Below, piece after piece: positions 1-64,000 of a stretch of 64,000 nucleotides of DNA. The notes below the pieces were generated by a model, which saw only the letters and a list, made by a program, of their open reading frames with translations, had not been told where the DNA came from and did not search any database. Location: assembly GCA_018401015.1 (NCBI GenBank), contig JAGYLP010000002.1, positions 62,001-126,000 on the forward strand. Reading direction: 5' to 3'. Both the position numbers and the translations under genes were made by a program. Origin of the DNA: Bacteroidales bacterium. Lineage in GTDB: Bacteria; Bacteroidota; Bacteroidia; Bacteroidales; M50B96. Position 1 is the stretch's first letter. Every line of letters begins with the position of its first letter.

Positions 1-573
1 AATGGTTTGCCGGTTTATCCTCCCGACGAACCTTACTGGGAACTATGCTTAACCATGAATGATAGTTGGGGTTATCAGCCGAACGACAAAGCCTACAAAT
101 CGAGTAAACAGATTATCCGGATTTTTGCTGATTGTTTAGGGATGGGGGGTAATTTGTTACTGGATATTGGACCCGATGCCACGGGAGTTATTCCGCCGGA
201 ACAGGTCAGTATTTTAAAGGACTTAGGTAGGTGGACCCATAAGCACGCGGAGGCTATTTACGGCACACATGCCGGGCTGCCAAAGGATTTGTATTATGGT
301 CCGAGCACTTTGTCGGCCGACAGTACTATTTTGTATTTGTTTGTTGATGCGCACGCCGGCCGGGAAGTGATGTTAAAAGGTGTTCGCAATACCATTCATC
401 GAGCTTGGGTCCTCGGTAACGGCACTCAATGTGAGGTAAAGACGCATTTAAAACCTTATTGGAGTAAGCAGCCGGGCCTGGTCTTTGTCGATTTGCCCGA
501 ATCCAGTCTCGACGATCAGCTCACTGTATTAGCCCTTTTACTCGATGGCAAGCTAGCAATCAGTAAGGACTAG
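1..573 (+). CDS. Alpha-L-fucosidase (GH29), C-terminal part only
   Basis: The reading frame is already open at base 1, so the gene starts outside the window and only the last 190 codons are seen. The segment with MGGNLLLDIGPDATG followed by IPPEQV and the GRWTHKHAEAIYGT stretch is the conserved end of the GH29 alpha-L-fucosidase catalytic domain; a short beta-rich C-terminal region follows. The family removes alpha-linked fucose from glycans, usually in the periplasm or at the cell surface. The catalytic nucleophile and the signal peptide lie upstream and cannot be checked. It ends at a TAG and faces the flavodoxin gene across a shared hairpin. The family call is firm; the substrate is unknown. 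Confidence 0.85.
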   Translation, partial: NGLPVYPPDEPYWELCLTMNDSWGYQPNDKAYKSSKQIIRIFADCLGMGGNLLLDIGPDATGVIPPEQVSILKDLGRWTHKHAEAIYGTHAGLPKDLYYGPSTLSADSTILYLFVDAHAGREVMLKGVRNTIHRAWVLGNGTQCEVKTHLKPYWSKQPGLVFVDLPESSLDDQLTVLALLLDGKLAISKD

Positions 574-588
574 CACCTACAAAATTAA

Positions 589-615
589 AACGCAGGACGG
601 AAAGCGGCCTGCGTT
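589..615. terminator. Hairpin between convergent fucosidase and flavodoxin genes
   Basis: An 8-bp perfect stem (AACGCAGG at 589-596 with CCTGCGTT at 608-615) sits between two convergent stop codons. Only A-rich and weakly T-rich flanks are present, so it probably serves as a bidirectional terminator of modest strength. The assignment rests on position and symmetry. Confidence 0.5.
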
Positions 616-648
616 ATAAGTATGCGTTTTAGATTAATTGGGAATCAG

Positions 649-1170
649 TTACAGCAGTTCTGGTTTGATTTGTTCTACCCAGGCGCTAACGCGCTCTTCG
701 GTCAAATAATCTTCGAAATCTTCGTCGATTGGTAAGCCGATGAACGCTCCATCGATCAAGGCTTTGGAATCCTCGAAGGAGTAGCCTTCCGGGCTTACTT
801 TGCCAATTAGAGTAGCCTTTGCATTGAGGAGTTTTTGAGCCAGAATTCCCATGTGGTCTACAAAGAACTGGGCATAGGTAACGCTGTCGCCAAGACCATA
901 GATTGCCACTTTTTTATCGCTAAAATCGAATTCTTCCAGGCTCGGCATAAAGACATCCCAGTCGTTTTTAGTATGTTCTCCGTCCCAGGTTTCACGACCC
1001 AGGGTGGAAATGCCAAAAATGATGTTGTCGTATTTGCTCAGCGTTTCGGTAGTTGCTTCTTTCACAGGGATAAGATCGACGAATTCGTTGCCAATTTTTT
1101 CAGCAATCAATTTGCCGACACGATTGGTAGAACCTCCAATCGGGCCAAAAAACAATCCAATTTTGTTCAT
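649..1170 (-). CDS. fldA: Flavodoxin, long-chain type
   Basis: A 173-residue protein with the usual flavodoxin length. The N-terminal FMN phosphate loop reads GPIGGSTNRVGK, a Trp-Asp-Gly-Glu stretch near residue 62 fits the first FMN-stacking loop, and GDSVTYAQFFVDHMG near residue 93 fits the second loop. The extra segment before the last helix places it with long-chain flavodoxins. Flavodoxins are cytoplasmic one-electron carriers that replace ferredoxin, often under iron limitation. It stands alone and points away from hydE; a TACATTTA stretch on the minus strand just upstream resembles a -7 element but lacks the final G. No Fur-like box was recognised. Confidence 0.93.
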   Translation of the reverse strand: MNKIGLFFGPIGGSTNRVGKLIAEKIGNEFVDLIPVKEATTETLSKYDNIIFGISTLGRETWDGEHTKNDWDVFMPSLEEFDFSDKKVAIYGLGDSVTYAQFFVDHMGILAQKLLNAKATLIGKVSPEGYSFEDSKALIDGAFIGLPIDEDFEDYLTEERVSAWVEQIKPELL

Positions 1171-1316
1171 AGTAATTGATTAGGTGTTAACGATTATTAT
1201 TGCTGTAAATGTAAGCATAATTTTCCCCCAGAATCTACTCTCTTCGGGGCTTTTTTGAAATTTGTCAGGTTTTTTTAGACCGATTAGTCTTAGTTTTACG
1301 ATGGAAAAATCAGGCT

Positions 1317-2402
1317 ATGAACGATAAGGAATATTTCAACAAGAACGATTGGTCTCAAGCTGAAATTGAGACTTTATTAAACGCGAATGGTGCATCCATG
1401 CAGGAGCTTTTTCGATTAGGAGCTGCTGCACGAGATCATTTTTCCGGGCCAAAAGTTTATCTGCGAGGACTCATTGAGTATTCAAATCAATGTGGGAAAG
1501 ACTGTTTTTATTGTGGGATTAGAAAGAGTAACCGAAGGGTGCAGCGATATCAACTTAGCGAGGATGAAGTGTTAACGGCGGCGCGATACGCTTTGGAGGA
1601 GAATTACGCCTCGTTGGTTATTCAGTCGGGTGAATTAGAAAGTCCGGCGTTTACAGCAAGGATTACCCGATTACTTAAAGCCATTCGGGCTATGTCTGGG
1701 GGGAAGTTGGGCGTTACTTTATCGGTGGGAGAGCAAACACGCGAGGTTTACGAAGAGTGGTTCGAGGCAGGTGCTCATCGATACTTGTTACGGATTGAAT
1801 CGACTAATCCGGAGCTTTTTAGGAGGATTCATCCCGACAATGAGTTGCATCGATTTGAGCGAAGGATTGCTGCCTTGCACGATTTAAAGGCAGTTGGATA
1901 CCAAACCGGAACCGGAGTTATGATTGGCTTGCCGGGTCAGACGATGAGCGATTTAGCCCGGGATATTTTGTTTTTTAAGGAATTTGATGTTGATATGCTC
2001 GGGATGGGGCCCTATTTGGAACATCCGGAAACTCCCTTGTTTGCGGAGCGCTTGCAGCTTCTCCCTTTAACGGATCGATTTGAATTAGCCTTGAAAATGA
2101 TTGCTGTTTGCCGATTGGTTTTGAAAGATATTAATATTGCTTCGGCAACTGCGCTTCAAGCGATTGTTCCCGATGGACGAGAGCGTGGAATAGCCGTTGG
2201 AGCCAATGTAATTATGCCTAATTTGACACCCCAAAGGGTCCGTTCGGATTATTTTCTTTACGAGAATAAACCGCTCTTTGAAGAGGGGGTAGCCTCGCAC
2301 CTGGCTGAATTGAGCCGTAATCTGGCTAAAACCGGAAATGCAATTGGTTTTGGAGAATGGGGCGATTCGAGGCATTTTAGTAAAAGACATTCAACTAAAT
2401 AA
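1317..2402 (+). CDS. hydE: [FeFe]-hydrogenase maturase HydE (radical SAM)
   Basis: A 361-residue radical SAM enzyme. The cluster motif is C59-x3-C63-x2-C66, preceded by YLRGLIEYSNQCG, which is the signature wording of HydE; biotin synthase and PylB are close relatives with different flanks. HydE helps build the dithiomethylamine-bearing diiron site of [FeFe]-hydrogenases together with HydF and HydG. Neither partner nor a hydrogenase is in this window, so the role depends on genes elsewhere. The start at 1317 is the first in-frame ATG after a T-rich stretch; an out-of-frame ATG lies at 1301. The next gene, xseB, begins 6 bases after the stop, so the two are probably co-transcribed. Confidence 0.88.
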   Translation: MNDKEYFNKNDWSQAEIETLLNANGASMQELFRLGAAARDHFSGPKVYLRGLIEYSNQCGKDCFYCGIRKSNRRVQRYQLSEDEVLTAARYALEENYASLVIQSGELESPAFTARITRLLKAIRAMSGGKLGVTLSVGEQTREVYEEWFEAGAHRYLLRIESTNPELFRRIHPDNELHRFERRIAALHDLKAVGYQTGTGVMIGLPGQTMSDLARDILFFKEFDVDMLGMGPYLEHPETPLFAERLQLLPLTDRFELALKMIAVCRLVLKDINIASATALQAIVPDGRERGIAVGANVIMPNLTPQRVRSDYFLYENKPLFEEGVASHLAELSRNLAKTGNAIGFGEWGDSRHFSKRHSTK

Positions 2403-2408
2403 AGCAAT

Positions 2409-2606
2409 ATGAACAAGAAGAAGTTAAGCTATACCGAAGCCATTGAGCGAGTAGAAGAGATTTTGTCGAAAATTGAACGCGACGAGCTCGATGTGGACCA
2501 ATTGGCGGAGAATGTAAAAGAGGCATCGCAGCTGATTAGCTTTTGCAAAGAGAAATTGTATAAGACGGAAGAAGAGGTAGAGAAAATTCTCAAAACGATG
2601 GAGTAA
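2409..2606 (+). CDS. xseB: Exodeoxyribonuclease VII small subunit
   Basis: A 65-residue, fully helical, charged protein with the family pattern YTEAIERVEEILSKIE followed by a conserved LDVDQLAENVKEA helix. XseB binds in several copies to XseA to form exonuclease VII, which degrades single-stranded DNA from both ends in DNA repair. Its length fits the family (60-80 residues). It lies 6 bases downstream of hydE and ends 1 base before the convergent kinase gene. The large subunit xseA is in this same window at about 61.7-63.1 kb, so the two subunits are not in one operon here. Confidence 0.92.
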   Translation: MNKKKLSYTEAIERVEEILSKIERDELDVDQLAENVKEASQLISFCKEKLYKTEEEVEKILKTME

Positions 2607-2607
2607 G

Positions 2608-3444
2608 CTACGGCTTCGAATGATAGCGAAAGAGACCATCCATTGGGTCGGGTTGGATTTGACCGATGGTTAAATTCCATGTTGCTCCCAACTCGCGGAT
2701 AAGCTTCTCGTTTTTCCCTGCTACGGAGCCCGTGAAGTGAATCGGTAGTTTCTCAGCTTCGGGATACAAACGCAGGTATTTACCCATAAAGTCATGAAGG
2801 GCTGATTTAACCAGTGGTTGAAAATATTCTCGGTATGGCTCCTGAATTAAAAAAGGAGCAAAACTGGCCAGGTAGCGATTCGGAAAGGGATGCCGATAGA
2901 TTTGAGTAATTAGTTCGTTCGGGTTGGTTTTGAACCATTCAAAGAAATGATCCCTGATTTCCGGATCGATTTCCTGATGCAGCATTTTCGTAACCAGTCG
3001 CTTCCCCAGGTCGGCCCCACTCCCTTCGTCGCCAAGCAGGTACCCGAGCGATATTTGCTGACGAGCAATCGATTTTCCATTCCAAACGGCTGAATTGGAC
3101 CCTGTTCCTAAGATTGCCGCAATCCCTTCTTGCCTGCCGCATAAAGCCTTGCAGGCTCCAACGAGATCGGATTCGATTTGAATCGTTGCGCCGGAGAAAT
3201 GATTTTGTAAGCTCTTTTCGAGTAAATAAGTTCGATCGGGCGAAGAGCAGCCTGCTCCATAGAAATAGATTTCTTGGGGATAGTTTTTGGGGCTAATGGG
3301 GAGTTCATGAAGAGCCGAAAGGATATCATTTTCATGGATGAATAGGGGATGGAGACCAGGACCAATCCAGGAATTCACTATCTGAGATTGCTCCATAAGC
3401 ACCCATTTTGTTTTGGTAGCACCACTATCGGCAAGTAGAATCAT
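2608..3444 (-). CDS. N-acetylglucosamine kinase-like protein (BadF/BadG ATPase fold)
   Basis: A 278-residue sugar-kinase-fold ATPase. It begins MILLADSGATKTKW, the phosphate-1 loop of the actin/hexokinase fold; the phosphate-2 region reads AILGTGSNSAVWNG, followed by LGYLLGDEGSGADLG, the pattern of eukaryotic-type N-acetylglucosamine kinases and the BadF/BadG group. It most likely phosphorylates an amino sugar in the cytoplasm, for example in cell-wall or glycan salvage. Bacteroidota often carry this short version. It is convergent with xseB and divergent from the small membrane protein that follows. Fold assignment is firm, the exact sugar is inferred. Confidence 0.78.
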   Translation of the reverse strand: MILLADSGATKTKWVLMEQSQIVNSWIGPGLHPLFIHENDILSALHELPISPKNYPQEIYFYGAGCSSPDRTYLLEKSLQNHFSGATIQIESDLVGACKALCGRQEGIAAILGTGSNSAVWNGKSIARQQISLGYLLGDEGSGADLGKRLVTKMLHQEIDPEIRDHFFEWFKTNPNELITQIYRHPFPNRYLASFAPFLIQEPYREYFQPLVKSALHDFMGKYLRLYPEAEKLPIHFTGSVAGKNEKLIRELGATWNLTIGQIQPDPMDGLFRYHSKP

Positions 3445-3484
3445 GTTTTTTTCTTGCGAAAATAAGTTTAAAAGAAATAAAGTT

Positions 3485-3492
3485 TAGTTTTG
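3485..3492 (+). promoter_or_regulatory. -7 promoter element (TAGTTTTG)
   Basis: TAGTTTTG matches the Bacteroidota -7 consensus TAnnTTTG and ends 16 bases before the ATG at 3509, giving a very short leader. No clear TTTG is seen at the -33 position. Confidence 0.4.
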
Positions 3493-3508
3493 CCGCAAAC
3501 AAATCAGA

Positions 3509-3826
3509 ATGGAAGAGCAAATCCGTCAGCTTTTTATTCACGGAATCCTTTTACTTGCAGTGGCTGTTTTTCTTGCCGTTTTTGGGAAGAAGATTGGCAC
3601 ATCCCTTTCTCGTCGGTGGAAACATTTTAAAAACTGGTATTTAGGTCGCAAGCGTGAAAAGTATGCGAGGCGGCTGAACAAGAAAGAGGAACGCATGTTT
3701 GGCCGCGACCGGAAAGTGGATGGAATCCGCCGGGTGAGTAGCAATAAGAAGCGCCGAAGAGCCAGCTCCCATTCAAAACATCGTCGTTCCTCAGCACATT
3801 CCTCTTCTCCCCGGAGGAAGGTTTAA
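3509..3826 (+). CDS. Small single-pass membrane protein with very basic tail
   Basis: A 105-residue protein of unknown function. Residues about 8-27 form one hydrophobic helix (IHGILLLAVAVFLAVFG); everything after it is strongly basic, with Lys/Arg clusters from residue 33 onward and a Ser-Arg-His-rich end (SSNKKRRRASSHSKHRR). The layout suggests a membrane anchor with a cytoplasmic tail able to bind nucleic acid or acidic surfaces, which is inference only. The last bases overlap the stop of the convergent TPR gene. No family was recognised. Reality of the gene is supported by the upstream -7 element and the coherent composition. Confidence 0.6.
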   Translation: MEEQIRQLFIHGILLLAVAVFLAVFGKKIGTSLSRRWKHFKNWYLGRKREKYARRLNKKEERMFGRDRKVDGIRRVSSNKKRRRASSHSKHRRSSAHSSSPRRKV

Positions 3827-5043
3827 TCCCCGCAATAATCCCTGATTGACAAAACAGCATTTTTGTAACCAAGCCGATAGGCCTTTTCGAAGTCGTAGCA
3901 GGCTCCTGTGGTATCGTTCAGCATGATACGCGTATTTCCTCTGTTCATGAAAGTAATCGGGTCTTTGGGGTTAAGATCAAGCGACATGGAGTAATCGCTT
4001 TGAGCAGCAGAAAAGTTTCCTTTTTTAAAGTGAGCGTTGCCACGTATATAATAACAAGCATCGCAGGCTTTTCCTTGTGCAATAAGTTCATTAACAATGG
4101 CCTCGGCTTCGCTTATTCGGTCTAAATCGTGAAGGATCGTTGCTTTTAAAACTTGTGCTTCGCTGCGGTGAGCAAAAAAAGCCAGGTATTGATTCAATGT
4201 GTTCAGGGCTGCTTCGGTTTCGTAATTTTTATATAAAATCTGGGCTTCGGTATAGAGGTAATCCGGATTCAAGGAGTTCAGCTCTCGAGCGGATCGAATT
4301 GCTTTCAAGGCTTTTTTAAATGCTTGTTCCTGCATCCATGCCAAACTTAAATGATAGGCGTATTCGTCGTTTTTGGGTTTTAACTTAAGAGCATCTTCGA
4401 AATCTTCGGCGGCATAGTCGAAGTCTTGAAGCGAATAGTAGATAAGCCCCCGATGAAAGTAAGCTTCGCTATTTCTTTTCAGTCGGTCGAGTAGGTTATT
4501 GGCAATGAGTAAAGCTTCTTCTTGTTGACCTTGTTGGATAAGATATTGTGTTTCCGCCATGCTCATTTCGGAGCCAGCGTAGCGATTAGTCATCCAGAAT
4601 TCTTCCCAAGCTTTTATTTTGGCCAATTCATGAAGTTGTTCATCAGTCCTGATTTCAGCTTTATTTTTTCGATAAGGAGAACGGATGTGCTGGTCGAGAT
4701 AATATAGCGCAGAATCCATTTTATTTTTCTGTGTATAGTGCACGGCTAGCTCGTAGGATGCAATTCCCTTTTGATACGATTCTGCCTTCAGAAAGGCTTT
4801 TAATGCATCGTTTGTATTGCCTAAATGCTCTTCGATGCTTCCCAGTTTTAGGTACAGCAACTTAGGAGGGATATCGTCTTGTATCGCATCCCGAAAAAAT
4901 CGACCGGCATCTTCCCATTTTCCTAATTCCATAGCAGCAAGCCCTGAGTAATAATTGTGCACCCGGCTTTGGCTACAAGTTTTTTCGACCGGTAGCAAGA
5001 GCATGGAAAGAATCAGAAGTAGGATGGATAAATAGTTTGGCAT
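3823..5043 (-). CDS. Secreted TPR-repeat protein
   Basis: A 406-residue protein with a signal peptide (hydrophobic core LSILLLILSMLLLP, then a Cys-Ser-Gln region near residue 24) followed by tandem tetratricopeptide repeats to the C-terminus. Typical repeat phrases are YFHRGLIYYSLQDFDYAAEDF, seen in part near residue 195, and SLDLNPKDPITFMNRGN near residue 355. TPR domains bind protein partners; in Bacteroidota such exported TPR proteins often work at the cell envelope. The gene follows the large gliding-type protein on the same strand with 44 bases between them, so they may share a transcript. Its 3' end overlaps the convergent small gene by 3 bases. Confidence 0.85.
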   Translation of the reverse strand: MPNYLSILLLILSMLLLPVEKTCSQSRVHNYYSGLAAMELGKWEDAGRFFRDAIQDDIPPKLLYLKLGSIEEHLGNTNDALKAFLKAESYQKGIASYELAVHYTQKNKMDSALYYLDQHIRSPYRKNKAEIRTDEQLHELAKIKAWEEFWMTNRYAGSEMSMAETQYLIQQGQQEEALLIANNLLDRLKRNSEAYFHRGLIYYSLQDFDYAAEDFEDALKLKPKNDEYAYHLSLAWMQEQAFKKALKAIRSARELNSLNPDYLYTEAQILYKNYETEAALNTLNQYLAFFAHRSEAQVLKATILHDLDRISEAEAIVNELIAQGKACDACYYIRGNAHFKKGNFSAAQSDYSMSLDLNPKDPITFMNRGNTRIMLNDTTGACYDFEKAYRLGYKNAVLSIRDYCGD

Positions 5044-5087
5044 AAGGTCAACTGGTTTTTAATTCACAACTTGATTTGATACGCATT

Positions 5088-7721
5088 TTATTCAGAGGGT
5101 GTTACTTGGTCGGTTCCGGCGAAGACATGCACAAAACCTACTAAAGTAAAATGTTCTAGTCCCGATAATCGATAGGTGTACACATCGCACACATAGTAAT
5201 ATACTCCGTCGGATACCTTTTGCGGTGTGTCGAGGTAGGAGCCATCCCAGTTTATGTTGGGGTCTTCGGTTTCGTACACCAGATTTCCCCAACGGTTGTA
5301 TATTTTCATGACTACTTTTTCGACAAAAAGATTGGTTATCGGAACGAGCAAATCATGGTTTCCGTCGTTGTTTGGGGTAAATACATTCGGCAGTTCATAA
5401 AAATAACAAGCATCGACACAAGCGACAACCTCAATGGGACTTTCGTTAAAGAAGGAATCGACCGCTGTGATGGCGTAACAGCCCGCGGTTGTGGGGTCGA
5501 TATCGGTGAAATAATGTTCGAATTCGAATATCCCTGCCGAATCGATTTCCTCCAAAAGTTGAAGCGGATCTTCGGTGTTTGGTGAGTAATAAATGCGGAA
5601 GCCGCTGATATCCTCGAAGCAGGAGTCGGCAGGTAAGGACCAGAAAAGATAATTGACAAAGTCATCGCAATTGCTGCCCAGGTTAAGCATTGGTGTGCAG
5701 GGTGGAATGGTGTCGATGGGGATGGCACAAGCTATTTGACTACGATTGATGAGAGGGCGAATAAGATTGGGGTCGTGGTAAAAGCCCGAACCGGTAATTT
5801 GATAACAATATTCTGTTCCGTTTTTCAGGCTATCGTCGATAAAAAGGAAGTTTTCCTTCGTGTCGATGGAGTCGAAGAGAAGGGTTTGATGATTTTGTCG
5901 GTCGAGCTGAAAAAGAGAATCAATCCAGGGGGTGTTTTTTCGAAGACTTAGTTCCAGGTGGTTGTCGCCGGCTTTAATTTCGAGGAATGATGAACTGGCG
6001 ATGTGCGGCGATCCAATGAGGAAGCGGTTATTCGGAGCATCGTGGTAGAGTTCGATTTGGTAGGAGTAGGGCAGGTTGAGCGTATTCAGTCCGGTATCGA
6101 GGTAGCTGGTGTCGTTGAGGCTGGAGAGGGAATCGATTAGAACCAGGTTTTCACCCCATATTTCTTCTGAGCGATAAATGAGGTATTTGAATGGACCACT
6201 GAGTTGCATGGTGTCCAGTTCTTTGGGTTTTGCCCATCCGACAAAAATTTGCCCTGATTCGGCGTCGGTACTGACTACATCGACATGGGTGATAGTTGGG
6301 ATTCCGTTCTGTAGCAGGGTGCAGGCAGCGTCGGATGCAATGCTTTCGGCTCCATCGGTAAAGCGAGCAACAATGCGGTAGCAGTATTCAATTCCCTGAC
6401 GCAGTCCGACTTCTTGGTTGTTATCGAAATAGGTGGTGTCGGACCAGGATTCGGTGGAGGCAATTTTTTCATAGCCAAGGGAGGCGGGAATTCCAGTTTG
6501 GCAGGAATCGGGGGTCCAGCCAGAGGAGCCTTCTTTTCGGTAAATGTCGTACCCGATGGCATTTGTGCAAGAACTGGGCGACCAACTGAGAGAGACAGTC
6601 GAGTTGCTGGCTTCCAGGGTGAGATTTTCGCAGGGAGGGGCAATAACCCGGATTTGAACTTGCTCGTAGTCGCTCAGGGAAATGAAGTCGTTCGAGAAGC
6701 TTCCGGCTTCGCTCGTGTCTTTGGCTTTGAAGCTAATCGTATGAGGATTGAGTTTAACATGACGGCAAATGGTTTCCCAGTGAAACTGATAGCTCGTAAG
6801 TGCGCCCAGTTGCCCGATTCGGGTAAATTCTGCAGGATTAATGGGGTATTCCATCGGGGCGCCAAAGGCCAACATTTCGATGTAGTTCTGCTCCGGATCG
6901 CTAGCCTCCACCAGGAAGTCGATGCTTGTGCCGGCTATTACGCAAATGGGTTCAAGCGGGTTGATTACCGGTGGTTGATTGTCGGTTTCTTCGACATTGA
7001 TTTGCATATCGCGCACAATGGTTCCAATTTTTACGCCTCGACGCCATTCTTCAATTAGGATGGCCACGTTATAAGCACCAACTTGGATGGGACTGTCCCA
7101 GATTAATTGTCCGGTAACTTCATTTACATAAAACAGGCTATCGAATAGCGGGAAGGAATAGTCCTCGATGGGTAAGCCATCTTCGGTAAGGCAAGTATCC
7201 AGTTTAAACGATAAGCTGTCGCCATCGGGATCCCAGGCACCCAAGTCGTGAACAAACAGTTGATTGAGAGCAGCTTTGTCGATGGGGGGATTGAGCAAGA
7301 TAGGTGTGTTGTTTTCGCCCAGGATGGGATCAATTTGCAGAATCGTTTTAAGCGCGAAAACAACATTGACGGAGTTTGGGATATTGAGTACTCCAAAGTT
7401 TCGGTTGGGATCTTCCACTACAATTTCGTAAATCCCTGCACCCGGGTAGGTATGGGTGGCTTTGTAGGTGTTCTGTTTGTAGTTGTCGGGGAGCAGAACG
7501 AATTGTGTTCTGGTTGCATAGCCGGTGGTGTTGTCGCCCCAGCTCACTTCGAGTTCCGATCGGTCGGCCAAACTTAGCGTGTAGGTATAGGTAGTGATGG
7601 TTATTTCGAAGCTAAGTGGTCCGATTTGTTCGTAGGTGATTTCCCCTGCCCGGTTGTGGGTAGCTTTACCTGAGAGAAAGAAACCGAATAAAGCAGCAGT
7701 TAAGAGTAGGTATTTAAGCAT
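5088..7721 (-). CDS. Large secreted protein with type IX gliding-type C-terminal domain
   Basis: An 877-residue exported protein. It has a signal peptide (LLLTAALFGFFLSGKA) and then THNRAGEITYEQIG, an N-terminal start common in Cytophaga-type gliding-associated surface proteins. A PKD-like HTYPGAGIYEIVV segment lies near residue 90, followed by cadherin/FN3-like beta modules. The last ~95 residues (LPNVFTPNNDGNHDLL, then IYNRWGNLVYE, WDG, and a YYYVCDV strand) are the gliding motility-associated type B sorting domain recognised by the type IX secretion system. The protein is therefore predicted to reach the cell surface. The upstream DUF6702 gene is only 18 bases away on the same strand. Ligand or function is unknown. 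Confidence 0.88.
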   Translation of the reverse strand: MLKYLLLTAALFGFFLSGKATHNRAGEITYEQIGPLSFEITITTYTYTLSLADRSELEVSWGDNTTGYATRTQFVLLPDNYKQNTYKATHTYPGAGIYEIVVEDPNRNFGVLNIPNSVNVVFALKTILQIDPILGENNTPILLNPPIDKAALNQLFVHDLGAWDPDGDSLSFKLDTCLTEDGLPIEDYSFPLFDSLFYVNEVTGQLIWDSPIQVGAYNVAILIEEWRRGVKIGTIVRDMQINVEETDNQPPVINPLEPICVIAGTSIDFLVEASDPEQNYIEMLAFGAPMEYPINPAEFTRIGQLGALTSYQFHWETICRHVKLNPHTISFKAKDTSEAGSFSNDFISLSDYEQVQIRVIAPPCENLTLEASNSTVSLSWSPSSCTNAIGYDIYRKEGSSGWTPDSCQTGIPASLGYEKIASTESWSDTTYFDNNQEVGLRQGIEYCYRIVARFTDGAESIASDAACTLLQNGIPTITHVDVVSTDAESGQIFVGWAKPKELDTMQLSGPFKYLIYRSEEIWGENLVLIDSLSSLNDTSYLDTGLNTLNLPYSYQIELYHDAPNNRFLIGSPHIASSSFLEIKAGDNHLELSLRKNTPWIDSLFQLDRQNHQTLLFDSIDTKENFLFIDDSLKNGTEYCYQITGSGFYHDPNLIRPLINRSQIACAIPIDTIPPCTPMLNLGSNCDDFVNYLFWSLPADSCFEDISGFRIYYSPNTEDPLQLLEEIDSAGIFEFEHYFTDIDPTTAGCYAITAVDSFFNESPIEVVACVDACYFYELPNVFTPNNDGNHDLLVPITNLFVEKVVMKIYNRWGNLVYETEDPNINWDGSYLDTPQKVSDGVYYYVCDVYTYRLSGLEHFTLVGFVHVFAGTDQVTPSE

Positions 7722-7739
7722 GATGATGGTCGGTTTGGG

Positions 7740-8261
7740 CTATGGGCGTTTGGTTTCAGCTGGCATTTTATCCACCACGAAGGTGTGTTCGAAACGATCG
7801 TTACTAAACATTTCTTGTTGAACCTCGCCCAGGTAATTAAGAAATACCAGGTTTTTCTGATTGGAGAAGTGCGAAGTGAGTAATTGATTATGAAGTTCAA
7901 TCTTTTGCGGAGTTACTTTCATATCCTCCTGAAAAACAAAAAACCATTCTCCATTTTCGTGGCGTATATCGGTGAGGTTTGAGAAGTAATGTTGCGATTC
8001 TCCTAAAGAAAGATAGCATTGTTTTTTGAAGAATTCGATCCAAAATGATTTGGACTCCAGTCCTTTAGATAAAAGGTTTTGAGGTTGATTCTCTCCGAAT
8101 TTTACCTGTAGGAATTCTTCTAAGTCGTGGTCGATGAGCTGAATTACCACTTTGAATTGAGAAGGGGAAGTAAAGTCGATGTTTACAACGCTTTTGTGTA
8201 AAGGGTGTGCCAGGAGGCTTGAGGAGAAAAGAAGGAATCCGACCAGGCTTAAAAGTTTCAT
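7740..8261 (-). CDS. DUF6702-like exported protein
   Basis: A 173-residue protein with a clean signal peptide (LSLVGFLLFSSSLLAHPLHKS). The mature N-terminus HPLHKSVVNIDF and the following alternating strands with an acidic HDLEEFLQ helix resemble the DUF6702 family, small periplasmic or surface proteins of Bacteroidota with no known function. It is the first gene of a probable operon with the gliding-type protein (18-base gap). A minus-strand TATTTTTG element lies about 45 bases upstream of the start. The family link is from pattern memory and could be wrong; export is well supported. Confidence 0.6.
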   Translation of the reverse strand: MKLLSLVGFLLFSSSLLAHPLHKSVVNIDFTSPSQFKVVIQLIDHDLEEFLQVKFGENQPQNLLSKGLESKSFWIEFFKKQCYLSLGESQHYFSNLTDIRHENGEWFFVFQEDMKVTPQKIELHNQLLTSHFSNQKNLVFLNYLGEVQQEMFSNDRFEHTFVVDKMPAETKRP

Positions 8262-8305
8262 GCGTTTGTTGATTTAGAATGTTCCGGTTGCAGAACAACA
8301 CAACA

Positions 8306-8313
8306 CAAAAATA
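8306..8313 (-). promoter_or_regulatory. -7 element for the DUF6702/gliding-type operon
   Basis: On the minus strand this reads TATTTTTG, a full match to TAnnTTTG, about 45 bases upstream of the start at 8261. The -33 position has only a partial match (CTG). Confidence 0.38.
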
Positions 8314-8519
8314 CGATAACTTAGTATGAAACAGGGATTAAAAACCGTTAAATACATGCGCTAAAATGCACTTCCGTGTAGCTATTTTTTGCTGAATGAA
8401 TGAAGGAAGATTCAACTCTTCAAATCCACTGTTTAGCTATTAAATTTTACTATTGGAGTAAACAAATAAGCATTACCTTAGTTTTCCTTTTGCACTAAAT
8501 AAAACTAAACTTATTCACT

Positions 8520-9326
8520 ATGACGTATCAGGAAATTTTCGAGAAGCTCTGGGAGGATTATACCAACCATAACCCAGCGGTTAAGAATGTGTATGATTTG
8601 TTCGTTTCGCACGGAGAAGAGGTGGTAAACGACCATATTGCTTTCCGGACTTTTAACGACGAGCGTATTGGAATCGACAAACTTGCGGAAGTATTTAAAA
8701 AGGTCGATTATGCTCAATCGGGCGAATATTTTTTCCCGGAAAAGAAGTTGCGTGCCTTGCATTTTGAGCACGAACTCGATGTGAATGCACCCCGAGTCTT
8801 TATCAGCGAATTGCAGGTAGAGCAATTCAGCGAATCCTTTCAGCAAATTGTAAAAGAGACCATCGATCGAATCCCTGAGAAGATGCTGCAGTCCGATAAA
8901 TTGATTTATTCCGGAACGGTTTGGGGCGATGTGTCTTACGAAACCTACGAAGCCTTACGAAAAGAATCGGAGTATGCTGCCTGGCTGTATGCATTCGGGT
9001 TCCGAGCCAATCATTTCACCATAAGTGTAAACCATTTGAAGAACTTTACCGAGATCGCTTCGGTAAATCAACTTTTAAAAGAAAATGGATTTCTGATTAA
9101 CGATTCCGGTGGCGAAATTAAAGGGAGCAAAGAGCAGTTCCTCCAACAATCGTCGATCAAGGCTGGCATCATTAATTTCCCCTTTGTAGAAGGGAATCAG
9201 TTTATTCCGGGTTGTTATTATGAGTTTGCAAAGCGTTATCCAACCAGCTCAGGTGAGTTGTATGGAGGCTTCATTGCCGATTCGGCAAATAAAGTATTTG
9301 AAAGTACCGATTTTCGTAAAGCCTAA
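8520..9326 (+). CDS. DUF1338 protein, probable 2-oxoadipate dioxygenase/decarboxylase (HglS-like)
   Basis: A 268-residue protein of the DUF1338 family (VOC-like fold). Predicted metal ligands are H39 in NDHIAFRTF, H165 in FRANHFTISVN and E235 in PGCYYEFAKRYP; R43 follows H39 with the H-x3-R spacing known from Pseudomonas HglS. The C-terminal GGFIADSANKVFEST is a family hallmark. Characterised members are Fe(II) enzymes that turn 2-oxoadipate into D-2-hydroxyglutarate with loss of CO2, in lysine breakdown. The next gene, 21 bases on, encodes a large FAD/Fe-S dehydrogenase of the kind that oxidises D-2-hydroxyglutarate, which supports this assignment. The protein is shorter than HglS, so substrate remains an inference. 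Confidence 0.82.
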   Translation: MTYQEIFEKLWEDYTNHNPAVKNVYDLFVSHGEEVVNDHIAFRTFNDERIGIDKLAEVFKKVDYAQSGEYFFPEKKLRALHFEHELDVNAPRVFISELQVEQFSESFQQIVKETIDRIPEKMLQSDKLIYSGTVWGDVSYETYEALRKESEYAAWLYAFGFRANHFTISVNHLKNFTEIASVNQLLKENGFLINDSGGEIKGSKEQFLQQSSIKAGIINFPFVEGNQFIPGCYYEFAKRYPTSSGELYGGFIADSANKVFESTDFRKA

Positions 9327-9347
9327 CCATAACTTCCCCCATTTTGC

Positions 9348-12272
9348 ATGCACATGGAATTGGATACGGTAGAACTCGATTTTACACCGCTTGTTTCGAC
9401 AACGACTGGTGAGCTATTTACCGATAAGAAAACACGATTGCTATACGCCACCGATGCTTCGGCTTACCGCGAAGTGCCGGTGGCTGTTTTTTTGCCCCAA
9501 AATGAAGCGGATATTCTTCAGATCATCGACTTTGCCATTCGAAATAAAGTAGGACTAATTCCTCGGACAGCTGGAACATCGCTCGCCGGTCAGGTGGTTG
9601 GCAAGGGTATCGTGGTGGATGTGTCGAAGTATTTTACTCAAATTCTGGAGCTAAATGTGGAAGAAAAATGGGTTAGGGTACAACCCGGTGTTATCCTCGA
9701 CGAACTGAATCAAATCCTGGCTCCCCATGGCCTATTTTTCGGTCCGGAAACATCCACCAGCAATCGGTGTATGATTGGGGGAATGCTTGGGAATAATTCC
9801 TGTGGAGCGCATTCGCTCGTTTATGGAAGCACCCGCGACCATACACTGGAGGTTAAAACCATTTTAAGCGATGGATCCCGTGCTCATTTTAAACCCCTCG
9901 AAGACGAGGAGCTGCAGCTGAAATTAGTTGCCGAAGGATTGGAGGGACAAATTTACCGGGAGATGCATCGAATTTTATCCGATCCGGAGAATCAAACTCG
10001 GATAAGCCAGGAGTTTCCGCATCCTGAGATCAAGCGAAGAAATACGGGCTATGCACTCGATTTGCTATTGAAACAAAAACCTTATCGGCCTGAAGGTGGA
10101 CCCACGAATTATTCGGCCTTATTGGCCGGTTCGGAGGGAACGCTTGCTTTCACGACGGAAATCAAATTGAATCTGGTTCCACTTCCTCCTACTCATAAAT
10201 TGTTGTTGGCCGTTCATCTAAATTCCCTGCGAGAAGCAATGGAAGCCAACTTGATAGTGCTGAAGCATAGGCCGGTGGCAATCGAATTGATGGATAAAGC
10301 CATCATGGATCTCACCAAAGAAAACATTGCTCAAAATAAGAATCGATTCTTTGTGGAAGGAGATCCGGCTGCATTGCTTTTGGCCGAGTTTGCCGGGAAT
10401 AGCCCGGAAGCTATCCGCCAACAAGCTCAGCAATGCATTGAGTCGCTCCAACAAGCAGGCTATGGTTACGCCTACCCGCTTATTGAGCATGAGCAAATAA
10501 AACAGGTGTGGGAGCTGCGCAAAGCGGGTCTCGGGGTTTTGGGGAATATGCCGGGCGATGCTAAACCTGTCCCCGTAATAGAAGATACTGCAGTTCGCCC
10601 CGAAGATTTGCCGGCATACATGGAAGAGTTTAATACCATGCTGCAGCAGTTTGGAAAGGAGTGCGTGTATTATGCGCACATTGCAACCGGCGAACTTCAT
10701 TTGCGGCCTGTGCTCAACCTGAAAGATCCGGAGGAGGTGAAGCTGTTTCACGAAATTGCTCTGGAAAGTGCCAAGCTGGTTAAAAAGTACCGTGGTTCAT
10801 TGAGCGGAGAACATGGCGATGGACGTCTTCGAGGTCAGTTCATTCCCTTGATGGTGGGAGAGGAAAATTATCAACTCATTAAGCAAGTGAAATCCATTTG
10901 GGATCCGAACGGATTGTTTAATCCGGGTAAGATTGTGGATACACCTCCCATGAATACTTCCTTGCGTTACGATCCCGGTAAAGAGGTTAAGCCGATTCAA
11001 ACCTACTTTAGCTTTGCCAAGGATATGGGCATTTTGCGCGCTGCAGAAAAATGCAATGGAACGGCTGCTTGCCGTAAAACCGAAGAGACGGGAGGAACCA
11101 TGTGTCCGAGTTACATGGGAACACGCGACGAGAGTGCAACCACCCGCGCCAGAGCAAACGTTTTACGCGAATTCCTCACCAATTCGGAAAAAGCCAACCC
11201 CTTCGATCATAAGGAGATTTACGAAGTAATGGATTTATGCTTGTCCTGTAAAGCATGTAAATCGGAATGCCCCAGCAGCGTTGATGTGGCCAAGTTGAAA
11301 GCTGAATTTTTGCAGCATTACTACGACGAACATTTTATTCCTATTCGCACTCGACTGATTGCTTATTTGCCTAAAATACATCGAATTACAGCCTACTTTC
11401 CTGCTTTGAGCAATTTCTTTCTACGTCAAGCCTGGCTGCGCTCGCTCATCGGGTTTGCTCCTAAGCGAAACCTTCCTCCCCAGCAAAAGGAAAGTTTGCA
11501 ACGTTGGTTTAGAAAGAAGAAGGCTGCGCTTACATCTACCGGTCGGAAAGTGTATTTATTTAACGATGAGTTTACCAATTTCCTTGATACGGATATTGGT
11601 ATCAAAACCATTTTATTATTGGAGCGATTAGGATACGAAGTGAGCATTCCGCCTGTGTCGGAGTCGGGTCGAACTTATTTTAGTAAAGGCTTGGTTCGCA
11701 CTGCGCGCGGTATTGCCCGCAAGAACGTTGAGGTGTTGAGTCCGCTCATTTCCGACGAACACCCTTTATTGGGTATCGAACCATCGGCCATTTTGAGTTT
11801 TCGCGATGAGTATCCGGAAATAGTGGGCGACGAGATGGAAGGAAATGCTCGTGAACTGGCTAAGCATACGTTCATGGTCGATGAATTCCTTGCCAAAGAA
11901 TTTGCCGCAGGTCGCATTGATCGGGAGCTGTTTACCGACTCCGAGAAAGAGATTAAGCTGCACGGCCATTGTCAGCAAAAGAGTATTGCCAGCGTACAAC
12001 CTACGGTACAAATGCTAAGCATTCCGAGTAATTATCGGGTAAAAGTAATTCCTTCGGGTTGTTGCGGGATGGCCGGCTCCTTTGGCTATGAAAAGGAGCA
12101 TTACGATTTGTCGATGAAAATTGGTGGGCTTGTGCTGTTTCCTGCTGTTAAGCGTACCGCAGGTAAGGCTACTATTGCTGCTCCGGGAACGAGTTGTCGC
12201 CATCAAATTATGGATGGTACCGGAGTTAAAGCACAACACCCTGTTGAAATCTTATTCGACGCATTGCGATAA
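9348..12272 (+). CDS. FAD- and Fe-S-binding 2-hydroxyacid dehydrogenase, YdiJ/D-2-hydroxyglutarate dehydrogenase type
   Basis: A 974-residue three-part enzyme. Residues about 30-250 form a PCMH-type FAD-binding domain (PRTAGTSLAGQ; GGMLGNNSCGAHSL). Residues about 270-540 form the FAD-oxidase C-terminal domain ending LSGEHGDGRLRG and FNPGKIVD. Then come ferredoxin-like clusters: C569-x5-C575 with a further TMCPSY, and CLSCKACKSECP near residue 631. The C-terminus carries cysteine-rich CCG motifs (HGHCQQK near 873; PSGCCGMAGSFGYE near 905). This is the architecture of E. coli YdiJ, a D-2-hydroxyglutarate dehydrogenase. Adjacent to the DUF1338 gene, it likely regenerates 2-oxoglutarate. D-lactate or another D-2-hydroxyacid is the alternative. 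ATG 9354 is a possible second start. Confidence 0.85.
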   Translation: MHMELDTVELDFTPLVSTTTGELFTDKKTRLLYATDASAYREVPVAVFLPQNEADILQIIDFAIRNKVGLIPRTAGTSLAGQVVGKGIVVDVSKYFTQILELNVEEKWVRVQPGVILDELNQILAPHGLFFGPETSTSNRCMIGGMLGNNSCGAHSLVYGSTRDHTLEVKTILSDGSRAHFKPLEDEELQLKLVAEGLEGQIYREMHRILSDPENQTRISQEFPHPEIKRRNTGYALDLLLKQKPYRPEGGPTNYSALLAGSEGTLAFTTEIKLNLVPLPPTHKLLLAVHLNSLREAMEANLIVLKHRPVAIELMDKAIMDLTKENIAQNKNRFFVEGDPAALLLAEFAGNSPEAIRQQAQQCIESLQQAGYGYAYPLIEHEQIKQVWELRKAGLGVLGNMPGDAKPVPVIEDTAVRPEDLPAYMEEFNTMLQQFGKECVYYAHIATGELHLRPVLNLKDPEEVKLFHEIALESAKLVKKYRGSLSGEHGDGRLRGQFIPLMVGEENYQLIKQVKSIWDPNGLFNPGKIVDTPPMNTSLRYDPGKEVKPIQTYFSFAKDMGILRAAEKCNGTAACRKTEETGGTMCPSYMGTRDESATTRARANVLREFLTNSEKANPFDHKEIYEVMDLCLSCKACKSECPSSVDVAKLKAEFLQHYYDEHFIPIRTRLIAYLPKIHRITAYFPALSNFFLRQAWLRSLIGFAPKRNLPPQQKESLQRWFRKKKAALTSTGRKVYLFNDEFTNFLDTDIGIKTILLLERLGYEVSIPPVSESGRTYFSKGLVRTARGIARKNVEVLSPLISDEHPLLGIEPSAILSFRDEYPEIVGDEMEGNARELAKHTFMVDEFLAKEFAAGRIDRELFTDSEKEIKLHGHCQQKSIASVQPTVQMLSIPSNYRVKVIPSGCCGMAGSFGYEKEHYDLSMKIGGLVLFPAVKRTAGKATIAAPGTSCRHQIMDGTGVKAQHPVEILFDALR

Positions 12273-12290
12273 AGGGGCAGCAGCTTTTGT

Positions 12291-12298
12291 TAATTTTG
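12291..12298 (+). promoter_or_regulatory. -7 element (TAATTTTG)
   Basis: TAATTTTG matches TAnnTTTG and ends 28 bases before the ATG at 12327. It lies just after the stop of the dehydrogenase gene, so the epimerase-like gene may have its own promoter. No good -33 element was found. Confidence 0.4.
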
Positions 12299-12326
12299 CA
12301 CCAGCGAAAAAAGAGATAATCCAGAT

Positions 12327-13193
12327 ATGAAGATTGCAATTAGTGGGGCAAGTGGGTTTTTAGGTAAGGAGTTAGGAGCCTATTATGAAAATTTGGGATT
12401 CGATGTTGTCAGGCTTTCCCGAAAGCATTTTCGATCGAATATTCATGATTTCAAGGAGCATCTGCGAGGTGTAGATGTGTTGATTCATTTATCGGGGGCT
12501 GTCATTTTTAAACGATGGACTTCGTCGTATCGGAAGGAGTTATACGAGAGTCGCTTGGGAACCTTGGAGAAACTTCATACTGCATTGAAGCTGATAAAAG
12601 AGCGTCCTAAACTGATTTTAGCTGCATCGGCTGTGGGCTTGTACAGCAAGGACGATCATCGGCATACCGAAGAGGTGCACGTTGTAGGCGACGACTTTTT
12701 AGGTCAGTTGGTAAAAGCCTGGGAGGACAAGGCGAACGAGTTGAATGAGCTTGAAAATATGCGGGTGGTTAATTTGCGATTCGGCGTTGTTTTAGGTCGA
12801 AAAGCGGCTGCCTTTCGAAAGTTAGTGCTGCCTTTTAAGCTAGGAGTGGGCGGAAAGCTAGGGACTGGGAATCAGCCCTTTTCCTTTATTCATGTCGACG
12901 ATGTGAAAGACATTACCATGTTTTTCATCCAGCGAAAAGATTTATCCGGCCCGTTCAACCTAGTGGCTCCGGAGATAGTCAGTAACAAAGAATTCGCTCA
13001 GAAGATAGGACGGATTCTCCGTCGCCCTTCTTTTTTGCCGGTGCCCCGTTGGGCATTGTGGCTTTTAAAGGGCAAAGCTTCCACCATTCTTACCAAAGGA
13101 TCCAAAGTATATCCGGGAAGGCTATTGAAGGAGGGCTATGAATTTAAATATTCTACGGCCGATGCAACGTTAGAAGATTTGCTGAACAAGTAA
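12327..13193 (+). CDS. TIGR01777-family NAD(P)-dependent epimerase-like protein (YfcH type)
   Basis: A 288-residue Rossmann-fold protein. It opens with the dinucleotide loop ISGASGFLGKEL, has VDVLIHLSGAVIFKRWT near residue 50 and SRLGTLEKLHTAL, then AASAVGLYSKDD, and the late FSFIHVDDVKDITMFF and FNLVAPEIVSNKEFA patterns that define the TIGR01777 (YfcH) group of extended short-chain dehydrogenases. The C-terminal DUF1731-like part ends in a YPGRLLKEGYEFKY stretch. The substrate of this family is unknown; in cyanobacteria and plants relatives act in cell division and plastid function. It follows the dehydrogenase by 54 bases and is convergent with rdgB. Confidence 0.85.
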   Translation: MKIAISGASGFLGKELGAYYENLGFDVVRLSRKHFRSNIHDFKEHLRGVDVLIHLSGAVIFKRWTSSYRKELYESRLGTLEKLHTALKLIKERPKLILAASAVGLYSKDDHRHTEEVHVVGDDFLGQLVKAWEDKANELNELENMRVVNLRFGVVLGRKAAAFRKLVLPFKLGVGGKLGTGNQPFSFIHVDDVKDITMFFIQRKDLSGPFNLVAPEIVSNKEFAQKIGRILRRPSFLPVPRWALWLLKGKASTILTKGSKVYPGRLLKEGYEFKYSTADATLEDLLNK

Positions 13194-13212
13194 TTCGGCC
13201 GGATTAATCGGA

Positions 13213-13794
13213 TCAGGCTTGCTTATTCAGAAACTCCACTAATTTGGCTACAGCTAATCCGCGATGGCTAATTTTGTTTTTCAGCTCGAGCGGCATTTCA
13301 GCAAAACTTTGATTGTAGCCTTCCGGTTGAAAAATGGGGTCGTACCCAAAGCCCATTTCCCCGCGAGGTTCCGTCAAAATGCATCCTTTTACTTTTCCTT
13401 CGAATTGGTGTTCTTTCCCCTTGTAAATTAAGGAGATGATGGTGCGAAATTGCGCTTTTCGATTCGTTTGGCCTTTCATTTCGCGTAGGGCTTTGGCCAC
13501 ATTGTCGGAATAGCTGCAGTGTGGTCCTGCCCAACGGGCCGAAAATACCCCCGGCTCTCCATTCAAGGCGTCGATCTCCAGACCGGTATCGTCGGCAAAA
13601 CAATTCAAATTGAATTGGGAAGAAGCAAACTCCGATTTTGCCCGCGCATTTTCTTCTAAGCTTGGGTAAGGCTCTGGGATTTCTTGGTGAAATTCCAGAT
13701 CGTCGAGGCTGATTAGTTCATAAAATTGATTGTTGAGTGCTTGCTTAATTTCTTCAATCTTATGTTTATTATGTGTGGCAAATAGAATTTTCAT
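13213..13794 (-). CDS. rdgB: Non-canonical purine NTP pyrophosphatase (RdgB/HAM1)
   Basis: A 193-residue HAM1-family protein of normal length. The signature residues are in ILFATHNKHKIEEIK (substrate phosphate site), LEENARAKSEF, FADDTGLEIDALNGEPGVFSARWAG in two parts near residues 65-90, and GFGYDPIFQPEGYNQSFAEM with the closing KISHRGLA. The enzyme hydrolyses dITP, XTP and ITP to monophosphates so that they do not enter DNA or RNA. It is cytoplasmic and stands alone between the convergent epimerase-like gene and the upstream universal stress protein gene, whose terminator lies between them. Confidence 0.95.
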   Translation of the reverse strand: MKILFATHNKHKIEEIKQALNNQFYELISLDDLEFHQEIPEPYPSLEENARAKSEFASSQFNLNCFADDTGLEIDALNGEPGVFSARWAGPHCSYSDNVAKALREMKGQTNRKAQFRTIISLIYKGKEHQFEGKVKGCILTEPRGEMGFGYDPIFQPEGYNQSFAEMPLELKNKISHRGLAVAKLVEFLNKQA

Positions 13795-13856
13795 GGTAAA
13801 AGAATTAATGTTTGAGATAGCAACCTACATGCTTTGTTCGATACAAAGATGATGGT

Positions 13857-13892
13857 AAAAAAAAAGATGAACTTGAAGGAAGTTCATCTTTT
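13857..13892 (-). terminator. Strong intrinsic terminator of the universal stress protein gene
   Basis: A perfect 13-bp stem (13862-13874 with 13880-13892, 5-base loop) is followed on the minus strand by a run of about nine T. It starts 10 bases after the stop of the minus-strand gene that ends at 13902. Confidence 0.85.
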
Positions 13893-13901
13893 ATCTTAAG
13901 C

Positions 13902-14759
13902 TTAATTGAATCCGCCTGATTTGGTAAGGTCGGTTCTGGGGTTGACACACATAACCGAGATTCTAGCATCGTTGAAGATGATTTTTTGTTCTTCAGCTCC
14001 CAGTAAAAAGTCTTGAAGGTTAATCTCTTTGGTTATCATGATTAGAATGAGGTTGGTATTGATTTCTTTGGCAAAGCGGATGGTTTCCTCTGCAAAGTTT
14101 TTCCCTTTTTCGGCATAATGCACTTCGAATTCCACTCCTTTTTCGGTGAGGTATTTTCGGGCAAAGTTTAAGTTTCCGATGGTCCGTTTTTTAAGGAGTT
14201 CGTCGCTATGAGTTGCGGTTAGGATTACTATGCGGGAACCAAAGTTTCTCGACATGTAATTGGCCCAGATTAGTTTTTCCTTGGTTTCCAGTTTGTGGTC
14301 GATTGGGAAAACGATGTCGTTGTCCTTGCGATATTGATACGGACCGGATACCATAATGAAGGGGATTTTAGAACCTGCCATTACTTTGAGGGCTCTTGAT
14401 CCGGTAAAACGTTGAATACCTTTGAATTCATGAATGCCCATGATAACTAATCTGGCGTCGAGTTCGTCGGAAATGGTATTGATGGTTTCGTAAAGATGCC
14501 CAAGGCGAGCAATGAATTTAGGCCGTTCCTGGTATTTTTCAAAAGTTTGATCGCTCAATTCCTGCAAGCGCTCGGTAGCTTTTTCCACTTCCTGGATTTT
14601 GGATGCCTCGGAGGTGAACATGCTTCCTTCGTCCACGATGTGAACTAAGGTGTAATCGGTATTTAGAATACGAGATAATCGAACGGCTAAGTCGATTGCA
14701 TATTGAGATACCTCGGTAAAATCGCAGGGGACTACAATGGTTTTCTTGCTAATGGTCAT
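13902..14759 (-). CDS. Universal stress protein, two tandem UspA domains
   Basis: A 285-residue protein made of two UspA-like halves. The first begins KTIVVPCDFTEVSQYAIDLAVRL and ends with VIMGIHEFKG...GSRALKVM and IPFIMVSG; the second covers residues about 150-275 with ILTATHSDE and LILIMITKE. The classical ATP-binding GxxG(x9)GS/T is only partly kept (GSRALKVMAGSKIPFIMV), so nucleotide binding is uncertain. Tandem Usp proteins are common in Bacteroidota and act in stress survival in the cytoplasm. It is transcribed away from the large cyclase gene; the two share a 208-base intergenic region that shows no full promoter match. Confidence 0.88.
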   Translation of the reverse strand: MTISKKTIVVPCDFTEVSQYAIDLAVRLSRILNTDYTLVHIVDEGSMFTSEASKIQEVEKATERLQELSDQTFEKYQERPKFIARLGHLYETINTISDELDARLVIMGIHEFKGIQRFTGSRALKVMAGSKIPFIMVSGPYQYRKDNDIVFPIDHKLETKEKLIWANYMSRNFGSRIVILTATHSDELLKKRTIGNLNFARKYLTEKGVEFEVHYAEKGKNFAEETIRFAKEINTNLILIMITKEINLQDFLLGAEEQKIIFNDARISVMCVNPRTDLTKSGGFN

Positions 14760-14967
14760 CGGATCTAAAACTTATAAGTTAGAAGAACGTGCGTAAATAG
14801 AGTTGAAGTAAAGCATTGAATTATTGCAGAAAAAAAGGCCTTTGTTGGTATAACAAATCGAAGGAAGATAAGCTTCGTTGACTCGTTTCTTCATACAGTT
14901 AAAAGCAATAATATCTTTATCTTTAGCATTCACTTAAACTGCTTCAAAATAGGCAAATTGTTTTATC

Positions 14968-17900
14968 ATGGCAAAATTTATTGATTCAAAAAATACAGGC
15001 TTGTTTTGGGTTGGATTTTGGGCAATTATTCTCTTGTCCTTGCCCGTAAACCTGTTTGCCACCAACGTAAAACAAGGTATTCCCTTTATCCGGAATTTCA
15101 GCCCTTTTGAATATGCCAGTGAGAATCAGAATTTTTCGATGCTGCAGGACGATCAGGGTGTGAGCTATTTCGGCAACCAGAATGGTATTCTCATCTACGA
15201 TAAACTGGAGTGGCAGCATTTGAATTTGCCCGGATTTCCGCGTCTCGATCGGACTCCTTCCGGCCGAATCTATGTAGGCGGCTTCAATGAATTTGGATAC
15301 CTCGAAACGGCGAAAGGGAAACCTTATCTCGTCTCCTTAAAAGATAAATACCTCAAAAAGGAAGACTTTGGACTGATTGTGAATGTTGTCTGTTCCGACG
15401 AAAATGTCTTTTTCGAAAGTACCGATAAACTCTTTTTATTTCACCACCAGTACATTCAGCTAATCGATGCAAAGCGATCCGGCATTGTTGTTTTTAAAGC
15501 GAATAACCAAGTCTTCATAAATCATTCGACCAAAGGGCTTTGCTTTTTTAAAGATAATCGGGTGCAGGAAATTCCGGGAGGCAATTTCTTCATGGAAAAA
15601 CAAATTGTCGATGTGTTTTTCTGGAATGGTGGATATTATATCCGAACCGAAGAAGATGAGCACTTCTGGTTCTTCGATGGAGTTGGTTTTAAGCCGATTG
15701 AAAGTAAAGCCGATGGTTTTTTGTCGGATCACGAGTATTCTCATGCCACGGTTTTGTTTAACGGCGATTTGGCTATAGGAACAAAAGGGAATGGTATTCT
15801 TTTGCTGAACAGGAAAGGGGAGATAACCAAACACATCAACAAAATCAATGGACTGGCCGATGAGTTTGTTAACTTTCTCTATGCCGATAAGTACGGAAAC
15901 TTGTGGGCCTGTTTGCGAAATGGAATCAGTCGAATTGAATATCCTTCCCCCTTCAGTTATTTTAATACCAGAAATGGATTCGAGGGCGGAGTGTTCACTT
16001 TTATTCGAAAAAATAATTTTTTGTATGCAGGGACCGATAACGGGGTGTATGCCTGTTGTTTAGAAGATACCACCCGCTTGCCATCCTTAAAGAATCTATC
16101 ATCCAACTTTTCTCTTTTACCCTTCATGGTCGGGATTGCCTATCAATTTGTGGAGTCTGAGGATGAATTGCTCTTGGCTGCTTCCAAAGGCGTGTATCGA
16201 CTAAAAGATCGTAAGCTAGAACTCCTGGCTCCTTACCCGGCTCGGGTGCTCCTTCCTTTAAAACACTTTCCGGATTATTTCCTTCTCGGTAGCGATAATG
16301 GATTGCAGCTGCTTCATCGTCAGGGGGACGAATGGTTTGAAATAGCGGCCGACTTTGGAATCAATGGTACGGTTCAGTTCATCGAAGAAGACGACCTCGG
16401 AAACGTTTTTGTAAGTACCAGTTTTTATGGATTATACCGAATTCAGTTTCATCCTGAACACTTCCCGCAATACAGCCTCACGAATTATAAAGAGCAAGGC
16501 TACCTCGGCAACGAACACGGTCTTACTACCATTCTTAAGTCGGGCAACGAAATCCTGTTTTATACTGAATTAGGGCTATTCCGCTTTGAGCAAAGCCCGG
16601 ATTTTACCGGATTCGTATCGCTTGTTCGCCCCAATTTTCCCGTTAATAACCCCCAAATTCTAAACGTACTGAACGATAATACCGGAGGTGTCTATTTTTT
16701 GCTGAGTTCCGATTTGTTGAAAGAAAATAAGCTGGTGGCTACGCGATTTTTGTCGAATGGGAATTTTGAATCATTCGATTACATCCCCGTAGGAAGAATG
16801 AATAACTCCTCGATCGAAACCATTTACATCGACGATTCGCTACGCTGGATAGGAGGGAGCGAGGGGCTTTTGCGCTTCAATCAGGCGTTTAACCAGGCAC
16901 TTATCGACTCGGGGCCTATGCTTGTTAAAAAACTTCGTTTGCAAAACGATAGCATTATCGATATCCCCGTTGGCTATCGTTTTTCTGGCGAAAGAAAAGA
17001 TTTTTTCGACCTTAACCATACTCAAAATAGTTTCAGAATTCAATTTGTTTCCCCTCCTAGCATTGCCGGCCAATCGCATCAGTATCGGTACTGGATGGAA
17101 AATTACGAAGTTGATTGGTCGCCCTGGTCGTCGCTGCACGAAAAGGATTACATTAAACTGAACCCCGGAAAGTATATTTTTCATGTCCAGGGGCGTGACT
17201 TGTTTGGTCGGGAAACGGAGGTTTTTTCCTTGGGAATCATGGTTAAACCTCCCTTCTACTTCACCACTTTTGCTTTAGCGGTTTACGTTATCCTGTTAGT
17301 TAGTTTCCTCTATACCATCATTACCGTTCGATCGTACTTTGTCGCGAAGGAAAGGATTGAACTGGAACGGGAAATTAAAGAACGAACCGATAAATATGTG
17401 AAGGAGAACGAGCGGTCGGAAGATTTGCTGTTGAATATGTTGCCGTCGGAAATCTCCAAAGAGCTTCGGCTTAAGGGGAAAATTTCTACCAGTAAATACC
17501 GAATGGTTACGGTAATGTTTATGGATATTCAAGGTTTTACGAGAATTTCTGAAGTGCTTGAACCGGATTTGCTTGTGGCTAAGTTGGATGAGTTTTTCCA
17601 TGCAGTTGACGGAATCATCGAAAAATATCACCTCGAAAAGATTAAAACGATTGGAGATGGATACATGTGCGCCGGAGGTGTGCCGGTGAAAAATAAAACC
17701 AACCCAATTGAAATGTTACTCGCAGCTCTCGAGGTACGCGAATACATCAAAGGTTTTAAGTTCGATGAGTCGAAAACACCTGCACTCGATTGGGGCTTGC
17801 GTATCGGTGTTAATACCGGCCCGGTTATCGCCGGTTTAATTGGCGATAAACGCCTTTCCTACGATATTTGGGGAATCACCGTGAATAACGCCAGTCGCCT

Positions 17901-18705
17901 AGAATCGAACGGCGTTCCCGGGGAAATCAATATCTCGGAATATACCTACGAGCTTGTGAAAGATTACTTCATTACGCAATCGAATGGAACCTTGTCCATG
18001 AGGTCGGGATCAACTGCGAACATGTACCTGGTTAAAGGCCTGAAACAAGAATACCGTCTCGACGAATCCGGATATGCTATGAATTCGCTGCTTAAATCGG
18101 AACTCACCGAGCTTCGTTATCAGGATCTCTACGAAACCATTATGGAAATGCTCGATAAGGAGCTACCCGAGAAACTCTATTATCACAACAAACAACACAC
18201 AATCGATGTGGTAGAAACGGTTTCCTTCCTTGCGAAAATGGAACAAGTCGATGCCGAATCGGATCTATTACTTCGAACTGCAGCTCTCTTCCACGATATC
18301 GGATACATTGTCGATTTTGAAAACCACGAGCAGCAAGGAGTCAAAATTGCACGCGATATGCTGCCACGTTTCTTCTATACTCCGGCTCAAATCGACCGAA
18401 TAGGGGAACTTATCATGGCTACCAAGTACCCTCCCAGCCCTGAGAATTTATACGAAGCCATCATTTGTGATGCCGACCTCGATTACCTGGGACGAAAAGA
18501 TTTTATCCCTCTCAGTCGAAATTTATTCATGGAGTTTTATGAGCGGAATCTGATTAAATCGGTCGATGAGTGGGTGAAAACTCAAATAAAGTTTATCGAA
18601 CATCACACCTATTTCACCGAAACAGCTATCAAATCGCGCGAGGTGAATAAGAATCAACAGCTTGATAGCTTGCGGAAAATGGACTTTTTGGCCGGCTTCT
18701 TTTAA
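14968..18705 (+). CDS. Receptor-type adenylate cyclase with propeller sensor and C-terminal HD domain
   Basis: A 1245-residue membrane protein. After a signal segment (FWAIILLSLPVNLFA) come about 650 residues of two-component-type beta-propeller repeats, then a Y_Y_Y-like beta domain (about 690-760), one transmembrane helix (about 762-786) and a charged linker. Residues 845-1020 are a class III nucleotide cyclase: metal ligands D853 (FMDIQGF) and D897 (TIGDGYM), adenine-selecting K893 and D966 (YDIWG), and N973/R977 for transition state are all present, so adenylate cyclase is predicted. Residues 1070-1200 are an HD domain with H1073/H1077, H1109-D1110, H1120 and D1168. The sensor is probably periplasmic and the enzymes cytoplasmic. 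No histidine kinase is present although propeller plus Y_Y_Y usually occurs in hybrid kinases. HD substrate unknown. Confidence 0.88.
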   Translation: MAKFIDSKNTGLFWVGFWAIILLSLPVNLFATNVKQGIPFIRNFSPFEYASENQNFSMLQDDQGVSYFGNQNGILIYDKLEWQHLNLPGFPRLDRTPSGRIYVGGFNEFGYLETAKGKPYLVSLKDKYLKKEDFGLIVNVVCSDENVFFESTDKLFLFHHQYIQLIDAKRSGIVVFKANNQVFINHSTKGLCFFKDNRVQEIPGGNFFMEKQIVDVFFWNGGYYIRTEEDEHFWFFDGVGFKPIESKADGFLSDHEYSHATVLFNGDLAIGTKGNGILLLNRKGEITKHINKINGLADEFVNFLYADKYGNLWACLRNGISRIEYPSPFSYFNTRNGFEGGVFTFIRKNNFLYAGTDNGVYACCLEDTTRLPSLKNLSSNFSLLPFMVGIAYQFVESEDELLLAASKGVYRLKDRKLELLAPYPARVLLPLKHFPDYFLLGSDNGLQLLHRQGDEWFEIAADFGINGTVQFIEEDDLGNVFVSTSFYGLYRIQFHPEHFPQYSLTNYKEQGYLGNEHGLTTILKSGNEILFYTELGLFRFEQSPDFTGFVSLVRPNFPVNNPQILNVLNDNTGGVYFLLSSDLLKENKLVATRFLSNGNFESFDYIPVGRMNNSSIETIYIDDSLRWIGGSEGLLRFNQAFNQALIDSGPMLVKKLRLQNDSIIDIPVGYRFSGERKDFFDLNHTQNSFRIQFVSPPSIAGQSHQYRYWMENYEVDWSPWSSLHEKDYIKLNPGKYIFHVQGRDLFGRETEVFSLGIMVKPPFYFTTFALAVYVILLVSFLYTIITVRSYFVAKERIELEREIKERTDKYVKENERSEDLLLNMLPSEISKELRLKGKISTSKYRMVTVMFMDIQGFTRISEVLEPDLLVAKLDEFFHAVDGIIEKYHLEKIKTIGDGYMCAGGVPVKNKTNPIEMLLAALEVREYIKGFKFDESKTPALDWGLRIGVNTGPVIAGLIGDKRLSYDIWGITVNNASRLESNGVPGEINISEYTYELVKDYFITQSNGTLSMRSGSTANMYLVKGLKQEYRLDESGYAMNSLLKSELTELRYQDLYETIMEMLDKELPEKLYYHNKQHTIDVVETVSFLAKMEQVDAESDLLLRTAALFHDIGYIVDFENHEQQGVKIARDMLPRFFYTPAQIDRIGELIMATKYPPSPENLYEAIICDADLDYLGRKDFIPLSRNLFMEFYERNLIKSVDEWVKTQIKFIEHHTYFTETAIKSREVNKNQQLDSLRKMDFLAGFF

Positions 18706-18761
18706 ATCTTATTAACCTGGCTCCTGCTGTACTTTCGACTCGGCTTTCGGGTGAAAAAATT

Positions 18762-18769
18762 TACCTTTG
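18762..18769 (+). promoter_or_regulatory. -7 element for hutU (TACCTTTG)
   Basis: TACCTTTG matches TAnnTTTG and ends 16 bases before the hutU ATG, implying a leader of about 10 bases. The -33 region has no clear TTTG. Confidence 0.45.
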
Positions 18770-18785
18770 AGAAAAATTTTTCACT

Positions 18786-20786
18786 ATGCACGCAGATACA
18801 TTCAAAAAGCTGATTCTACAAGGGATTCCCGATGAATTACCAGAGCATCCCGGTCACGACCTAAACGTTAATCACGCCCCTAAGCGAAAAGATATTTTAA
18901 CCCCCGAAGAAAAACGCTTAGCCGTTCGAAACGCCTTACGTTATTTCCCTAAAAAGCACCATCCGGTTCTCGCTCCGGAATTTGCCGAAGAACTTCGCAC
19001 TTTCGGACGCATTTACATGCATCGCTTTCGGCCCGCTTATCCAATTCATGCCCGAAGTATTGCCGATTATCCGCATAAGTCGGTTCAGGCAGCTTCCATC
19101 ATGCTCATGTTGAGTAATAACCTCGACCATGCCGTAGCACAGCATCCGCATGAGTTGATTACCTACGGCGGAAATGGAGCAGTCTTTCAGAACTGGGCTC
19201 AGTATCTCCTTACCATGAAATACCTGGCCGAAATGACCGATGAGCAAACCCTGGTGCTGTATAGTGGTCACCCAATGGGTTTATTCCCATCGCATCCCGA
19301 AGCGCCGCGTGTTGTCGTTACCAACGGAATGGTCATCCCAAATTACTCCAAACCCGACGACTGGGAACGGTTCAATGCCTTGGGTGTGAGTCAATACGGT
19401 CAAATGACAGCCGGGTCGTTCATGTATATTGGCCCACAAGGGATTGTGCATGGAACAACCATCACGGTAATGAATGCGGGTCGTATGAAAAACCATTCCG
19501 ATTTAGCCGGACAAATATTTGTCTCGTCGGGTCTCGGAGGAATGTCGGGAGCTCAGCCTAAAGCTGCGGTAATCTCCGGAGCTATCGGAATTGTTGCCGA
19601 AGTGAACCCCAAAGTTGTTCATACTCGCCATAGTCAAGGATGGGTCGAAGAAGTCTTTCAAAATCTCGACGAATTAGTTGCACGAGTGCGCGTGGCTCAA
19701 GCTAAAAAGGAAGCGATTTCAATCGCTTATCAAGGAAATATTGTCGATTTATGGGAAAAACTGTATGCCGAAAACGTCGAAGTACTCCTAGGTTCGGACC
19801 AAACATCGCTGCATAATCCGTGGGCCGGAGGGTATTATCCCGTTGGACTTAGCTACGAAGAATCGAATGATTTAATGGCTACCCAGCCGGATGCTTTTAA
19901 AGAAAAGGTTCGTGAATCCCTAAGAAGGCAAGTCGATATCATTAATAAATTCACTGCTCGAGGAATGTATTTCTTCGATTATGGAAATGCGTTCTTGCTG
20001 GAATCGGGTAGAGCAGGAGCCGATATTTTCGATGCTTCGGGCAAATTCCGATATCCATCCTATGTGCAAGATATCATGGGCCCCATGTGTTTCGATTATG
20101 GATTTGGTCCTTTCCGATGGGTTTGTGCGAGCAACCAACCGGATGATCTGGCTCTTACCGACCAGATTGCCATGGAAGTGCTGGAGAAAATTGCCGAAAC
20201 AGCTCCCGATCGTATTAAGCAGCAAATGCAAGATAATATCCGCTGGATTTCAGAGGCTCAAAAAAATAAGCTAGTAGTCGGTTCGCAGGCTCGCATTTTA
20301 TATGCCGATAGCGAAGGACGCATTAAAATTGCGAAAGCATTTAACGAAGCGATTCGTGCAGGTAAAATCTCTGCACCCATCGTTTTGGGACGCGACCACC
20401 ACGATGTTTCCGGAACCGATTCGCCCTATCGCGAAACGTCCAATATTTACGATGGATCTGCTTTTACAGCCGACATGGCCATTCATAATGTGATTGGCGA
20501 TAGCTTCCGGGGAGCTACCTGGGTAAGTATCCACAATGGCGGTGGTGTAGGTTGGGGCGAAGTGATGAACGGTGGTTTCGGGCTAACGCTCGATGGAAGC
20601 AAAGAAGCCGATGTGCGCTTAGAACGCATGCTTCTCTGGGATGTGAATAATGGAATTGCGCGACGTTCGTGGGCGCGCAATGAACCGGCTATGTTTGCTA
20701 TTCAGCGCGAAATGGAGCGTACTCCCGGACTCAAGGTTACCGTTCCCGAACTAGCCGACGACGATCTGATTGATGGACTTTTTTAA
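18786..20786 (+). CDS. hutU: Urocanate hydratase
   Basis: A 666-residue urocanase, longer than the ~555-residue proteobacterial form and close to the eukaryote-like long form common in Bacteroidota. Family signatures include ITYGGNGAVFQNWAQY (NAD site), YSGHPMGLFPSHPEAPR, YGQMTAGSFMYIGPQG, SSGLGGMSGAQPKAA, the central FDYGNAFLLE, and the late GRDHHDVSGTDSPYRET and HNGGGVGWGEVMNGG. The enzyme uses NAD+ as an electrophile to hydrate urocanate to imidazolone propionate in histidine degradation. No hutH, hutI or ftcD is nearby, so the pathway is dispersed here. A small lipoprotein gene and queG follow closely and may be co-transcribed. Confidence 0.96.
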   Translation: MHADTFKKLILQGIPDELPEHPGHDLNVNHAPKRKDILTPEEKRLAVRNALRYFPKKHHPVLAPEFAEELRTFGRIYMHRFRPAYPIHARSIADYPHKSVQAASIMLMLSNNLDHAVAQHPHELITYGGNGAVFQNWAQYLLTMKYLAEMTDEQTLVLYSGHPMGLFPSHPEAPRVVVTNGMVIPNYSKPDDWERFNALGVSQYGQMTAGSFMYIGPQGIVHGTTITVMNAGRMKNHSDLAGQIFVSSGLGGMSGAQPKAAVISGAIGIVAEVNPKVVHTRHSQGWVEEVFQNLDELVARVRVAQAKKEAISIAYQGNIVDLWEKLYAENVEVLLGSDQTSLHNPWAGGYYPVGLSYEESNDLMATQPDAFKEKVRESLRRQVDIINKFTARGMYFFDYGNAFLLESGRAGADIFDASGKFRYPSYVQDIMGPMCFDYGFGPFRWVCASNQPDDLALTDQIAMEVLEKIAETAPDRIKQQMQDNIRWISEAQKNKLVVGSQARILYADSEGRIKIAKAFNEAIRAGKISAPIVLGRDHHDVSGTDSPYRETSNIYDGSAFTADMAIHNVIGDSFRGATWVSIHNGGGVGWGEVMNGGFGLTLDGSKEADVRLERMLLWDVNNGIARRSWARNEPAMFAIQREMERTPGLKVTVPELADDDLIDGLF

Positions 20787-20794
20787 CTCAAGCG

Positions 20795-21217
20795 ATGATG
20801 AAACAACGATACACCTTTTTTAGCCTGATTCTGCTACTGGTAATTAGCTTTAGTGCTTGCGACGATTTAGTAAACGACGATTCCTCCAATCCTTTGGTAG
20901 GAACCTGGAGTGTAAGTGAATCGAGCAGCGAATTTGGCGATCAAACTTATTTGGTAGAAATAACCACCGAAATGCTGGATCCTGACTTTGTGCGGGTTTA
21001 CAATTTTTTTGGACTGGGAAGCTGGAGCTATGTTACCCTGGAGCAGGTTGATCAGGAGTTGATTATTCCTGTTCAGGATGTAGAAGGATTTCGTTTTCTG
21101 GGCACAGGCAACTTAAATGAATCGATGAATGAATTCCAGTTGAGCTTTTCTGCCGAAGAATTATCGCAGGTGAGTAAATCGGCCTTTCAGGTAGATGCTA
21201 CGTTTACCAAACAATAA
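20795..21217 (+). CDS. Small predicted lipoprotein, function unknown
   Basis: A 140-residue protein with a lipoprotein signal peptide: basic start, hydrophobic LILLLVISF and lipobox SFSAC with Cys near residue 24, followed by acidic DDLVNDD that would keep it at the outer membrane or surface in Bacteroidota. The mature part ([16 protein letters not shown], then several strands ending VDATFTKQ) looks like a small calycin-like beta-barrel of the kind seen in lipocalin-type lipoproteins. It begins 8 bases after hutU and ends 2 bases before queG. No specific family was recognised. Confidence 0.72.
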
Positions 21218-21219
21218 GC

Positions 21220-22173
21220 TTGAAGGATTCTGTAAAATATGCCCGATGGATTAAAGCAGAGGCAAAGCGATTAGGCTTTGCCTCTTGTGGTATTTCCGAA
21301 GCCACTTTTTTAGAAGATGAAGCTCCTCGTCTCGAAGCTTATCTGCATAAGCAGTACCATGGGAAGATGGCTTACATGGAAAATCATTTCGACAAACGAC
21401 TCGATCCGCGTAAGCTTGTGGATGGAGCTAAGTCGGTGATTAGCCTGAGCTTCAATTACTATCATCCGAAAAAGCAATCCAGCCCCGATGCTCCCAAAAT
21501 TTCTATGTATGCCTATGGCGAGGATTATCATCACGTAGTAAAAGAAAAACTTTGGGCTCTGTATGCTTTTATCGACGAACGCATGGGGCCCATTCAGGGA
21601 CGGGTCTTTGTCGATTCGGGACCCGTGCTGGAACGTGCCTGGGCTGCTCGCTCCGGATTAGGTTGGATTGGAAAAAACGGATTGCTCATTCAACCCCAGC
21701 AAGGATCGTTCTTCTTTTTGGCTCAACTCATCATCGATTTGGATCTGGAAACCGACAAAGCAATTAAGGATTATTGTGGTAATTGCCGCAGGTGCATCGA
21801 TGCTTGTCCTACGCAAGCCATTGTTAAACCGCACGTACTCAAGGCCGATCAGTGCATATCTTATTTCACGATAGAACTGAAAGATAGCCTCCCTCAGGAT
21901 ATGAAAGGGAAATTCGATAATTGGATGTTTGGTTGCGATGTGTGCCAATCGGTTTGTCCCTGGAATCGATTCAGCCTGGCAAATCAGGTTCCTGCTTTTC
22001 AACCTTCGGAGGAATTACTCCAAATGAATAGAAAAGATTGGATTGAACTTACCCGCGAAGGATTTAACAATCTTTTTCCCAAATCGGCAGTAAAAAGAAC
22101 CCGCTACGAGGGCTTAAAGCGAAACATTCAATTCCTTACATCCGAAGAAAATTCTCCGGAAACAGACCCCTGA
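21220..22173 (+). CDS. queG: Epoxyqueuosine reductase QueG
   Basis: A 317-residue protein with the QueG layout: an N-terminal cobalamin-binding DUF1730 part ([49 protein letters not shown] in part) and two [4Fe-4S] clusters, [12 protein letters not shown] near residue 188 and [13 protein letters not shown] near residue 248. It reduces epoxyqueuosine to queuosine in tRNA. The best start is the TTG at 21220, two bases after the preceding stop; there is no in-frame ATG before the conserved region, so a TTG start is probable. The shorter form without the C-terminal HEAT repeats is typical of many bacteria. Convergent with the aminotransferase gene. Confidence 0.94.
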
Positions 22174-22180
22174 TGGTCCC

Positions 22181-23503
22181 TTAGGAATGATGCAGGTGGA
22201 ACTGTTCTAATCGATACGCCAAGTCGTTGATTTGATCGTCGCTAACCTGCGACACACAGGCCCGAAGCCCTTCGTGCCGCTCGCTACCGGTAATGTCGAG
22301 CGAAATGGCCGATACGCCATAATACAAAAGCTCTTCGATAAGCTCAACACCTGAAAATCCCGGATAAGAAATAGTGAAATAAAAACCATCGGCCAATAAC
22401 TCGTCTTCATCTTTATCGTAAACAATCTTGAAACCATTGTCGGTGAACAGTTTCTTCATTACATGAGCGCGATCTCCATATACTTTAACGCTATCGACAA
22501 AGTTGAATTCACCATCGTTAACCGCTTTCAGCATGGCTGCAAAACCATACTGAGCCGAGTGTGTAACGCCCGACGAGAGGGCATACAATCCGCCATAAAC
22601 CATAGCGTAGCCAAATTGATCGGAGGAGAAGTAGCGCTTTAGATCGGGGAATTTGCGCACCGCCAGGGAATCGGAAATAACCAGTGCCCCAATCCGTTGA
22701 CCGGCATAGCTAAAGGCTTTTGAGCTGGAAATGAGTAGGATGTAGTTGTCGGAGTAATGAGCTACCGACGGCTGGTAAGGAGCTTGACCCGGAACAGAAT
22801 AATCTTTTCGGAAATCCATGCCGAAGTAGGCAAGGTCTTCGATTACAATCACATCGTATTGATTTGCGAGCTCGGCAATAATTTTCAATTCCCTTTCGGT
22901 AAAACAAATCCAGGAAGGATTGTTTGGGTTGGAGTAAATGAGGGTGCCGATATCGCCTTTTTTCAGGTAAGATTCCAGTTTTTCGCGTAAAGCTTCCCCC
23001 CGATAATTATACACATCGAAGGTTTCGTAAGGTAATCCCAATACCTTCATTTGTTGCTTTTGAACCGGGAAGCCCGGATCGATGAAAAGGGTTTTGGGTT
23101 TATTTATATCGCGTCGGCAAGCTACCAGGAAGGTGGCAAATGCGCCTTGCATGCTCCCTACCGAGGTAAGGCAATTTTTTTCGTCCACTTCCACATTCAT
23201 GAATAAATGGAGGAAGCGCGAAATCTCTTTTTTGAGCGAATCGAGTCCTTCGATCATGGGATATTTAGAGGCAACTCCTTTGCGTAAGGCTGCAATCTCT
23301 GCTTCGGTACCAATATCGGGCGGATTGAGTCCGGGAACCCCCATTTCCATGCGAATGAATTTTTCACCACTCGCTTTTTCAATCTCATTGACTAATCGGA
23401 CTAATTCACGGATACTTCCTTTGCCAACCGGTGAGAGCCCGCTGGCTTCGATTTTACTTTTTACGAGCTGATAATCGATGGGAGTTGCTTTCACAATATT
23501 CAA
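22181..23503 (-). CDS. Class I/II pyridoxal-phosphate aminotransferase
   Basis: A 440-residue fold-type I aminotransferase. Markers are YSNPNNPSW (substrate carboxylate and PLP region), VIEDLAYFGMDF (PLP ring Asp and Tyr) and SSSKAFSYAGQRIGAL with the Schiff-base Lys; the C-terminal domain is complete. Such proteins interconvert amino acids and 2-oxo acids in the cytoplasm; the exact substrate cannot be told, and the LRGLISRQ-type family hints are not clear. It lies downstream of the suf operon on the same strand but behind a hairpin that probably ends suf transcription, so it need not be linked to Fe-S assembly. Confidence 0.85.
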   Translation of the reverse strand: MNIVKATPIDYQLVKSKIEASGLSPVGKGSIRELVRLVNEIEKASGEKFIRMEMGVPGLNPPDIGTEAEIAALRKGVASKYPMIEGLDSLKKEISRFLHLFMNVEVDEKNCLTSVGSMQGAFATFLVACRRDINKPKTLFIDPGFPVQKQQMKVLGLPYETFDVYNYRGEALREKLESYLKKGDIGTLIYSNPNNPSWICFTERELKIIAELANQYDVIVIEDLAYFGMDFRKDYSVPGQAPYQPSVAHYSDNYILLISSSKAFSYAGQRIGALVISDSLAVRKFPDLKRYFSSDQFGYAMVYGGLYALSSGVTHSAQYGFAAMLKAVNDGEFNFVDSVKVYGDRAHVMKKLFTDNGFKIVYDKDEDELLADGFYFTISYPGFSGVELIEELLYYGVSAISLDITGSERHEGLRACVSQVSDDQINDLAYRLEQFHLHHS

Positions 23504-23510
23504 TTTTAGT

Positions 23511-23560
23511 AAAACAAAAATGATAGCCTTCCGTCGACTTCGATACAGACCAGAAGGCTA
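23511..23560 (-). terminator. Probable terminator of the suf operon
   Basis: On the minus strand an 8-bp perfect stem (TAGCCTTC/GAAGGCTA, arms 23524-23531 and 23553-23560) is followed by a T-rich tail (ATTTTTGTTTT). The loop is long, 21 bases. It lies between the last suf gene and the aminotransferase start. Confidence 0.6.
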
Positions 23561-23641
23561 GCAATTATAAGCAATTAAGGAAGTTTAAAAAAATTTCCAC
23601 TTAAGTTATAAAACAAGTTTTTTTGAAGCTAAGTTGTTGAT

Positions 23642-23962
23642 TTACAGGAATCCGAGGTCTAGCTTCGCTTCTTCACTCATCATGTCTTTGTCCCACGGCG
23701 GATCAAAGGTAAGTTCCACATGTGCACCGGTTACGCCTTCGATAGCGGCTACCCGGTCGCGTACTTCGAGCGGAAGGCTATCGGCCACCGGACAATTGGG
23801 TGCGGTAAGCGTCATGTCGATGTTAACAAAATTCTGATCGTCGACCTCTACGGAGTAGATGAGGCCTAAATCGTAAATATTTACCGGAATCTCCGGATCG
23901 AAAATGTCGCGGAGAACAGCCAGGATTTTATCTTCAATCATTAAAAATTCATTCGTTGCCAT
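23642..23962 (-). CDS. sufT: MIP18/DUF59-family Fe-S assembly protein SufT
   Basis: A 106-residue MIP18 (DUF59) protein. Typical wording is DIFDPEIPVNIYDLGLIY, MTLTAPNCPVADSLP with the reactive Cys, and LTFDPPWDKDMMSEEAK. SufT proteins help deliver or mature Fe-S clusters, especially under high demand. The gene overlaps the end of sufE by 14 bases and is the last of the suf operon, which supports the assignment over a phenylacetate-degradation PaaD homolog. Confidence 0.9.
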   Translation of the reverse strand: MATNEFLMIEDKILAVLRDIFDPEIPVNIYDLGLIYSVEVDDQNFVNIDMTLTAPNCPVADSLPLEVRDRVAAIEGVTGAHVELTFDPPWDKDMMSEEAKLDLGFL

Positions 23963-24395
23963 TGGATTGCTGTTTTTCGAGTTGTGCCTGAAAGGCTAAT
24001 GCGTATAATTTCATTTGTTTCACCATGGCCAACAGACCATTGCTGCGTGTGGGCGAAAGATTTTCGCTCAACCCGATTTGATCGATGAAGAACAGTTCGT
24101 TTTGAGCGATTTCGGCGGGTTCTCTACCCGATAAAACATCGACTAACAAAGCGATAATCCCTTTCACGATAATCGCATCGCTGTCGGCCCGGAAATAGAG
24201 TTTCCCATCGATAAGTTCTGGTACGAGCCATACTCGCGACTGACATGCTTTGATTAAAAATTCGTCGGTTTTAAATTTCGCTTCGAGGGGCGACAGATCT
24301 TTGCTTAATTCAATCAGAAGATCGTACTTATCCATCCAATCGTCGAACTCAGCGAATTCCCCGATTATTTGTTTTTGTTTCTCCTGTATGGTCAT
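23949..24395 (-). CDS. sufE: SufE sulfur acceptor
   Basis: A 148-residue SufE. The sulfur-accepting cysteine is C51 in LIKACQSRVWLVPE, the same position as in E. coli SufE, and the family regions LPPLEAKFKTDEF-like and GIIALLVDVLSGREPAEI are intact. SufE takes persulfide sulfur from SufS and passes it to SufB in the SufBCD complex. It is 26 bases downstream of sufS and overlaps sufT. Confidence 0.95.
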   Translation of the reverse strand: MTIQEKQKQIIGEFAEFDDWMDKYDLLIELSKDLSPLEAKFKTDEFLIKACQSRVWLVPELIDGKLYFRADSDAIIVKGIIALLVDVLSGREPAEIAQNELFFIDQIGLSENLSPTRSNGLLAMVKQMKLYALAFQAQLEKQQSNGNE

Positions 24396-24421
24396 GATTT
24401 TTTTTCGTTTTTTGGGTTTGT

Positions 24422-25645
24422 TTAACCAAACATTAGTTTAATGCGTTCAAGGCCGGCTGCCAGTCGATCTATTTCCTCGTGAGTATTGTAAAAAGAGAAG
24501 GATGCACGCACGGTGCCGTCGATGCCTAATCGCCTCATCACCGGCTCGTTGCAATGCGTCCCGGTGCGAACGGCTATGCCGAGCTTGTCGAGAACCATCC
24601 CCACATCGTACTGATGAATATTCTCCATCACAAACGATAGGACAGACACTTTTTGGTCGGCTGAGCCAATTATTCGCAAACCTTCAATTGCGCTTAGCTT
24701 TGCAGTAGCATAATGAAGCAATTCTTGTTCGTAAGTGGCTAACTGCTCAATACCATGCTGTTTCAGATATTGGAGCGCTGTTGCTAATGCGTGAGCTCCC
24801 ACATAATTCATGGTGCCTGCTTCGAACTTGAAGGGTGGTGGATTATAGACAGTTTTCTCGAAGCTAACCGATTTAATCATGTCGCCACCTCCCTGGTATG
24901 GAGGGAGTTTTTCCAGCCACTCCTGCTTTCCGTAAAGAACGCCAATACCGGTAGGTGCATAGATTTTATGCCCTGAAAAAACGAGGAAATCGCAGTTCAG
25001 TTTACTTACATCGATGGGTATGTGCTGAATCGACTGAGCAGCATCGATTAACACCGGGATTCCTTTAGCGTGGGCTTTTTCAATGAACGTGGCTATTGGG
25101 TTGATGGTTCCAAGCGAGTTAGAGGCATGAGTTATTGCCACGATTCGGGTTCGGTCGGTTAGTAGGGTGTCAAGTTCATCCAACAGCAATTCCCCATTTT
25201 CGTTCATGGGAATAACCCGCAGCTTGGCTCCTGTTTTTTCGCAAGCCATTTGCCAGGGTACGATGTTCGCATGGTGCTCGAGCGACGAAACTAAAACCTC
25301 GTCGCCCGATTGCAAAATGCTCCGCTCAAAACCATTCGCAATCGCGTTGATCCCGGCGGTAGCTCCTGCAGTGAAAACAATTTCGCTTGTACTACGGGCA
25401 TGAATGAATTGCTGCACCTCTTTGCGGGCTTGCTCAAATAAATCGGTCGATTCCTGACTCAAGGTGTGCACTCCCCGGTGAATATTGCTGTTCACTTCGG
25501 AGTAATATCGCACGATTTCGTCCAGTACGACTTGTGGTTTTTGAGTAGTAGCCGCATTGTCGAAGTAAACAAGGTCTTTCCCATGCACTTTTCGGTTAAG
25601 AATTGGAAAATCGCTTCGTATTTGTTGGATGTCGATCATACCCAT
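24422..25645 (-). CDS. sufS: Cysteine desulfurase SufS (group II)
   Basis: A 407-residue group II cysteine desulfurase. VYFDNAATTQKP is the N-terminal PLP-site start, K227 in FSGHKIYAPTG binds PLP, and C365 in RTGTHCNEPVM is the persulfide-forming cysteine on the short group II loop. It releases sulfur from L-cysteine for SufE. The start at 25645 is the first ATG; a second in-frame ATG two codons later is equally plausible. The 96-base gap to sufD contains a minus-strand TAAATTTG element, so sufS-sufE-sufT may also be transcribed separately. Confidence 0.95.
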   Translation of the reverse strand: MGMIDIQQIRSDFPILNRKVHGKDLVYFDNAATTQKPQVVLDEIVRYYSEVNSNIHRGVHTLSQESTDLFEQARKEVQQFIHARSTSEIVFTAGATAGINAIANGFERSILQSGDEVLVSSLEHHANIVPWQMACEKTGAKLRVIPMNENGELLLDELDTLLTDRTRIVAITHASNSLGTINPIATFIEKAHAKGIPVLIDAAQSIQHIPIDVSKLNCDFLVFSGHKIYAPTGIGVLYGKQEWLEKLPPYQGGGDMIKSVSFEKTVYNPPPFKFEAGTMNYVGAHALATALQYLKQHGIEQLATYEQELLHYATAKLSAIEGLRIIGSADQKVSVLSFVMENIHQYDVGMVLDKLGIAVRTGTHCNEPVMRRLGIDGTVRASFSFYNTHEEIDRLAAGLERIKLMFG

Positions 25646-25661
25646 CAGATTAGATTTACGG

Positions 25662-25669
25662 CAAATTTA
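25662..25669 (-). promoter_or_regulatory. Possible internal promoter before sufS (-7 TAAATTTG)
   Basis: On the minus strand TAAATTTG matches TAnnTTTG and lies 17 bases upstream of the sufS start, in the only sizeable gap of the operon. The -33 region is T-rich without TTTG. Confidence 0.35.
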
Positions 25670-25741
25670 CCTTAAATCCTTCGGAAAAAATGGCTTCCTA
25701 CCCTTCAATCTCCGAATAATTGCGGACAAAGAAGCTATGTG

Positions 25742-27109
25742 CTAACGGCAACCGTTTGTACAGTCGTTACAACGACTCAGTTCGCCTCGCAAACGCTTCG
25801 AAACGAGCTCTTCGACCCGCAGGCGCAAGCCTTCGACCGGTATGGCGGCAATTACTTCGTAAGTAAAAGCATACATGAGTAACAAGCGCGCTTCTTTCTG
25901 ACTAATTCCTCTGGTTCGGAGGTAGAACAAGGCGTCGGAATCGAGTTGACCAATAGTGGCCCCGTGGCTGCATTTTACATCGTCGGCAAAAATCTCCAGC
26001 ATGGGCTTGGTGTTCATTTTAGCCCGGTCGGTGAGCAAAATATTGTTGTTGCTTTGGTATGCAGCGGTGCGTTGAGCATCTTTTCGAACCAGAATTTTTC
26101 CGGTAAACGAACCATGAGCATCGTCGTCGAGTACTCCTTTAAACGTTTGATTACTCGTTGCGTCGGGAACTGCATGGTCGATTAAGGTTCGATTGCTGAT
26201 ATGCTGGTTCCGATCGGTGAGGTAAAGCCCAAAGGTATCGTTGTGCGCACCTCGACCTTGCAAAGCCACATCGAAGCGATTGTAAATAAACCCACCATGT
26301 AGGCTGATGGTGTTCGTGCTAACCTGACTGTCGGCTTCCTGGTGAATGAAAACAGCTGCCAACTGCGACGACTCATTGTTTTCGTTCTGCATTTTGGTGA
26401 GGTGAAGACGGGCGTTTTTTCCGGCATAAACCTCGGTAACGGAATTCGATAAAAAGTCGTGGTTGCTCATGGTGTGCTCACAAACAAGCAGATTAGCCTC
26501 GGAATTATCTTCGAGAATAATCAAATTGCGTTGCTGAGTCATGAGATTTCGGTCCGACATCATCATGTTGATGAGCTGGAGAGCCTGATCCATTACCGTA
26601 TTCTTGGGCAGGTAAAGGAAAAAACCGTCTTGGGCAAAAGCGGTATTCAAGGCAATTAAACCGTCGGAAGCCGGGTTAGCATACTTCGTGTAGTGCTTTT
26701 GGAATAGTTCGGGGTATTGTTTCGCTGCTTCGGCTAAACTTCCTAAAATGATTCCGTTTGAAAGCACTTGCAAACGATGCTCCGGATGATAATACCAAGA
26801 GTTTACGACAAACTCGACTTGTGTTTCCAGGTTGGGGACATCGCAGTTGAAGAGCAAATCTTTATCGAAACTAACCGGATCAAAAGTGTAACTGCGGTGG
26901 TATTCTTTATTGAAAAGAGGTTCGAGTGGGGTGTATTTGAATTCTTCGACTCGAGTTGAGGGAATTCCCAGTTTCAGAAAATGAGCAAATGCATCTTCTC
27001 TCTTTTGGTATTCGAATCCGGGAATAGCCTGATCGAGAATCGCTCGCTGTTGAATAAATTCTTTTTTCAGATCTTCCCTGGTGTCAATTATTTCGACCAT
27101 CATATCCAT
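25742..27109 (-). CDS. sufD: SufD, Fe-S scaffold complex subunit
   Basis: A 455-residue SufD. The N-terminal helical part contains SRVEEFKYTPLEPLF, followed by the right-handed beta-helix core (NTVMDQALQLINMM; LILEDNSEANLLVCEH) and the C-terminal FADDVKCSHGATIGQLDSDALFYLRTRG, where the His before GATIGQ is the residue paired with SufB in cluster formation. SufD with SufB and SufC2 forms the cluster scaffold. The chain ends ELSRCNDCTNGCR, a Cys-x2-Cys-x3-Cys tail beyond the usual core end. Start at 27109, 14 bases after sufC. Confidence 0.95.
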   Translation of the reverse strand: MDMMVEIIDTREDLKKEFIQQRAILDQAIPGFEYQKREDAFAHFLKLGIPSTRVEEFKYTPLEPLFNKEYHRSYTFDPVSFDKDLLFNCDVPNLETQVEFVVNSWYYHPEHRLQVLSNGIILGSLAEAAKQYPELFQKHYTKYANPASDGLIALNTAFAQDGFFLYLPKNTVMDQALQLINMMMSDRNLMTQQRNLIILEDNSEANLLVCEHTMSNHDFLSNSVTEVYAGKNARLHLTKMQNENNESSQLAAVFIHQEADSQVSTNTISLHGGFIYNRFDVALQGRGAHNDTFGLYLTDRNQHISNRTLIDHAVPDATSNQTFKGVLDDDAHGSFTGKILVRKDAQRTAAYQSNNNILLTDRAKMNTKPMLEIFADDVKCSHGATIGQLDSDALFYLRTRGISQKEARLLLMYAFTYEVIAAIPVEGLRLRVEELVSKRLRGELSRCNDCTNGCR

Positions 27110-27123
27110 AGTAACAACTGATT

Positions 27124-27891
27124 TTATAAGGTGATTAATGGATTGTCAACTTGTTTTTTAATCCAGTCGTAACCTTTTTCTTCCAGCTCAAGCGCAAGTT
27201 CTTTTCCGGCCGACATAACGATTCTTCCTTCGTAGAGCACATGAACAAAATCGGGGATAATGTAGTCCAGCAAGCGCTGATAGTGTGTAATGACGATGGT
27301 GGCGTTCTCGGGTGTTTTTAAACGATTAACTCCATTGGCAACAATGCGTAAGGCATCGATGTCGAGTCCTGAATCGGTTTCGTCGAGAATGGCCAATTTA
27401 GGTTCCAGCATGGCCATTTGAAAAATCTCGTTTCGCTTTTTTTCTCCACCCGAGAATCCTTCGTTTACCGAGCGATTGGCCAACTTGCTATCGATTTCGA
27501 CCAATTCTTTTTTCTCACGCATCCGCTGTAAGAATTCTTTGGAACTAAGAGGCTCCAGATTTTGTGCTTTTCGGGTTTCATTCAAGGCGGTTCTCATGAA
27601 ATTAGTCATACTAACTCCCGGTATTTCAATGGGATATTGAAAACCAAGAAAAATGCCTGCGCGTGCACGATCTTCGGGAGCCCATTCTCCAATGTCTTGC
27701 CCTTCGAAGGTGATTTCACCGTGGGTTACTTCGAATAGGTCCCGTCCGGTTAGAACCGAAGCCAGGGTGCTTTTCCCTGAACCATTCGGTCCCATAATGG
27801 CATGTACTTCGCCTGCTTTTACTTCTAAATTGAGCCCTTTTAAAATTTCTTTTCCTTGAATAGATGCATGTAAATCTTTGATGCTAAGCAT
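27124..27891 (-). CDS. sufC: SufC ATPase
   Basis: A 255-residue ABC-type ATPase. Walker A is GPNGSGKST, the Q-loop region reads IFLGFQYPIEIPGVS, the signature is GFSGGEKKRNEI and Walker B is LAILDETDSGLDIDALR, all with the SufC-specific wording. It powers conformational change of the SufBCD scaffold and is cytoplasmic, not a transporter component. It lies 35 bases after sufB and 14 before sufD. Confidence 0.97.
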   Translation of the reverse strand: MLSIKDLHASIQGKEILKGLNLEVKAGEVHAIMGPNGSGKSTLASVLTGRDLFEVTHGEITFEGQDIGEWAPEDRARAGIFLGFQYPIEIPGVSMTNFMRTALNETRKAQNLEPLSSKEFLQRMREKKELVEIDSKLANRSVNEGFSGGEKKRNEIFQMAMLEPKLAILDETDSGLDIDALRIVANGVNRLKTPENATIVITHYQRLLDYIIPDFVHVLYEGRIVMSAGKELALELEEKGYDWIKKQVDNPLITL

Positions 27892-27926
27892 GATATTGTG
27901 ATGTTTTTTAGTTATCGATTATTCAA

Positions 27927-29375
27927 TTATCCTACACTCCCTTCTAAACTGATTTGCAGTAGCTTTTGTGCCTCTACCGCAAATTCCATCGGAAGCTGAT
28001 TGATTACTTCTTTGGCATACCCGTTTACAATCAGCCCAATAGCATCTTCGGTGCTGATGCCACGCTGATTGCAATAGAAGATTTGATCTTCGCCGATTTT
28101 AGAAGTGGTGGCTTCATGCTCCACAATGGCCGATGAGTTATCGACCTCGAGGTAAGGGAAGGTATGTGCTCCGCATTGGTCGCCTAACAAAAGGGAATCG
28201 CATTGCGAAAAATTGCGAGCGTTCGAAGCATTCTTCGCAACCCTTACTAACCCACGATAGGAATTATTGCTCTTGCCGGCCGAAATCCCTTTCGATACAA
28301 TCGTACTCTTGGTGTTTTTACCCAAGTGTATCATTTTCGTCCCGGTATCGGCTTGCTGATGATTATTGGTAACGGCCACGGAATAGAACTCCGCAATCGA
28401 ATCGTCGCCTTTTAAAATACAACTCGGATACTTCCAGGTAATGGCTGAACCGGTTTCTACCTGAGTCCAGGAAATCTTGGAATTGCGCCCTTTGCACAAG
28501 CCTCGTTTGGTAACAAAATTATAAATGCCTCCTTTCCCTTCTTTGTCGCCCGGATACCAGTTTTGTACCGTGGAGTATTTTACTTCGGCATGCTCGAGTG
28601 CTATGATTTCAACAATGGCAGCATGTAGCTGATTCTCGTCGCGCATAGGAGCGGTACAACCTTCGAGGTAACTCACGTAACTGTCGTCGTCGGCTACAAT
28701 CAAAGTGCGCTCAAACTGCCCGGTATTGGCTGCATTGATTCGGAAATAAGTGGACAATTCCATCGGACAACGAACCCCTTTCGGAATATAGACAAACGAT
28801 CCGTCGCTAAAGACAGCCGAGTTCAGCGCTGCAAAATAATTATCGCGATAGGGAACAACGGTTCCCATATATTTTTTCACTAAATCGGGGTACTCTTGAA
28901 CAGCTTCGCTAAACGAACAAAAAATAATGCCTAAGTCGGCCAGGTTTTTCTTAAAGGTCGTTTTAACCGAAACACTATCCATAACCGCATCAACTGCCAC
29001 TCCGGTAAGCAATTTCTGCTCCTCGAGCGGAATGCCAAGCTTATTAAAGGTATCGAGCAATTCGGGATCGACCTCGTCCAAACTGTTCAACTGTTTCTTT
29101 TGCTTGGGTGCGGAATAATACACAATGTCCTGATAATCAATTTCAGGGATTTTGAGCATGGCCCAATTCGGGTTCTTCATGGTTTTCCAGTGTGCAAACG
29201 CCTTGAGCCGAAATTCCAACATCCACTCCGGCTCATTCTTTTTTTCACTGATTAAACGTATCACTTCCTCATTGAGTCCTTTCGGTATGCTATCCGATTC
29301 AATATCAGTTACAAAACCGTACTTGTATTCACTCTGGGTTACCTCGTTTAGGATAATATCTTGATCTTTTTCCAT
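27927..29375 (-). CDS. sufB: SufB, Fe-S scaffold subunit
   Basis: A 482-residue SufB, first gene of the suf operon. Markers are [41 protein letters not shown], the [12 protein letters not shown] turn, the cluster-site cysteine in [13 protein letters not shown], and [21 protein letters not shown] with the conserved Glu. With SufC and SufD it forms the scaffold on which new clusters are built from SufE-borne sulfur. The promoter lies about 60 bases upstream on the minus strand with a palindrome in the leader. Confidence 0.97.
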
Positions 29376-29399
29376 TGTTTAATTGTTTGGTAGTTAGAG

Positions 29400-29420
29400 A
29401 ATTACAATTTATTTGTAATT
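29400..29420. promoter_or_regulatory. Palindrome in the sufB leader
   Basis: AATTACAA and TTGTAATT form a perfect 8-bp inverted repeat with a 5-base spacer, 25-45 bases upstream of the sufB ATG and just downstream of the predicted transcription start. It could be an operator for the suf operon or a weak RNA hairpin. No matching copy was found elsewhere in the window. Confidence 0.45.
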
Positions 29421-29435
29421 AATCTAAATAGATTG

Positions 29436-29443
29436 CAAAATTA
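29436..29443 (-). promoter_or_regulatory. suf operon promoter, -7 element (TAATTTTG)
   Basis: On the minus strand TAATTTTG matches TAnnTTTG and lies about 60 bases upstream of sufB. No TTTG at the -33 distance was found. Confidence 0.45.
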
Positions 29444-29773
29444 AGTATTCATATCAATTTTAATTGCCGACCGGAATATTTAACAACATATCTATGGGTA
29501 TATAATGATTCAATGAATACTTTGTTTACTGGAGAATAAATATTTTTTGTGGTGCTTTGCTTTTCGATGGCGATTCACCAGACGCTTTTCATCAAAAATC
29601 GCTTCTTCTATTCAAAAATCTTGTTTTTAATTTGCCAACTGGATTTGTTCACGGATTATTTTAAAATTTGCCCCCTGTATTTTTCTTTAAATGATTTACG
29701 AATAGATCAAACCGGGGAGGCTTTCTGGCAATTGTCAACTAGACGATGGATTATACCTTTATTACAGGATTAA

Positions 29774-30469
29774 ATGGGTTTGCTCATAAGCACGTTAGCC
29801 GGAGAACAAAGCATGAATAAAAGAATGAAGCAATCTTCGATACAAAACATAATTCTCGATTTGGGTGGAGTCGTTGTTAACCTTGATCCGGGGAGAAGTC
29901 TCCAGGCTTTTAGTGAGTTAGGCTACGAGCGGGTAAACGACCACTACAGTGAGCAAGGGCAACATGAATTTTTTTCGATGTATGAAACCGGGCAGATAAC
30001 CAGCGAAGTATTCCTTCGAACCATGCAAGAGGCCATTCCGAAGGGAAGGGTAACGGAGGATGAACTCATTGCTGCATGGAATGCGATGATATTGGATTTG
30101 CCCCTGGAACATGTGCCTTTTTTAAAGGATCTTGGCTCAAAGTATAGACTGTTCCTGCTTTCCAATACCAACGAAATCCATATCCAATTTTTCTACGAAA
30201 CTTTTGAACGAACCTTCCCCGGCGAAAATTTCAACAACTTGTTCGAGCAAGTTTTCTTGTCGCATCGAATCGGATATAGAAAACCCAACGCCGATGCCTT
30301 CGAGTATGTGTTGCGCACCGCTGGAATTCAACCTTCGGAAACGCTTTTTATCGACGATAATGCATTGAATATCGCTGGTGCCTCCAAGTTAGGAATTAAC
30401 ACTTGGTTCTTTCAGCGGAACAGTGGTTTAGCTCGCCAATGGAATTCATTTTGGGATAATCAGGACTAG
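29774..30469 (+). CDS. HAD-superfamily (subclass IA) hydrolase
   Basis: A HAD phosphatase-like protein of up to 231 residues. Motif I is ILDLGGVVVNLDP, where the usual DxD is D-x-G-G as in the haloacid dehalogenase-like/YihX group; motif II is LLSNTNEIH, the Lys lies in HRIGYRKPNADAF, and motif III is LFIDDNALNIAGA. YihX-type members dephosphorylate sugar phosphates such as glucose-1-phosphate. The conserved region begins at about residue 24, so the ATG at 29813 (13 codons downstream of 29774) is a likely alternative start. It precedes the broken phosphofructokinase gene but has no shared transcript evidence. Confidence 0.82.
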   Translation: MGLLISTLAGEQSMNKRMKQSSIQNIILDLGGVVVNLDPGRSLQAFSELGYERVNDHYSEQGQHEFFSMYETGQITSEVFLRTMQEAIPKGRVTEDELIAAWNAMILDLPLEHVPFLKDLGSKYRLFLLSNTNEIHIQFFYETFERTFPGENFNNLFEQVFLSHRIGYRKPNADAFEYVLRTAGIQPSETLFIDDNALNIAGASKLGINTWFFQRNSGLARQWNSFWDNQD

Positions 30470-30623
30470 CTGGTATTCACGCTTATTCGCGTCGCTAATT
30501 CGTTAAAGGGACCTATTCCCTTCACCTTGACCAGCCATTTGGGTAATTGCCAAAGAAGGGGGGAAAGGAGGTGCTTTTTCTCAAAACATTTTGTTTATGC
30601 TCGTTTGGAGTGGTATTTTTCTA

Positions 30624-30652
30624 TTTGCCACGATGCTGAAAGATTACATTTG
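30624..30652 (+). promoter_or_regulatory. Promoter of the phosphofructokinase gene
   Basis: TTTG (30624-30627) and TACATTTG (30645-30652) with 17 bases between, slightly shorter than the usual 19-21. The predicted start of transcription is about 25 bases before the ATG at 30685. The promoter is intact although the gene is broken. Confidence 0.5.
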
Positions 30653-30684
30653 TGCGCATTTTTAAAACATTAAGTATTGAATAT

Positions 30685-31892
30685 GACAAAGAACACTTAT
30701 AGAGGAACCATTGGTATTTAACCGGTGGAGGCGATGTCCCGAGTTTGAATCCTGCCATTCATTGCGGTAAAACAAGTTGTGCCATTCGCGAGATTTACCG
30801 ATACTCAGACGCGCTTTGCGACGATGGCGCAGACCGTATCATGCAGGTTCTTCGCGACCCCAAAGCCGATAATCGAGACAATTTCATCGAATTAACGGAA
30901 GATATTGTAAACCGCGCGGGTAGAACCGGAGGAACCTTCCTCCATTCCTCAGAACACATTGCCAGCCATGTGCCCAAGATATGGTCCCCGATCACTTGAA
31001 GATATTTACAATCAGGATATCAATGATCTTACCCCGGAGGTGCTTAAAAATCTCGAATTCCTCGGAATCGATTTCTTGATTCCGATTGGAGGCGACGATA
31101 CCCTGAGCTATGCGGTTCGTTTGTATCAGGAGGGCGTGAGGAAGTGGTGGCTATCCCCAAAACGATGGACCGCGACGTGCCGGGAACCGGTACTGCATTG
31201 GTTATAGCACCTGTGTGCCCGAACCATCTCCCTCACCAATAATCTCCGAACATCGCTGGTTCGCACGAACGTATTTTAATTACTCGAAGTATTTGGACGT
31301 TATGCAGGACACACAGCGCTATCCCAACGCGGCTGGTGCACTGCCAACCGTTGCGATTCCTGAGTATCAATTTGATGTGGCTGAGCACTTGACTGAATTG
31401 CTTGTGTACGACAGAAATAAAAATCCCAGCAAATATTCAGTGGTATTGGTCTCGGAAGGAGCAAGTTTTGCCGGAAGCGAAATGATGTTTCAAGGCGACG
31501 AAGCCGATATGTTTGGCCACCGCAAACTGGGTGGAATGGGCGATGCCGTCTCTGCCCGTGTGAAAGATTTGTCGGCTCATTTTAATAATGGTCGAACCAT
31601 CAATGTAATCAATCAAAACCTCGGCTACATGGTTCGTGGTGGCGATCCCGATGCAATTGACTCGGTGGTTCCCATGGCGTATGGCAATCTGGCCCTCGAC
31701 CTCATCTTGAAAGGGATTCACGGTCGTTTGGTCATTCTGCGAAATGGACGTTACGATAATGCGCCAATCGATATCGTAACCAGCAAAAAGAAGTTGGTCA
31801 ACGTGAATAAATTCTACAACACCGAGCGCTTACGACCACATTACAATACCTTCGAAATGCAGCCTTTGCTCATTATGAGCGACCAGTCGTAA
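30685..31892 (+). pseudogene. 6-phosphofructokinase, broken by multiple small indels
   Basis: The whole length of a ~400-residue phosphofructokinase can be followed, but across three frames. Frame 1 reads MTKNTYRGTIGI then a stop where one T is missing; the next frame gives the NPAI region and [21 protein letters not shown]; another gives [21 protein letters not shown]; the last ~170 codons (31380-31892) are intact, with SVVLVSEGASFAGSEM, LGYMVRGGDPDA and the C-terminal NTERLRPHY. At least six single-base deletions lie between 30719 and 31370 (for example near 30991, 31010, 31141, 31180 and 31215), with several substitutions (PS for PG in the first loop). GGDD and PKTMD point to the PPi-type group. 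Promoter and terminator are intact. Either a recent pseudogene or locally poor sequence. Confidence 0.85.
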
Positions 31893-31911
31893 AACATAAA
31901 TGGACTAAAAA

Positions 31912-31944
31912 AACAGCTTTAACTTTTGTGTTAAAGCTGTTTTT
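31912..31944 (+). terminator. Strong intrinsic terminator after the phosphofructokinase gene
   Basis: A 12-bp perfect stem (AACAGCTTTAAC, 31912-31923, with GTTAAAGCTGTT, 31930-31941), 6-base loop, flanked by an A-run before and a T-run after. It starts 19 bases after the stop codon. Confidence 0.88.
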
Positions 31945-32116
31945 GTATGTACCCTTCGGTACGTGAATTCACTTCGACGACGATTGCTTATAACGAGTTC
32001 GAATCTCCTTGCCTCTGGCAGCAAGGAAGGAGCTGTTGTTCTTATCCCAATCGCTTCGAGAGCTGCTTTTGCTCCATGCTTGTGCTTGAGAATGAAAGGG
32101 ATGATACGCTTATTGC

Positions 32117-32635
32117 CTAACTTTTTTTCGAGCGAAAGGAATCGAGCCCCAGTTCTTTCATTAAACTCCGGAAGAGTTCTACATCGGCCGTATGATCGAT
32201 GACGATATCTTTCGACATAAGGAAAGTGCCCACTTTGATGTTCCCTTGAAAACGGAAGGTATTGCCTGTTGTTAAAAGCGATCCCAAAAGTTTTTTCTTA
32301 TTCTTGAGCAATTCCTCGGTATCGATTTGAACCGGAACAATGTAGGTTGAAGTGGAAGCTGGTATTAAGGCAAATTCACTTTCGTTGGCCATGGTTCCGA
32401 GTCGAATATCGTCGTAGAAAACCGTTATAGAATAGCCTTTTACAGCGATATCGTTTTTATTCGGATTATTGATTTTGAGCCCAACATTCAAATCGACTTT
32501 CCCATCGTGAATTCGTTCAACCGTAACTGAGTCGATCCCAATAAGTTCAATTGGTTTCAGGATAAGACAGGAGGAAAAGAGGAATAAACTTAAAAGGAGG
32601 ACTAAGCCTACCGCAAGATGATTATTGACTTTCAT
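32117..32635 (-). CDS. LEA-type 2 (WHy-domain) lipoprotein
   Basis: A 172-residue predicted lipoprotein: hydrophobic segment LVLLLSLFLF then lipobox FSSC with Cys near residue 23. The mature part, with VDLNVGLKINNPNKNDIAVKGYSITVFYDD in two stretches near residues 48-78, is the LEA14/WHy-type beta sandwich (repeated NPN motif and alternating strands). Family members are water-stress related in plants; in bacteria the role is unknown. The start overlaps the end of the upstream lipoprotein gene by 14 bases, so they form an operon. Confidence 0.78.
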   Translation of the reverse strand: MKVNNHLAVGLVLLLSLFLFSSCLILKPIELIGIDSVTVERIHDGKVDLNVGLKINNPNKNDIAVKGYSITVFYDDIRLGTMANESEFALIPASTSTYIVPVQIDTEELLKNKKKLLGSLLTTGNTFRFQGNIKVGTFLMSKDIVIDHTADVELFRSLMKELGLDSFRSKKS

Positions 32636-32966
32636 AGTTATGTTCGTTTTTAGGTTTTTTCTTAGAATGACTTACCGATTTACCGGTGCCTCCCATGGTA
32701 ATGGAGATGCCAAATAAGAAGCCGAGGTTGTACCAGGCTCCGTTATTGTGAATGGCATAAATGGCCACGTCTTTTTCGAATAAGCTGATGATGAAGGCAA
32801 TGGGTGCGATTACACCGTGCATAATCCCATACCAGAAACCATAGGGTTCTCCTTCGGTACATGCATCAATAGGAACCTGTTCGGCACAAGCCGAAAATAA
32901 AAGGAGTGAAATAAAGCCCAGTAGCAATACCTTGCCCTTCGGACGGAACGCCAATTTTTTCTTCAT
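32622..32966 (-). CDS. Small lipoprotein with membrane-like segment, function unknown
   Basis: A 114-residue protein when started at the ATG at 32966. It has a basic start MKKKLAFRPKGK, hydrophobic LLLGFISLLLF and lipobox FSACAEQ. The mature part contains a short Cys, Gly-Phe-Trp-Tyr region and two hydrophobic stretches (VIAPIAFIISLF; LGFLFGISITMGG). A longer reading from 33011 is possible but would begin upstream of the predicted transcription start. Proteins of this shape with a GxWHGxxAP-like segment occur widely in Bacteroidota without known function. It is the first gene of a two-gene operon with the WHy lipoprotein. Confidence 0.62.
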   Translation of the reverse strand: MKKKLAFRPKGKVLLLGFISLLLFSACAEQVPIDACTEGEPYGFWYGIMHGVIAPIAFIISLFEKDVAIYAIHNNGAWYNLGFLFGISITMGGTGKSVSHSKKKPKNEHNYESQ

Positions 32967-33008
32967 GATAAACGGTATTGAATGCCACATAAAACGTAAC
33001 TTCGCTCC

Positions 33009-33016
33009 CAAAGTTA
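33009..33016 (-). promoter_or_regulatory. -7 element for the two-lipoprotein operon (TAACTTTG)
   Basis: On the minus strand TAACTTTG is a full match to TAnnTTTG about 43 bases upstream of the ATG at 32966. A TTTG on the same strand lies 23 bases further up, a little too far. Confidence 0.42.
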
Positions 33017-33080
33017 AGCGCTTTAGCCACTCCGTTTGACAAATCCGGAGGAAAGTTTAAAACAAATTTAATAACACCCT

Positions 33081-34328
33081 GTGGGAACCCTTAATAAACG
33101 GAAAATTATTAACGATCCGGTGTACGGTTTTATTAGTACTCCGACCGACTTAGTTTACGATGTCGTTAATCATCCTTATTTTCAGCGTCTCAGGCACATA
33201 AAACAGCTCGGCTTAACCTACTTGGTGTATCCGGGTGCCGTTCATACCCGATTTCAGCATGCCTTGGGAGCCATGCATTTGATGCGAAAAGCCATTGAGG
33301 TTTTGCGGAGCAAAGGACAATCGATCGAACCCGACGAAGAGGAAGCCGCTTTAGTTGCCATTCTGCTGCACGATGTGGGTCATGGCCCGTTCAGCCACGC
33401 CCTGGAGCATAGCCTGGTGCAGGGAGTGCATCATGAACAATTATCCCTCTGGATGATGGAGGAGTTGAATCGTGAACTAGATGGAAAGCTCGATAAAACC
33501 ATTCAGATATTCCGGGGCAAGTATCCAAAAGTGTTTCTAAACCAATTGTTAAGCGGTCAGTTAGATGTGGATCGGCTCGATTACCTGAAACGCGATAGTT
33601 TTTACACCGGTGTTTCCGAAGGTGTGGTTGGCTCCGACCGGATTATCAAGATGTTGAATGTGGTTGATGGGGAGCTGGTAGTGGAGGCGAAAGGTATTTA
33701 TTCGATTGAAAAATTTCTGTTTGCCCGGCGGTTTATGTACTGGCAGGTCTATTTGCATAAAACCGTAGTGAGTGCCGAAAACATGTTACTGCTTTGTCTG
33801 CTCCGAGCCAAAGAGCTGGTGCGATCCGGAGTCGATTTGCCCGCTCCCAGGGCCCTGCATTTTTTCCTAAAAAATGAACCTAATACCGATTCCTTCAATC
33901 AACCCCTGCCTGACGAAGGAAACTATTCGCCCCTTCAGTTTTTTGCTCTACTCGACGATCACGATGTGAGTTCGGCTATAAAAACGTGGATGTTTACCGA
34001 CGATGTAATTCTCGCAACGCTTTCGCGCCGGCTCATCGAACGCAGGTTGTATCGGATCGAACTGAGTAAAACTCCTTTCCCGGGCGATTACCTGGAACAA
34101 AAGCGCCAGGAAATCAAGCAACGATTTCAGCTATCCGATTCGGAATTGCCTTATTATGTCCAGAGCGATGTGATAAAAAATTCTGCTTACAGTTTCGACG
34201 AACCGCAATTAACCATTTTATTCAACGACGGTCGAACGGCTGATATGAGTGAATCATCAGAGCTTTTTAGCATGCACCAAAACACCGGCACTACCCGTCA
34301 GTATTTCTTAATTTATCCTAAAGACTGA
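33081..34328 (+). CDS. HD-superfamily phosphohydrolase (COG1078 type)
   Basis: A 415-residue metal-dependent HD protein. The conserved N-terminus NDPVYGFISTPTDLVYD-HPYFQRLRHIKQLG is followed by HTRFQHALGAMH (first His), VAILLHDVGHGPFSHALEH (HD pair) and SGQLDVDRLDYLKRDSFYTG (late Asp), matching dNTP triphosphohydrolase-like COG1078 proteins. Activity is probably on nucleotides in the cytoplasm. In many Bacteroidota this gene directly precedes lpxD; here a TetR/RND module lies between. The start is probably the GTG at 33081, since the conserved region begins six codons later. Confidence 0.88.
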   Translation: MGTLNKRKIINDPVYGFISTPTDLVYDVVNHPYFQRLRHIKQLGLTYLVYPGAVHTRFQHALGAMHLMRKAIEVLRSKGQSIEPDEEEAALVAILLHDVGHGPFSHALEHSLVQGVHHEQLSLWMMEELNRELDGKLDKTIQIFRGKYPKVFLNQLLSGQLDVDRLDYLKRDSFYTGVSEGVVGSDRIIKMLNVVDGELVVEAKGIYSIEKFLFARRFMYWQVYLHKTVVSAENMLLLCLLRAKELVRSGVDLPAPRALHFFLKNEPNTDSFNQPLPDEGNYSPLQFFALLDDHDVSSAIKTWMFTDDVILATLSRRLIERRLYRIELSKTPFPGDYLEQKRQEIKQRFQLSDSELPYYVQSDVIKNSAYSFDEPQLTILFNDGRTADMSESSELFSMHQNTGTTRQYFLIYPKD

Positions 34329-34346
34329 AGTTTTTACTTCGATTCT

Positions 34347-34377
34347 TTTGGATGTTAGTTAGTATGAACTAACTTTG
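34347..34377 (+). promoter_or_regulatory. tetR-type gene promoter
   Basis: TTTG (34347-34350), 19-base spacer, TAACTTTG (34370-34377): a near-ideal Bacteroidota promoter. The -7 element is overlapped by the palindrome at 34357-34374, so a repressor bound there would block it. Transcription would start near 34384, which rules out the TTG at 34375 as start codon and favours the ATG at 34399. Confidence 0.72.
34357..34374. promoter_or_regulatory. Putative TetR operator 1
   Basis: AGTTAGT-ATGA-ACTAACT, a perfect 7-bp inverted repeat with a 4-base spacer, placed between the -33 and -7 elements of the regulator's own promoter. The same pattern with one mismatch occurs before the transporter gene at 35035. 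Confidence 0.7.
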
Positions 34378-34398
34378 ACCCGTCAAAACAATCGAACC

Positions 34399-34977
34399 AT
34401 GCAAACCGAACGACAGCGAGAAATTATCGAAGCAGCCATCCACCTGATCCATCACAAGGGGATTCAAGGCTTAACGATTAAAAACCTGGCACAGGCTATC
34501 GGGGTGACCGAACCTGCGGTTTATCGACATTTCGAAAATAAAATCCAAATTCTCATTGCCATACTCGATGTGTTTCGGGGGAATACCGCCAATATTTTTG
34601 AGCAGGAACAGTTTCGACAAGTGAGTGCGCTCGAAAAGATTACCCATTTATTCAACGAGCATTTCAGCACGTTTACAACAAATCCGGCTCTTGCATCGGT
34701 CGTTTTCAGCGAGGAGATTTTTAAAAATGAACCCCTTCTCCTCGATAAAATCATGAGCGTAATGAGTGGAAACATGGCTATTCTGCGTGACATCATTCAA
34801 GAGGGACAGGCCAACGAGGAGATTCGAAACGATGTGCCTGCAGAACATCTTAGTTGGATGCTCATGGGAACTTTACGCCTATACATCAAAAACTGGCAAC
34901 TCCAACAACATACCATGAATCTCAAATCGGAAGGAAAAAAACTTATCCATTCCTTGAGTCGCATTCTCCTCCCTTAA
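34399..34977 (+). CDS. TetR-family transcriptional regulator
   Basis: A 192-residue TetR regulator. The DNA-binding part is RQREIIEAAIHLIHHKG, GLTIKNLAQAIGVTEPAVYRHFENK (helix-turn-helix near residues 25-46), followed by a ligand-binding helical domain with a C-terminal region resembling the TetR_C_11 type. It sits directly upstream of an MMPL transporter, and its own promoter overlaps a palindrome that recurs before the transporter. Local autoregulation and control of the export genes is therefore likely. The ligand is unknown. A hairpin terminator follows the gene. Confidence 0.9.
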   Translation: MQTERQREIIEAAIHLIHHKGIQGLTIKNLAQAIGVTEPAVYRHFENKIQILIAILDVFRGNTANIFEQEQFRQVSALEKITHLFNEHFSTFTTNPALASVVFSEEIFKNEPLLLDKIMSVMSGNMAILRDIIQEGQANEEIRNDVPAEHLSWMLMGTLRLYIKNWQLQQHTMNLKSEGKKLIHSLSRILLP

Positions 34978-34996
34978 AGGAAAGTAAACGGCTTTC

Positions 34997-35023
34997 AGCT
35001 CCGTTAGTATCGGGGCTTTTTTT
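34997..35023 (+). terminator. Terminator after the TetR-type gene
   Basis: A 7-bp stem (AGCTCCG, 34997-35003, with CGGGGCT, 35011-35017, one G-T pair) is followed by seven T. It separates the regulator transcript from the transporter gene. Confidence 0.72.
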
Positions 35024-35034
35024 AGTGCTTAAAG

Positions 35035-35050
35035 GTTAGTGAATATTAAC
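35035..35050. promoter_or_regulatory. Putative TetR operator 2
   Basis: GTTAGT-GAAT-ATTAAC repeats the core of operator 1 (GTTAGT-N4-ACTAAC) with one mismatch and the same spacing, 13 bases upstream of the transporter ATG. A half-site (ACTAACT) also occurs at 37456-37462 before the next gene, but with no partner. Confidence 0.55.
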
Positions 35051-35063
35051 AAACACTTGATCC

Positions 35064-37358
35064 ATGAAAACAAAACAAAACTTCAAAATCCTCAGTGCGA
35101 TAAGCATCGTGCTCTTTCTGGCCATTAGCGCCTATTTCTTTAAAGCCATGACCGAGAATACGCGCATGGAAACAAATCTGGATGAATACATGCCCAAAGA
35201 TCATCCGGATTTTAAATACAGCGATCAAGCTGAGGAATGGTTTCAAATCAAAGATGGAATTATCATTGCCATCGAACACCAAGAAAGCATTTACAACCCG
35301 GAGTCGTTGCGGAAAATCAAAGAGTTGAGCAAAGCGCTGCAAGACATGGACGCCTTCGACGACAACGAGGTGAAGTCGCTATATACCAGCGATAATATTG
35401 TTGGATCGGCCGAAGGAATGGAAGTGGAATCCTTTTACAAACGGGTCCCAAAAACGGACGAAGAATTGACTCTTTTGCGCCATAAGGTGCGCGACAATGA
35501 AATGGTTCAGGGTCGCCTTGTTTCGGAGTCGGAAACCATTGCCCTTATTATTGCCGGAATCAACGATGGAGCATTCTCGGAAGACCTGTACAACGAGATT
35601 TTAACCTTAGCCGAATCTTACCAGTCGGACCAGGAACGGATCTATGTTGCCGGTCGGCCTATCGTGGAAGGAACCTTGGGTTTGTTAGGACCGGAAGATA
35701 TGAAACGAATGGTTCCACTCGTAATTGCGGTCATTTTGCTCGTGCTGTATTGGATGTTGCGCTCGATTCGTGCCACGGCGGCCACCTTGCTCACCGTATT
35801 TCTGAGCACCGTCTGGGCCTTTGGACTGATGGCCGCCACTGGTATTCCCATTTATTCGGTCTCTACGATGATCCCGGTAATGCTTATCGCCATTGGGGTA
35901 GCTTATGGGATCTATTTCTTCAACCACCTGAAACAGTTTTTAATGGCTAATCCTGAGGCCGATCTTTTAGCCGGCTTGAGCTATACCTTGCGAAAATTGT
36001 GGAAGCCTTTAACCATGGCTGCTTTTACGACCATTATCGGTTTTATCAGCCTTCTGAGTTCCGAAGTGTATCCGATCAAATATTTTGGAATCTTCACCGC
36101 TTTTGGGATTGCTGTTTCCTACCTCCTGGCTTTATTGTTTCTTCCGGCAATTACCATTTTGTGGGGATATCGCATTAAAAACCGGCCGAATAGAAAAGTG
36201 GCATCGAGCCCTTCTTCCCAAAATGTTCAAGCTCTCACCGAAGGAATCCTCCGAAGGAAGAAACTCATTTATGTACTCACGGGAGCAATCATTCTCTTTT
36301 CCATTTGGGGGATTCAGAAGGTTTGGATTAACTCCAGTTTCCTCGATAAGTTCGAGAAGGACAGCGACATTGTTCAAACCGATGCCTTTATTAACCAACA
36401 TTTTGGAGGCACTTCTACCTTGAATCTGGTTCTGGAAAGCGAAACGAACGATGCCTTCAAACAACCCGAAGTGCTGGAACTAATCGATAAGCTTCAATCC
36501 GAGGCCGTTGCCATTCCCGAAGTAGGCAGTTCATTCGGTCTCACCGACTATTTAAAACGCATGAACAAGGTGATGAATTCCGAGATGGAAGCGTATTACA
36601 CGATTCCGGAAAGTGTCGAAATGGTTGCTCAGTATCTGCTCTTGTACGAAATGTCGGGCGATCCGGAAAATTTAACGAAAGTGGTTAACTACGATTATAA
36701 TCGCACCAATTTCACCTTTCAGTTAAAAGGGGATGATTCCAAAACGATTCATGCCGCTCTTGCAATTGTAGAGTCCTATCGCCCAGCATTCGAAGCTCAT
36801 GGTGTAGCGCTTAATTTTGCCGGATCGGGTTATAAAGCGCTGGTTTTTACCGACCTTATCCTCGAAGGTCAGCTTTTAAGCATTGCCATCTCCCTGGGAT
36901 TAGTCTTTCTCCTATTGAGCATTATGTTCCGAAGTATTAAAGCGGGGCTAATTGGTTCGCTCCCGATTATTTTAACGGCCATTATCAGCTTTGGAGTGAT
37001 GGGCTTACTCAACATTCCGCTGAGTACCACAACCGCCCTGCTTTCGAGCATTGCTATTGGTATTGGGGTCGATTATGCCATTCATTTCCTCCAAAATTAT
37101 CGGAATTACCTTGACGAGTCGTCGAATGCTTCCGAAGCACTGCAACGAACCATGCAAACTACCGGTAACGCCATTTGGAACAATGCCTTGGTTGTCATTG
37201 CCGGATTTTTAGTGTTGCTTTTCTCGGTGTTTCCCCCTAACCGCATGCTGGGAGCTTTAGTTTCCATGAACATGTTTACCAGTTTCCTGGGTACACTGAG
37301 CCTGATGATGGTGGTAATTCACGCAAGTCGCTTGTTTCAGAAGAACAAGTCTAAGTAA
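35064..37358 (+). CDS. MMPL/RND-family membrane transporter
   Basis: A 764-residue RND-type protein with the two-fold layout of MMPL transporters: an N-terminal helix, a periplasmic domain, five helices (residues about 215-370 with VIAVILLVLYWMLRS and MIPVMLIAIGVAYGIYFFNHL), a second helix-plus-domain and five more helices ending near residue 760 (LLSSIAIGIGVDYAIHFLQNY). The GxxxD-containing helices (GVAYGIYF; GVDYAIHF) are the proton-relay positions; Asp is kept in the second. Such transporters move lipids or other hydrophobic molecules using proton motive force. Neighbours (LolA-like protein, outer-membrane barrel) suggest export to the outer membrane. The cargo is unknown. Confidence 0.9.
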   Translation: MKTKQNFKILSAISIVLFLAISAYFFKAMTENTRMETNLDEYMPKDHPDFKYSDQAEEWFQIKDGIIIAIEHQESIYNPESLRKIKELSKALQDMDAFDDNEVKSLYTSDNIVGSAEGMEVESFYKRVPKTDEELTLLRHKVRDNEMVQGRLVSESETIALIIAGINDGAFSEDLYNEILTLAESYQSDQERIYVAGRPIVEGTLGLLGPEDMKRMVPLVIAVILLVLYWMLRSIRATAATLLTVFLSTVWAFGLMAATGIPIYSVSTMIPVMLIAIGVAYGIYFFNHLKQFLMANPEADLLAGLSYTLRKLWKPLTMAAFTTIIGFISLLSSEVYPIKYFGIFTAFGIAVSYLLALLFLPAITILWGYRIKNRPNRKVASSPSSQNVQALTEGILRRKKLIYVLTGAIILFSIWGIQKVWINSSFLDKFEKDSDIVQTDAFINQHFGGTSTLNLVLESETNDAFKQPEVLELIDKLQSEAVAIPEVGSSFGLTDYLKRMNKVMNSEMEAYYTIPESVEMVAQYLLLYEMSGDPENLTKVVNYDYNRTNFTFQLKGDDSKTIHAALAIVESYRPAFEAHGVALNFAGSGYKALVFTDLILEGQLLSIAISLGLVFLLLSIMFRSIKAGLIGSLPIILTAIISFGVMGLLNIPLSTTTALLSSIAIGIGVDYAIHFLQNYRNYLDESSNASEALQRTMQTTGNAIWNNALVVIAGFLVLLFSVFPPNRMLGALVSMNMFTSFLGTLSLMMVVIHASRLFQKNKSK

Positions 37359-37477
37359 TTGTAAATAAAGGTAATAATCAATTATATGAAGATGAATTCT
37401 TCTCCAGCTCAAGCTCTACCACAAGGGAGTTGGCACCTGGAAGAATCATCGTGCTACTAACTCTTAAAAATTTTATC

Positions 37478-38257
37478 ATGAAAACATCATTGTTAACGAT
37501 TGTAGGAAGTATTATCATCTTCCTTTTCAGTCCAGGAAATCTTCAAGCCCAATTAAGCGGCGAGGCAATTATGGTAAAGGTATATGAACTGCCAACCGGC
37601 GACAATACGCAGGGTGAGCTTATCATGACCTTAACCAATAAGCAAGGAGAAGAGCGAGTACGAAAACTCACCCAGTATTTGCTGAATGAGGGCGACACGG
37701 AGAAAAAAATCATGTTTTTTACGGCCCCTGCCGATGTAAAGGGAACTTCGTTTATGAATTGGTCCTACTCCAGCGGAAAGGACGACGATCAATGGATTTA
37801 TTTGCCTGCCCTCAAACGCACCAAGCGAATTAGCAGTTCCGGAAAAGGAGATTATTTCATGGGGTCCGATTTTACTTACGACGATCTGGGCGACCGTCAC
37901 CCCACGTCCGATACGCATCAATTGGTGCGGGAAGAAGGGCTAAATGGCGTGGATTGTTATGTGGTAGAAAGTACTCCTAAGGATCCCGATTACATGTACT
38001 CCAGAACGCTCACCTGGGTCGATAAAAGTCGATTCATTGGTCTAAAACGAGCATTTTACGACGAAGATGGAGACCTGTTAAAAATCCTGACCATTAAATC
38101 GATCGATGAAATCAATGGGATTTTAACCATCCTGGAAACAGAAATGGAGCAAGTTCAAAAGAATCATCGTACGAATATGAAATTTTCCAATGTAAAAGTG
38201 AATCAGGGCATATCGGCGAACAAATTTACTGAGCGGAGTATGACATTAGGGCAATAG
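37478..38257 (+). CDS. LolA-like outer membrane lipoprotein-sorting family protein
   Basis: A 259-residue exported protein (start at ATG 37478; an upstream in-frame TTG at 37430 is unlikely). Signal peptide: LTIVGSIIIFLFSPGNLQAQ. The mature part matches the LolA-like PF17131 group often encoded beside MMPL transporters: TFTNKQGEERVRKL-like region near residue 55, DDDQWIYLPALKRTKRISSSGKGDYFMGSDFTYDDLGDR in pieces near residues 105-145, and CYVVESTPKD. LolA-fold proteins hold a lipid chain in a hydrophobic half-barrel. It likely carries the transporter's cargo through the periplasm, which is inference. Confidence 0.82.
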   Translation: MKTSLLTIVGSIIIFLFSPGNLQAQLSGEAIMVKVYELPTGDNTQGELIMTLTNKQGEERVRKLTQYLLNEGDTEKKIMFFTAPADVKGTSFMNWSYSSGKDDDQWIYLPALKRTKRISSSGKGDYFMGSDFTYDDLGDRHPTSDTHQLVREEGLNGVDCYVVESTPKDPDYMYSRTLTWVDKSRFIGLKRAFYDEDGDLLKILTIKSIDEINGILTILETEMEQVQKNHRTNMKFSNVKVNQGISANKFTERSMTLGQ

Positions 38258-38266
38258 CTTTTTCAG

Positions 38267-38311
38267 CCCGGTGCAACTGAATTTGAATCGTATCGACTCA
38301 GTTGCGCCGGG
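38267..38311 (+). other. Intergenic hairpin between the LolA-like and barrel genes
   Basis: A 14-bp stem with one G-T pair (38267-38280 with 38298-38311) and a 17-base loop. It lacks a strong T-run, so it may be a transcript-stabilising or partial-termination structure that sets the ratio of the barrel protein to the upstream genes. Confidence 0.55.
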
Positions 38312-38340
38312 ATTCTTAACCAAATATTAAAAAAAACGTT

Positions 38341-39576
38341 ATGAAACATTTTTGGATAACAATTAGCCTATTCCTGTGGGCAAGTATCGCGCTACAGGCT
38401 CAATCGAACTATAGTTTAAACGGTTATGTGCGTAATTTCACCGCTTTGGGTTTAAGCGAACCGAACGAATTCGCCATTGGTCAAAACACCCTCGACTTAA
38501 CCTTAAAAGGAGGTAGCTCCAGAGCTTCTTTTACGGTCAATCCATTTCTTTATCACTACTACGATAATGAGTTGGAGTGGGGCTTACGAGAAGCTTATGT
38601 CGATTTATACTTTAATAATTGGGACCTACGCGTTGGAAAACAGCAAATTATTTGGGGTAAGGCCGAAGGGGTTTTTATCACCGATATGGTAGCACCCAAA
38701 GACTTACGACTTTTTTTGATGCCCGACTTTGAGGAGATTCGTATGGGGGTTACCGCTGTTAAATTGAACTATTACCGCGGAATGCATTCTTTCGAGGCAG
38801 TCTGGATTCCCTTTTTTACTCCTACGCTCATGCCTGAAGCAGGTTCTATGTGGACGCCTCAAATGCCATTTCCCGTTCAGCCTCGATGGGATTACTCCTT
38901 GGCCCAAGTGGATCGAACCCTCGAAAATTCCGAGTTGTTTTTTCGTTATTCACTCTTGTCGTCCTACATCGACTTGGAGTGGATGGGCGGAAGTTTCCTG
39001 TACGACGACCCGATGCTAAGTGTCCAGAAACAGATTGATCCACTTAGTCAGCAACTCCTTGGTATTACTCTTTTGCCCGAGTATAAACGCGTAAATATGA
39101 CAGGCGGTAGCTTTAGTTTGCCGATTGCCGATTGGGTCGTTCGGGGGGAAGCTGCTTATTATCAGGGACGCGAGTTCCAAATTAATAATCCGGAAGTGCC
39201 ATCCGGTTTAAGCGAGCACGATTTTTTGCATTATATGGTCGGAGTTGATTACTCCCTGGCTGGTGTTAAACTCAGTGCACAATTGATTCAGGAAAACATA
39301 CTCGATTATCAATCAGGATTGGTGAAGCCGGAAACACGCAATACGATGACCTTTCTAGCGCGTAAAGACTTTTTACGGGAGCGACTCTGGCTCGAACTCT
39401 TTACCTACATCGGTCTCGACGAAGAGGATGCACTTATTCGCCCGAAGCTGAGTTACTTGTTCTACGATGGGGTAGAGTTCGTGGCAGGAGCCAATCTGTT
39501 TGCGGGAAATCAGGGCCAGTTTGGTCAATATGAGTCGAACGATATGGTTTACTTTAAACTGAAATACAGTTTTTAA
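38341..39576 (+). CDS. Outer-membrane beta-barrel protein of the transporter module
   Basis: A 411-residue exported protein: signal peptide (TISLFLWASIALQAQ) then a pattern of alternating strands through the whole chain, ending VYFKLKYSF with the terminal Phe expected for BAM-inserted barrels. LRVGKQQIIWGKAEGVFITD near residue 98 resembles DUF1302-like porins that occur with MMPL and LolA-like proteins in other bacteria. It is therefore the probable outer-membrane partner of the upstream transporter and carrier. It lies behind a hairpin but within 84 bases of the LolA-like gene. The precise family is not certain. Confidence 0.75.
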   Translation: MKHFWITISLFLWASIALQAQSNYSLNGYVRNFTALGLSEPNEFAIGQNTLDLTLKGGSSRASFTVNPFLYHYYDNELEWGLREAYVDLYFNNWDLRVGKQQIIWGKAEGVFITDMVAPKDLRLFLMPDFEEIRMGVTAVKLNYYRGMHSFEAVWIPFFTPTLMPEAGSMWTPQMPFPVQPRWDYSLAQVDRTLENSELFFRYSLLSSYIDLEWMGGSFLYDDPMLSVQKQIDPLSQQLLGITLLPEYKRVNMTGGSFSLPIADWVVRGEAAYYQGREFQINNPEVPSGLSEHDFLHYMVGVDYSLAGVKLSAQLIQENILDYQSGLVKPETRNTMTFLARKDFLRERLWLELFTYIGLDEEDALIRPKLSYLFYDGVEFVAGANLFAGNQGQFGQYESNDMVYFKLKYSF

Positions 39577-39739
39577 CAAGGATTAAGTAGCTTGATAAGC
39601 GTGTGTTAAGGTCTGTTTGCGAGTTCATATCGACTTACTATTCAGAATTTTATTTGGTATGACTTTGTTCTTTCTCGACTCTATTTGCAACGATTTTGAA
39701 ATGCACAAAATTGGGTTCAAAATAATCTTAAATTAATAT

Positions 39740-39747
39740 TACATTTG
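39740..39747 (+). promoter_or_regulatory. lpxD promoter, -7 element (TACATTTG)
   Basis: TACATTTG is a full match to TAnnTTTG and ends 19 bases before the lpxD ATG. The -33 region is AT-rich without TTTG. It separates the lipid A genes from the export module upstream. Confidence 0.52.
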
Positions 39748-39766
39748 CAGCAAACCAACTAGTTCT

Positions 39767-40810
39767 ATGGAGTTCACTGCTCAACAGATAGCCGCATTTT
39801 TAAACGGCACCCTCGAAGGTAACGGAGAAGTAGTAGTTACAGACGTTTCGAAAATTGAATCCGGTTTACCCGGAACCCTTACCTTTTTAGCCAACCCAAA
39901 ATATACTCGTTTCGTATATACCACCAAAGCCTCTGTGATACTCGTTAACGACGATTTTGTAGCGGAAAGGAAAATTGAAAATACGCTCATACGGGTTCCC
40001 AACGCATACGAGTCGTTGGCACTCTTATTAAACATAGTCCAAAATGGCTATAATAATAAGGTGGGAATTCATCCGCAAGCCTTTGTTTCCGAATCGGCTC
40101 AAGTCGGTAAGGATGTGTACATTGGTCCGTATGCTGTTGTTTCCGACAATGCGGTTGTTGCCGATGGAGCGAAGATTTATCCCCATACTTTTATCGATTC
40201 GCATGCACAAGTGGGGGAAAATAGTGTTTTGTATTCCGGCGTAAAGCTATTTCGCAATTGTACGGTTGGTAAGAATTGTATCATCCATGGGAATACTGTA
40301 ATTGGTTCCGATGGATTCGGTTTTGTCCAGGATAATGCCGAGGCTTATCAAAAAATCCCCCAAGTAGGGAATGTGATAATCGAAGACGAAGTAGAAATTG
40401 GCAGCAATTGTTGTATCGATCGGGCCACAATGGGATCCACCATCATCCGAAAAGGAGTTAAGATGGATAATTTGGTTCAGATAGCTCACAATGTTGAAAT
40501 TGGCGAAAATTCTGCTGTTGTTGCTCAGGTCGGAATATCCGGTTCAACTAAAATTGGAAAGTATTGTGTGCTGGGAGGGCAAGTAGGTTTGGTAGGACAT
40601 ATCGAAATAGCCGATCACGTTAAAATTGGAGCTCAAGCCGGGGTTAATAATAGTATCAAAGAGGAGGGAGCTATCCTTCAAGGATCACCTGCTTTTAAGA
40701 TACGCGATTTTCAAAAATCTCAAGTTTTGTTAAGAAACCTTCCTAAGCTGAATAAGGAAATTCTGGAGTTGAGAAAAGAAATAGAAAAATTAAAAAAAGG
40801 ATTGGCTTAG
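39767..40810 (+). CDS. lpxD: UDP-3-O-(3-hydroxyacyl)glucosamine N-acyltransferase LpxD
   Basis: A 347-residue LpxD. The N-terminal uridine-binding domain has the [22 protein letters not shown] pattern in part; from about residue 100 a left-handed beta helix of hexapeptide repeats follows ([21 protein letters not shown]), with the active-site His region [24 protein letters not shown] split near residue 240. It adds the second acyl chain in lipid A synthesis. The end of the coding region forms part of a terminator hairpin, and lpxC has its own -7 element behind it. Confidence 0.95.
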
Positions 40811-40824
40811 GCTAATCCTTTTTT
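40793..40824 (+). terminator. Terminator overlapping the end of lpxD
   Basis: A perfect 11-bp stem (AAAAAAGGATT, 40793-40803, with AATCCTTTTTT, 40814-40824) includes the last codons and the stop of lpxD in its arm and loop. The T-rich arm doubles as the release signal. Confidence 0.68.
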
Positions 40825-40828
40825 CTTT

Positions 40829-40836
40829 TATTTTTG
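40829..40836 (+). promoter_or_regulatory. lpxC-fabZ promoter, -7 element (TATTTTTG)
   Basis: TATTTTTG, full match to TAnnTTTG, immediately behind the lpxD terminator and 39 bases before the ATG at 40876. TTA rather than TTG stands at the -33 distance. Confidence 0.5.
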
Positions 40837-40875
40837 TCGCCTTACTTAAGATAATTATGCACTTATTCGGTTAAA

Positions 40876-42267
40876 ATGACTCATTTTCAATACACCCTGA
40901 AGTCGGCTATTACATTCACCGGTCAAGGTTTACACACCGGTGTAAATACTACCATGACCATTCATCCGGCTCCGGTTAATCACGGTTACAAATTCAAACG
41001 AATCGATCTCGAAGGAGAACCTGAAATACCTGCACTGGCCGATTTTGTAACCAGTACCCAACTTGGAACCATCCTCGAAGACAAAGGCGTGAAAATACAT
41101 ACAGTCGAACACGTCTTAGCTGCTTTGTACGGTATGGAAATCGATAATGCACTCATCGAACTGAATAATTCCGAAATACCCATCATGGACGGTTCCGCGC
41201 GCATGTTTGTCGAAGAAATTGAAAAAACCGGCCTCGTTCAGCAAAATGAACCTCGCGATTACTTTGTTGTAAAAGAGACTATTAGCGTTCATGAAGAGGT
41301 TGAAGGGAAAGAAATCTTGTTAGTTCCCGACGATGAATACCGAATCGTGGTGAATGTTTCCTACGATTCAAAAACCGTTAGTAATCAGTTTGCCAGTCTG
41401 AATCACATTAGCCAGTTTCCATCCGAAATTGCCTTTTGTCGAACCTTCACCTTCATCTCGGAGCTGGAGCCACTCTTGAAAAATAATTTGATTAAAGGCG
41501 GCGATCTCGATAATGCTATCGTTATTATCGATAAACCGATTTCGCAGGAAGAAATCGATCGCCTGGCCAAACTATTCAATCGTAGCTCTGTAGAAGTAAA
41601 ACCCGAAGGAATCCTCAATAATCTGGACCTGTATTTTCCCAACGAACCAGCACGCCATAAACTGCTCGACGTAATCGGCGATTTGGCCTTGGTTGGAAAG
41701 CGAATTAAGGGTAGGGTTATAGCCACCAAACCCGGCCATTTTCTGAATACTGAAATGGCTAAAAAAATTCGTCAGCAGATTAAACAGGAAAAAATGAAAG
41801 GAGAAATTCCGGCCTATAATCCATCCGAAGTGCCGCTAATGGATGTGAATCGAATCATGGAATTACTCCCGCATCGACCACCCTTTTTATTGGTCGATAA
41901 AATCATCTACATGGAAGAAAATACCATCGTAGGGGTGAAAGGGGTAACCATGAATGAACCTTTCTTTGTTGGCCACTTCCCCGGTCAGCCGGTTATGCCC
42001 GGAGTACTCATCGTCGAAGCAATGGCTCAAACAGGTGGCATTCTCGTGCTCAGCTCGGTCGATAACCCCGAAGATTACCTTACTTTCTTTATGAAAATCG
42101 ATAACGTGAAATTCCGGAAAAGCGTGGTTCCGGGCGATACCCTCATCTTTAAATTGATTTACACCACTCCATTCAAAAGGGGAGTTGCGAATATGCTTGG
42201 ACAGGCCTACGTTGGCGAAAACCTGGTTGCCGAAGGCGAATTCATGGCTAAAATTTTTAAAAAATAA
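40876..42267 (+). CDS. lpxC-fabZ: Bifunctional LpxC deacetylase / FabZ dehydratase
   Basis: A 463-residue fusion typical of Bacteroidota. Residues 1-305 are LpxC, the zinc deacetylase that commits to lipid A synthesis: HTVEHVLAALYGMEIDNA contains the first zinc His, and ARHKLLDVIGDLALVGKRI has the other zinc His and Asp. Residues 318-463 are FabZ, the 3-hydroxyacyl-ACP dehydratase: LPHRPPFLLVDKI with the catalytic His, and GHFPGQPVMPGVLIVEAMAQTGG with the catalytic Glu. The fusion couples lipid A and fatty acid synthesis at the hydroxyacyl-ACP branch. lpxA follows 7 bases downstream. Confidence 0.97.
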   Translation: MTHFQYTLKSAITFTGQGLHTGVNTTMTIHPAPVNHGYKFKRIDLEGEPEIPALADFVTSTQLGTILEDKGVKIHTVEHVLAALYGMEIDNALIELNNSEIPIMDGSARMFVEEIEKTGLVQQNEPRDYFVVKETISVHEEVEGKEILLVPDDEYRIVVNVSYDSKTVSNQFASLNHISQFPSEIAFCRTFTFISELEPLLKNNLIKGGDLDNAIVIIDKPISQEEIDRLAKLFNRSSVEVKPEGILNNLDLYFPNEPARHKLLDVIGDLALVGKRIKGRVIATKPGHFLNTEMAKKIRQQIKQEKMKGEIPAYNPSEVPLMDVNRIMELLPHRPPFLLVDKIIYMEENTIVGVKGVTMNEPFFVGHFPGQPVMPGVLIVEAMAQTGGILVLSSVDNPEDYLTFFMKIDNVKFRKSVVPGDTLIFKLIYTTPFKRGVANMLGQAYVGENLVAEGEFMAKIFKK

Positions 42268-42274
42268 TTCTTCA

Positions 42275-43063
42275 ATGATTCATTCTCTATCGCACGTTAG
42301 CCCCCAAGCAAAACTTGCCGCAAATATTACTGTTGAGCCGTTTTCCACAATTGCAGCCGATGTTGAGATTGGCGAAGGAACTTGGATCGGTCCAAATGTG
42401 ACCATCATGGACGGTGCGCGTATCGGAAAAAATTGCCGAATCTTCCCAGGCGCAGTCATTGCAGGAATTCCTCAGGATTTGAAATTTAAAGGAGAAAAAA
42501 CTACCGCCATCATTGGCGATAATACAACCATTCGCGAATCGGTTACGGTTAATCGTGGAACTGCCTCAAAAGGATCAACCGAAGTGGGGAGCAACTGTTT
42601 GCTCATGGCGTATGTCCATGTAGCACACGATTGTAGGGTAGGAAATAATGTCATCCTTGGCAATGGAACGCAGCTAGCCGGTGAGGTCGAAATTTTCGAT
42701 TGGGCTATCTTAAGTGGACTGGTCGCTGTGCATCAGTTCTGCCGAATTGGCGAACATGTTATGATCAGCGGTGGGGCTTTAGTTCGCAAAGATGTCCCGC
42801 CATACGTCACTGCTGCCCAAGAGCCCTTATCCTACATGGGCATTAATTCCATCGGTCTCAAACGGAGAGGATTTCAGGCTGAAACCCTGAATAAAATCCT
42901 CGATGTTTATCGTCTTTTGTTCACGAAGCGTTTATCCATGCAAAATGCACTGGAAAAAATTAGTAAACTCCCCGATACCCCGGAGAGAAATCGCATCGTC
43001 GAATTTGTGAAATCATCGGAAAGGGGAATAATTAAAGGATTCCAATCCGAGGATTTTGTCTAG
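42275..43063 (+). CDS. lpxA: UDP-N-acetylglucosamine acyltransferase LpxA
   Basis: A 262-residue LpxA. The start is the ATG at 42275, 7 bases after the lpxC-fabZ stop; a longer reading overlapping lpxC lacks family similarity. Hexapeptide repeats run from residue 2 (HVSPQAKLAANITVEPF) to about 190; VHVAHDCRVGNNVILGNG contains the catalytic His and AILSGLVAVHQFCRIGEH and the C-terminal helical domain are typical. It transfers a 3-hydroxyacyl chain to UDP-GlcNAc, the first step of lipid A synthesis. Confidence 0.96.
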   Translation: MIHSLSHVSPQAKLAANITVEPFSTIAADVEIGEGTWIGPNVTIMDGARIGKNCRIFPGAVIAGIPQDLKFKGEKTTAIIGDNTTIRESVTVNRGTASKGSTEVGSNCLLMAYVHVAHDCRVGNNVILGNGTQLAGEVEIFDWAILSGLVAVHQFCRIGEHVMISGGALVRKDVPPYVTAAQEPLSYMGINSIGLKRRGFQAETLNKILDVYRLLFTKRLSMQNALEKISKLPDTPERNRIVEFVKSSERGIIKGFQSEDFV

Positions 43064-43078
43064 GATTGGAACCCTTTT
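43037..43078 (+). terminator. Terminator overlapping the lpxA stop codon
   Basis: A 12-bp stem with one mismatch (GGATTCCAATCC, 43037-43048, with GGATTGGAACCC, 43063-43074) followed by TTTT. The left arm is coding, and the right arm begins at the last base of the lpxA stop codon. Confidence 0.6.
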
Positions 43079-43087
43079 AGTCAACCC

Positions 43088-46045
43088 TTATCGGGTTATT
43101 ATCAATCGCTTGCTCCATTGCTCCGCCCCGCGGTTAACGCTGATAAAGTAAAGACCGCTTTGCCACGTCGATACCGAAAGCCTTAGGAAATCTCCTGCAC
43201 TTTGCTCTTCATGCAACATTCGACCACTCACATCGAATACGCGAATCCAATCACCATGCTCTAAACCGCTCAGGTAGAATTCGGTACTTGCCGGATTTGG
43301 ATACAACTTAAACGATGCTTCCGCTTCTGAAATAATCCCTATTTCTCCTTCGGTGGTGAATTGCCAGCCATAGGTCCAATCCGATGGATAAAAGCCCGAA
43401 GCGGTGGCCCGAACTCTCCAATAATACGTCTCGGAGTAGGATAGACCCGATAATACAAAATAGGAGTTGGTGTTCACTTCGGAAACAACATTCACCAGAA
43501 AATACTCATCCAATGCATATTCGAGTTCATAGGCCTCGGCATGGGTTACTTCGTCCCATTCCAGAATTAAATTATTGACAGGTTGATTCGTTGCTTCATT
43601 AATGGGTGAAACAAGTGCAGGAGTTTCCAGAATTTGTAAGGTAGCAAAACTCCAGCTTTCGGCCCAGGCGCCTGGAATGAGTACACTGTGCGATGCTTTA
43701 ACGCGCCAGAAATACGTCTCGCCGGGTAATAAGTTAACCGCGTAATACTCTGAATTCCAAACAACGTCCTGAATCAGGTTAAACAGGAAGTTGGCATCGG
43801 TAGCTAATTCAATTTCATAAATCTCTGCATCGGGCACATCGGTCCAATCGAGATACAAAAGGGCTACCTCCTGGTCGGTTACACCACTGTCGGGGCTTAA
43901 CAATATGGGTACACCCAATACTTGTTGCCCGGTGGTGAAGGAAAATACCTCCGACCAATTAGACACCAAATTACCATCGGAGCTGCGCACTCTCCAATAA
44001 TAAGTTTCCAAGTAATTTAAATTGTTGACTCCAACCTCGTTCATGCTACTGGTTTGAATAGGAGCCGATTCTAGGCTCATGGGGCTATCGGAAATCTGAA
44101 GGTGATACTCAACCGCACCACCGGCATTCGTCCATACTAGCAAAGGATGGTTGTCCACATCGTTTTCCTGATTCAGCGGCATGAGTGGCATGGGAGTTTC
44201 GGGTAACACCAAGGGTTCGTTTCCCGTAGAGAACCAGCGACTTTCCCACAAGCTGGTGTCGGGCTCGTTTAAGATCCGAACGCGCCAAAAATAAAAGCGA
44301 TTCGAATCCAGGTTTTGAAGCAAATATTCTGTGTCGCTCAATCCATCGGATGCTCCTTGATACAAGAACTCTTCTTCAATGAGGAAGGAAGTTGCGAAGG
44401 TGTTGCTGCTATCGACTTGCAACTGGTAGTTTATCGCCCCTCGATGGTGTTTCCAATCAAGCAAAATAGCTGAATCAACATTCAGACTGTCGGGGGACGG
44501 ACTTACTAAGCCTACCAGATCCAGGGTATAAAAAGGTTCGGGTGCAGTCCATTCCGATTCTCCGTTTAATCCCACCGCTTTGACCCGCCAAAAGTAATTC
44601 GTTCCAAAAAGCAGACCCTCGGCATAATGGGTATTATTGCCGGTTACAGTTGCTTGAAATAGTTGAGTGGAATTGAAATTAGTCGTGGTGTCGGCTTCGA
44701 AATAATACAAGTTGCTGCCCTCGATAGCTTGCCATTCGAAAGAAATCCCCGTAAAAGTATTGTTCCCTTGCAATGGATAGATGAGTTGTGGGGCCGCAGG
44801 CGTGATAAAACTTCGTATTTCCGACCAGGCACTCGTGTCGACCGAGTTCAGAGCTCTTACCCTCCAAAAATAAGCTGTTCCAAAGAAAAGATCCGCAGCC
44901 ATCCACTCGGTATCGGCATTCCCATCGTAGGTATTGATGTAAGCCAGCGCACCGGTAGTAAGATTGGGGCTGGAAAAATTAGCGGTTGTGTCGAGTTGAT
45001 ATTCATATTGGCTAACACCGGCAACCGGCTCCCAGTTGAGCAAAGCTTCCACGGCTTGTAAATTACTGCCATTTGCAGGAGAAGTAAGGTTAACGGCAGC
45101 ACCGGTATGGAAATCGGCACTCACCCAAATGGAAGTATCCAGGATGTGACGGGCGCGAACACGATAATAATAGTGGGTGTTGAAATAAAGTTGCGAAAGA
45201 GTTGCTTCCGAGTCGGCTGCACTATTCGAAAGGCTGGTTGCCTGATTACTGCTTCCCGACAATACAGCCGATTGAAAGGTAGCTGCCGTGTCGTATTGAT
45301 AATCGTAGTAAGTAGAACCCGAGAAGGCATTCCAATCAATAACCACTCCTGCTCCCACCGTATCGCCCATTGGGTAAGTTAATTCGGGAGCAACCCGTGT
45401 TTGAAAGAATCCGGCATTCCAGGCACCGGTGTCCAAATCGTTTCGTGGACGAACTCGCCAGAAATAGGGAGCATCGTGTTTTAGATAGAGCATGGTTTTT
45501 TGAGAATCGAAAAAAGCATTCTGTTCGCTGAAGGCATTGTTGAAGCCTGCTTGTAGAAGCGGTGAATTGAAGTTGAGGGAAGTGTCCAGTTCATAATCGT
45601 AGTATTGCGCTCCGGGATAGGCGTCCCAGTCGAGATAAACACGGGTATAGGTGAGCGACCCATCGGCTGGTTCGACCAGGTGAACCGTATCGCGGGTAAA
45701 AAAACTACGAGTTACCGACCATAACGAGGTGTCGGTGGTTGTGAGGGTTCGTACGCGCCAAAAATAGTTTTCGCCAAAGTGAAAGTGATCATACAAAAAG
45801 GTTGTTCCTACTCCGCTGGCATCGGTCTCCAGCAAGGAATCGACCAATAGGTTCGAATCGAAGTTCAAACTGCTGTCTATCTGAATTTCGTAATAGCTAG
45901 CTCCCACCACCGGGCTCCAACTAAAAATGACTTGATGCCAGGTAATCGCATTGTCATTGGGTGTAATTAATGTCGGGCTTTCGCTCGAAAGCGACGACAA
46001 ACTCATTCCGGTAATCAGAATGAGTAGCATTAAGAGTTGTTTCAT
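43088..46045 (-). CDS. Secreted protein with nine FN3-like repeats and type IX Por-type sorting domain
   Basis: A 985-residue exported protein when started at the ATG at 46045 (signal peptide LLMLLILITGMSLSSLSSE); a longer reading to 46126 adds an unlikely extension. Nine tandem FN3-like modules of about 95-100 residues follow, each with a ...P-x2-G start, a W-x-x-x-x-G/A-x-x-Y-x-Y/E-x-Q/E strand and a YFWRVR strand. The last ~75 residues (FKLYPNPASTEFYLSGL; IRVFDVSGRML; YFISVN with a closing Arg-rich strand) are the type A sorting domain of the type IX secretion system. It should be displayed or released at the surface, where the repeat rod probably holds the protein away from the cell. No catalytic domain was seen. 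Confidence 0.88.
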   Translation of the reverse strand: MKQLLMLLILITGMSLSSLSSESPTLITPNDNAITWHQVIFSWSPVVGASYYEIQIDSSLNFDSNLLVDSLLETDASGVGTTFLYDHFHFGENYFWRVRTLTTTDTSLWSVTRSFFTRDTVHLVEPADGSLTYTRVYLDWDAYPGAQYYDYELDTSLNFNSPLLQAGFNNAFSEQNAFFDSQKTMLYLKHDAPYFWRVRPRNDLDTGAWNAGFFQTRVAPELTYPMGDTVGAGVVIDWNAFSGSTYYDYQYDTAATFQSAVLSGSSNQATSLSNSAADSEATLSQLYFNTHYYYRVRARHILDTSIWVSADFHTGAAVNLTSPANGSNLQAVEALLNWEPVAGVSQYEYQLDTTANFSSPNLTTGALAYINTYDGNADTEWMAADLFFGTAYFWRVRALNSVDTSAWSEIRSFITPAAPQLIYPLQGNNTFTGISFEWQAIEGSNLYYFEADTTTNFNSTQLFQATVTGNNTHYAEGLLFGTNYFWRVKAVGLNGESEWTAPEPFYTLDLVGLVSPSPDSLNVDSAILLDWKHHRGAINYQLQVDSSNTFATSFLIEEEFLYQGASDGLSDTEYLLQNLDSNRFYFWRVRILNEPDTSLWESRWFSTGNEPLVLPETPMPLMPLNQENDVDNHPLLVWTNAGGAVEYHLQISDSPMSLESAPIQTSSMNEVGVNNLNYLETYYWRVRSSDGNLVSNWSEVFSFTTGQQVLGVPILLSPDSGVTDQEVALLYLDWTDVPDAEIYEIELATDANFLFNLIQDVVWNSEYYAVNLLPGETYFWRVKASHSVLIPGAWAESWSFATLQILETPALVSPINEATNQPVNNLILEWDEVTHAEAYELEYALDEYFLVNVVSEVNTNSYFVLSGLSYSETYYWRVRATASGFYPSDWTYGWQFTTEGEIGIISEAEASFKLYPNPASTEFYLSGLEHGDWIRVFDVSGRMLHEEQSAGDFLRLSVSTWQSGLYFISVNRGAEQWSKRLIITR

Positions 46046-46151
46046 GATAAAAATGACTTGTGTAATACGCTTCAATCTCGCAAATCGTAAAATTAAACGA
46101 TAAGCGGTTGAGATTGAATTATTCAAGAGTTTTTTATTAACAAAGTTGTTT

Positions 46152-46170
46152 ATTCAACCCGATGTTGAAT
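46152..46170. promoter_or_regulatory. Palindrome in the divergent region before the hemerythrin gene
   Basis: ATTCAAC and GTTGAAT form a perfect 7-bp inverted repeat with a 5-base spacer between two divergent genes. It could be an operator for either gene. No other copy was seen. Confidence 0.4.
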
Positions 46171-46183
46171 CTGCGGAGAATCG

Positions 46184-46215
46184 CGAGCTGGTTTGCGTAT
46201 CCCTTCCGCAGCTCG
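46184..46215. repeat. Second inverted repeat before the hemerythrin gene
   Basis: CGAGCTG (46184-46190) and CAGCTCG (46209-46215) with an 18-base spacer, located just downstream of the first palindrome and about 50 bases before the ATG at 46263. It may be a leader hairpin or a regulatory dyad. Confidence 0.4.
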
Positions 46216-46262
46216 ATATAAAATTGTAATATCGCAACACTTTACTTAAAGTTCTATTGCTT

Positions 46263-47003
46263 ATGCGAATTACCCGAAATATTAAAATGGCCGATGTAAT
46301 TCATATCGACCATTGGTTACTTACTGTGTTGAACCGATTCGATATTTCGCTCGGATTTGGTGAAAAGAAGGTCGATGAGGTGTGCGAGATCCATGGCGTG
46401 GATGTGGATTTTTTCCTCGAAATAGCCAACGCTTATCACGATGAGCACTATTTCCCGCGAACCCACCTGCAGACTTATCCGGTTCAAATGCTTGTATCTT
46501 ATTTGAAAAGTACTCACGAGGATTATTTAACCCAAATCATCCCCCAAATTGAAGAAAAGATAAGTGCACTCATCAGCTTCTACTCAAACGAAGGGAAAAA
46601 CATGTCGATTCTGCAAAAGTTTTTTCTGGAATACAAAAAAGAGTTGAGTATTCATATTCAACGCGAGGAAGATCGGGTATTCCCTTATGTGCTCGAGATA
46701 GGAAAGGCACATGAAGCCCTACAGCTTCCCCAGGCTTTGTACGAACAGATAAACCGCTATTCCATTCACGATTACTTTAAAGAACACGACGATGTGGAGG
46801 AAAAACTATACGATTTGAAGAATATCCTCCTGAAATATTTACCTCAAGGTCGGATTAGTTTGTTGCAACAGGAACTAATTAATGCACTATTCGGACTCGA
46901 AAAAGATTTGAATAATCATTCCCGCATTGAAGATAAGGTGCTGGTGAATAAGGTAGCTATTATGGAGCGCGAGCTACTTACCCTTTATCAATCTAAATTA
47001 TAA
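46263..47003 (+). CDS. Hemerythrin-domain protein of the RIC/YtfE type
   Basis: A 246-residue protein starting at the ATG at 46263. An N-terminal DUF542-like part (LNRFDISLGFGEKKVDEVC) is followed by a hemerythrin four-helix bundle with the ligand pattern STHEDYL, HIQREEDRVFPYV, HDYFKEHDDVEEKL and NHSRIEDKVL, giving five His and several Glu around a likely diiron site. RIC proteins repair Fe-S clusters after nitric oxide or oxidative damage. The Cys pair of typical DUF542 domains is missing here (LGFGEK). The next gene, a LuxR-type regulator, begins 2 bases after its stop, so the two are one operon. Confidence 0.8.
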   Translation: MRITRNIKMADVIHIDHWLLTVLNRFDISLGFGEKKVDEVCEIHGVDVDFFLEIANAYHDEHYFPRTHLQTYPVQMLVSYLKSTHEDYLTQIIPQIEEKISALISFYSNEGKNMSILQKFFLEYKKELSIHIQREEDRVFPYVLEIGKAHEALQLPQALYEQINRYSIHDYFKEHDDVEEKLYDLKNILLKYLPQGRISLLQQELINALFGLEKDLNNHSRIEDKVLVNKVAIMERELLTLYQSKL

Positions 47004-47005
47004 GC

Positions 47006-47596
47006 ATGAGTCTGCCGGTAGTTATCCTCATGGCCGAGTCGGCAATTATTCGCAAAGGCTTAATGCAGATTCTCAACGAGTTTAGGGAATTTGAATACAA
47101 GGAAGCCGACCATCCCTTGCGAATCAATCAGCTCGAAAATGCAGTCAATGCAAGCCTTATCGTTGTGTCGGAAAATTTATTTCATCCCGAACTCCCTCTG
47201 AATCAGTTCTTATCCGATCATCACGATTTATTCCCAAAATTGTTAATCCTCCGCTTTCCGGGAAGTACCGAAGCACTTAATTTTCCGGTCACTACCATCT
47301 ATTTGGGCGATTCCGAACAAGAAGTACTGAGCGTTTGCAGGAAAATTGTGCGGAAGAATTTTCACGATGCTACTCCCGGCGAAAATGCCGAAGTAAGCAA
47401 ACGCGAACGGGAAATAATCCGCGCTGTTGCGTTGGGAATGACCTCCAAAGAAATTAGCGATATGCTGTTCATCAGCCCGCATACGGTTATCACCCATCGG
47501 AAAAACATCAATCGAAAGCTGGGAATCAAAACGGTATCGGGACTCACCGTTTATGCTATTTTGAACAACATCATTACAACCGACGAACTGGAGTAG
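47006..47596 (+). CDS. LuxR/NarL-type regulator with degenerate receiver domain
   Basis: A 196-residue regulator. Residues about 135-190 form a LuxR helix-turn-helix (VSKREREIIRAVALGMTSKEISDMLFISPHTVITHRKNI in two parts). Residues 1-120 resemble a receiver domain but the acidic pocket reads MAES instead of DD, and the phospho-acceptor strand reads LIVVSENL without Asp, so phosphorylation is unlikely. It is 2 bases downstream of the hemerythrin gene, which points to regulation linked to iron, oxygen or nitrosative stress, perhaps with the hemerythrin protein as sensor. It is convergent with the kinase-like gene. Confidence 0.82.
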   Translation: MSLPVVILMAESAIIRKGLMQILNEFREFEYKEADHPLRINQLENAVNASLIVVSENLFHPELPLNQFLSDHHDLFPKLLILRFPGSTEALNFPVTTIYLGDSEQEVLSVCRKIVRKNFHDATPGENAEVSKREREIIRAVALGMTSKEISDMLFISPHTVITHRKNINRKLGIKTVSGLTVYAILNNIITTDELE

Positions 47597-47602
47597 AACC
47601 CA

Positions 47603-48289
47603 CTAAATAAGTTCCATTCTTTTCAAATCGAGCAGGATAACTTCTGCCATTTCGTCGATACTGATTTCGGAGCAATCGAACACCGAATCGAAGGCTCTGT
47701 TTTCTTTCCCTTTGGCAAAGTGCGACAGGAATCGTTGACGCTTTTCACTCATCTCGGCTACCAACTTTTGAGCTTCGCTAAAACTGCAGTTTTTATGCTG
47801 ACTCATGTGCTCTATCCTCCATTTTAATGGCGCTTTCAAAGCAACATGATAGCTGCGGCTTATATGGCCCGTAATATAATGACCTGCTCGGCCTACTATC
47901 ACATAATGACCCTGTTGCGCATAGGTCAAAATGATTTCTGCTATCGTATTCTTGATTTTTTTGTCGCCCGGAAAACAATCGCTCGAAAAAATTAAGGCAA
48001 CATAATCGCTTAATTTTCGCTCCTCGAATTGCTGTATATCGTCTATTACCGACGGCGATAGCTTTAACTCTCTCGCTAAAATTTTCAGCACTTCTTTATC
48101 AATCCAGTTCCATTTCGTAGGTGGATCTTCCCGATTAATTCGGTAAACCAACTCATCCGCAAGGGTCTTGCCGGGGCAACCATATTCGCGCGTTATCGTA
48201 ACTACCGGACCATATTCCGTTTCCGGATTCGAAAAGATACGTTCCTTATCCATTCGGGTCTGAAAATAATTGAGTAACAAATTTTCCAT
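47603..48289 (-). CDS. Cytidylate kinase-like family protein
   Basis: A 228-residue P-loop-type protein of the cytidylate kinase-like family (PF13189). The N-terminus VVTITREYGCPGKTLADELVYRI carries the modified nucleotide loop, and VIVGRAGHYITGHI with HVALKAPLKWRIEHM matches the family's central region. The true nucleoside substrate of these proteins is unclear; the real cmk is separate in most genomes. It stands next to the hemerythrin-regulator operon and divergent from the O-antigen ligase-like gene. Confidence 0.8.
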   Translation of the reverse strand: MENLLLNYFQTRMDKERIFSNPETEYGPVVTITREYGCPGKTLADELVYRINREDPPTKWNWIDKEVLKILARELKLSPSVIDDIQQFEERKLSDYVALIFSSDCFPGDKKIKNTIAEIILTYAQQGHYVIVGRAGHYITGHISRSYHVALKAPLKWRIEHMSQHKNCSFSEAQKLVAEMSEKRQRFLSHFAKGKENRAFDSVFDCSEISIDEMAEVILLDLKRMELI

Positions 48290-48419
48290 GATCCTGCCAT
48301 TTTAGAGTAAATACTTTGCTGCTTCCTAAAGTTACGGCGATTTCTCTTTCCACTCAATACTTTATCGCACCTCAAACTCGTTTTATTCGCTAATTTTGTA
48401 GCCTTTCAATTTATCAAGA

Positions 48420-50012
48420 ATGACGATTATCAAACTAATTAAACAAGAACCTTATTTTCTGATTCTTGCTTTGTTAGCTGCCACCATTCCGGTTTCTACT
48501 TTCGGAATGAGCGTGAGTCAATTTTTTCTGCTATTCTATTTTTTAGGAAGCGGTAAGTGGAATGAAAAATGGAATCGCCTGCGAAATAATAAAGCTTTGC
48601 CTTTTATGCTGCTGGTATATGCCGTCCATCTGGTTGGTCTGCTTTACACAACCTATCCGGAAGGTTTTTTCGGGAACTATTACACAGCTCTCGATGATCT
48701 CCGCATTAAATTACCCCTGCTAATTCTGCCTGTTCTCATAGCCGCTTTCCCTCCGTTAACTTTCCATCAAATAAAATGGATTATCTACGCCTTCTCCCTA
48801 TCGCTCCTAATTAGCAGTTTTATTAGTACGGCTGTTTATCTCGGACTTACTCCGATTCAAATCGATGAAACACGCGACATCAGCTTGTTTGTATCGCATA
48901 TTCGGGTGTCGCTCTTTGTGGATATCGCTTTTTTTCTCGGCCTCTATCTCGTGCTGATAAAGCGAAATTATCTAAGCAAAACCGAAAAATGGCTTATACC
49001 GGTTATTTTAGCCTGGTTCCTCTTCTTTTTGATTTTGCTCAAAGCCTTTACAGGAATCTTTGTATTTGCTGTAATCGCTGGTTTGGGGATTTTGCTTTGG
49101 AGCTTACGTGCGTCTTCTCTTCGGCGACGCTTGCTTGCTATATCTCTCCTTATCCTCCTTATATTCAGCTCTTTTGGTTGGTTCGCTCACTATGTGACGC
49201 AATACCGAGATTTCGACGGATATCAGCCCGAAAAGCTCGACCCTTTCACCGCGAATGGCCGACCTTATTCCCACGATTTCTCGAACTTGCAAGTGGAGAA
49301 TCAACATTGGGTAGGCTTGTATCATAACGAGGAAGAACTACGAAACGAGTGGAATCGAAGGAGTAAGCTTCCATACGATGGACCCGATTTACGAGGAAAT
49401 AACTTGAGGCAAACCCTGCAGCGTTACCTAACCGGATTGAACCTTCGCAAGGATTCTTTGGGTGTGGTTCAATTAAGTGAGGACGATATCAGCATGATTG
49501 AACAGGGTTATGCCAACCCAATCTATAAGAAGCGCTTCAGTTTACTTCCGCGGATCTACGAAATTGTCTGGGAAGTTGATCTCTATTTGCGGGGAGCAAA
49601 CCCCAATGGGCATTCCGTGGCGCAACGAATGGAATATGGGCGACTCGGGTGGTTAATTCTTCGTGAAAATTTTTGGTTTGGGGTAGGAACCGGCGATGTT
49701 TACCTCGCTTATCGAGCTTTGTATGATCAAAATGAATCGCCGCTGCGGGGCTCCAACCAGCGCCGGGCTCATAATCAGTACTTATCCTTCTTAATCGCTT
49801 TTGGATTGGTCGGTTTTAGCTTCATAAGTATCGGTGTACTTGTCCCTATTTTTATGTTTTACAAGCACATCAATTTCATGTTCTATATCCCCTTTGCGAT
49901 TGCTTTGCTTTCCATGATAAACGAGGATACGCTTGAAACTCAGGCAGGTGTAACTTTTGTCGCCTTCTTTTATTCTCTCTTCGTTTTTGGTTGTAAACAA
50001 AAGAGTGTTTAG
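48420..50012 (+). CDS. O-antigen ligase/polymerase family membrane protein (Wzy_C)
   Basis: A 530-residue multi-pass membrane protein with about eleven or twelve helices. The region from residue 60 (LPFMLLVYAVHLVGLLYT) to 240 is hydrophobic, followed by a large extracytoplasmic loop (about 255-450) and the typical RRAHNQYLSFLIAFGLVGF near residue 450, where the His-Asn pattern marks Wzy_C-type ligases and polymerases. Such proteins join or extend surface sugar chains at the periplasmic face. Whether it acts as an O-antigen ligase, polymerase or in capsule building cannot be told. No glycosyltransferase cluster is adjacent. Confidence 0.8.
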   Translation: MTIIKLIKQEPYFLILALLAATIPVSTFGMSVSQFFLLFYFLGSGKWNEKWNRLRNNKALPFMLLVYAVHLVGLLYTTYPEGFFGNYYTALDDLRIKLPLLILPVLIAAFPPLTFHQIKWIIYAFSLSLLISSFISTAVYLGLTPIQIDETRDISLFVSHIRVSLFVDIAFFLGLYLVLIKRNYLSKTEKWLIPVILAWFLFFLILLKAFTGIFVFAVIAGLGILLWSLRASSLRRRLLAISLLILLIFSSFGWFAHYVTQYRDFDGYQPEKLDPFTANGRPYSHDFSNLQVENQHWVGLYHNEEELRNEWNRRSKLPYDGPDLRGNNLRQTLQRYLTGLNLRKDSLGVVQLSEDDISMIEQGYANPIYKKRFSLLPRIYEIVWEVDLYLRGANPNGHSVAQRMEYGRLGWLILRENFWFGVGTGDVYLAYRALYDQNESPLRGSNQRRAHNQYLSFLIAFGLVGFSFISIGVLVPIFMFYKHINFMFYIPFAIALLSMINEDTLETQAGVTFVAFFYSLFVFGCKQKSV

Positions 50013-50060
50013 GGTAAGTTTCTTATAATCATGCAAATAGTTTCTAGCTGTTCCGCTGCC

Positions 50061-50090
50061 TTGTATATCACAATGCTTGTAATATATTTG
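50061..50090 (+). promoter_or_regulatory. Promoter of the etfB gene
   Basis: TTG (50061-50063), 19-base spacer, TATATTTG (50083-50090): a good Bacteroidota promoter. Transcription would begin near 50097, giving a leader of about 70 bases before etfB. Confidence 0.65.
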
Positions 50091-50168
50091 TCAACGCTTT
50101 TTCGAAAAAGCTGATTATGAGAGCTTGACGATATAAGTTTACCTATTCTTTCACATTTTTCTTTACCT

Positions 50169-51044
50169 ATGAATGGATTAAAAATCATTGTTTTAGCTAA
50201 ACAAGTGCCGGATACCCGAAATGTGGGCAAGGATGCCATGAAAGCAGATGGAACGGTTAACCGTGGTGCTTTGCCGGCCATCTTTAACCCGGAAGATTTA
50301 AACGCACTGGAAATTGCACTCCGCATCAAAGATCGCTATCCGGGAACTACGGTTACGGTTTTAAGCATGGGCCCCGGACGAGCGGCCGAGATTATCCGCG
50401 AAGCCTTGTATCGGGGTGCCGATAACGGAGTTTTACTCACCGACCGCAAGTTTGCCGGTAGCGATACGCTGGCTACCTCCTACGCATTGTCGATGGCTAT
50501 TCGAAAAATGAGCCCTTATCATCTTATCGTTGCCGGAAGACAAGCCATCGATGGCGATACGGCTCAAGTAGGACCACAAGTTGCCGAAAAACTCGGCTTG
50601 CCCCAAGTTACCTATGCTGAAGAGGTTCTGTCGGTCGACGAACAATCCATTACCATCAAACGGCGTTTGGAGCGCGGAGTGGAGGTCGTAAAAGCTCCCC
50701 TTCCTACCGTTATAACCGTGCATAGCTCGGCTCCCGATTGTCGCCCCAGAAACGCTAAGTACCTCATGAAGTTCAAACACGCCAGGACTATCACAGAGCT
50801 GCAAGATTCCAGCGAAGATTATATCGAATTGTATAAGGATCGCCCCTATCTCGATATCAAAGAATGGAGCGTTGCCGATGTCGAAGCCGATTCCGATTGG
50901 CTCGGTTTGTCGGGATCTCCTACTAAAGTGAAGAAAATTGAAAACGTTGTCTTCACAGCCAAAGAATCGAAAATACTAAACGATTCCAACGACGATATTT
51001 CCGGATTAATGAAGGAGCTAATTAATAATCATACCCTGGGTTAG
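50169..51044 (+). CDS. etfB: Electron transfer flavoprotein beta subunit
   Basis: A 291-residue EtfB. The N-terminus IIVLAKQVPDTRNVGKDAM and FNPEDLNALEIALRIKD fit the family, as do GPGRAAEIIREALYRGAD, AGRQAIDGDTAQVGPQVAEKLG and the C-terminal recognition loop region. It binds AMP (or FAD in bifurcating forms). It is the first of an operon with etfA and an acyl-CoA dehydrogenase; the gap to etfA is 143 bases without a clear promoter. It passes electrons from the dehydrogenase towards the quinone pool. Confidence 0.95.
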   Translation: MNGLKIIVLAKQVPDTRNVGKDAMKADGTVNRGALPAIFNPEDLNALEIALRIKDRYPGTTVTVLSMGPGRAAEIIREALYRGADNGVLLTDRKFAGSDTLATSYALSMAIRKMSPYHLIVAGRQAIDGDTAQVGPQVAEKLGLPQVTYAEEVLSVDEQSITIKRRLERGVEVVKAPLPTVITVHSSAPDCRPRNAKYLMKFKHARTITELQDSSEDYIELYKDRPYLDIKEWSVADVEADSDWLGLSGSPTKVKKIENVVFTAKESKILNDSNDDISGLMKELINNHTLG

Positions 51045-51187
51045 TCTCAGGTTTTTACGACTAGTTAATTTAATCGACAAACCAATTCTAAAGGGACTCC
51101 TTAATTCTGGATCTTATCTTCTCGTATTAAAAAAGAAAGATCCCACAGGAAGACCGCCTGAAAATTGAAAAAAATAAATCATCATCC

Positions 51188-52207
51188 ATGAATAATGTTT
51201 TTGTTTACTGCGAAATCGACGAAGGCCAAATAGCCGATGTTAGCCTGGAACTCCTCACTAAAGGCCGAAGCCTGGCCAATACTCTTGGCTGCAAGTTAGA
51301 AGCAGTGGTGTTGGGTCATGCGCTCAAAGGTATTGAAAAAGAAATTGCTCCCTATGGAGTCGATGTCATTCATGTCGCCGACGACCAGCGCTTGTTCCCA
51401 TATCTCACCTTGCCTCATAGCAGCATTTTAGTTCAACTATTTCAGGAAGAAAAACCTCAAATCGCACTCTTCGGAGCTTCGGTAATTGGGCGCGATTTAG
51501 CCCCCAGAGTGTCTTCGGCCCTTAAAAGTGGCTTAACGGCCGATTGCACCAGCCTGGTAATTGGCGATCATTACGATAAAAAGACCGATACCAATTACGA
51601 AAACCTGCTGTATCAAATCCGACCAGCTTTCGGAGGAAACATCATCGCAACCATCATCAATCCGGACCATCGTCCGCAATTAGCAACCGTGCGCGAAGGG
51701 GTGATGAAAAAGGAAATTTACGATCCTGCTTATAAAACGAAAGTTCGAACCCTCGACCCTAAAAATTATTTAAGCGAAACCGATTTTGCGGTTTCCATCA
51801 TCGAGCGTCACATTGAGGATCGAAAAATCAATATCAAAAATGGTCAAATCATCATTGCCGGAGGGTATGGTGTTGGGTCGAAAGAAAACTTTCGCCTACT
51901 CTTCGATCTGGCCGAAGTAATTGGAGCCGAAGTGGGCGGATCGCGTGCAGCGGTCGATGCCGGATTCGTCGAACATGAAAGGCAAATTGGTCAAACCGGA
52001 ATTACGGTTCGACCAAAACTGTATATAGCATGCGGTATTTCCGGTCAAATTCAACATCGGGCCGGAATGGATCAATCGGCTCAAATTATTTCGATTAATA
52101 CCGATATAAATGCTCCCATTAATCGAATTGCCGATTATACCATCGTGGGCGATGTAGCCGACGTTATCCCCAAAATGATTCAGTACTATAAAGAAAACTC
52201 AAAATAA
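51188..52207 (+). CDS. etfA: Electron transfer flavoprotein alpha subunit
   Basis: A 339-residue EtfA. The C-terminal FAD-binding domain is complete: GGYGVGSKENFRLLFDLAEVIGAEVGGSRAAVD in parts near residues 224-258, QIGQTGITVRPKLYIACGISG, and the closing IADYTIVGDVADVIPKM. It pairs with EtfB to carry electrons from acyl-CoA dehydrogenase. The acyl-CoA dehydrogenase gene begins 33 bases downstream. Confidence 0.95.
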   Translation: MNNVFVYCEIDEGQIADVSLELLTKGRSLANTLGCKLEAVVLGHALKGIEKEIAPYGVDVIHVADDQRLFPYLTLPHSSILVQLFQEEKPQIALFGASVIGRDLAPRVSSALKSGLTADCTSLVIGDHYDKKTDTNYENLLYQIRPAFGGNIIATIINPDHRPQLATVREGVMKKEIYDPAYKTKVRTLDPKNYLSETDFAVSIIERHIEDRKINIKNGQIIIAGGYGVGSKENFRLLFDLAEVIGAEVGGSRAAVDAGFVEHERQIGQTGITVRPKLYIACGISGQIQHRAGMDQSAQIISINTDINAPINRIADYTIVGDVADVIPKMIQYYKENSK

Positions 52208-52240
52208 TTCGAAGTCCGGACTTCATAAAGCTTATTTGCT

Positions 52241-53947
52241 ATGGCTAATTTTTATACCGACAATACCGATATGCGATTTCATCTGGAACATCCTCAGATG
52301 AAGAAAATTATCGACTTAAAAGAAAATAATTACGAGGATAAGGAAACCTTCGACTATGCACCCCGCGATTTTGAGGATGCACTCGACAGCTATCATCAAG
52401 TGTTGGAAATAGTAGGAGAAATTTGCGGTAACATCATTGCTCCGAATGCTGAATCGGTCGATCACGAAGGGCCGAAAATTGTCGACAATCGGGTCATTTA
52501 TGCACGTGGCACGCAGGAAAACCACGAAGCGCTGACAAAAGCCGGCCTCATCGGACTTTCTTTACCCCGCAAATACGGTGGGCTCAATTTCAGCATGGTT
52601 CCCTATGTGATGGCGGCCGAGCTTGTTTCCCGCGCCGATGGTGGATTCGCGAATATTTGGGGTTTACAAGACTGTGCCGAGACCATTCATGAATTTGCTT
52701 CCGACGAATTAAAGAATGAATTTTTACCGCGCTTCAATCAAGGAGCCACTGCCGCTATGGATTTAACCGAACCCGATGCCGGGTCCGATTTGCAAGCGGT
52801 TCAGCTTAAAGCAACTTGGGACGAAGAAAAGCAAGTGTGGTTGCTCAATGGAGTAAAACGATTCATTACCAATGGCGATGCCGATATTTCCCTGGTTTTA
52901 GCTCGTTCCGAGCATGGAACGCAAGATGGACGCGGACTTAGTTTATTTGTTTACGACCGAAAAGACGACGGGTTGATTATTCGTCGTATCGAGAACAAAT
53001 TGGGTATCAAAGGTTCTCCCACCTGTGAGTTAGTGTTTAATAACGCTCCTGCTCAATTAGTTGGCGACCGGAAGCTGGGTTTGATTAAGTACGTGATGTC
53101 GCTCATGAATAGCGCCCGTTTAGGCGTTGGAGCACAATCGGTTGGAATTGCCGAGGCTGCATATCAGGAAGCTGTAAAATATGCGAAAGAGCGGATTCAA
53201 TTTGGCAAGTCAATCCATAAATTTCCAGCTATTTACGAGATCCTCACCAACATGAATGCCGACGTAAAGGCCATTCGTTCATTGCTCTATGAAACCACTC
53301 GGTTTGTCGATGTGTACAAAATTTACGCTCATCACAGCGAACATCGGAAATTGACCAGCGACGAACGCGCTGAGATGAAAGAGAATCAGCGGTGGGCCGA
53401 TATGTACACCCCTTTGCTAAAGCTAATTAGCAGCGAATATTGCAATCGGATTGCCTACGATTCCCTTCAGATTCATGGAGGAGCCGGTTTTATGAAAGAT
53501 TTTCCGATTGAGCGAATTTATCGCGATGCCCGCATTACCACCATCTACGAAGGAACATCTCAACTTCAGGTTGTAGCTGCCATTCGTGGCGTAACCACCG
53601 GCGTTTACCTAAATAAGATGCGCGATTACGAGGCCATCGAATTGAAAAAGGAACTCATTTATCTGCGTCGTATTTTGATTATCATGACCGACGACTATGA
53701 GAAGGCAGTCGATACTGTTTTGGCTGTAAACGATAGTGAGTATATCGATTTTCAGGCTCGCAGGTTGGTTGAGATGGCTGGCAATATCATCATGGGTTAT
53801 TTAATGGTGCTAGATGCCAGGCGCGACGAGTCTTTTGCTAAGCCGGCGGAGGTTTTTATCCGAAAAGCTTTTGCTCAGAATAAAGAACGCTTCACGTACA
53901 TTACCCACTTCGATTTAAAGGATTTATCCGACTATCAACTTGAATAG
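52241..53947 (+). CDS. Acyl-CoA dehydrogenase
   Basis: A 568-residue FAD-dependent acyl-CoA dehydrogenase with an extended C-terminal region, as in the Bacteroidota form encoded with etfBA. Markers are LTEPDAGSDLQAV, WLLNGVKRFITNGDAD, KLGIKGSPTCELVF, IQFGKSIHKFPAI, and YRDARITTIYEGTSQLQ, whose Glu is the catalytic base position. It oxidises acyl-CoA to enoyl-CoA and hands electrons to EtfAB. Chain-length preference is unknown. It closes the etf operon. Confidence 0.93.
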   Translation: MANFYTDNTDMRFHLEHPQMKKIIDLKENNYEDKETFDYAPRDFEDALDSYHQVLEIVGEICGNIIAPNAESVDHEGPKIVDNRVIYARGTQENHEALTKAGLIGLSLPRKYGGLNFSMVPYVMAAELVSRADGGFANIWGLQDCAETIHEFASDELKNEFLPRFNQGATAAMDLTEPDAGSDLQAVQLKATWDEEKQVWLLNGVKRFITNGDADISLVLARSEHGTQDGRGLSLFVYDRKDDGLIIRRIENKLGIKGSPTCELVFNNAPAQLVGDRKLGLIKYVMSLMNSARLGVGAQSVGIAEAAYQEAVKYAKERIQFGKSIHKFPAIYEILTNMNADVKAIRSLLYETTRFVDVYKIYAHHSEHRKLTSDERAEMKENQRWADMYTPLLKLISSEYCNRIAYDSLQIHGGAGFMKDFPIERIYRDARITTIYEGTSQLQVVAAIRGVTTGVYLNKMRDYEAIELKKELIYLRRILIIMTDDYEKAVDTVLAVNDSEYIDFQARRLVEMAGNIIMGYLMVLDARRDESFAKPAEVFIRKAFAQNKERFTYITHFDLKDLSDYQLE

Positions 53948-53990
53948 AAAATATTTAATTGGAATCTTTTTCAATTACTAAAATAAATTC

Positions 53991-53998
53991 TACTTTTG
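53991..53998 (+). promoter_or_regulatory. rplM operon promoter, -7 element (TACTTTTG)
   Basis: TACTTTTG is a full match to TAnnTTTG; a T-rich stretch (TTTT) stands at the -33 distance. Transcription would start near 54004, exactly at the hairpin at 54005. Confidence 0.57.
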
Positions 53999-54004
53999 CA
54001 GACC

Positions 54005-54025
54005 ATAAAATTTTAGAGATTTTAT
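54005..54025 (+). other. 5'-end hairpin of the rplM leader
   Basis: ATAAAAT (54005-54011) and ATTTTAT (54019-54025) form a 7-bp stem right at the predicted transcript start. It may stabilise the mRNA or take part in L13-dependent control; the AT-only stem is weak. Confidence 0.35.
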
Positions 54026-54063
54026 AGGGGTATTTAATTATTAATTAAAAACTTATTAAGTAA

Positions 54064-54519
54064 GTGGAAGCGAATAGTTATAAAACGATTTCTCTCAACA
54101 AGGATACTGTTCGGAAAGAATGGATTATTGTTGATGCTGAAAACGAGATTTTAGGGCGGTTATCTTCAAAGATTGCAAAAATTTTACGCGGTAAACACAA
54201 GCCTGGATTTACCCCTCATGTTGATTGTGGCGATAATGTAATCATTGTCAATTCGGATAAAGTGCGTTTTACCGGAGATAAGTTGCATCAAAAAGAGTAT
54301 ATCCACCATACCGGATATCCAGGAGGGCAGCGTTCGCAACTCGCTATCGACCTTATGAAAAAAGACTCCACTCGCGTCATTAAAGCCGCTGTTCGGGGTA
54401 TGCTTCCTAAAAATCGACTGGGTAGAGCCGTTCTTAAAAACCTATATGTATATCAAGGAACAGAACATCCTCACGAAGGTCAAACTCCTAAAATGGTTGA
54501 ATTAAACAGTATTAAATAA
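54064..54519 (+). CDS. rplM: 50S ribosomal protein L13
   Basis: A 151-residue L13. WIIVDAENEILGRLSSKIAKILRGKHKPGFTPHVDCGD (in parts near residues 19-60), HTGYPGGQRS and VRGMLPKNRLGRAVLKNLYVYQG are the family hallmarks. The start is the GTG at 54064, which fits family length. rpsI begins 5 bases after the stop, the standard Bacteroidota pair. Confidence 0.97.
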   Translation: MEANSYKTISLNKDTVRKEWIIVDAENEILGRLSSKIAKILRGKHKPGFTPHVDCGDNVIIVNSDKVRFTGDKLHQKEYIHHTGYPGGQRSQLAIDLMKKDSTRVIKAAVRGMLPKNRLGRAVLKNLYVYQGTEHPHEGQTPKMVELNSIK

Positions 54520-54524
54520 AGAAC

Positions 54525-54911
54525 ATGGAAGTTGTTAATGCCATAGGTAGAAGAAAGGAAGCAATCGCCCGCGTATATGTTTCCGAAGGAAAAGGTAAAA
54601 TTCAAGTCAATAATAAAGACTACAAAGAGTATTTCCCCACCGGAACACTTCAGTATATCGTTCTTCAGCCACTTCAGTTATTGGAAGCTGCCGAGAAATA
54701 CGATATCAAAGTGAATCTTGCCGGAGGTGGTATTAAAGGTCAGGCCGAAGCGCTTCGTTTAGCAATCGCACGTGCCCTCTATTCAATCAACCCCGAAGAT
54801 AAAACCAGCTTACGTGCTGCCGGTTTCGTAACCCGCGATCCACGTACCGTTGAAAGGAAAAAACCCGGTCAGAAAAAAGCCCGGAAGAAATTCCAGTTCT
54901 CGAAACGTTAA
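54525..54911 (+). CDS. rpsI: 30S ribosomal protein S9
   Basis: A 128-residue S9. NAIGRRKEAIARVYVSEGKGKIQVNN, the GGGIKGQAEALRLAIARAL core, and the basic C-terminal tail KKPGQKKARKKFQFSKR are typical; the tail Arg reaches the ribosomal P site. It follows rplM and precedes rpsB after an 88-base gap with a structured leader. Confidence 0.97.
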   Translation: MEVVNAIGRRKEAIARVYVSEGKGKIQVNNKDYKEYFPTGTLQYIVLQPLQLLEAAEKYDIKVNLAGGGIKGQAEALRLAIARALYSINPEDKTSLRAAGFVTRDPRTVERKKPGQKKARKKFQFSKR

Positions 54912-54933
54912 TCTATTCATAATATTCATGTTA

Positions 54934-54979
54934 AATTATCGAGACTCTTTTATGTCGCATAAAAGGCTACTCGATAATT
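54934..54979 (+). promoter_or_regulatory. Two-stem RNA hairpin in the rpsB leader
   Basis: An outer 10-bp perfect stem (AATTATCGAG, 54934-54943, with CTCGATAATT, 54970-54979) encloses an inner 8-bp stem (CTTTTATG, 54947-54954, with CATAAAAG, 54958-54965) with a TCG loop and a small asymmetric internal loop (3 and 4 bases). It ends 20 bases before the rpsB ATG and has no T-run, so it is not a simple terminator. Position and shape suggest an S2-binding autoregulatory leader. Confidence 0.6.
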
Positions 54980-54999
54980 GCCTTTAAATCCTTAATTAA

Positions 55000-55803
55000 A
55001 TGCCAAGAGTAGAATTTAATCAATTGCTTGAAGCTGGTGCTCACTTTGGTCACCTAAAAAGAAAATGGAATCCAAACATGGCTCCCTATATCTATATGGA
55101 GAAAAACGGAATCCATATCATCGATTTGCACAAAACTGTGGTAAAAATCGACGAAGCTGCAGCCGCAGCTAAACAAATCGCTAAATCGGGTCGTAAAATC
55201 CTGTTCGTTGCTACCAAAAAACAAGCTAAAGACATTGTGGCCGATATCGTTTCCAAAGCCAATATGCCTTATGTTACCGAACGTTGGTCGGGTGGTATGT
55301 TAACCAACTTCCCAACCATTCGTAAGGCTGTCAAAAAAATGACTTCCATCGATAAAATGCTCAAGGAATCGACCTACGATAATCTCTCTAAAAGAGAAAA
55401 ACTCCAAATTGCCCGTCAACGTGCCAAACTGGAGAAAAACTTAGGATCCATTGCCGACTTAACTCGATTGCCTGCTGCCGTTTTTGTAGTGGACGTAATG
55501 AAAGAACATATCGCCGTTGCCGAAGCAAATAAATTAGGTATCCCTGTTTTTGGAATCGTCGATACCAACTCCGATCCGGAAATTGTCGATTTCCCGGTTC
55601 CCGCAAACGACGATGCATCCAAATCGATCTCCTTAATTCTTAACGCAGTTATCGATAGCATGATCGAAGGTGCAAACGAACGTAAGCTCGAAAAAGAAAA
55701 AGAAGGCGATAACGAAACGCCTAAACCTCAGGCTCGTCGTACCGAACGTAAAAGCTCTGCGAAAAAATCGCACGCTCCGGTCGAAAACGAGAACGAAGAA
55801 TAA
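55000..55803 (+). CDS. rpsB: 30S ribosomal protein S2
   Basis: A 267-residue S2. FNQLLEAGAHFGHLKRKWNPNMAPYI, FVATKKQAKDIV, VTERWSGGMLTNF and the VDTNSDPEIVDFPVPANDDA region are canonical. The C-terminal ~40 residues form a charged low-complexity tail (Lys, Glu, Arg, Ser), as often in Bacteroidota. tsf follows 39 bases downstream. Confidence 0.97.
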   Translation: MPRVEFNQLLEAGAHFGHLKRKWNPNMAPYIYMEKNGIHIIDLHKTVVKIDEAAAAAKQIAKSGRKILFVATKKQAKDIVADIVSKANMPYVTERWSGGMLTNFPTIRKAVKKMTSIDKMLKESTYDNLSKREKLQIARQRAKLEKNLGSIADLTRLPAAVFVVDVMKEHIAVAEANKLGIPVFGIVDTNSDPEIVDFPVPANDDASKSISLILNAVIDSMIEGANERKLEKEKEGDNETPKPQARRTERKSSAKKSHAPVENENEE

Positions 55804-55842
55804 TTATTGATCGAATATTTAACCTGATAAAAAAATACTAGA

Positions 55843-56673
55843 ATGGCTGGAATTAGTGCTTCCGATGTAGCTAAACTTAGAAAAATGACCGGAGCCGGTA
55901 TGATGGACTGTAAAAAAGCCCTCACCGATGCCGAAGGCGATTTTAATAAAGCAGTAGAATTTATTCGCGAACGTGGTAAGGCAATTGCCAATAAACGAAC
56001 CGACCGCGAAGCCAAAGAAGGCGCTGTACTCGCTCGTATTAGCGAATGTGGCAAATTCGGCGGCTTAATCGTCCTGAATTGTGAAACCGATTTCGTAGCT
56101 AAAAACGACGATTTCGTGGCTTTTGCTTCTAAAATACTCGATCTGGCTATCGAAAAACGTCCATCTAACCTCGACGAGTTACTGGCACTTAGCATAGACG
56201 ACATGACTTTGGCCGATAAAGTAACCCAACAATCGGGTGTTACTGGCGAAAAAATCGAATTAGCTCACTACGAATTCATCCAAGCTGAACAAGTAATGGC
56301 CTATATCCACTCCGGTAATCGTCTGGCTACCATGGCTGGTTTTAACCAAGCTGGTCACGATGAGCAAATCTACAAAGATGTAGCTATGCAAATTGCCGCC
56401 ATGGATCCGGTAGCTATCGATAAAGAAGACGTAGCTCAAGAAATTCGCGACGAAGAATTTAAAATCGGTCGTGAACAAGCTCGCCTCGAAGGTAAGCCAG
56501 AACAAATCCTGGATAAAATCGCCGAAGGTCGTCTCAATAAATTCTATGCTGAAAAAACACTTTTGAACCAAGAATTTATCAAAGACAACAAAATGAACGT
56601 TCGTCAGTATTTACAAGCTGCCAACAAAGATCTTACTGTAACAGCTATTGCTCGTTACACCCTTAGCGTTTAA
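55843..56673 (+). CDS. tsf: Translation elongation factor Ts
   Basis: A 276-residue EF-Ts. The N-terminal SASDVAKLRKMTGAGMMDCKKALTDAEGD-type UBA region is followed by the dimerisation core (LIVLNCETDFVAKNDDF) and HIHSGNRLATMAGFNQ-like segment. EF-Ts recharges EF-Tu with GTP. It ends the ribosomal operon before a strong terminator. Confidence 0.97.
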   Translation: MAGISASDVAKLRKMTGAGMMDCKKALTDAEGDFNKAVEFIRERGKAIANKRTDREAKEGAVLARISECGKFGGLIVLNCETDFVAKNDDFVAFASKILDLAIEKRPSNLDELLALSIDDMTLADKVTQQSGVTGEKIELAHYEFIQAEQVMAYIHSGNRLATMAGFNQAGHDEQIYKDVAMQIAAMDPVAIDKEDVAQEIRDEEFKIGREQARLEGKPEQILDKIAEGRLNKFYAEKTLLNQEFIKDNKMNVRQYLQAANKDLTVTAIARYTLSV

Positions 56674-56698
56674 ATACGTTTTCCTTTTTTCATAAAAC

Positions 56699-56735
56699 AA
56701 AGGCTGTTGCTCGTTTCGTCAACAGCCTTTTTTTA
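56699..56735 (+). terminator. Intrinsic terminator after tsf
   Basis: An 11-bp perfect stem (AAAGGCTGTTG, 56699-56709, with CAACAGCCTTT, 56720-56730) with a 10-base loop, followed by further T. It separates tsf from radA. Confidence 0.85.
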
Positions 56736-56796
56736 TTTTAGAATTGGTGACTTTCTTTCCCTGCAAAAAACTACTTTCACTCCTTCTATTTTCAGT

Positions 56797-58158
56797 ATGG
56801 CAAAGAATAAAACAGCTTGGTTTTGTAAAGAATGTGGTTACGAATCGCCTAAGTGGGTGGGTAAATGCAGCTCGTGTGGAAGTTGGAATACCTTTGTCGA
56901 AGAAGTTATCGTTGCAAATACACATAAGCCTGCTTATGGTGGCGAAGCAACGAAGAACCGACCAGTACTCATTCATTCGCTCGAAACTCAACAAACACCT
57001 CGCCTCGACCTTCGTTCCCAGGAATTGAATCGTGTGTTGGGTGGAGGACTGGTTCCCGGTTCCATGGTGCTTATTGGAGGTGAACCGGGTATCGGGAAAT
57101 CAACCCTTGTGCTTCAGCTTTCTCTCCGATTGAAGGATGTCCCGATTCTTTATGTCTCTGGCGAAGAATCGTACCACCAACTAAAAATGAGGGCCGACCG
57201 TATCGGAATCAGTAATCAACATTGTCATATTCTGGCCGAAACGAATCTGGATAATATCCTCAACCATGCAAAAGAATTGAAACCGGCGTTTGTGGTTATC
57301 GATTCTATTCAAACCATTGCTTCATCGAGGGCCGATTCCTCGCCAGGAAGTGTTACTCAAATTCGGGAAAGTACCGCTGAGATGCTTCAGTTTGCCAAGT
57401 CGAACAATATCCCTTTCATGCTGATAGGTCATATCACCAAAGAGGGAAGCATTGCCGGTCCGAAAATCCTGGAACACATGGTCGATGCGGTGCTTCAATT
57501 CGAAGGCGACCAACATAATCTGTATCGAATCCTGCGGGCTATTAAAAACCGATTTGGATCAACTTCCGAAATCGGAATCTTCGAGATGCAACACAAAGGT
57601 CTGCGCGAAATACACAATCCTTCGGAGTTACTACTTACCCATCGCGACGAGGAGATAAGCGGTATTTCGGTAGCTGCTTCGATGGAAGGAAACCGATCCA
57701 TTTTAATCGAAACGCAAGCGCTTGTTAGCTCGGCAGCCTATGGAAATCCGCAACGCTCATCGATTGGAATGGATGTAAAACGCTTGAACATGCTCTTAGC
57801 CGTACTCGAGAAACGGGTAGGGTTCAAACTCGCTAGCAAAGATGTTTTCCTTAACCTGGCTGGTGGTGTTAAATCGCAAGATCCCTCAATCGATCTGGCT
57901 GCACTGGCCGCTGTGCTATCGTCCGATTTAAATATCCCCATTAATCAACACGTTTGCTTTGCCGGCGAAGTTGGTTTGAGTGGCGAGGTGAGACCGGTGG
58001 CACGGATCGAACAACGGATTACCGAAGCACAAAAACTTGGGTTCCGAAAGATTTTCCTCAGTAAATACCACGAATCCTCGCTCGATACCAAAAAGTATCA
58101 AATACCGATTCGTTTTATTGGCCAGGTTAATGGAATGTTTAAGGAATTATTCTCGTAA
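56797..58158 (+). CDS. radA: DNA repair protein RadA
   Basis: A 453-residue RadA (Sms). The N-terminal zinc finger reads CKECGYESPKWVGKCSSCGSW, the RecA-like core has GGEPGIGKSTL (Walker A) and the RadA-specific KNRFGSTSEIG, and the C-terminal Lon-like domain includes the LNLAGGVKSQDPSIDLA and FAGEVGLSGEVRPV motifs. It drives branch migration in recombinational repair. The ATG at 56797 fits the family; a longer frame from 56707 would run through the tsf terminator. Confidence 0.96.
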   Translation: MAKNKTAWFCKECGYESPKWVGKCSSCGSWNTFVEEVIVANTHKPAYGGEATKNRPVLIHSLETQQTPRLDLRSQELNRVLGGGLVPGSMVLIGGEPGIGKSTLVLQLSLRLKDVPILYVSGEESYHQLKMRADRIGISNQHCHILAETNLDNILNHAKELKPAFVVIDSIQTIASSRADSSPGSVTQIRESTAEMLQFAKSNNIPFMLIGHITKEGSIAGPKILEHMVDAVLQFEGDQHNLYRILRAIKNRFGSTSEIGIFEMQHKGLREIHNPSELLLTHRDEEISGISVAASMEGNRSILIETQALVSSAAYGNPQRSSIGMDVKRLNMLLAVLEKRVGFKLASKDVFLNLAGGVKSQDPSIDLAALAAVLSSDLNIPINQHVCFAGEVGLSGEVRPVARIEQRITEAQKLGFRKIFLSKYHESSLDTKKYQIPIRFIGQVNGMFKELFS

Positions 58159-58296
58159 TGATCCGAATTAGGAGATCCTCGAAAGCATTCTAAGTAGAAA
58201 TATCAGCTGTTAGGTGTTTTATCATTCTTGAAATGAACTAATTATATCGGTTTTGTGTTAATTAAGTTCTAAAATAGACGAAAAGCAGGGCTAGGG

Positions 58297-58328
58297 TTTG
58301 ATTCATTTGATTCCCTGTTCTATTTTTG
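58297..58328 (+). promoter_or_regulatory. Promoter of the metal-handling operon
   Basis: TTTG (58297-58300), 20-base spacer, TATTTTTG (58321-58328), ending 21 bases before the ATG at 58350. No metal-regulator palindrome was recognised near it. Confidence 0.6.
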
Positions 58329-58349
58329 TCCTGCTAAGCAAAATTTACT

Positions 58350-58847
58350 ATGAAATCATTGTTAAACATCGTTCGACGCCTTTTCGCCTTCTTGTTGGCA
58401 AGTTGGATGCTTCTGATTAGCAATGGATTGCTTATTAATCATCATTATTCTCATGGTAAACTGTTTTCTTCCTCCATTTTCCTTCCTGCCGATAAATGTT
58501 GTCATCATGTGGATGATGGAGAAGATGCCGAAGTGTTGGCCTGTGCCTGCAGTTTAGAAACCGACCCCTCGTTGAACGATGAACCGGTTGCTTGTATCCT
58601 TCCTGCCGAAGAAGAGCAGCACGATCATGGTTGTTGTTCCGAAACCTCCGATTGGCTGCAACTCAATGGTGAATATACCCAGGCAACCGATGTGAGTCTT
58701 CCTGAATTGCTGGCTATAATTCTGTATTTTAGCACCTTCCCTCTTTTATCTTCTGAAGATAATCCGTCCTGTTTCCCTGATTCTCCCCCTATCATTCTGG
58801 CGGAAGGACCTCCTATTTACTTGCAAGTTTCCTCTTTTCTTTGTTGA
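58350..58847 (+). CDS. HYC_CC_PP-type Cys/His-rich exported protein
   Basis: A 165-residue exported protein: signal peptide (LLASWMLLISNGLLI) then a set of motifs in the order seen in the HYC_CC_PP family. HHYSHGKL replaces the usual HYC, KCCHH follows near residue 50, GCCSETSDWLQL near residue 94 and PPIYLQVSSFLC at the end. Cys and His clusters (CACSL, QHDHGCC) suggest metal binding. Family members sit next to TonB receptors and HMA proteins in Bacteroidota, as here, so a role in copper or zinc handling is likely but unproven. Confidence 0.7.
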   Translation: MKSLLNIVRRLFAFLLASWMLLISNGLLINHHYSHGKLFSSSIFLPADKCCHHVDDGEDAEVLACACSLETDPSLNDEPVACILPAEEEQHDHGCCSETSDWLQLNGEYTQATDVSLPELLAIILYFSTFPLLSSEDNPSCFPDSPPIILAEGPPIYLQVSSFLC

Positions 58848-58921
58848 GAATGGATGGTGCTATTGGATGAGTTAGATTCGTTTTTCACTCAAAATCCAAT
58901 AAGCATTCTGTCCTAACGCAC

Positions 58922-58978
58922 GATGGTTGATGCCATTAAATGGCAATTCACTCTTTTTTCAGCCATCGCTGAACCATC
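58922..58978. repeat. Nested inverted repeats before the TonB receptor gene
   Basis: GATGGTT (58922-58928) pairs with AACCATC (58972-58978); inside lie TGCCAT-TAA-ATGGCA (58931-58945) and CAGCCATCGCTG. Together they could fold the intergenic RNA between the first two genes of the metal operon, or act as a regulator site. Confidence 0.4.
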
Positions 58979-59006
58979 CATTTTATTCATTTAAGAAAGA
59001 ATTATC

Positions 59007-61253
59007 ATGAAACACTTATTCATATTGGGATGCTCGCTTTTGTGGCTGAGTTTACTCTCCAACGCTCAACGGCCGGCCGCTATGCTGGACGGAAAAGTGG
59101 AAGCTCCTACTCAACAAAATGGGGAAACGATTTTGATTCCGCTTGAAAATGCCAATTTATTTTGGTTAGATACAGGCAAAGGTACTGTGACCGATGCTAA
59201 CGGGAAATTTCAGCTAGAGAAACCTTCCGAAGGAAAAAAGCATCAACTGGTCGTGAGTTATATCGGCTATAAAACCGACACCCTGGTGATTCTACCCGGC
59301 GAGGATCACCTGCATCATCGAATGACCGAAAGTAAACTAACGGAAGTGGTTATTGAAACCAAACAAAAAGGGGAATTTATCTCCAAGCTTAATCCGATTC
59401 AAACTCAAACAATCACTACAGCCGGATTACAAAAGTTACCTTGCTGTAACTTGTCGGAAAGTTTTGAAAACACTGCTGCAGTCGATGTTGAATTTAGCGA
59501 TGCGGTTAGTGGAGCCAAGCAAATACGGATGCTGGGTCTCGACGGTAAGTTTAGCCAGATTTTGATGGAGAAAGTGCCGGAAGTTCGCGGATTGTCGGCT
59601 GGTCTGGGGCTCATGTTCATTCCCGGTTCGTTCATCGAATCAATTCAAATTTCGAAAGGAACTTCTTCGGTAATCGACGGTTTTGAATCGATTACCGGAC
59701 AAATTAATGTCGAGTATAAAAAGCCGGAATCGACGGAAGATTTGCACGTTAATTTGTATGGTAACGTATTTGGTCGAGGTGAAGCGAATATTTACGCTGC
59801 ACAAAAAGTAAACGAACGTTGGCATAATCTCGTGATGGGACATTATTCGATTATGCGCAGTAAGCACGATATTGAAGGCGATGGGTTTTTGAACATTCCC
59901 ATGAGTCAGCAGGTTCAATTTGTTAACCGTTGGCGATACGATAATGGCAAAAACCATGAAGCTATTCTAGGTCTTTACGTACTCGACGACGATCGCGAAG
60001 GGGGCCAGGTAGCTTATTTCGATTCCGAAAATCCTTCGCATAATGGTGCTTATGGAATTGGTATTCGAAATAAACGCTACAAGTTTACTGGTAAAACCGG
60101 ATTTTTCCTTCCCGGGAATAATCACCAGAGCATTGGGTTTATCTTTTCCGCAACCTATCACGATTTTCAAGGCAAGTACGGAAACCGAAGCTTCGATGCC
60201 TTGCAGCAAAGCATCTATTCCAACATCATTTTCAACACAGGGTTGGGTCATCCCAATCATAGTTTAAGCACCGGGTTAAGTCTGACCTACGACGATTTTA
60301 ATCAGTATTTCGATGCGATCGATTACAGTTACCGCGAGCGGATTCCGGGAGTATTTGCTGAGTACAACTACAATAATTCCGAGAACTTCAATTTAATAGC
60401 CGGTTTGCGCTACGATTGGACCATGGATCATGGCCAATTCTTCACTCCTCGTTTGCATGCGAAATATCAGTTTACCGAAGATGCGCTCATGCGTGTTAGC
60501 GCGGGTAAAGGGTTCAGGGTGCCGAACCTTATCTTTGAAAATGCTCAGTTTTTTCCGAGCAGTCGTTCTTTCATTCTGAATGAGCGAATCCAAGCGGAGG
60601 AGGCTTACAATGTTGGGATTAATTATACCCACGATTTTCATCCTGAATTCCTCTATGGTTCGATGGGCTTAAGCGTCGATTTTTATCGAACCGATTTCGT
60701 GAACCAGCTCATAGCCGATGCCGATCAGAGTTTGAATACGGTTGTGCTTTATAATTTGAACGGCAGGTCGTATAGCAATAGTTTTCAGACAGATTTATCG
60801 ATGGAAGTGGCCAAAGGCTTCGATTTGAGTTTGGCTTTTCGGGTAAACGATGTGCAAATTACCATCAACGATCAGCTGAGATCCAAACCCTTTGTGAATC
60901 GTTATAAAGGGTTGGTTTCCGGAACCTATGCCACCCGGTTTAATAAGTGGACGTTCGATTTATCGCTTCAGTACAATGGAACGGCAAGTTTGCCGCTGAG
61001 TTTGCTCGAAGCCGATGAACTTCAGTATCGCGACGCAACGCCGGCATTTTTCATGCTTCATGGTCAAATTACCCGAAAGTTTAAGTACTTCTCCATTTAT
61101 TTTGGTGGAGAAAACTTGACCAATTTTACCCAGGAACAACCCATTATCGATCCTCAGAATCCTTTTGGCGATGCCTTCGATGCCAGTATGGTGTGGGGGC
61201 CACTGATGGGGAGGATGTTTTTTGTCGGATTCCGTTATACGCTGGATAATTAA
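59007..61253 (+). CDS. TonB-dependent outer-membrane receptor
   Basis: A 748-residue receptor. Signal peptide LFILGCSLLWLSLLSNAQ, a carboxypeptidase-regulatory-like domain (about 25-110; TVTDANGKFQLEKP), a plug (about 120-235; LPCCNLSESFENTAAVDVEFSDAVSGAKQIRMLGLDG in parts, GFESITGQINVEYKKP) and a beta barrel to the last strand FFVGFRYTLDN. A Cys-Cys pair in the plug near residue 146 fits a metal-related substrate. It is flanked by the Cys/His-rich protein and the HMA-domain protein, so copper or zinc uptake or binding is likely; the cargo is not proven. Confidence 0.88.
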   Translation: MKHLFILGCSLLWLSLLSNAQRPAAMLDGKVEAPTQQNGETILIPLENANLFWLDTGKGTVTDANGKFQLEKPSEGKKHQLVVSYIGYKTDTLVILPGEDHLHHRMTESKLTEVVIETKQKGEFISKLNPIQTQTITTAGLQKLPCCNLSESFENTAAVDVEFSDAVSGAKQIRMLGLDGKFSQILMEKVPEVRGLSAGLGLMFIPGSFIESIQISKGTSSVIDGFESITGQINVEYKKPESTEDLHVNLYGNVFGRGEANIYAAQKVNERWHNLVMGHYSIMRSKHDIEGDGFLNIPMSQQVQFVNRWRYDNGKNHEAILGLYVLDDDREGGQVAYFDSENPSHNGAYGIGIRNKRYKFTGKTGFFLPGNNHQSIGFIFSATYHDFQGKYGNRSFDALQQSIYSNIIFNTGLGHPNHSLSTGLSLTYDDFNQYFDAIDYSYRERIPGVFAEYNYNNSENFNLIAGLRYDWTMDHGQFFTPRLHAKYQFTEDALMRVSAGKGFRVPNLIFENAQFFPSSRSFILNERIQAEEAYNVGINYTHDFHPEFLYGSMGLSVDFYRTDFVNQLIADADQSLNTVVLYNLNGRSYSNSFQTDLSMEVAKGFDLSLAFRVNDVQITINDQLRSKPFVNRYKGLVSGTYATRFNKWTFDLSLQYNGTASLPLSLLEADELQYRDATPAFFMLHGQITRKFKYFSIYFGGENLTNFTQEQPIIDPQNPFGDAFDASMVWGPLMGRMFFVGFRYTLDN

Positions 61254-61279
61254 TTTGCTAATCATAACGTATCAATCTC

Positions 61280-61678
61280 ATGAACCAATTCAATCGAATT
61301 GCCGGGCTACTGCTTGGCTTAATGTTACTTCTTCTTTTTAATCCAGAGTTGCACGCTCAGAAACCATCGAAATACCAGGTCGATACGATTCAGGTAAGCT
61401 CGCAATGCAGCATGTGTAAAGACCGAATTGAAGAAGGGTTGGCCTTTGAACGGGGAATCAAATCTTCCACAGTCGATTATGCCAAAGGCGAGCTCGTTGT
61501 ACGCTATAAAACGAAACGTACTAATTTGGACAAAATTAGAAAAGCTGTCTCCGAAATGGGGTACGATGCCGATGAGGTCCCAGCCAATAAAGAAGCCTAT
61601 GTCAAACTACCGGAATGTTGCAAGAAGCCGGAAGATAGAGCTCCGGGACACGACCACGACCATGACCACGATCATTAG
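61280..61678 (+). CDS. Exported HMA-domain metal-binding protein with His-Asp tail
   Basis: A 132-residue exported protein: signal peptide LLLGLMLLLLFNPELHAQ, then a heavy-metal-associated domain with C43-x2-C46 (SSQCSMCKDRIEEGLAF) and a typical beta-alpha-beta pattern (SSTVDYAKGELVVRY; LDKIRKAVSEMGYDADEV). A second Cys pair (PECCKKPED) near residue 113 and the tail GHDHDHDHDH (123-132) add strong metal sites. It likely buffers or passes copper or zinc in the periplasm together with the upstream receptor, 26 bases away. It ends 2 bases before the convergent xseA stop. Confidence 0.86.
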   Translation: MNQFNRIAGLLLGLMLLLLFNPELHAQKPSKYQVDTIQVSSQCSMCKDRIEEGLAFERGIKSSTVDYAKGELVVRYKTKRTNLDKIRKAVSEMGYDADEVPANKEAYVKLPECCKKPEDRAPGHDHDHDHDH

Positions 61679-61680
61679 CA

Positions 61681-63078
61681 TTAATCCGACTTTCCTGAAT
61701 TAGGAAATGGCTTAGTGCTCAGTATTTTGCTTACTACTTTGCCGTCCTTGAAAACGGTTTCAAAAGCTTGGTCGGTCTGGAGTTGACTAATCGAAGTGAT
61801 GATGTTGTTTCCCTGATAATTGAGGGTATAACCTCTTTTGATTACTTGCACCGGATCGAGCAAGGTGAGCCGATGCTGCAGACTTTGTAATCGTTGCAGT
61901 TGGAACGGAAGCGTACGCTTGCTAACCTCTTGCAAACGATTCTGATACTGGTCCAATTTGTTTCTTTGTCGGAGGGTATGTAAAGCATTGGCTCCCTGCA
62001 AGCGGCTGGCTGCGTGTTGAATGCGGTTTTGTTGTTCCCGAAGGCTACTCCTGCTGGCCGATAGGCTAAGCGTTTCCAGTACTTGCAAACGATGCTTGTG
62101 TCGTTGCAGAATCGATTGAACCTGAGGAACCAAGCGGTCGCTGTTTCGCACCAATCGATTCTTTTCAAAGGCCATGCGTTCACGAATTACCTGAAGTAAG
62201 TCGTCTTCTAATTCAATTAGTTTGAGTTGATGCTGATGTTGATGCTGAATAAGGAATTCGGCTACAGCGGTAGGCGTTTTAAACGCTGAATAGACCACCA
62301 TGTCGACAATGCTTTCGTCGCGGTCGTGACCAACGCCCGTAAAAATGGGAATAGGGAACTGAGTGCAATGGTAAGCTAGTTCGTAATCGTCGAAGGTGAT
62401 TAAGTCGGATCGACTTCCACCTCCACGAATAATGACGAGCACATCGAAATTTTCTTCCGATTCGTACACTAGATTCATCGCATCCATGATGCTTTGCGGA
62501 GATTTGTCGCCCTGCATGGTGGCGGGGAACAGCTTGGTTTCAAATCGCAAACCGTATTGATTCCGATGCAATTGGTCGATAAAATCGCCGTAACCGGCTG
62601 CAGTACTCGACGAGATGAGTGCAATTTTTTGAAGAAAAGCCGGTAATTCCAGTTCCCGATTCATATCGAATACTCCTTCGTTCCGAAGCTTCTCAATAAT
62701 TTCTTTGCGTCGTCGGGTATGATCGCCCAAGGTGTAATTTGGGTCGATATCCAAAATGTTTAGGCTGTGCCCGTATAGCTCATGAAACTCAACGCTAACA
62801 CTAACCAGTACTTTTTGCTCGGCCGCCAGCGACATGCCTGTGCTTTGTTCGAAGTAGGGTTTCAGCATGCGGAAAGTGCGCGACCAAATGGTGGCTCTCG
62901 ACTTGGCAACCACTTGATTGAGTTGATTTTTTTCGACCAATTCCAGGTAGCAATGACCCGATCGATGCTGATTAATTTCGCTTATTTCGGCTACTACCCA
63001 CAAGCTCACCGGGAATCGCTCGTGCAGCAAGGAACGAATTTGTCGGTTTAACTCGAGTAAACTTAATTGTGTTTCCAT
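61681..63078 (-). CDS. xseA: Exodeoxyribonuclease VII large subunit
   Basis: A 465-residue XseA. The N-terminal OB-fold (VVAEISEINQHRSGHCYLELVEK) and the catalytic region with KIALISSSTAAGYGDFIDQL, VLVIIRGGGSRSDLITFDDYEL and FTGVGHDRDESIVDMVV are standard, followed by the long coiled-coil that binds XseB and a C-terminal RGYTL segment. With XseB (2409-2606) it forms exonuclease VII. It is convergent with the HMA gene. Confidence 0.95.
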   Translation of the reverse strand: METQLSLLELNRQIRSLLHERFPVSLWVVAEISEINQHRSGHCYLELVEKNQLNQVVAKSRATIWSRTFRMLKPYFEQSTGMSLAAEQKVLVSVSVEFHELYGHSLNILDIDPNYTLGDHTRRRKEIIEKLRNEGVFDMNRELELPAFLQKIALISSSTAAGYGDFIDQLHRNQYGLRFETKLFPATMQGDKSPQSIMDAMNLVYESEENFDVLVIIRGGGSRSDLITFDDYELAYHCTQFPIPIFTGVGHDRDESIVDMVVYSAFKTPTAVAEFLIQHQHQHQLKLIELEDDLLQVIRERMAFEKNRLVRNSDRLVPQVQSILQRHKHRLQVLETLSLSASRSSLREQQNRIQHAASRLQGANALHTLRQRNKLDQYQNRLQEVSKRTLPFQLQRLQSLQHRLTLLDPVQVIKRGYTLNYQGNNIITSISQLQTDQAFETVFKDGKVVSKILSTKPFPNSGKSD

Positions 63079-63372
63079 GAATCGACATTAGGGTGCAAAA
63101 ATCCTCAAAAATGCGAGGAAAGGTTCGATAAACTTAATAAATATTTGTCGCCTTTTGTACGAAGGAATTCAACGAAAACCTGTAAATTTATAGGATTCTA
63201 GCTGGCTTCCCGGTTCTTTGAAATTCATTTTTTTATTCGACGGAATAGTGGATGGTTGTGAATCAATCATTTCGACGCTTTTAAGTTGAATGGTCATTCC
63301 AGCGCTGGCAAAACGCTTCCGTAATGAGCCCTTTCTATCAACCCTGACTGATAACCTTAAATGGAACATACC

Positions 63373-64000
63373 ATGAAAAAAACCTTCATCCTCGACACCA
63401 ATGTTATCTTGCACGACTACACGTGTATTTATCATTTTAAGGACAACGACATTGTGCTCCCAATTGTCGTGTTGGAAGAACTCGATCGTTTCAAAAAAGG
63501 AAATGATTTAATCAATTTTCACGCACGGGAATTTACCCGTGAACTCGATAAATTAGCCGATGGGCAGGATTTATCGCTCGGTGTTCCTCTGGGCGAGGGC
63601 TTAGGGAAGCTCTTTATCGAAACCGGAAAGGCATTTTCCGAACAAATGCTTCAGTCCTTTAGTGAACATACCCCCGACCATCGAATACTCGCGATTGCTG
63701 AATTCTTTAAGACGCACCGTCCGTCGTTTCATCCTGTTTTGGTCTCGAAAGACATCAATTTGCGCATGAAGGCTAAGTCGCTTGGAATAGCCTCGGAAGA
63801 TTACCTTACCGGAAAGGTCCAAGACCTGGAGCATTTGTACTCGGCTCTGCCGGTTTACGATAACTTAAGCGACGACTGGATTGGTAGTTTGTATCAATCG
63901 GAATTTGTCCCACTGGATGGATCTCCCCTTAAAGACGTAGCTTTCAAAGGTCAGTCCTACTTCATTTTGAAAGGAAATAATCAGAATGCCTTAGCCTATT
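63373..64000 (+). CDS. PIN-domain PhoH-family ATPase, N-terminal part
   Basis: The first 209 codons of a gene running off the window edge. The N-terminal PIN domain (TFILDTNVILHDYTCIYHF with the metal Asp; LPIVVLEELDRFKKG; DHRILAIAEFF; VLVSKDINLRMKAKSLG) is followed by the linker VQDLEHLYS, as in YlaK-type PIN-PhoH proteins that have a C-terminal PhoH ATPase. Such proteins are probable RNases/helicases; the ATPase part is outside the window. An in-frame ATG at 63361 is an alternative start. Confidence 0.82.
   Translation, partial: MKKTFILDTNVILHDYTCIYHFKDNDIVLPIVVLEELDRFKKGNDLINFHAREFTRELDKLADGQDLSLGVPLGEGLGKLFIETGKAFSEQMLQSFSEHTPDHRILAIAEFFKTHRPSFHPVLVSKDINLRMKAKSLGIASEDYLTGKVQDLEHLYSALPVYDNLSDDWIGSLYQSEFVPLDGSPLKDVAFKGQSYFILKGNNQNALAY

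Follow-up and report, generated by a model that had tools for sequence, protein, structure and literature searches.

CAPE (COMBINED AC with PDE), found in liverworts and other streptophytes, has a class III adenylyl cyclase (AC) and a class-I-type phosphodiesterase (PDE) on one chain (PMC5159850, PMC8115329), and both activities were measured for MpCAPE (PMC5159850). In the Bacteroidota, the HTCS receptors of Bacteroides (PDB 4a2l/4a2m, 3v9f, 3ott) have a periplasmic propeller/Y_Y_Y sensor, and their output is a histidine kinase, a receiver, and an AraC-type regulator. Class III receptor-type cyclases (mycobacterial membrane cyclases, 7TMR-DISM cyclases, and guanylyl cyclase receptors) have a homodimeric core behind a membrane sensor. 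cAMP has hardly been considered in Bacteroidales because sequelogs of cya and crp are missing from B. thetaiotaomicron and no cAMP is detectable in B. fragilis (PMC6989115).

We analyzed a stretch of 64,000 nucleotides from a Bacteroidales genome (the window; contig JAGYLP010000002.1). It encodes a protein (the receptor) that has, in order, a signal anchor, an HTCS-type propeller/Y_Y_Y sensor, one transmembrane (TM) helix, a class III cyclase, and an HD domain. As judged from its sequence and its relatives, this is a real and recurrent receptor cyclase, probably with a built-in cyclic-nucleotide phosphodiesterase. The features of the locus are:

13902..14759, - strand: divergent tandem universal stress protein (Usp) gene, 285 aa (Pfam Usp, 4e-22; conserved adjacency)
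14968..18705, + strand: whole receptor gene (ATG start, single open frame, 1245 aa)
15001..15057, + strand: hydrophobic core of the signal anchor or signal peptide, residues 12-30 (hydropathy)
15064..17262, + strand: periplasmic sensor, HTCS-type beta-propellers and then Y_Y_Y, residues about 33-765 (sensor profile versus PDB HTCS sensors; Pfam)
17080-17244, + strand: Y_Y_Y, residues 705-759 (Pfam)
17272..17328, + strand: single TM helix, residues 769-787 (hydropathy)
17335..17481, + strand: linker helix or cyclase transducer-like segment, residues 790-838 (helices that open the AlphaFold2 model ma44d30fbbbc6)
17491..18036, + strand: class III adenylate cyclase catalytic domain, residues 842-1023 (Pfam; alignment to AC8 and AC9; conservation)
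18109..18702, + strand: HD domain with a class-I-PDE-like helical core, residues 1048-1245 (Pfam; AlphaFold2; fold search; hhalign)

Architecture and recurrence of the receptor

The first-pass annotation proposed that one chain joins a propeller sensor, a cyclase, and an HD domain, and this is borne out by the uninterrupted reading frame, by Pfam, and by homologs in other genomes that span the full length with no internal stop. A dozen or more other genomes, from many families of the order, encode full-length sensor-AC-HD proteins (~1220-1300 aa), so the fusion recurs and the receptor is a genuine single gene. The single open frame and these contiguous homologs rule out a frameshift or gene-joining artefact. 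(The nearest named relative is the Bacteroidales MAG L004, which is apparently the same contig as that of the genus-mate G001.) A literature search on propeller-cyclase or Reg_prop/Guanylate_cyc fusions found no description of the sensor-cyclase-HD combination.

The hydropathy of the receptor shows exactly two TM-like stretches (residues 12-30 and 769-787), which suggests that residues about 33-765 lie outside and that the cyclase and the HD domain lie inside. The AlphaFold2 model of the AC-HD part has a pLDDT of 87.5. When we checked the domains against Pfam, Guanylate_cyc and HD exceeded their curated cut-offs, but Y_Y_Y (residues 705-759, E = 1.7e-5) and Reg_prop (E = 0.004) fell slightly under theirs in the window copy; two homologs (L011 and L013) pass for both. 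Furthermore, a profile of 14 homologous sensors matched the solved HTCS sensors 4a2l, 3v9f, and 3ott (E = 5e-47 to 1.6e-33), so the sensor is homologous to known propeller/Y_Y_Y sensors. Pfam finds no histidine kinase output in the receptor chain, which has the cyclase and the HD domain instead.

Some match is present in 78 of the 99 genomes of relatives. Sensor-less AC-HD proteins, mostly of about 450-530 aa, are widespread, and we collected 53 fused AC-HD proteins in all. When 395 genomes were sampled across the phylum, G139 was the only other one listed with an AC-HD fusion, and G115 had an adjacent pair; an HD-profile search and neighborhood scan added G248, with a Pkinase-AAA-GAF-AC-HD protein of 1866 aa. 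The sensor-fused proteins cluster on the tree, yet their distribution requires 5 changes, which means either repeated gain or loss of the sensor or an imprecise tree.

The cyclase domain

Guanylate_cyc matches residues 842-1023 with E = 3.9e-46 (157.4 bits versus a cut-off of 21.9). The metal, adenine-selecting, and catalytic residues that are expected of a class III adenylate cyclase are all present: D853 and D897 for metal binding, K893 and D966 for adenine selection, and N973 and R977 for catalysis. These are the six residues that the first-pass annotation named, and they align with functional positions of mammalian AC8, where the metal Asp pair matches C1 and the Lys, Asp, Asn, and Arg match C2. 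Because the C1-type and C2-type residues are on one chain, a homodimer can be complete. All six are kept in 16/16 of the sensor-fused homologs within the set of 53 AC-HD proteins; homologs without catalytic residues do exist, but these are short, sensor-less paralogs, many of which have lost them. The receptor contains the only Guanylate_cyc domain in its 99%-complete genome. The proposal that an extracellular signal is read directly into cAMP is thus well supported by the architecture and by the cyclase residues, with cAMP as the predicted product.

Linkage of the HD domain to cyclases

The Pfam HD model matches residues 1076-1170 (E = 2.3e-8, 34.8 bits versus a cut-off of 22), and together with the H...HD...D metal motif (H1077, H1109-D1110, D1170) this places the domain in the HD superfamily of phosphohydrolases. 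The first-pass annotation described a set of intact metal ligands, and H1073, H1077, H1109, and D1110 are indeed present. It gave D1168 as the last ligand, but D1170 (in 'DADL') is probably the likelier one because the Pfam match stops at residue 1170, because hhalign pairs 'DAD-L' with 'CAD-L' of PDE4D and so puts D1170 on the metal Asp of PDE4D, and because six of six paralogs with a broken HD and an intact cyclase have lost D1170 while keeping D1168. H1073 would occupy the general-acid position, and H1077, H1109, D1110, and D1170 would be the metal ligands.

A phylum-wide search with the HD profile yielded a first group at about 176 bits and above, which includes the receptor's HD, and a second group under 170 bits (the groups were split by score, not by tree). 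At 14 of 24 first-group loci from other orders, a class III cyclase lies within 5 kb (two are fused), versus none of the 16 loci of the second group, the sister clade (Fisher P = 1e-4); the other 10 first-group loci have no cyclase within 5 kb. In L018, L023, and L024, the HD is encoded by the ORF that directly follows a propeller-cyclase. The nearby cyclases are of several kinds: REC-AC response regulators behind a histidine kinase and REC protein (L074), REC-AC with REC (L086), and 7TMR-DISM cyclases that adjoin the HD (L072, L075). Other fusion partners of first-group HDs are YitT-DUF2179 membrane proteins and TPR proteins. Because this HD clade is fused to class III cyclases, encoded by the next ORF, or encoded within 5 kb of them, a link between the receptor's HD domain and cyclic nucleotides is very probable.

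The second group includes the HD-PycTM proteins of Bacteroidota (Pfam PF18967, 'Pycsar effector'), which score about 105-170 bits against the receptor's HD profile. In these proteins, the HD is N-terminal and fused to PycTM, whereas the receptor's HD is C-terminal and fused to a cyclase; the 16 second-group loci sampled have no cyclase within 5 kb.

Similarity to class I phosphodiesterases

Class I PDEs have two motifs of the form H(X)3H(X)25-35D/E (definition from PMC4222275). The receptor has the first such motif, as H1073-x3-H1077-x32-D1110, and lacks the second: in H1109-D-I-G-Y1113, a Tyr replaces the class I His. Its HD also misses the curated cut-off for PDEase_I (PF00233; 13.7 versus 24.8 bits), with a weak match at residues 1072-1113 (E = 0.05), and 18 of 26 members match this model weakly (best E = 8e-4). 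Because of the missed cut-off and the absent second motif, we reject straight membership in PDEase_I.

The AlphaFold2 model of the HD alone has a pLDDT of 93.8, and Foldseek ranks 2pq7 first, then YpgQ, and then PDE4D. (2pq7 is a predicted HD hydrolase whose function is unassigned, and the structure of YpgQ was crystallised with ADP.) Among solved structures, the best match by sequence is also 2pq7, followed, over the YHNxxH...HD part, by a number of HD proteins and class I PDEs (E = 0.003-0.1). With VIA-align, PDE10A and PDE7A align to the model with Z of 17-18 over 187-193 of the 198 HD residues (2.3-2.7 A), and 2pq7 is tied at Z = 17.1, though over 161 residues at 3.2 A. Finally, hhalign of 51 first-group HDs against PDE4D and PDE9A (sequences from PDB; 5wh5_A for PDE4D) gave P = 2.9e-5 with a modest probability of 74% in local mode, which we quote because global mode broke the C-terminal alignment. 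It paired, in order, YHNxxH, HD, AT, the metal Asp, and the C-terminal QxxF helix. Q1206 and Q1231 are conserved, and hhalign puts Q1206 on the QVGF helix of PDE4D, off the purine-binding Gln. Overall, the HD domain appears to resemble class I cAMP/cGMP phosphodiesterases in its core and its modeled fold, short of what would make it a class I member.

What the HD domain might do

We lean toward the view that the HD domain hydrolyzes the product of the neighboring cyclase. The idea that one chain makes and breaks a nucleotide signal draws support from the HD-cyclase linkage, from the class-I-PDE-like fold, and from the mostly one-sided losses described below, and the two class I features that the domain lacks count against it.

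A second possibility, which we consider unlikely, is that the HD domain is an active phosphohydrolase for another molecule (a non-cyclic nucleotide, for instance a dNTP, or a product related to the cyclase reaction), so that it would link the cyclase to nucleotide metabolism. The nearest matches by sequence and by fold do include 2pq7 and YpgQ, which was solved with ADP, and the generic HD and HDIG models outscore PDEase_I on the receptor's HD. However, such a role would leave the specific clustering of this HD with class III cyclases, by fusion and by adjacency, to be accounted for, and the modeled similarity to class I PDEs extends across the whole domain.

Active-site losses among the 53 AC-HD proteins bear on a third possibility, in which the HD domain does little catalysis and instead is a module that regulates by binding a ligand (cAMP or AMP, for example, with feedback on the cyclase). 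Both sites are intact in 25 of the proteins; in 21, all of them short, the cyclase is broken and the HD is intact; in 6, the reverse is true; and in 1, both are broken. The six with a broken HD and an intact cyclase (L019, L026, L030, L161, L176, L179) form one clade (100/94), and their retention of a domain without its metal ligands beside an intact cyclase is what a regulatory module would look like. On the other hand, the metal and general-acid residues are intact in 46/53 proteins, and regulation of the cyclase cannot explain why they are kept in 21 proteins whose cyclase residues are broken. We therefore view a purely regulatory HD as quite improbable. Complementary one-sided losses would fit a pathway that uses both activities. 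Of the six genomes with an HD-broken protein, five (G010, G039, G040, G045, G066) also have, in the sampled set, a paralog with a broken cyclase and an intact HD, but this co-occurrence alone is not significant because cyclase-broken paralogs are also common beside an intact fused protein (G007, G055, G065, G067, G092).

Lastly, it is very improbable that the receptor is a plain cyclase carrying an inherited HD that no longer has a role in this species: a sensor-cyclase output is complete by itself and the HD has decayed in one clade, but every HD residue is intact in the window copy and in 12 other sensor-fused homologs (31-51% identical over the full length in those that aligned end to end), and the genome has no other HD of this type.

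Neighboring genes

If the receptor makes cAMP, which protein reads it? The best candidate is the tandem Usp of the divergent gene, a neighbor that the first-pass annotation did not mention; it may sense or buffer the cyclase product. A Usp lies beside the receptor in 7 of the 9 relatives that we viewed in wider context, and the other window neighbors do not recur in these nine, except for one Ham1 match and one partial match. Across the order, a Usp ORF adjoins the AC-HD or sensor-AC gene at 19/29 loci with short flanks, versus 0/40 control HD loci with 6-kb flanks (Fisher P = 4e-10); the contrast may partly reflect lineage because the control loci are from other orders. The 19 include short AC-HD genes with a Usp on each side (L022, L025, L027), and the receptor's own genome has only three Usp-bearing ORFs. 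The mycobacterial Usp Rv1636 binds cAMP and requires Gly10 to do so (PMC11107214). In the window Usp and most partners, aligned by eye, this Gly is replaced by Pro (VVPCDF), which argues against a cAMP binder of the Rv1636 type.

A CRP reader is so far unsupported: the genome encodes five CRP/FNR-type proteins, and the canonical GE...R[ST]A cAMP cassette is absent from all of them. In ten relatives, the canonical cassette is clear at only 1 of 30 loci. We also rejected an operon with hutU (18786), as the linkage is not conserved in the nine relatives. A scan for sigma-70-type promoters found fewer sites than in shuffled sequences, a result that is uninformative for Bacteroidota.

A proposed cAMP pathway and its relatives

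On balance, we favor a model of a one-component receptor in which an HTCS-type sensor controls a cyclase that makes cAMP, the HD domain most likely hydrolyzes the product made next to it, and the Usp is a candidate partner. The periplasmic propeller/Y_Y_Y region would bind a ligand from the periplasm or from outside the cell; by comparison with HTCS receptors, this may be an oligosaccharide. The dimer would then rearrange by way of its one TM helix per chain and its coiled linker, and this would switch the homodimeric cyclase and its output of cAMP. The C-terminal HD, a putative metal phosphohydrolase, would act on the cyclic nucleotide produced beside it, so that one protein could set cAMP up or down. 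The divergent Usp might then sense or buffer the product. More tentatively, the locus could be a self-contained Bacteroidales cAMP circuit that operates without CRP, with a glycan-type receptor, synthesis and a compact new family of HD phosphodiesterase on one chain, and Usp as the reader; as a whole, this is possible but doubtful.

Cyclase-HD fusions are present in dozens of genomes of the order, with linkage to an HD family and to a Usp. If the model is correct, two neighboring genes would provide a cAMP pathway with a receptor, a synthase, a hydrolase, and a candidate effector, and an HD family of Bacteroidota that has so far been annotated generically would gain a function.

Compared with HTCS receptors, the receptor has a homologous sensor but a different output, the cyclase and HD. 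Like class III receptor-type cyclases, it has a homodimeric type of core behind a membrane sensor; it differs from them in its propeller/Y_Y_Y sensor and its C-terminal HD. By analogy, its nearest functional counterpart is the plant CAPE, which likewise has a class III adenylyl cyclase and an HD-fold phosphodiesterase-type domain on one chain, although the activities of the receptor are predicted from sequence. In CAPE, the PDE is N-terminal, the AC is C-terminal, and the PDE is a full class I enzyme, whereas in the receptor the AC is followed by a compact HD that falls short of PDEase_I. Also, unlike CAPE, the receptor has a periplasmic propeller sensor ahead of its AC-HD part. In this receptor, bacteria may have their own version of the plant AC-PDE fusion, probably with a different family of PDE.

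A conserved Usp neighbor

The receptor gene is divergent from a gene for a tandem universal stress protein (Usp):

Window 13902-14759 (-): tandem Usp

The placement of a Usp gene beside genes that encode a class III cyclase and an HD domain on one chain is a conserved arrangement, and a C-terminal tail resembling NPRxDxRxxGGF is common to many of these partner Usps.

HD domains on other proteins

In loci from other genomes (L-numbers), the receptor-type HD group (about 176 bits and above in our phylum-wide HD-profile search) is fused N-terminally to YitT (5 TM) + DUF2179 membrane proteins, and class III cyclases adjoin these fusion genes:

L072 7647-9146: HD/YitT/DUF2179 fusion
L074 2653-4125: HD/YitT/DUF2179 fusion
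L078 3790-5310: HD/YitT/DUF2179 fusion
L082 2379-3887: HD/YitT/DUF2179 fusion

Receptor-type HD domains are also found at the end of TPR proteins and in a multidomain protein:

L076 3599-6241: TPR-HD protein
L077 1875-4466: TPR-HD protein
L153 5989-11589 (-): Pkinase, AAA, GAF, class III cyclase and HD, 1866 aa

A cyclase gene (356 aa) lies 14 bp from the L076 gene, and the L077 protein contains a weak FlgO-like segment.

The sister HD group (below 170 bits in the same search) is fused in Bacteroidota to PycTM (PF18967, Pfam "Pycsar effector"), with no cyclase near the fusion genes at these loci:

L122 5971-7197: HD-PycTM fusion
L125 5293-6615: HD-PycTM fusion

Elsewhere in the window

Window 40876-42267 (+): LpxC-FabA/Z fusion protein

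This fusion is a known arrangement in Bacteroidota.
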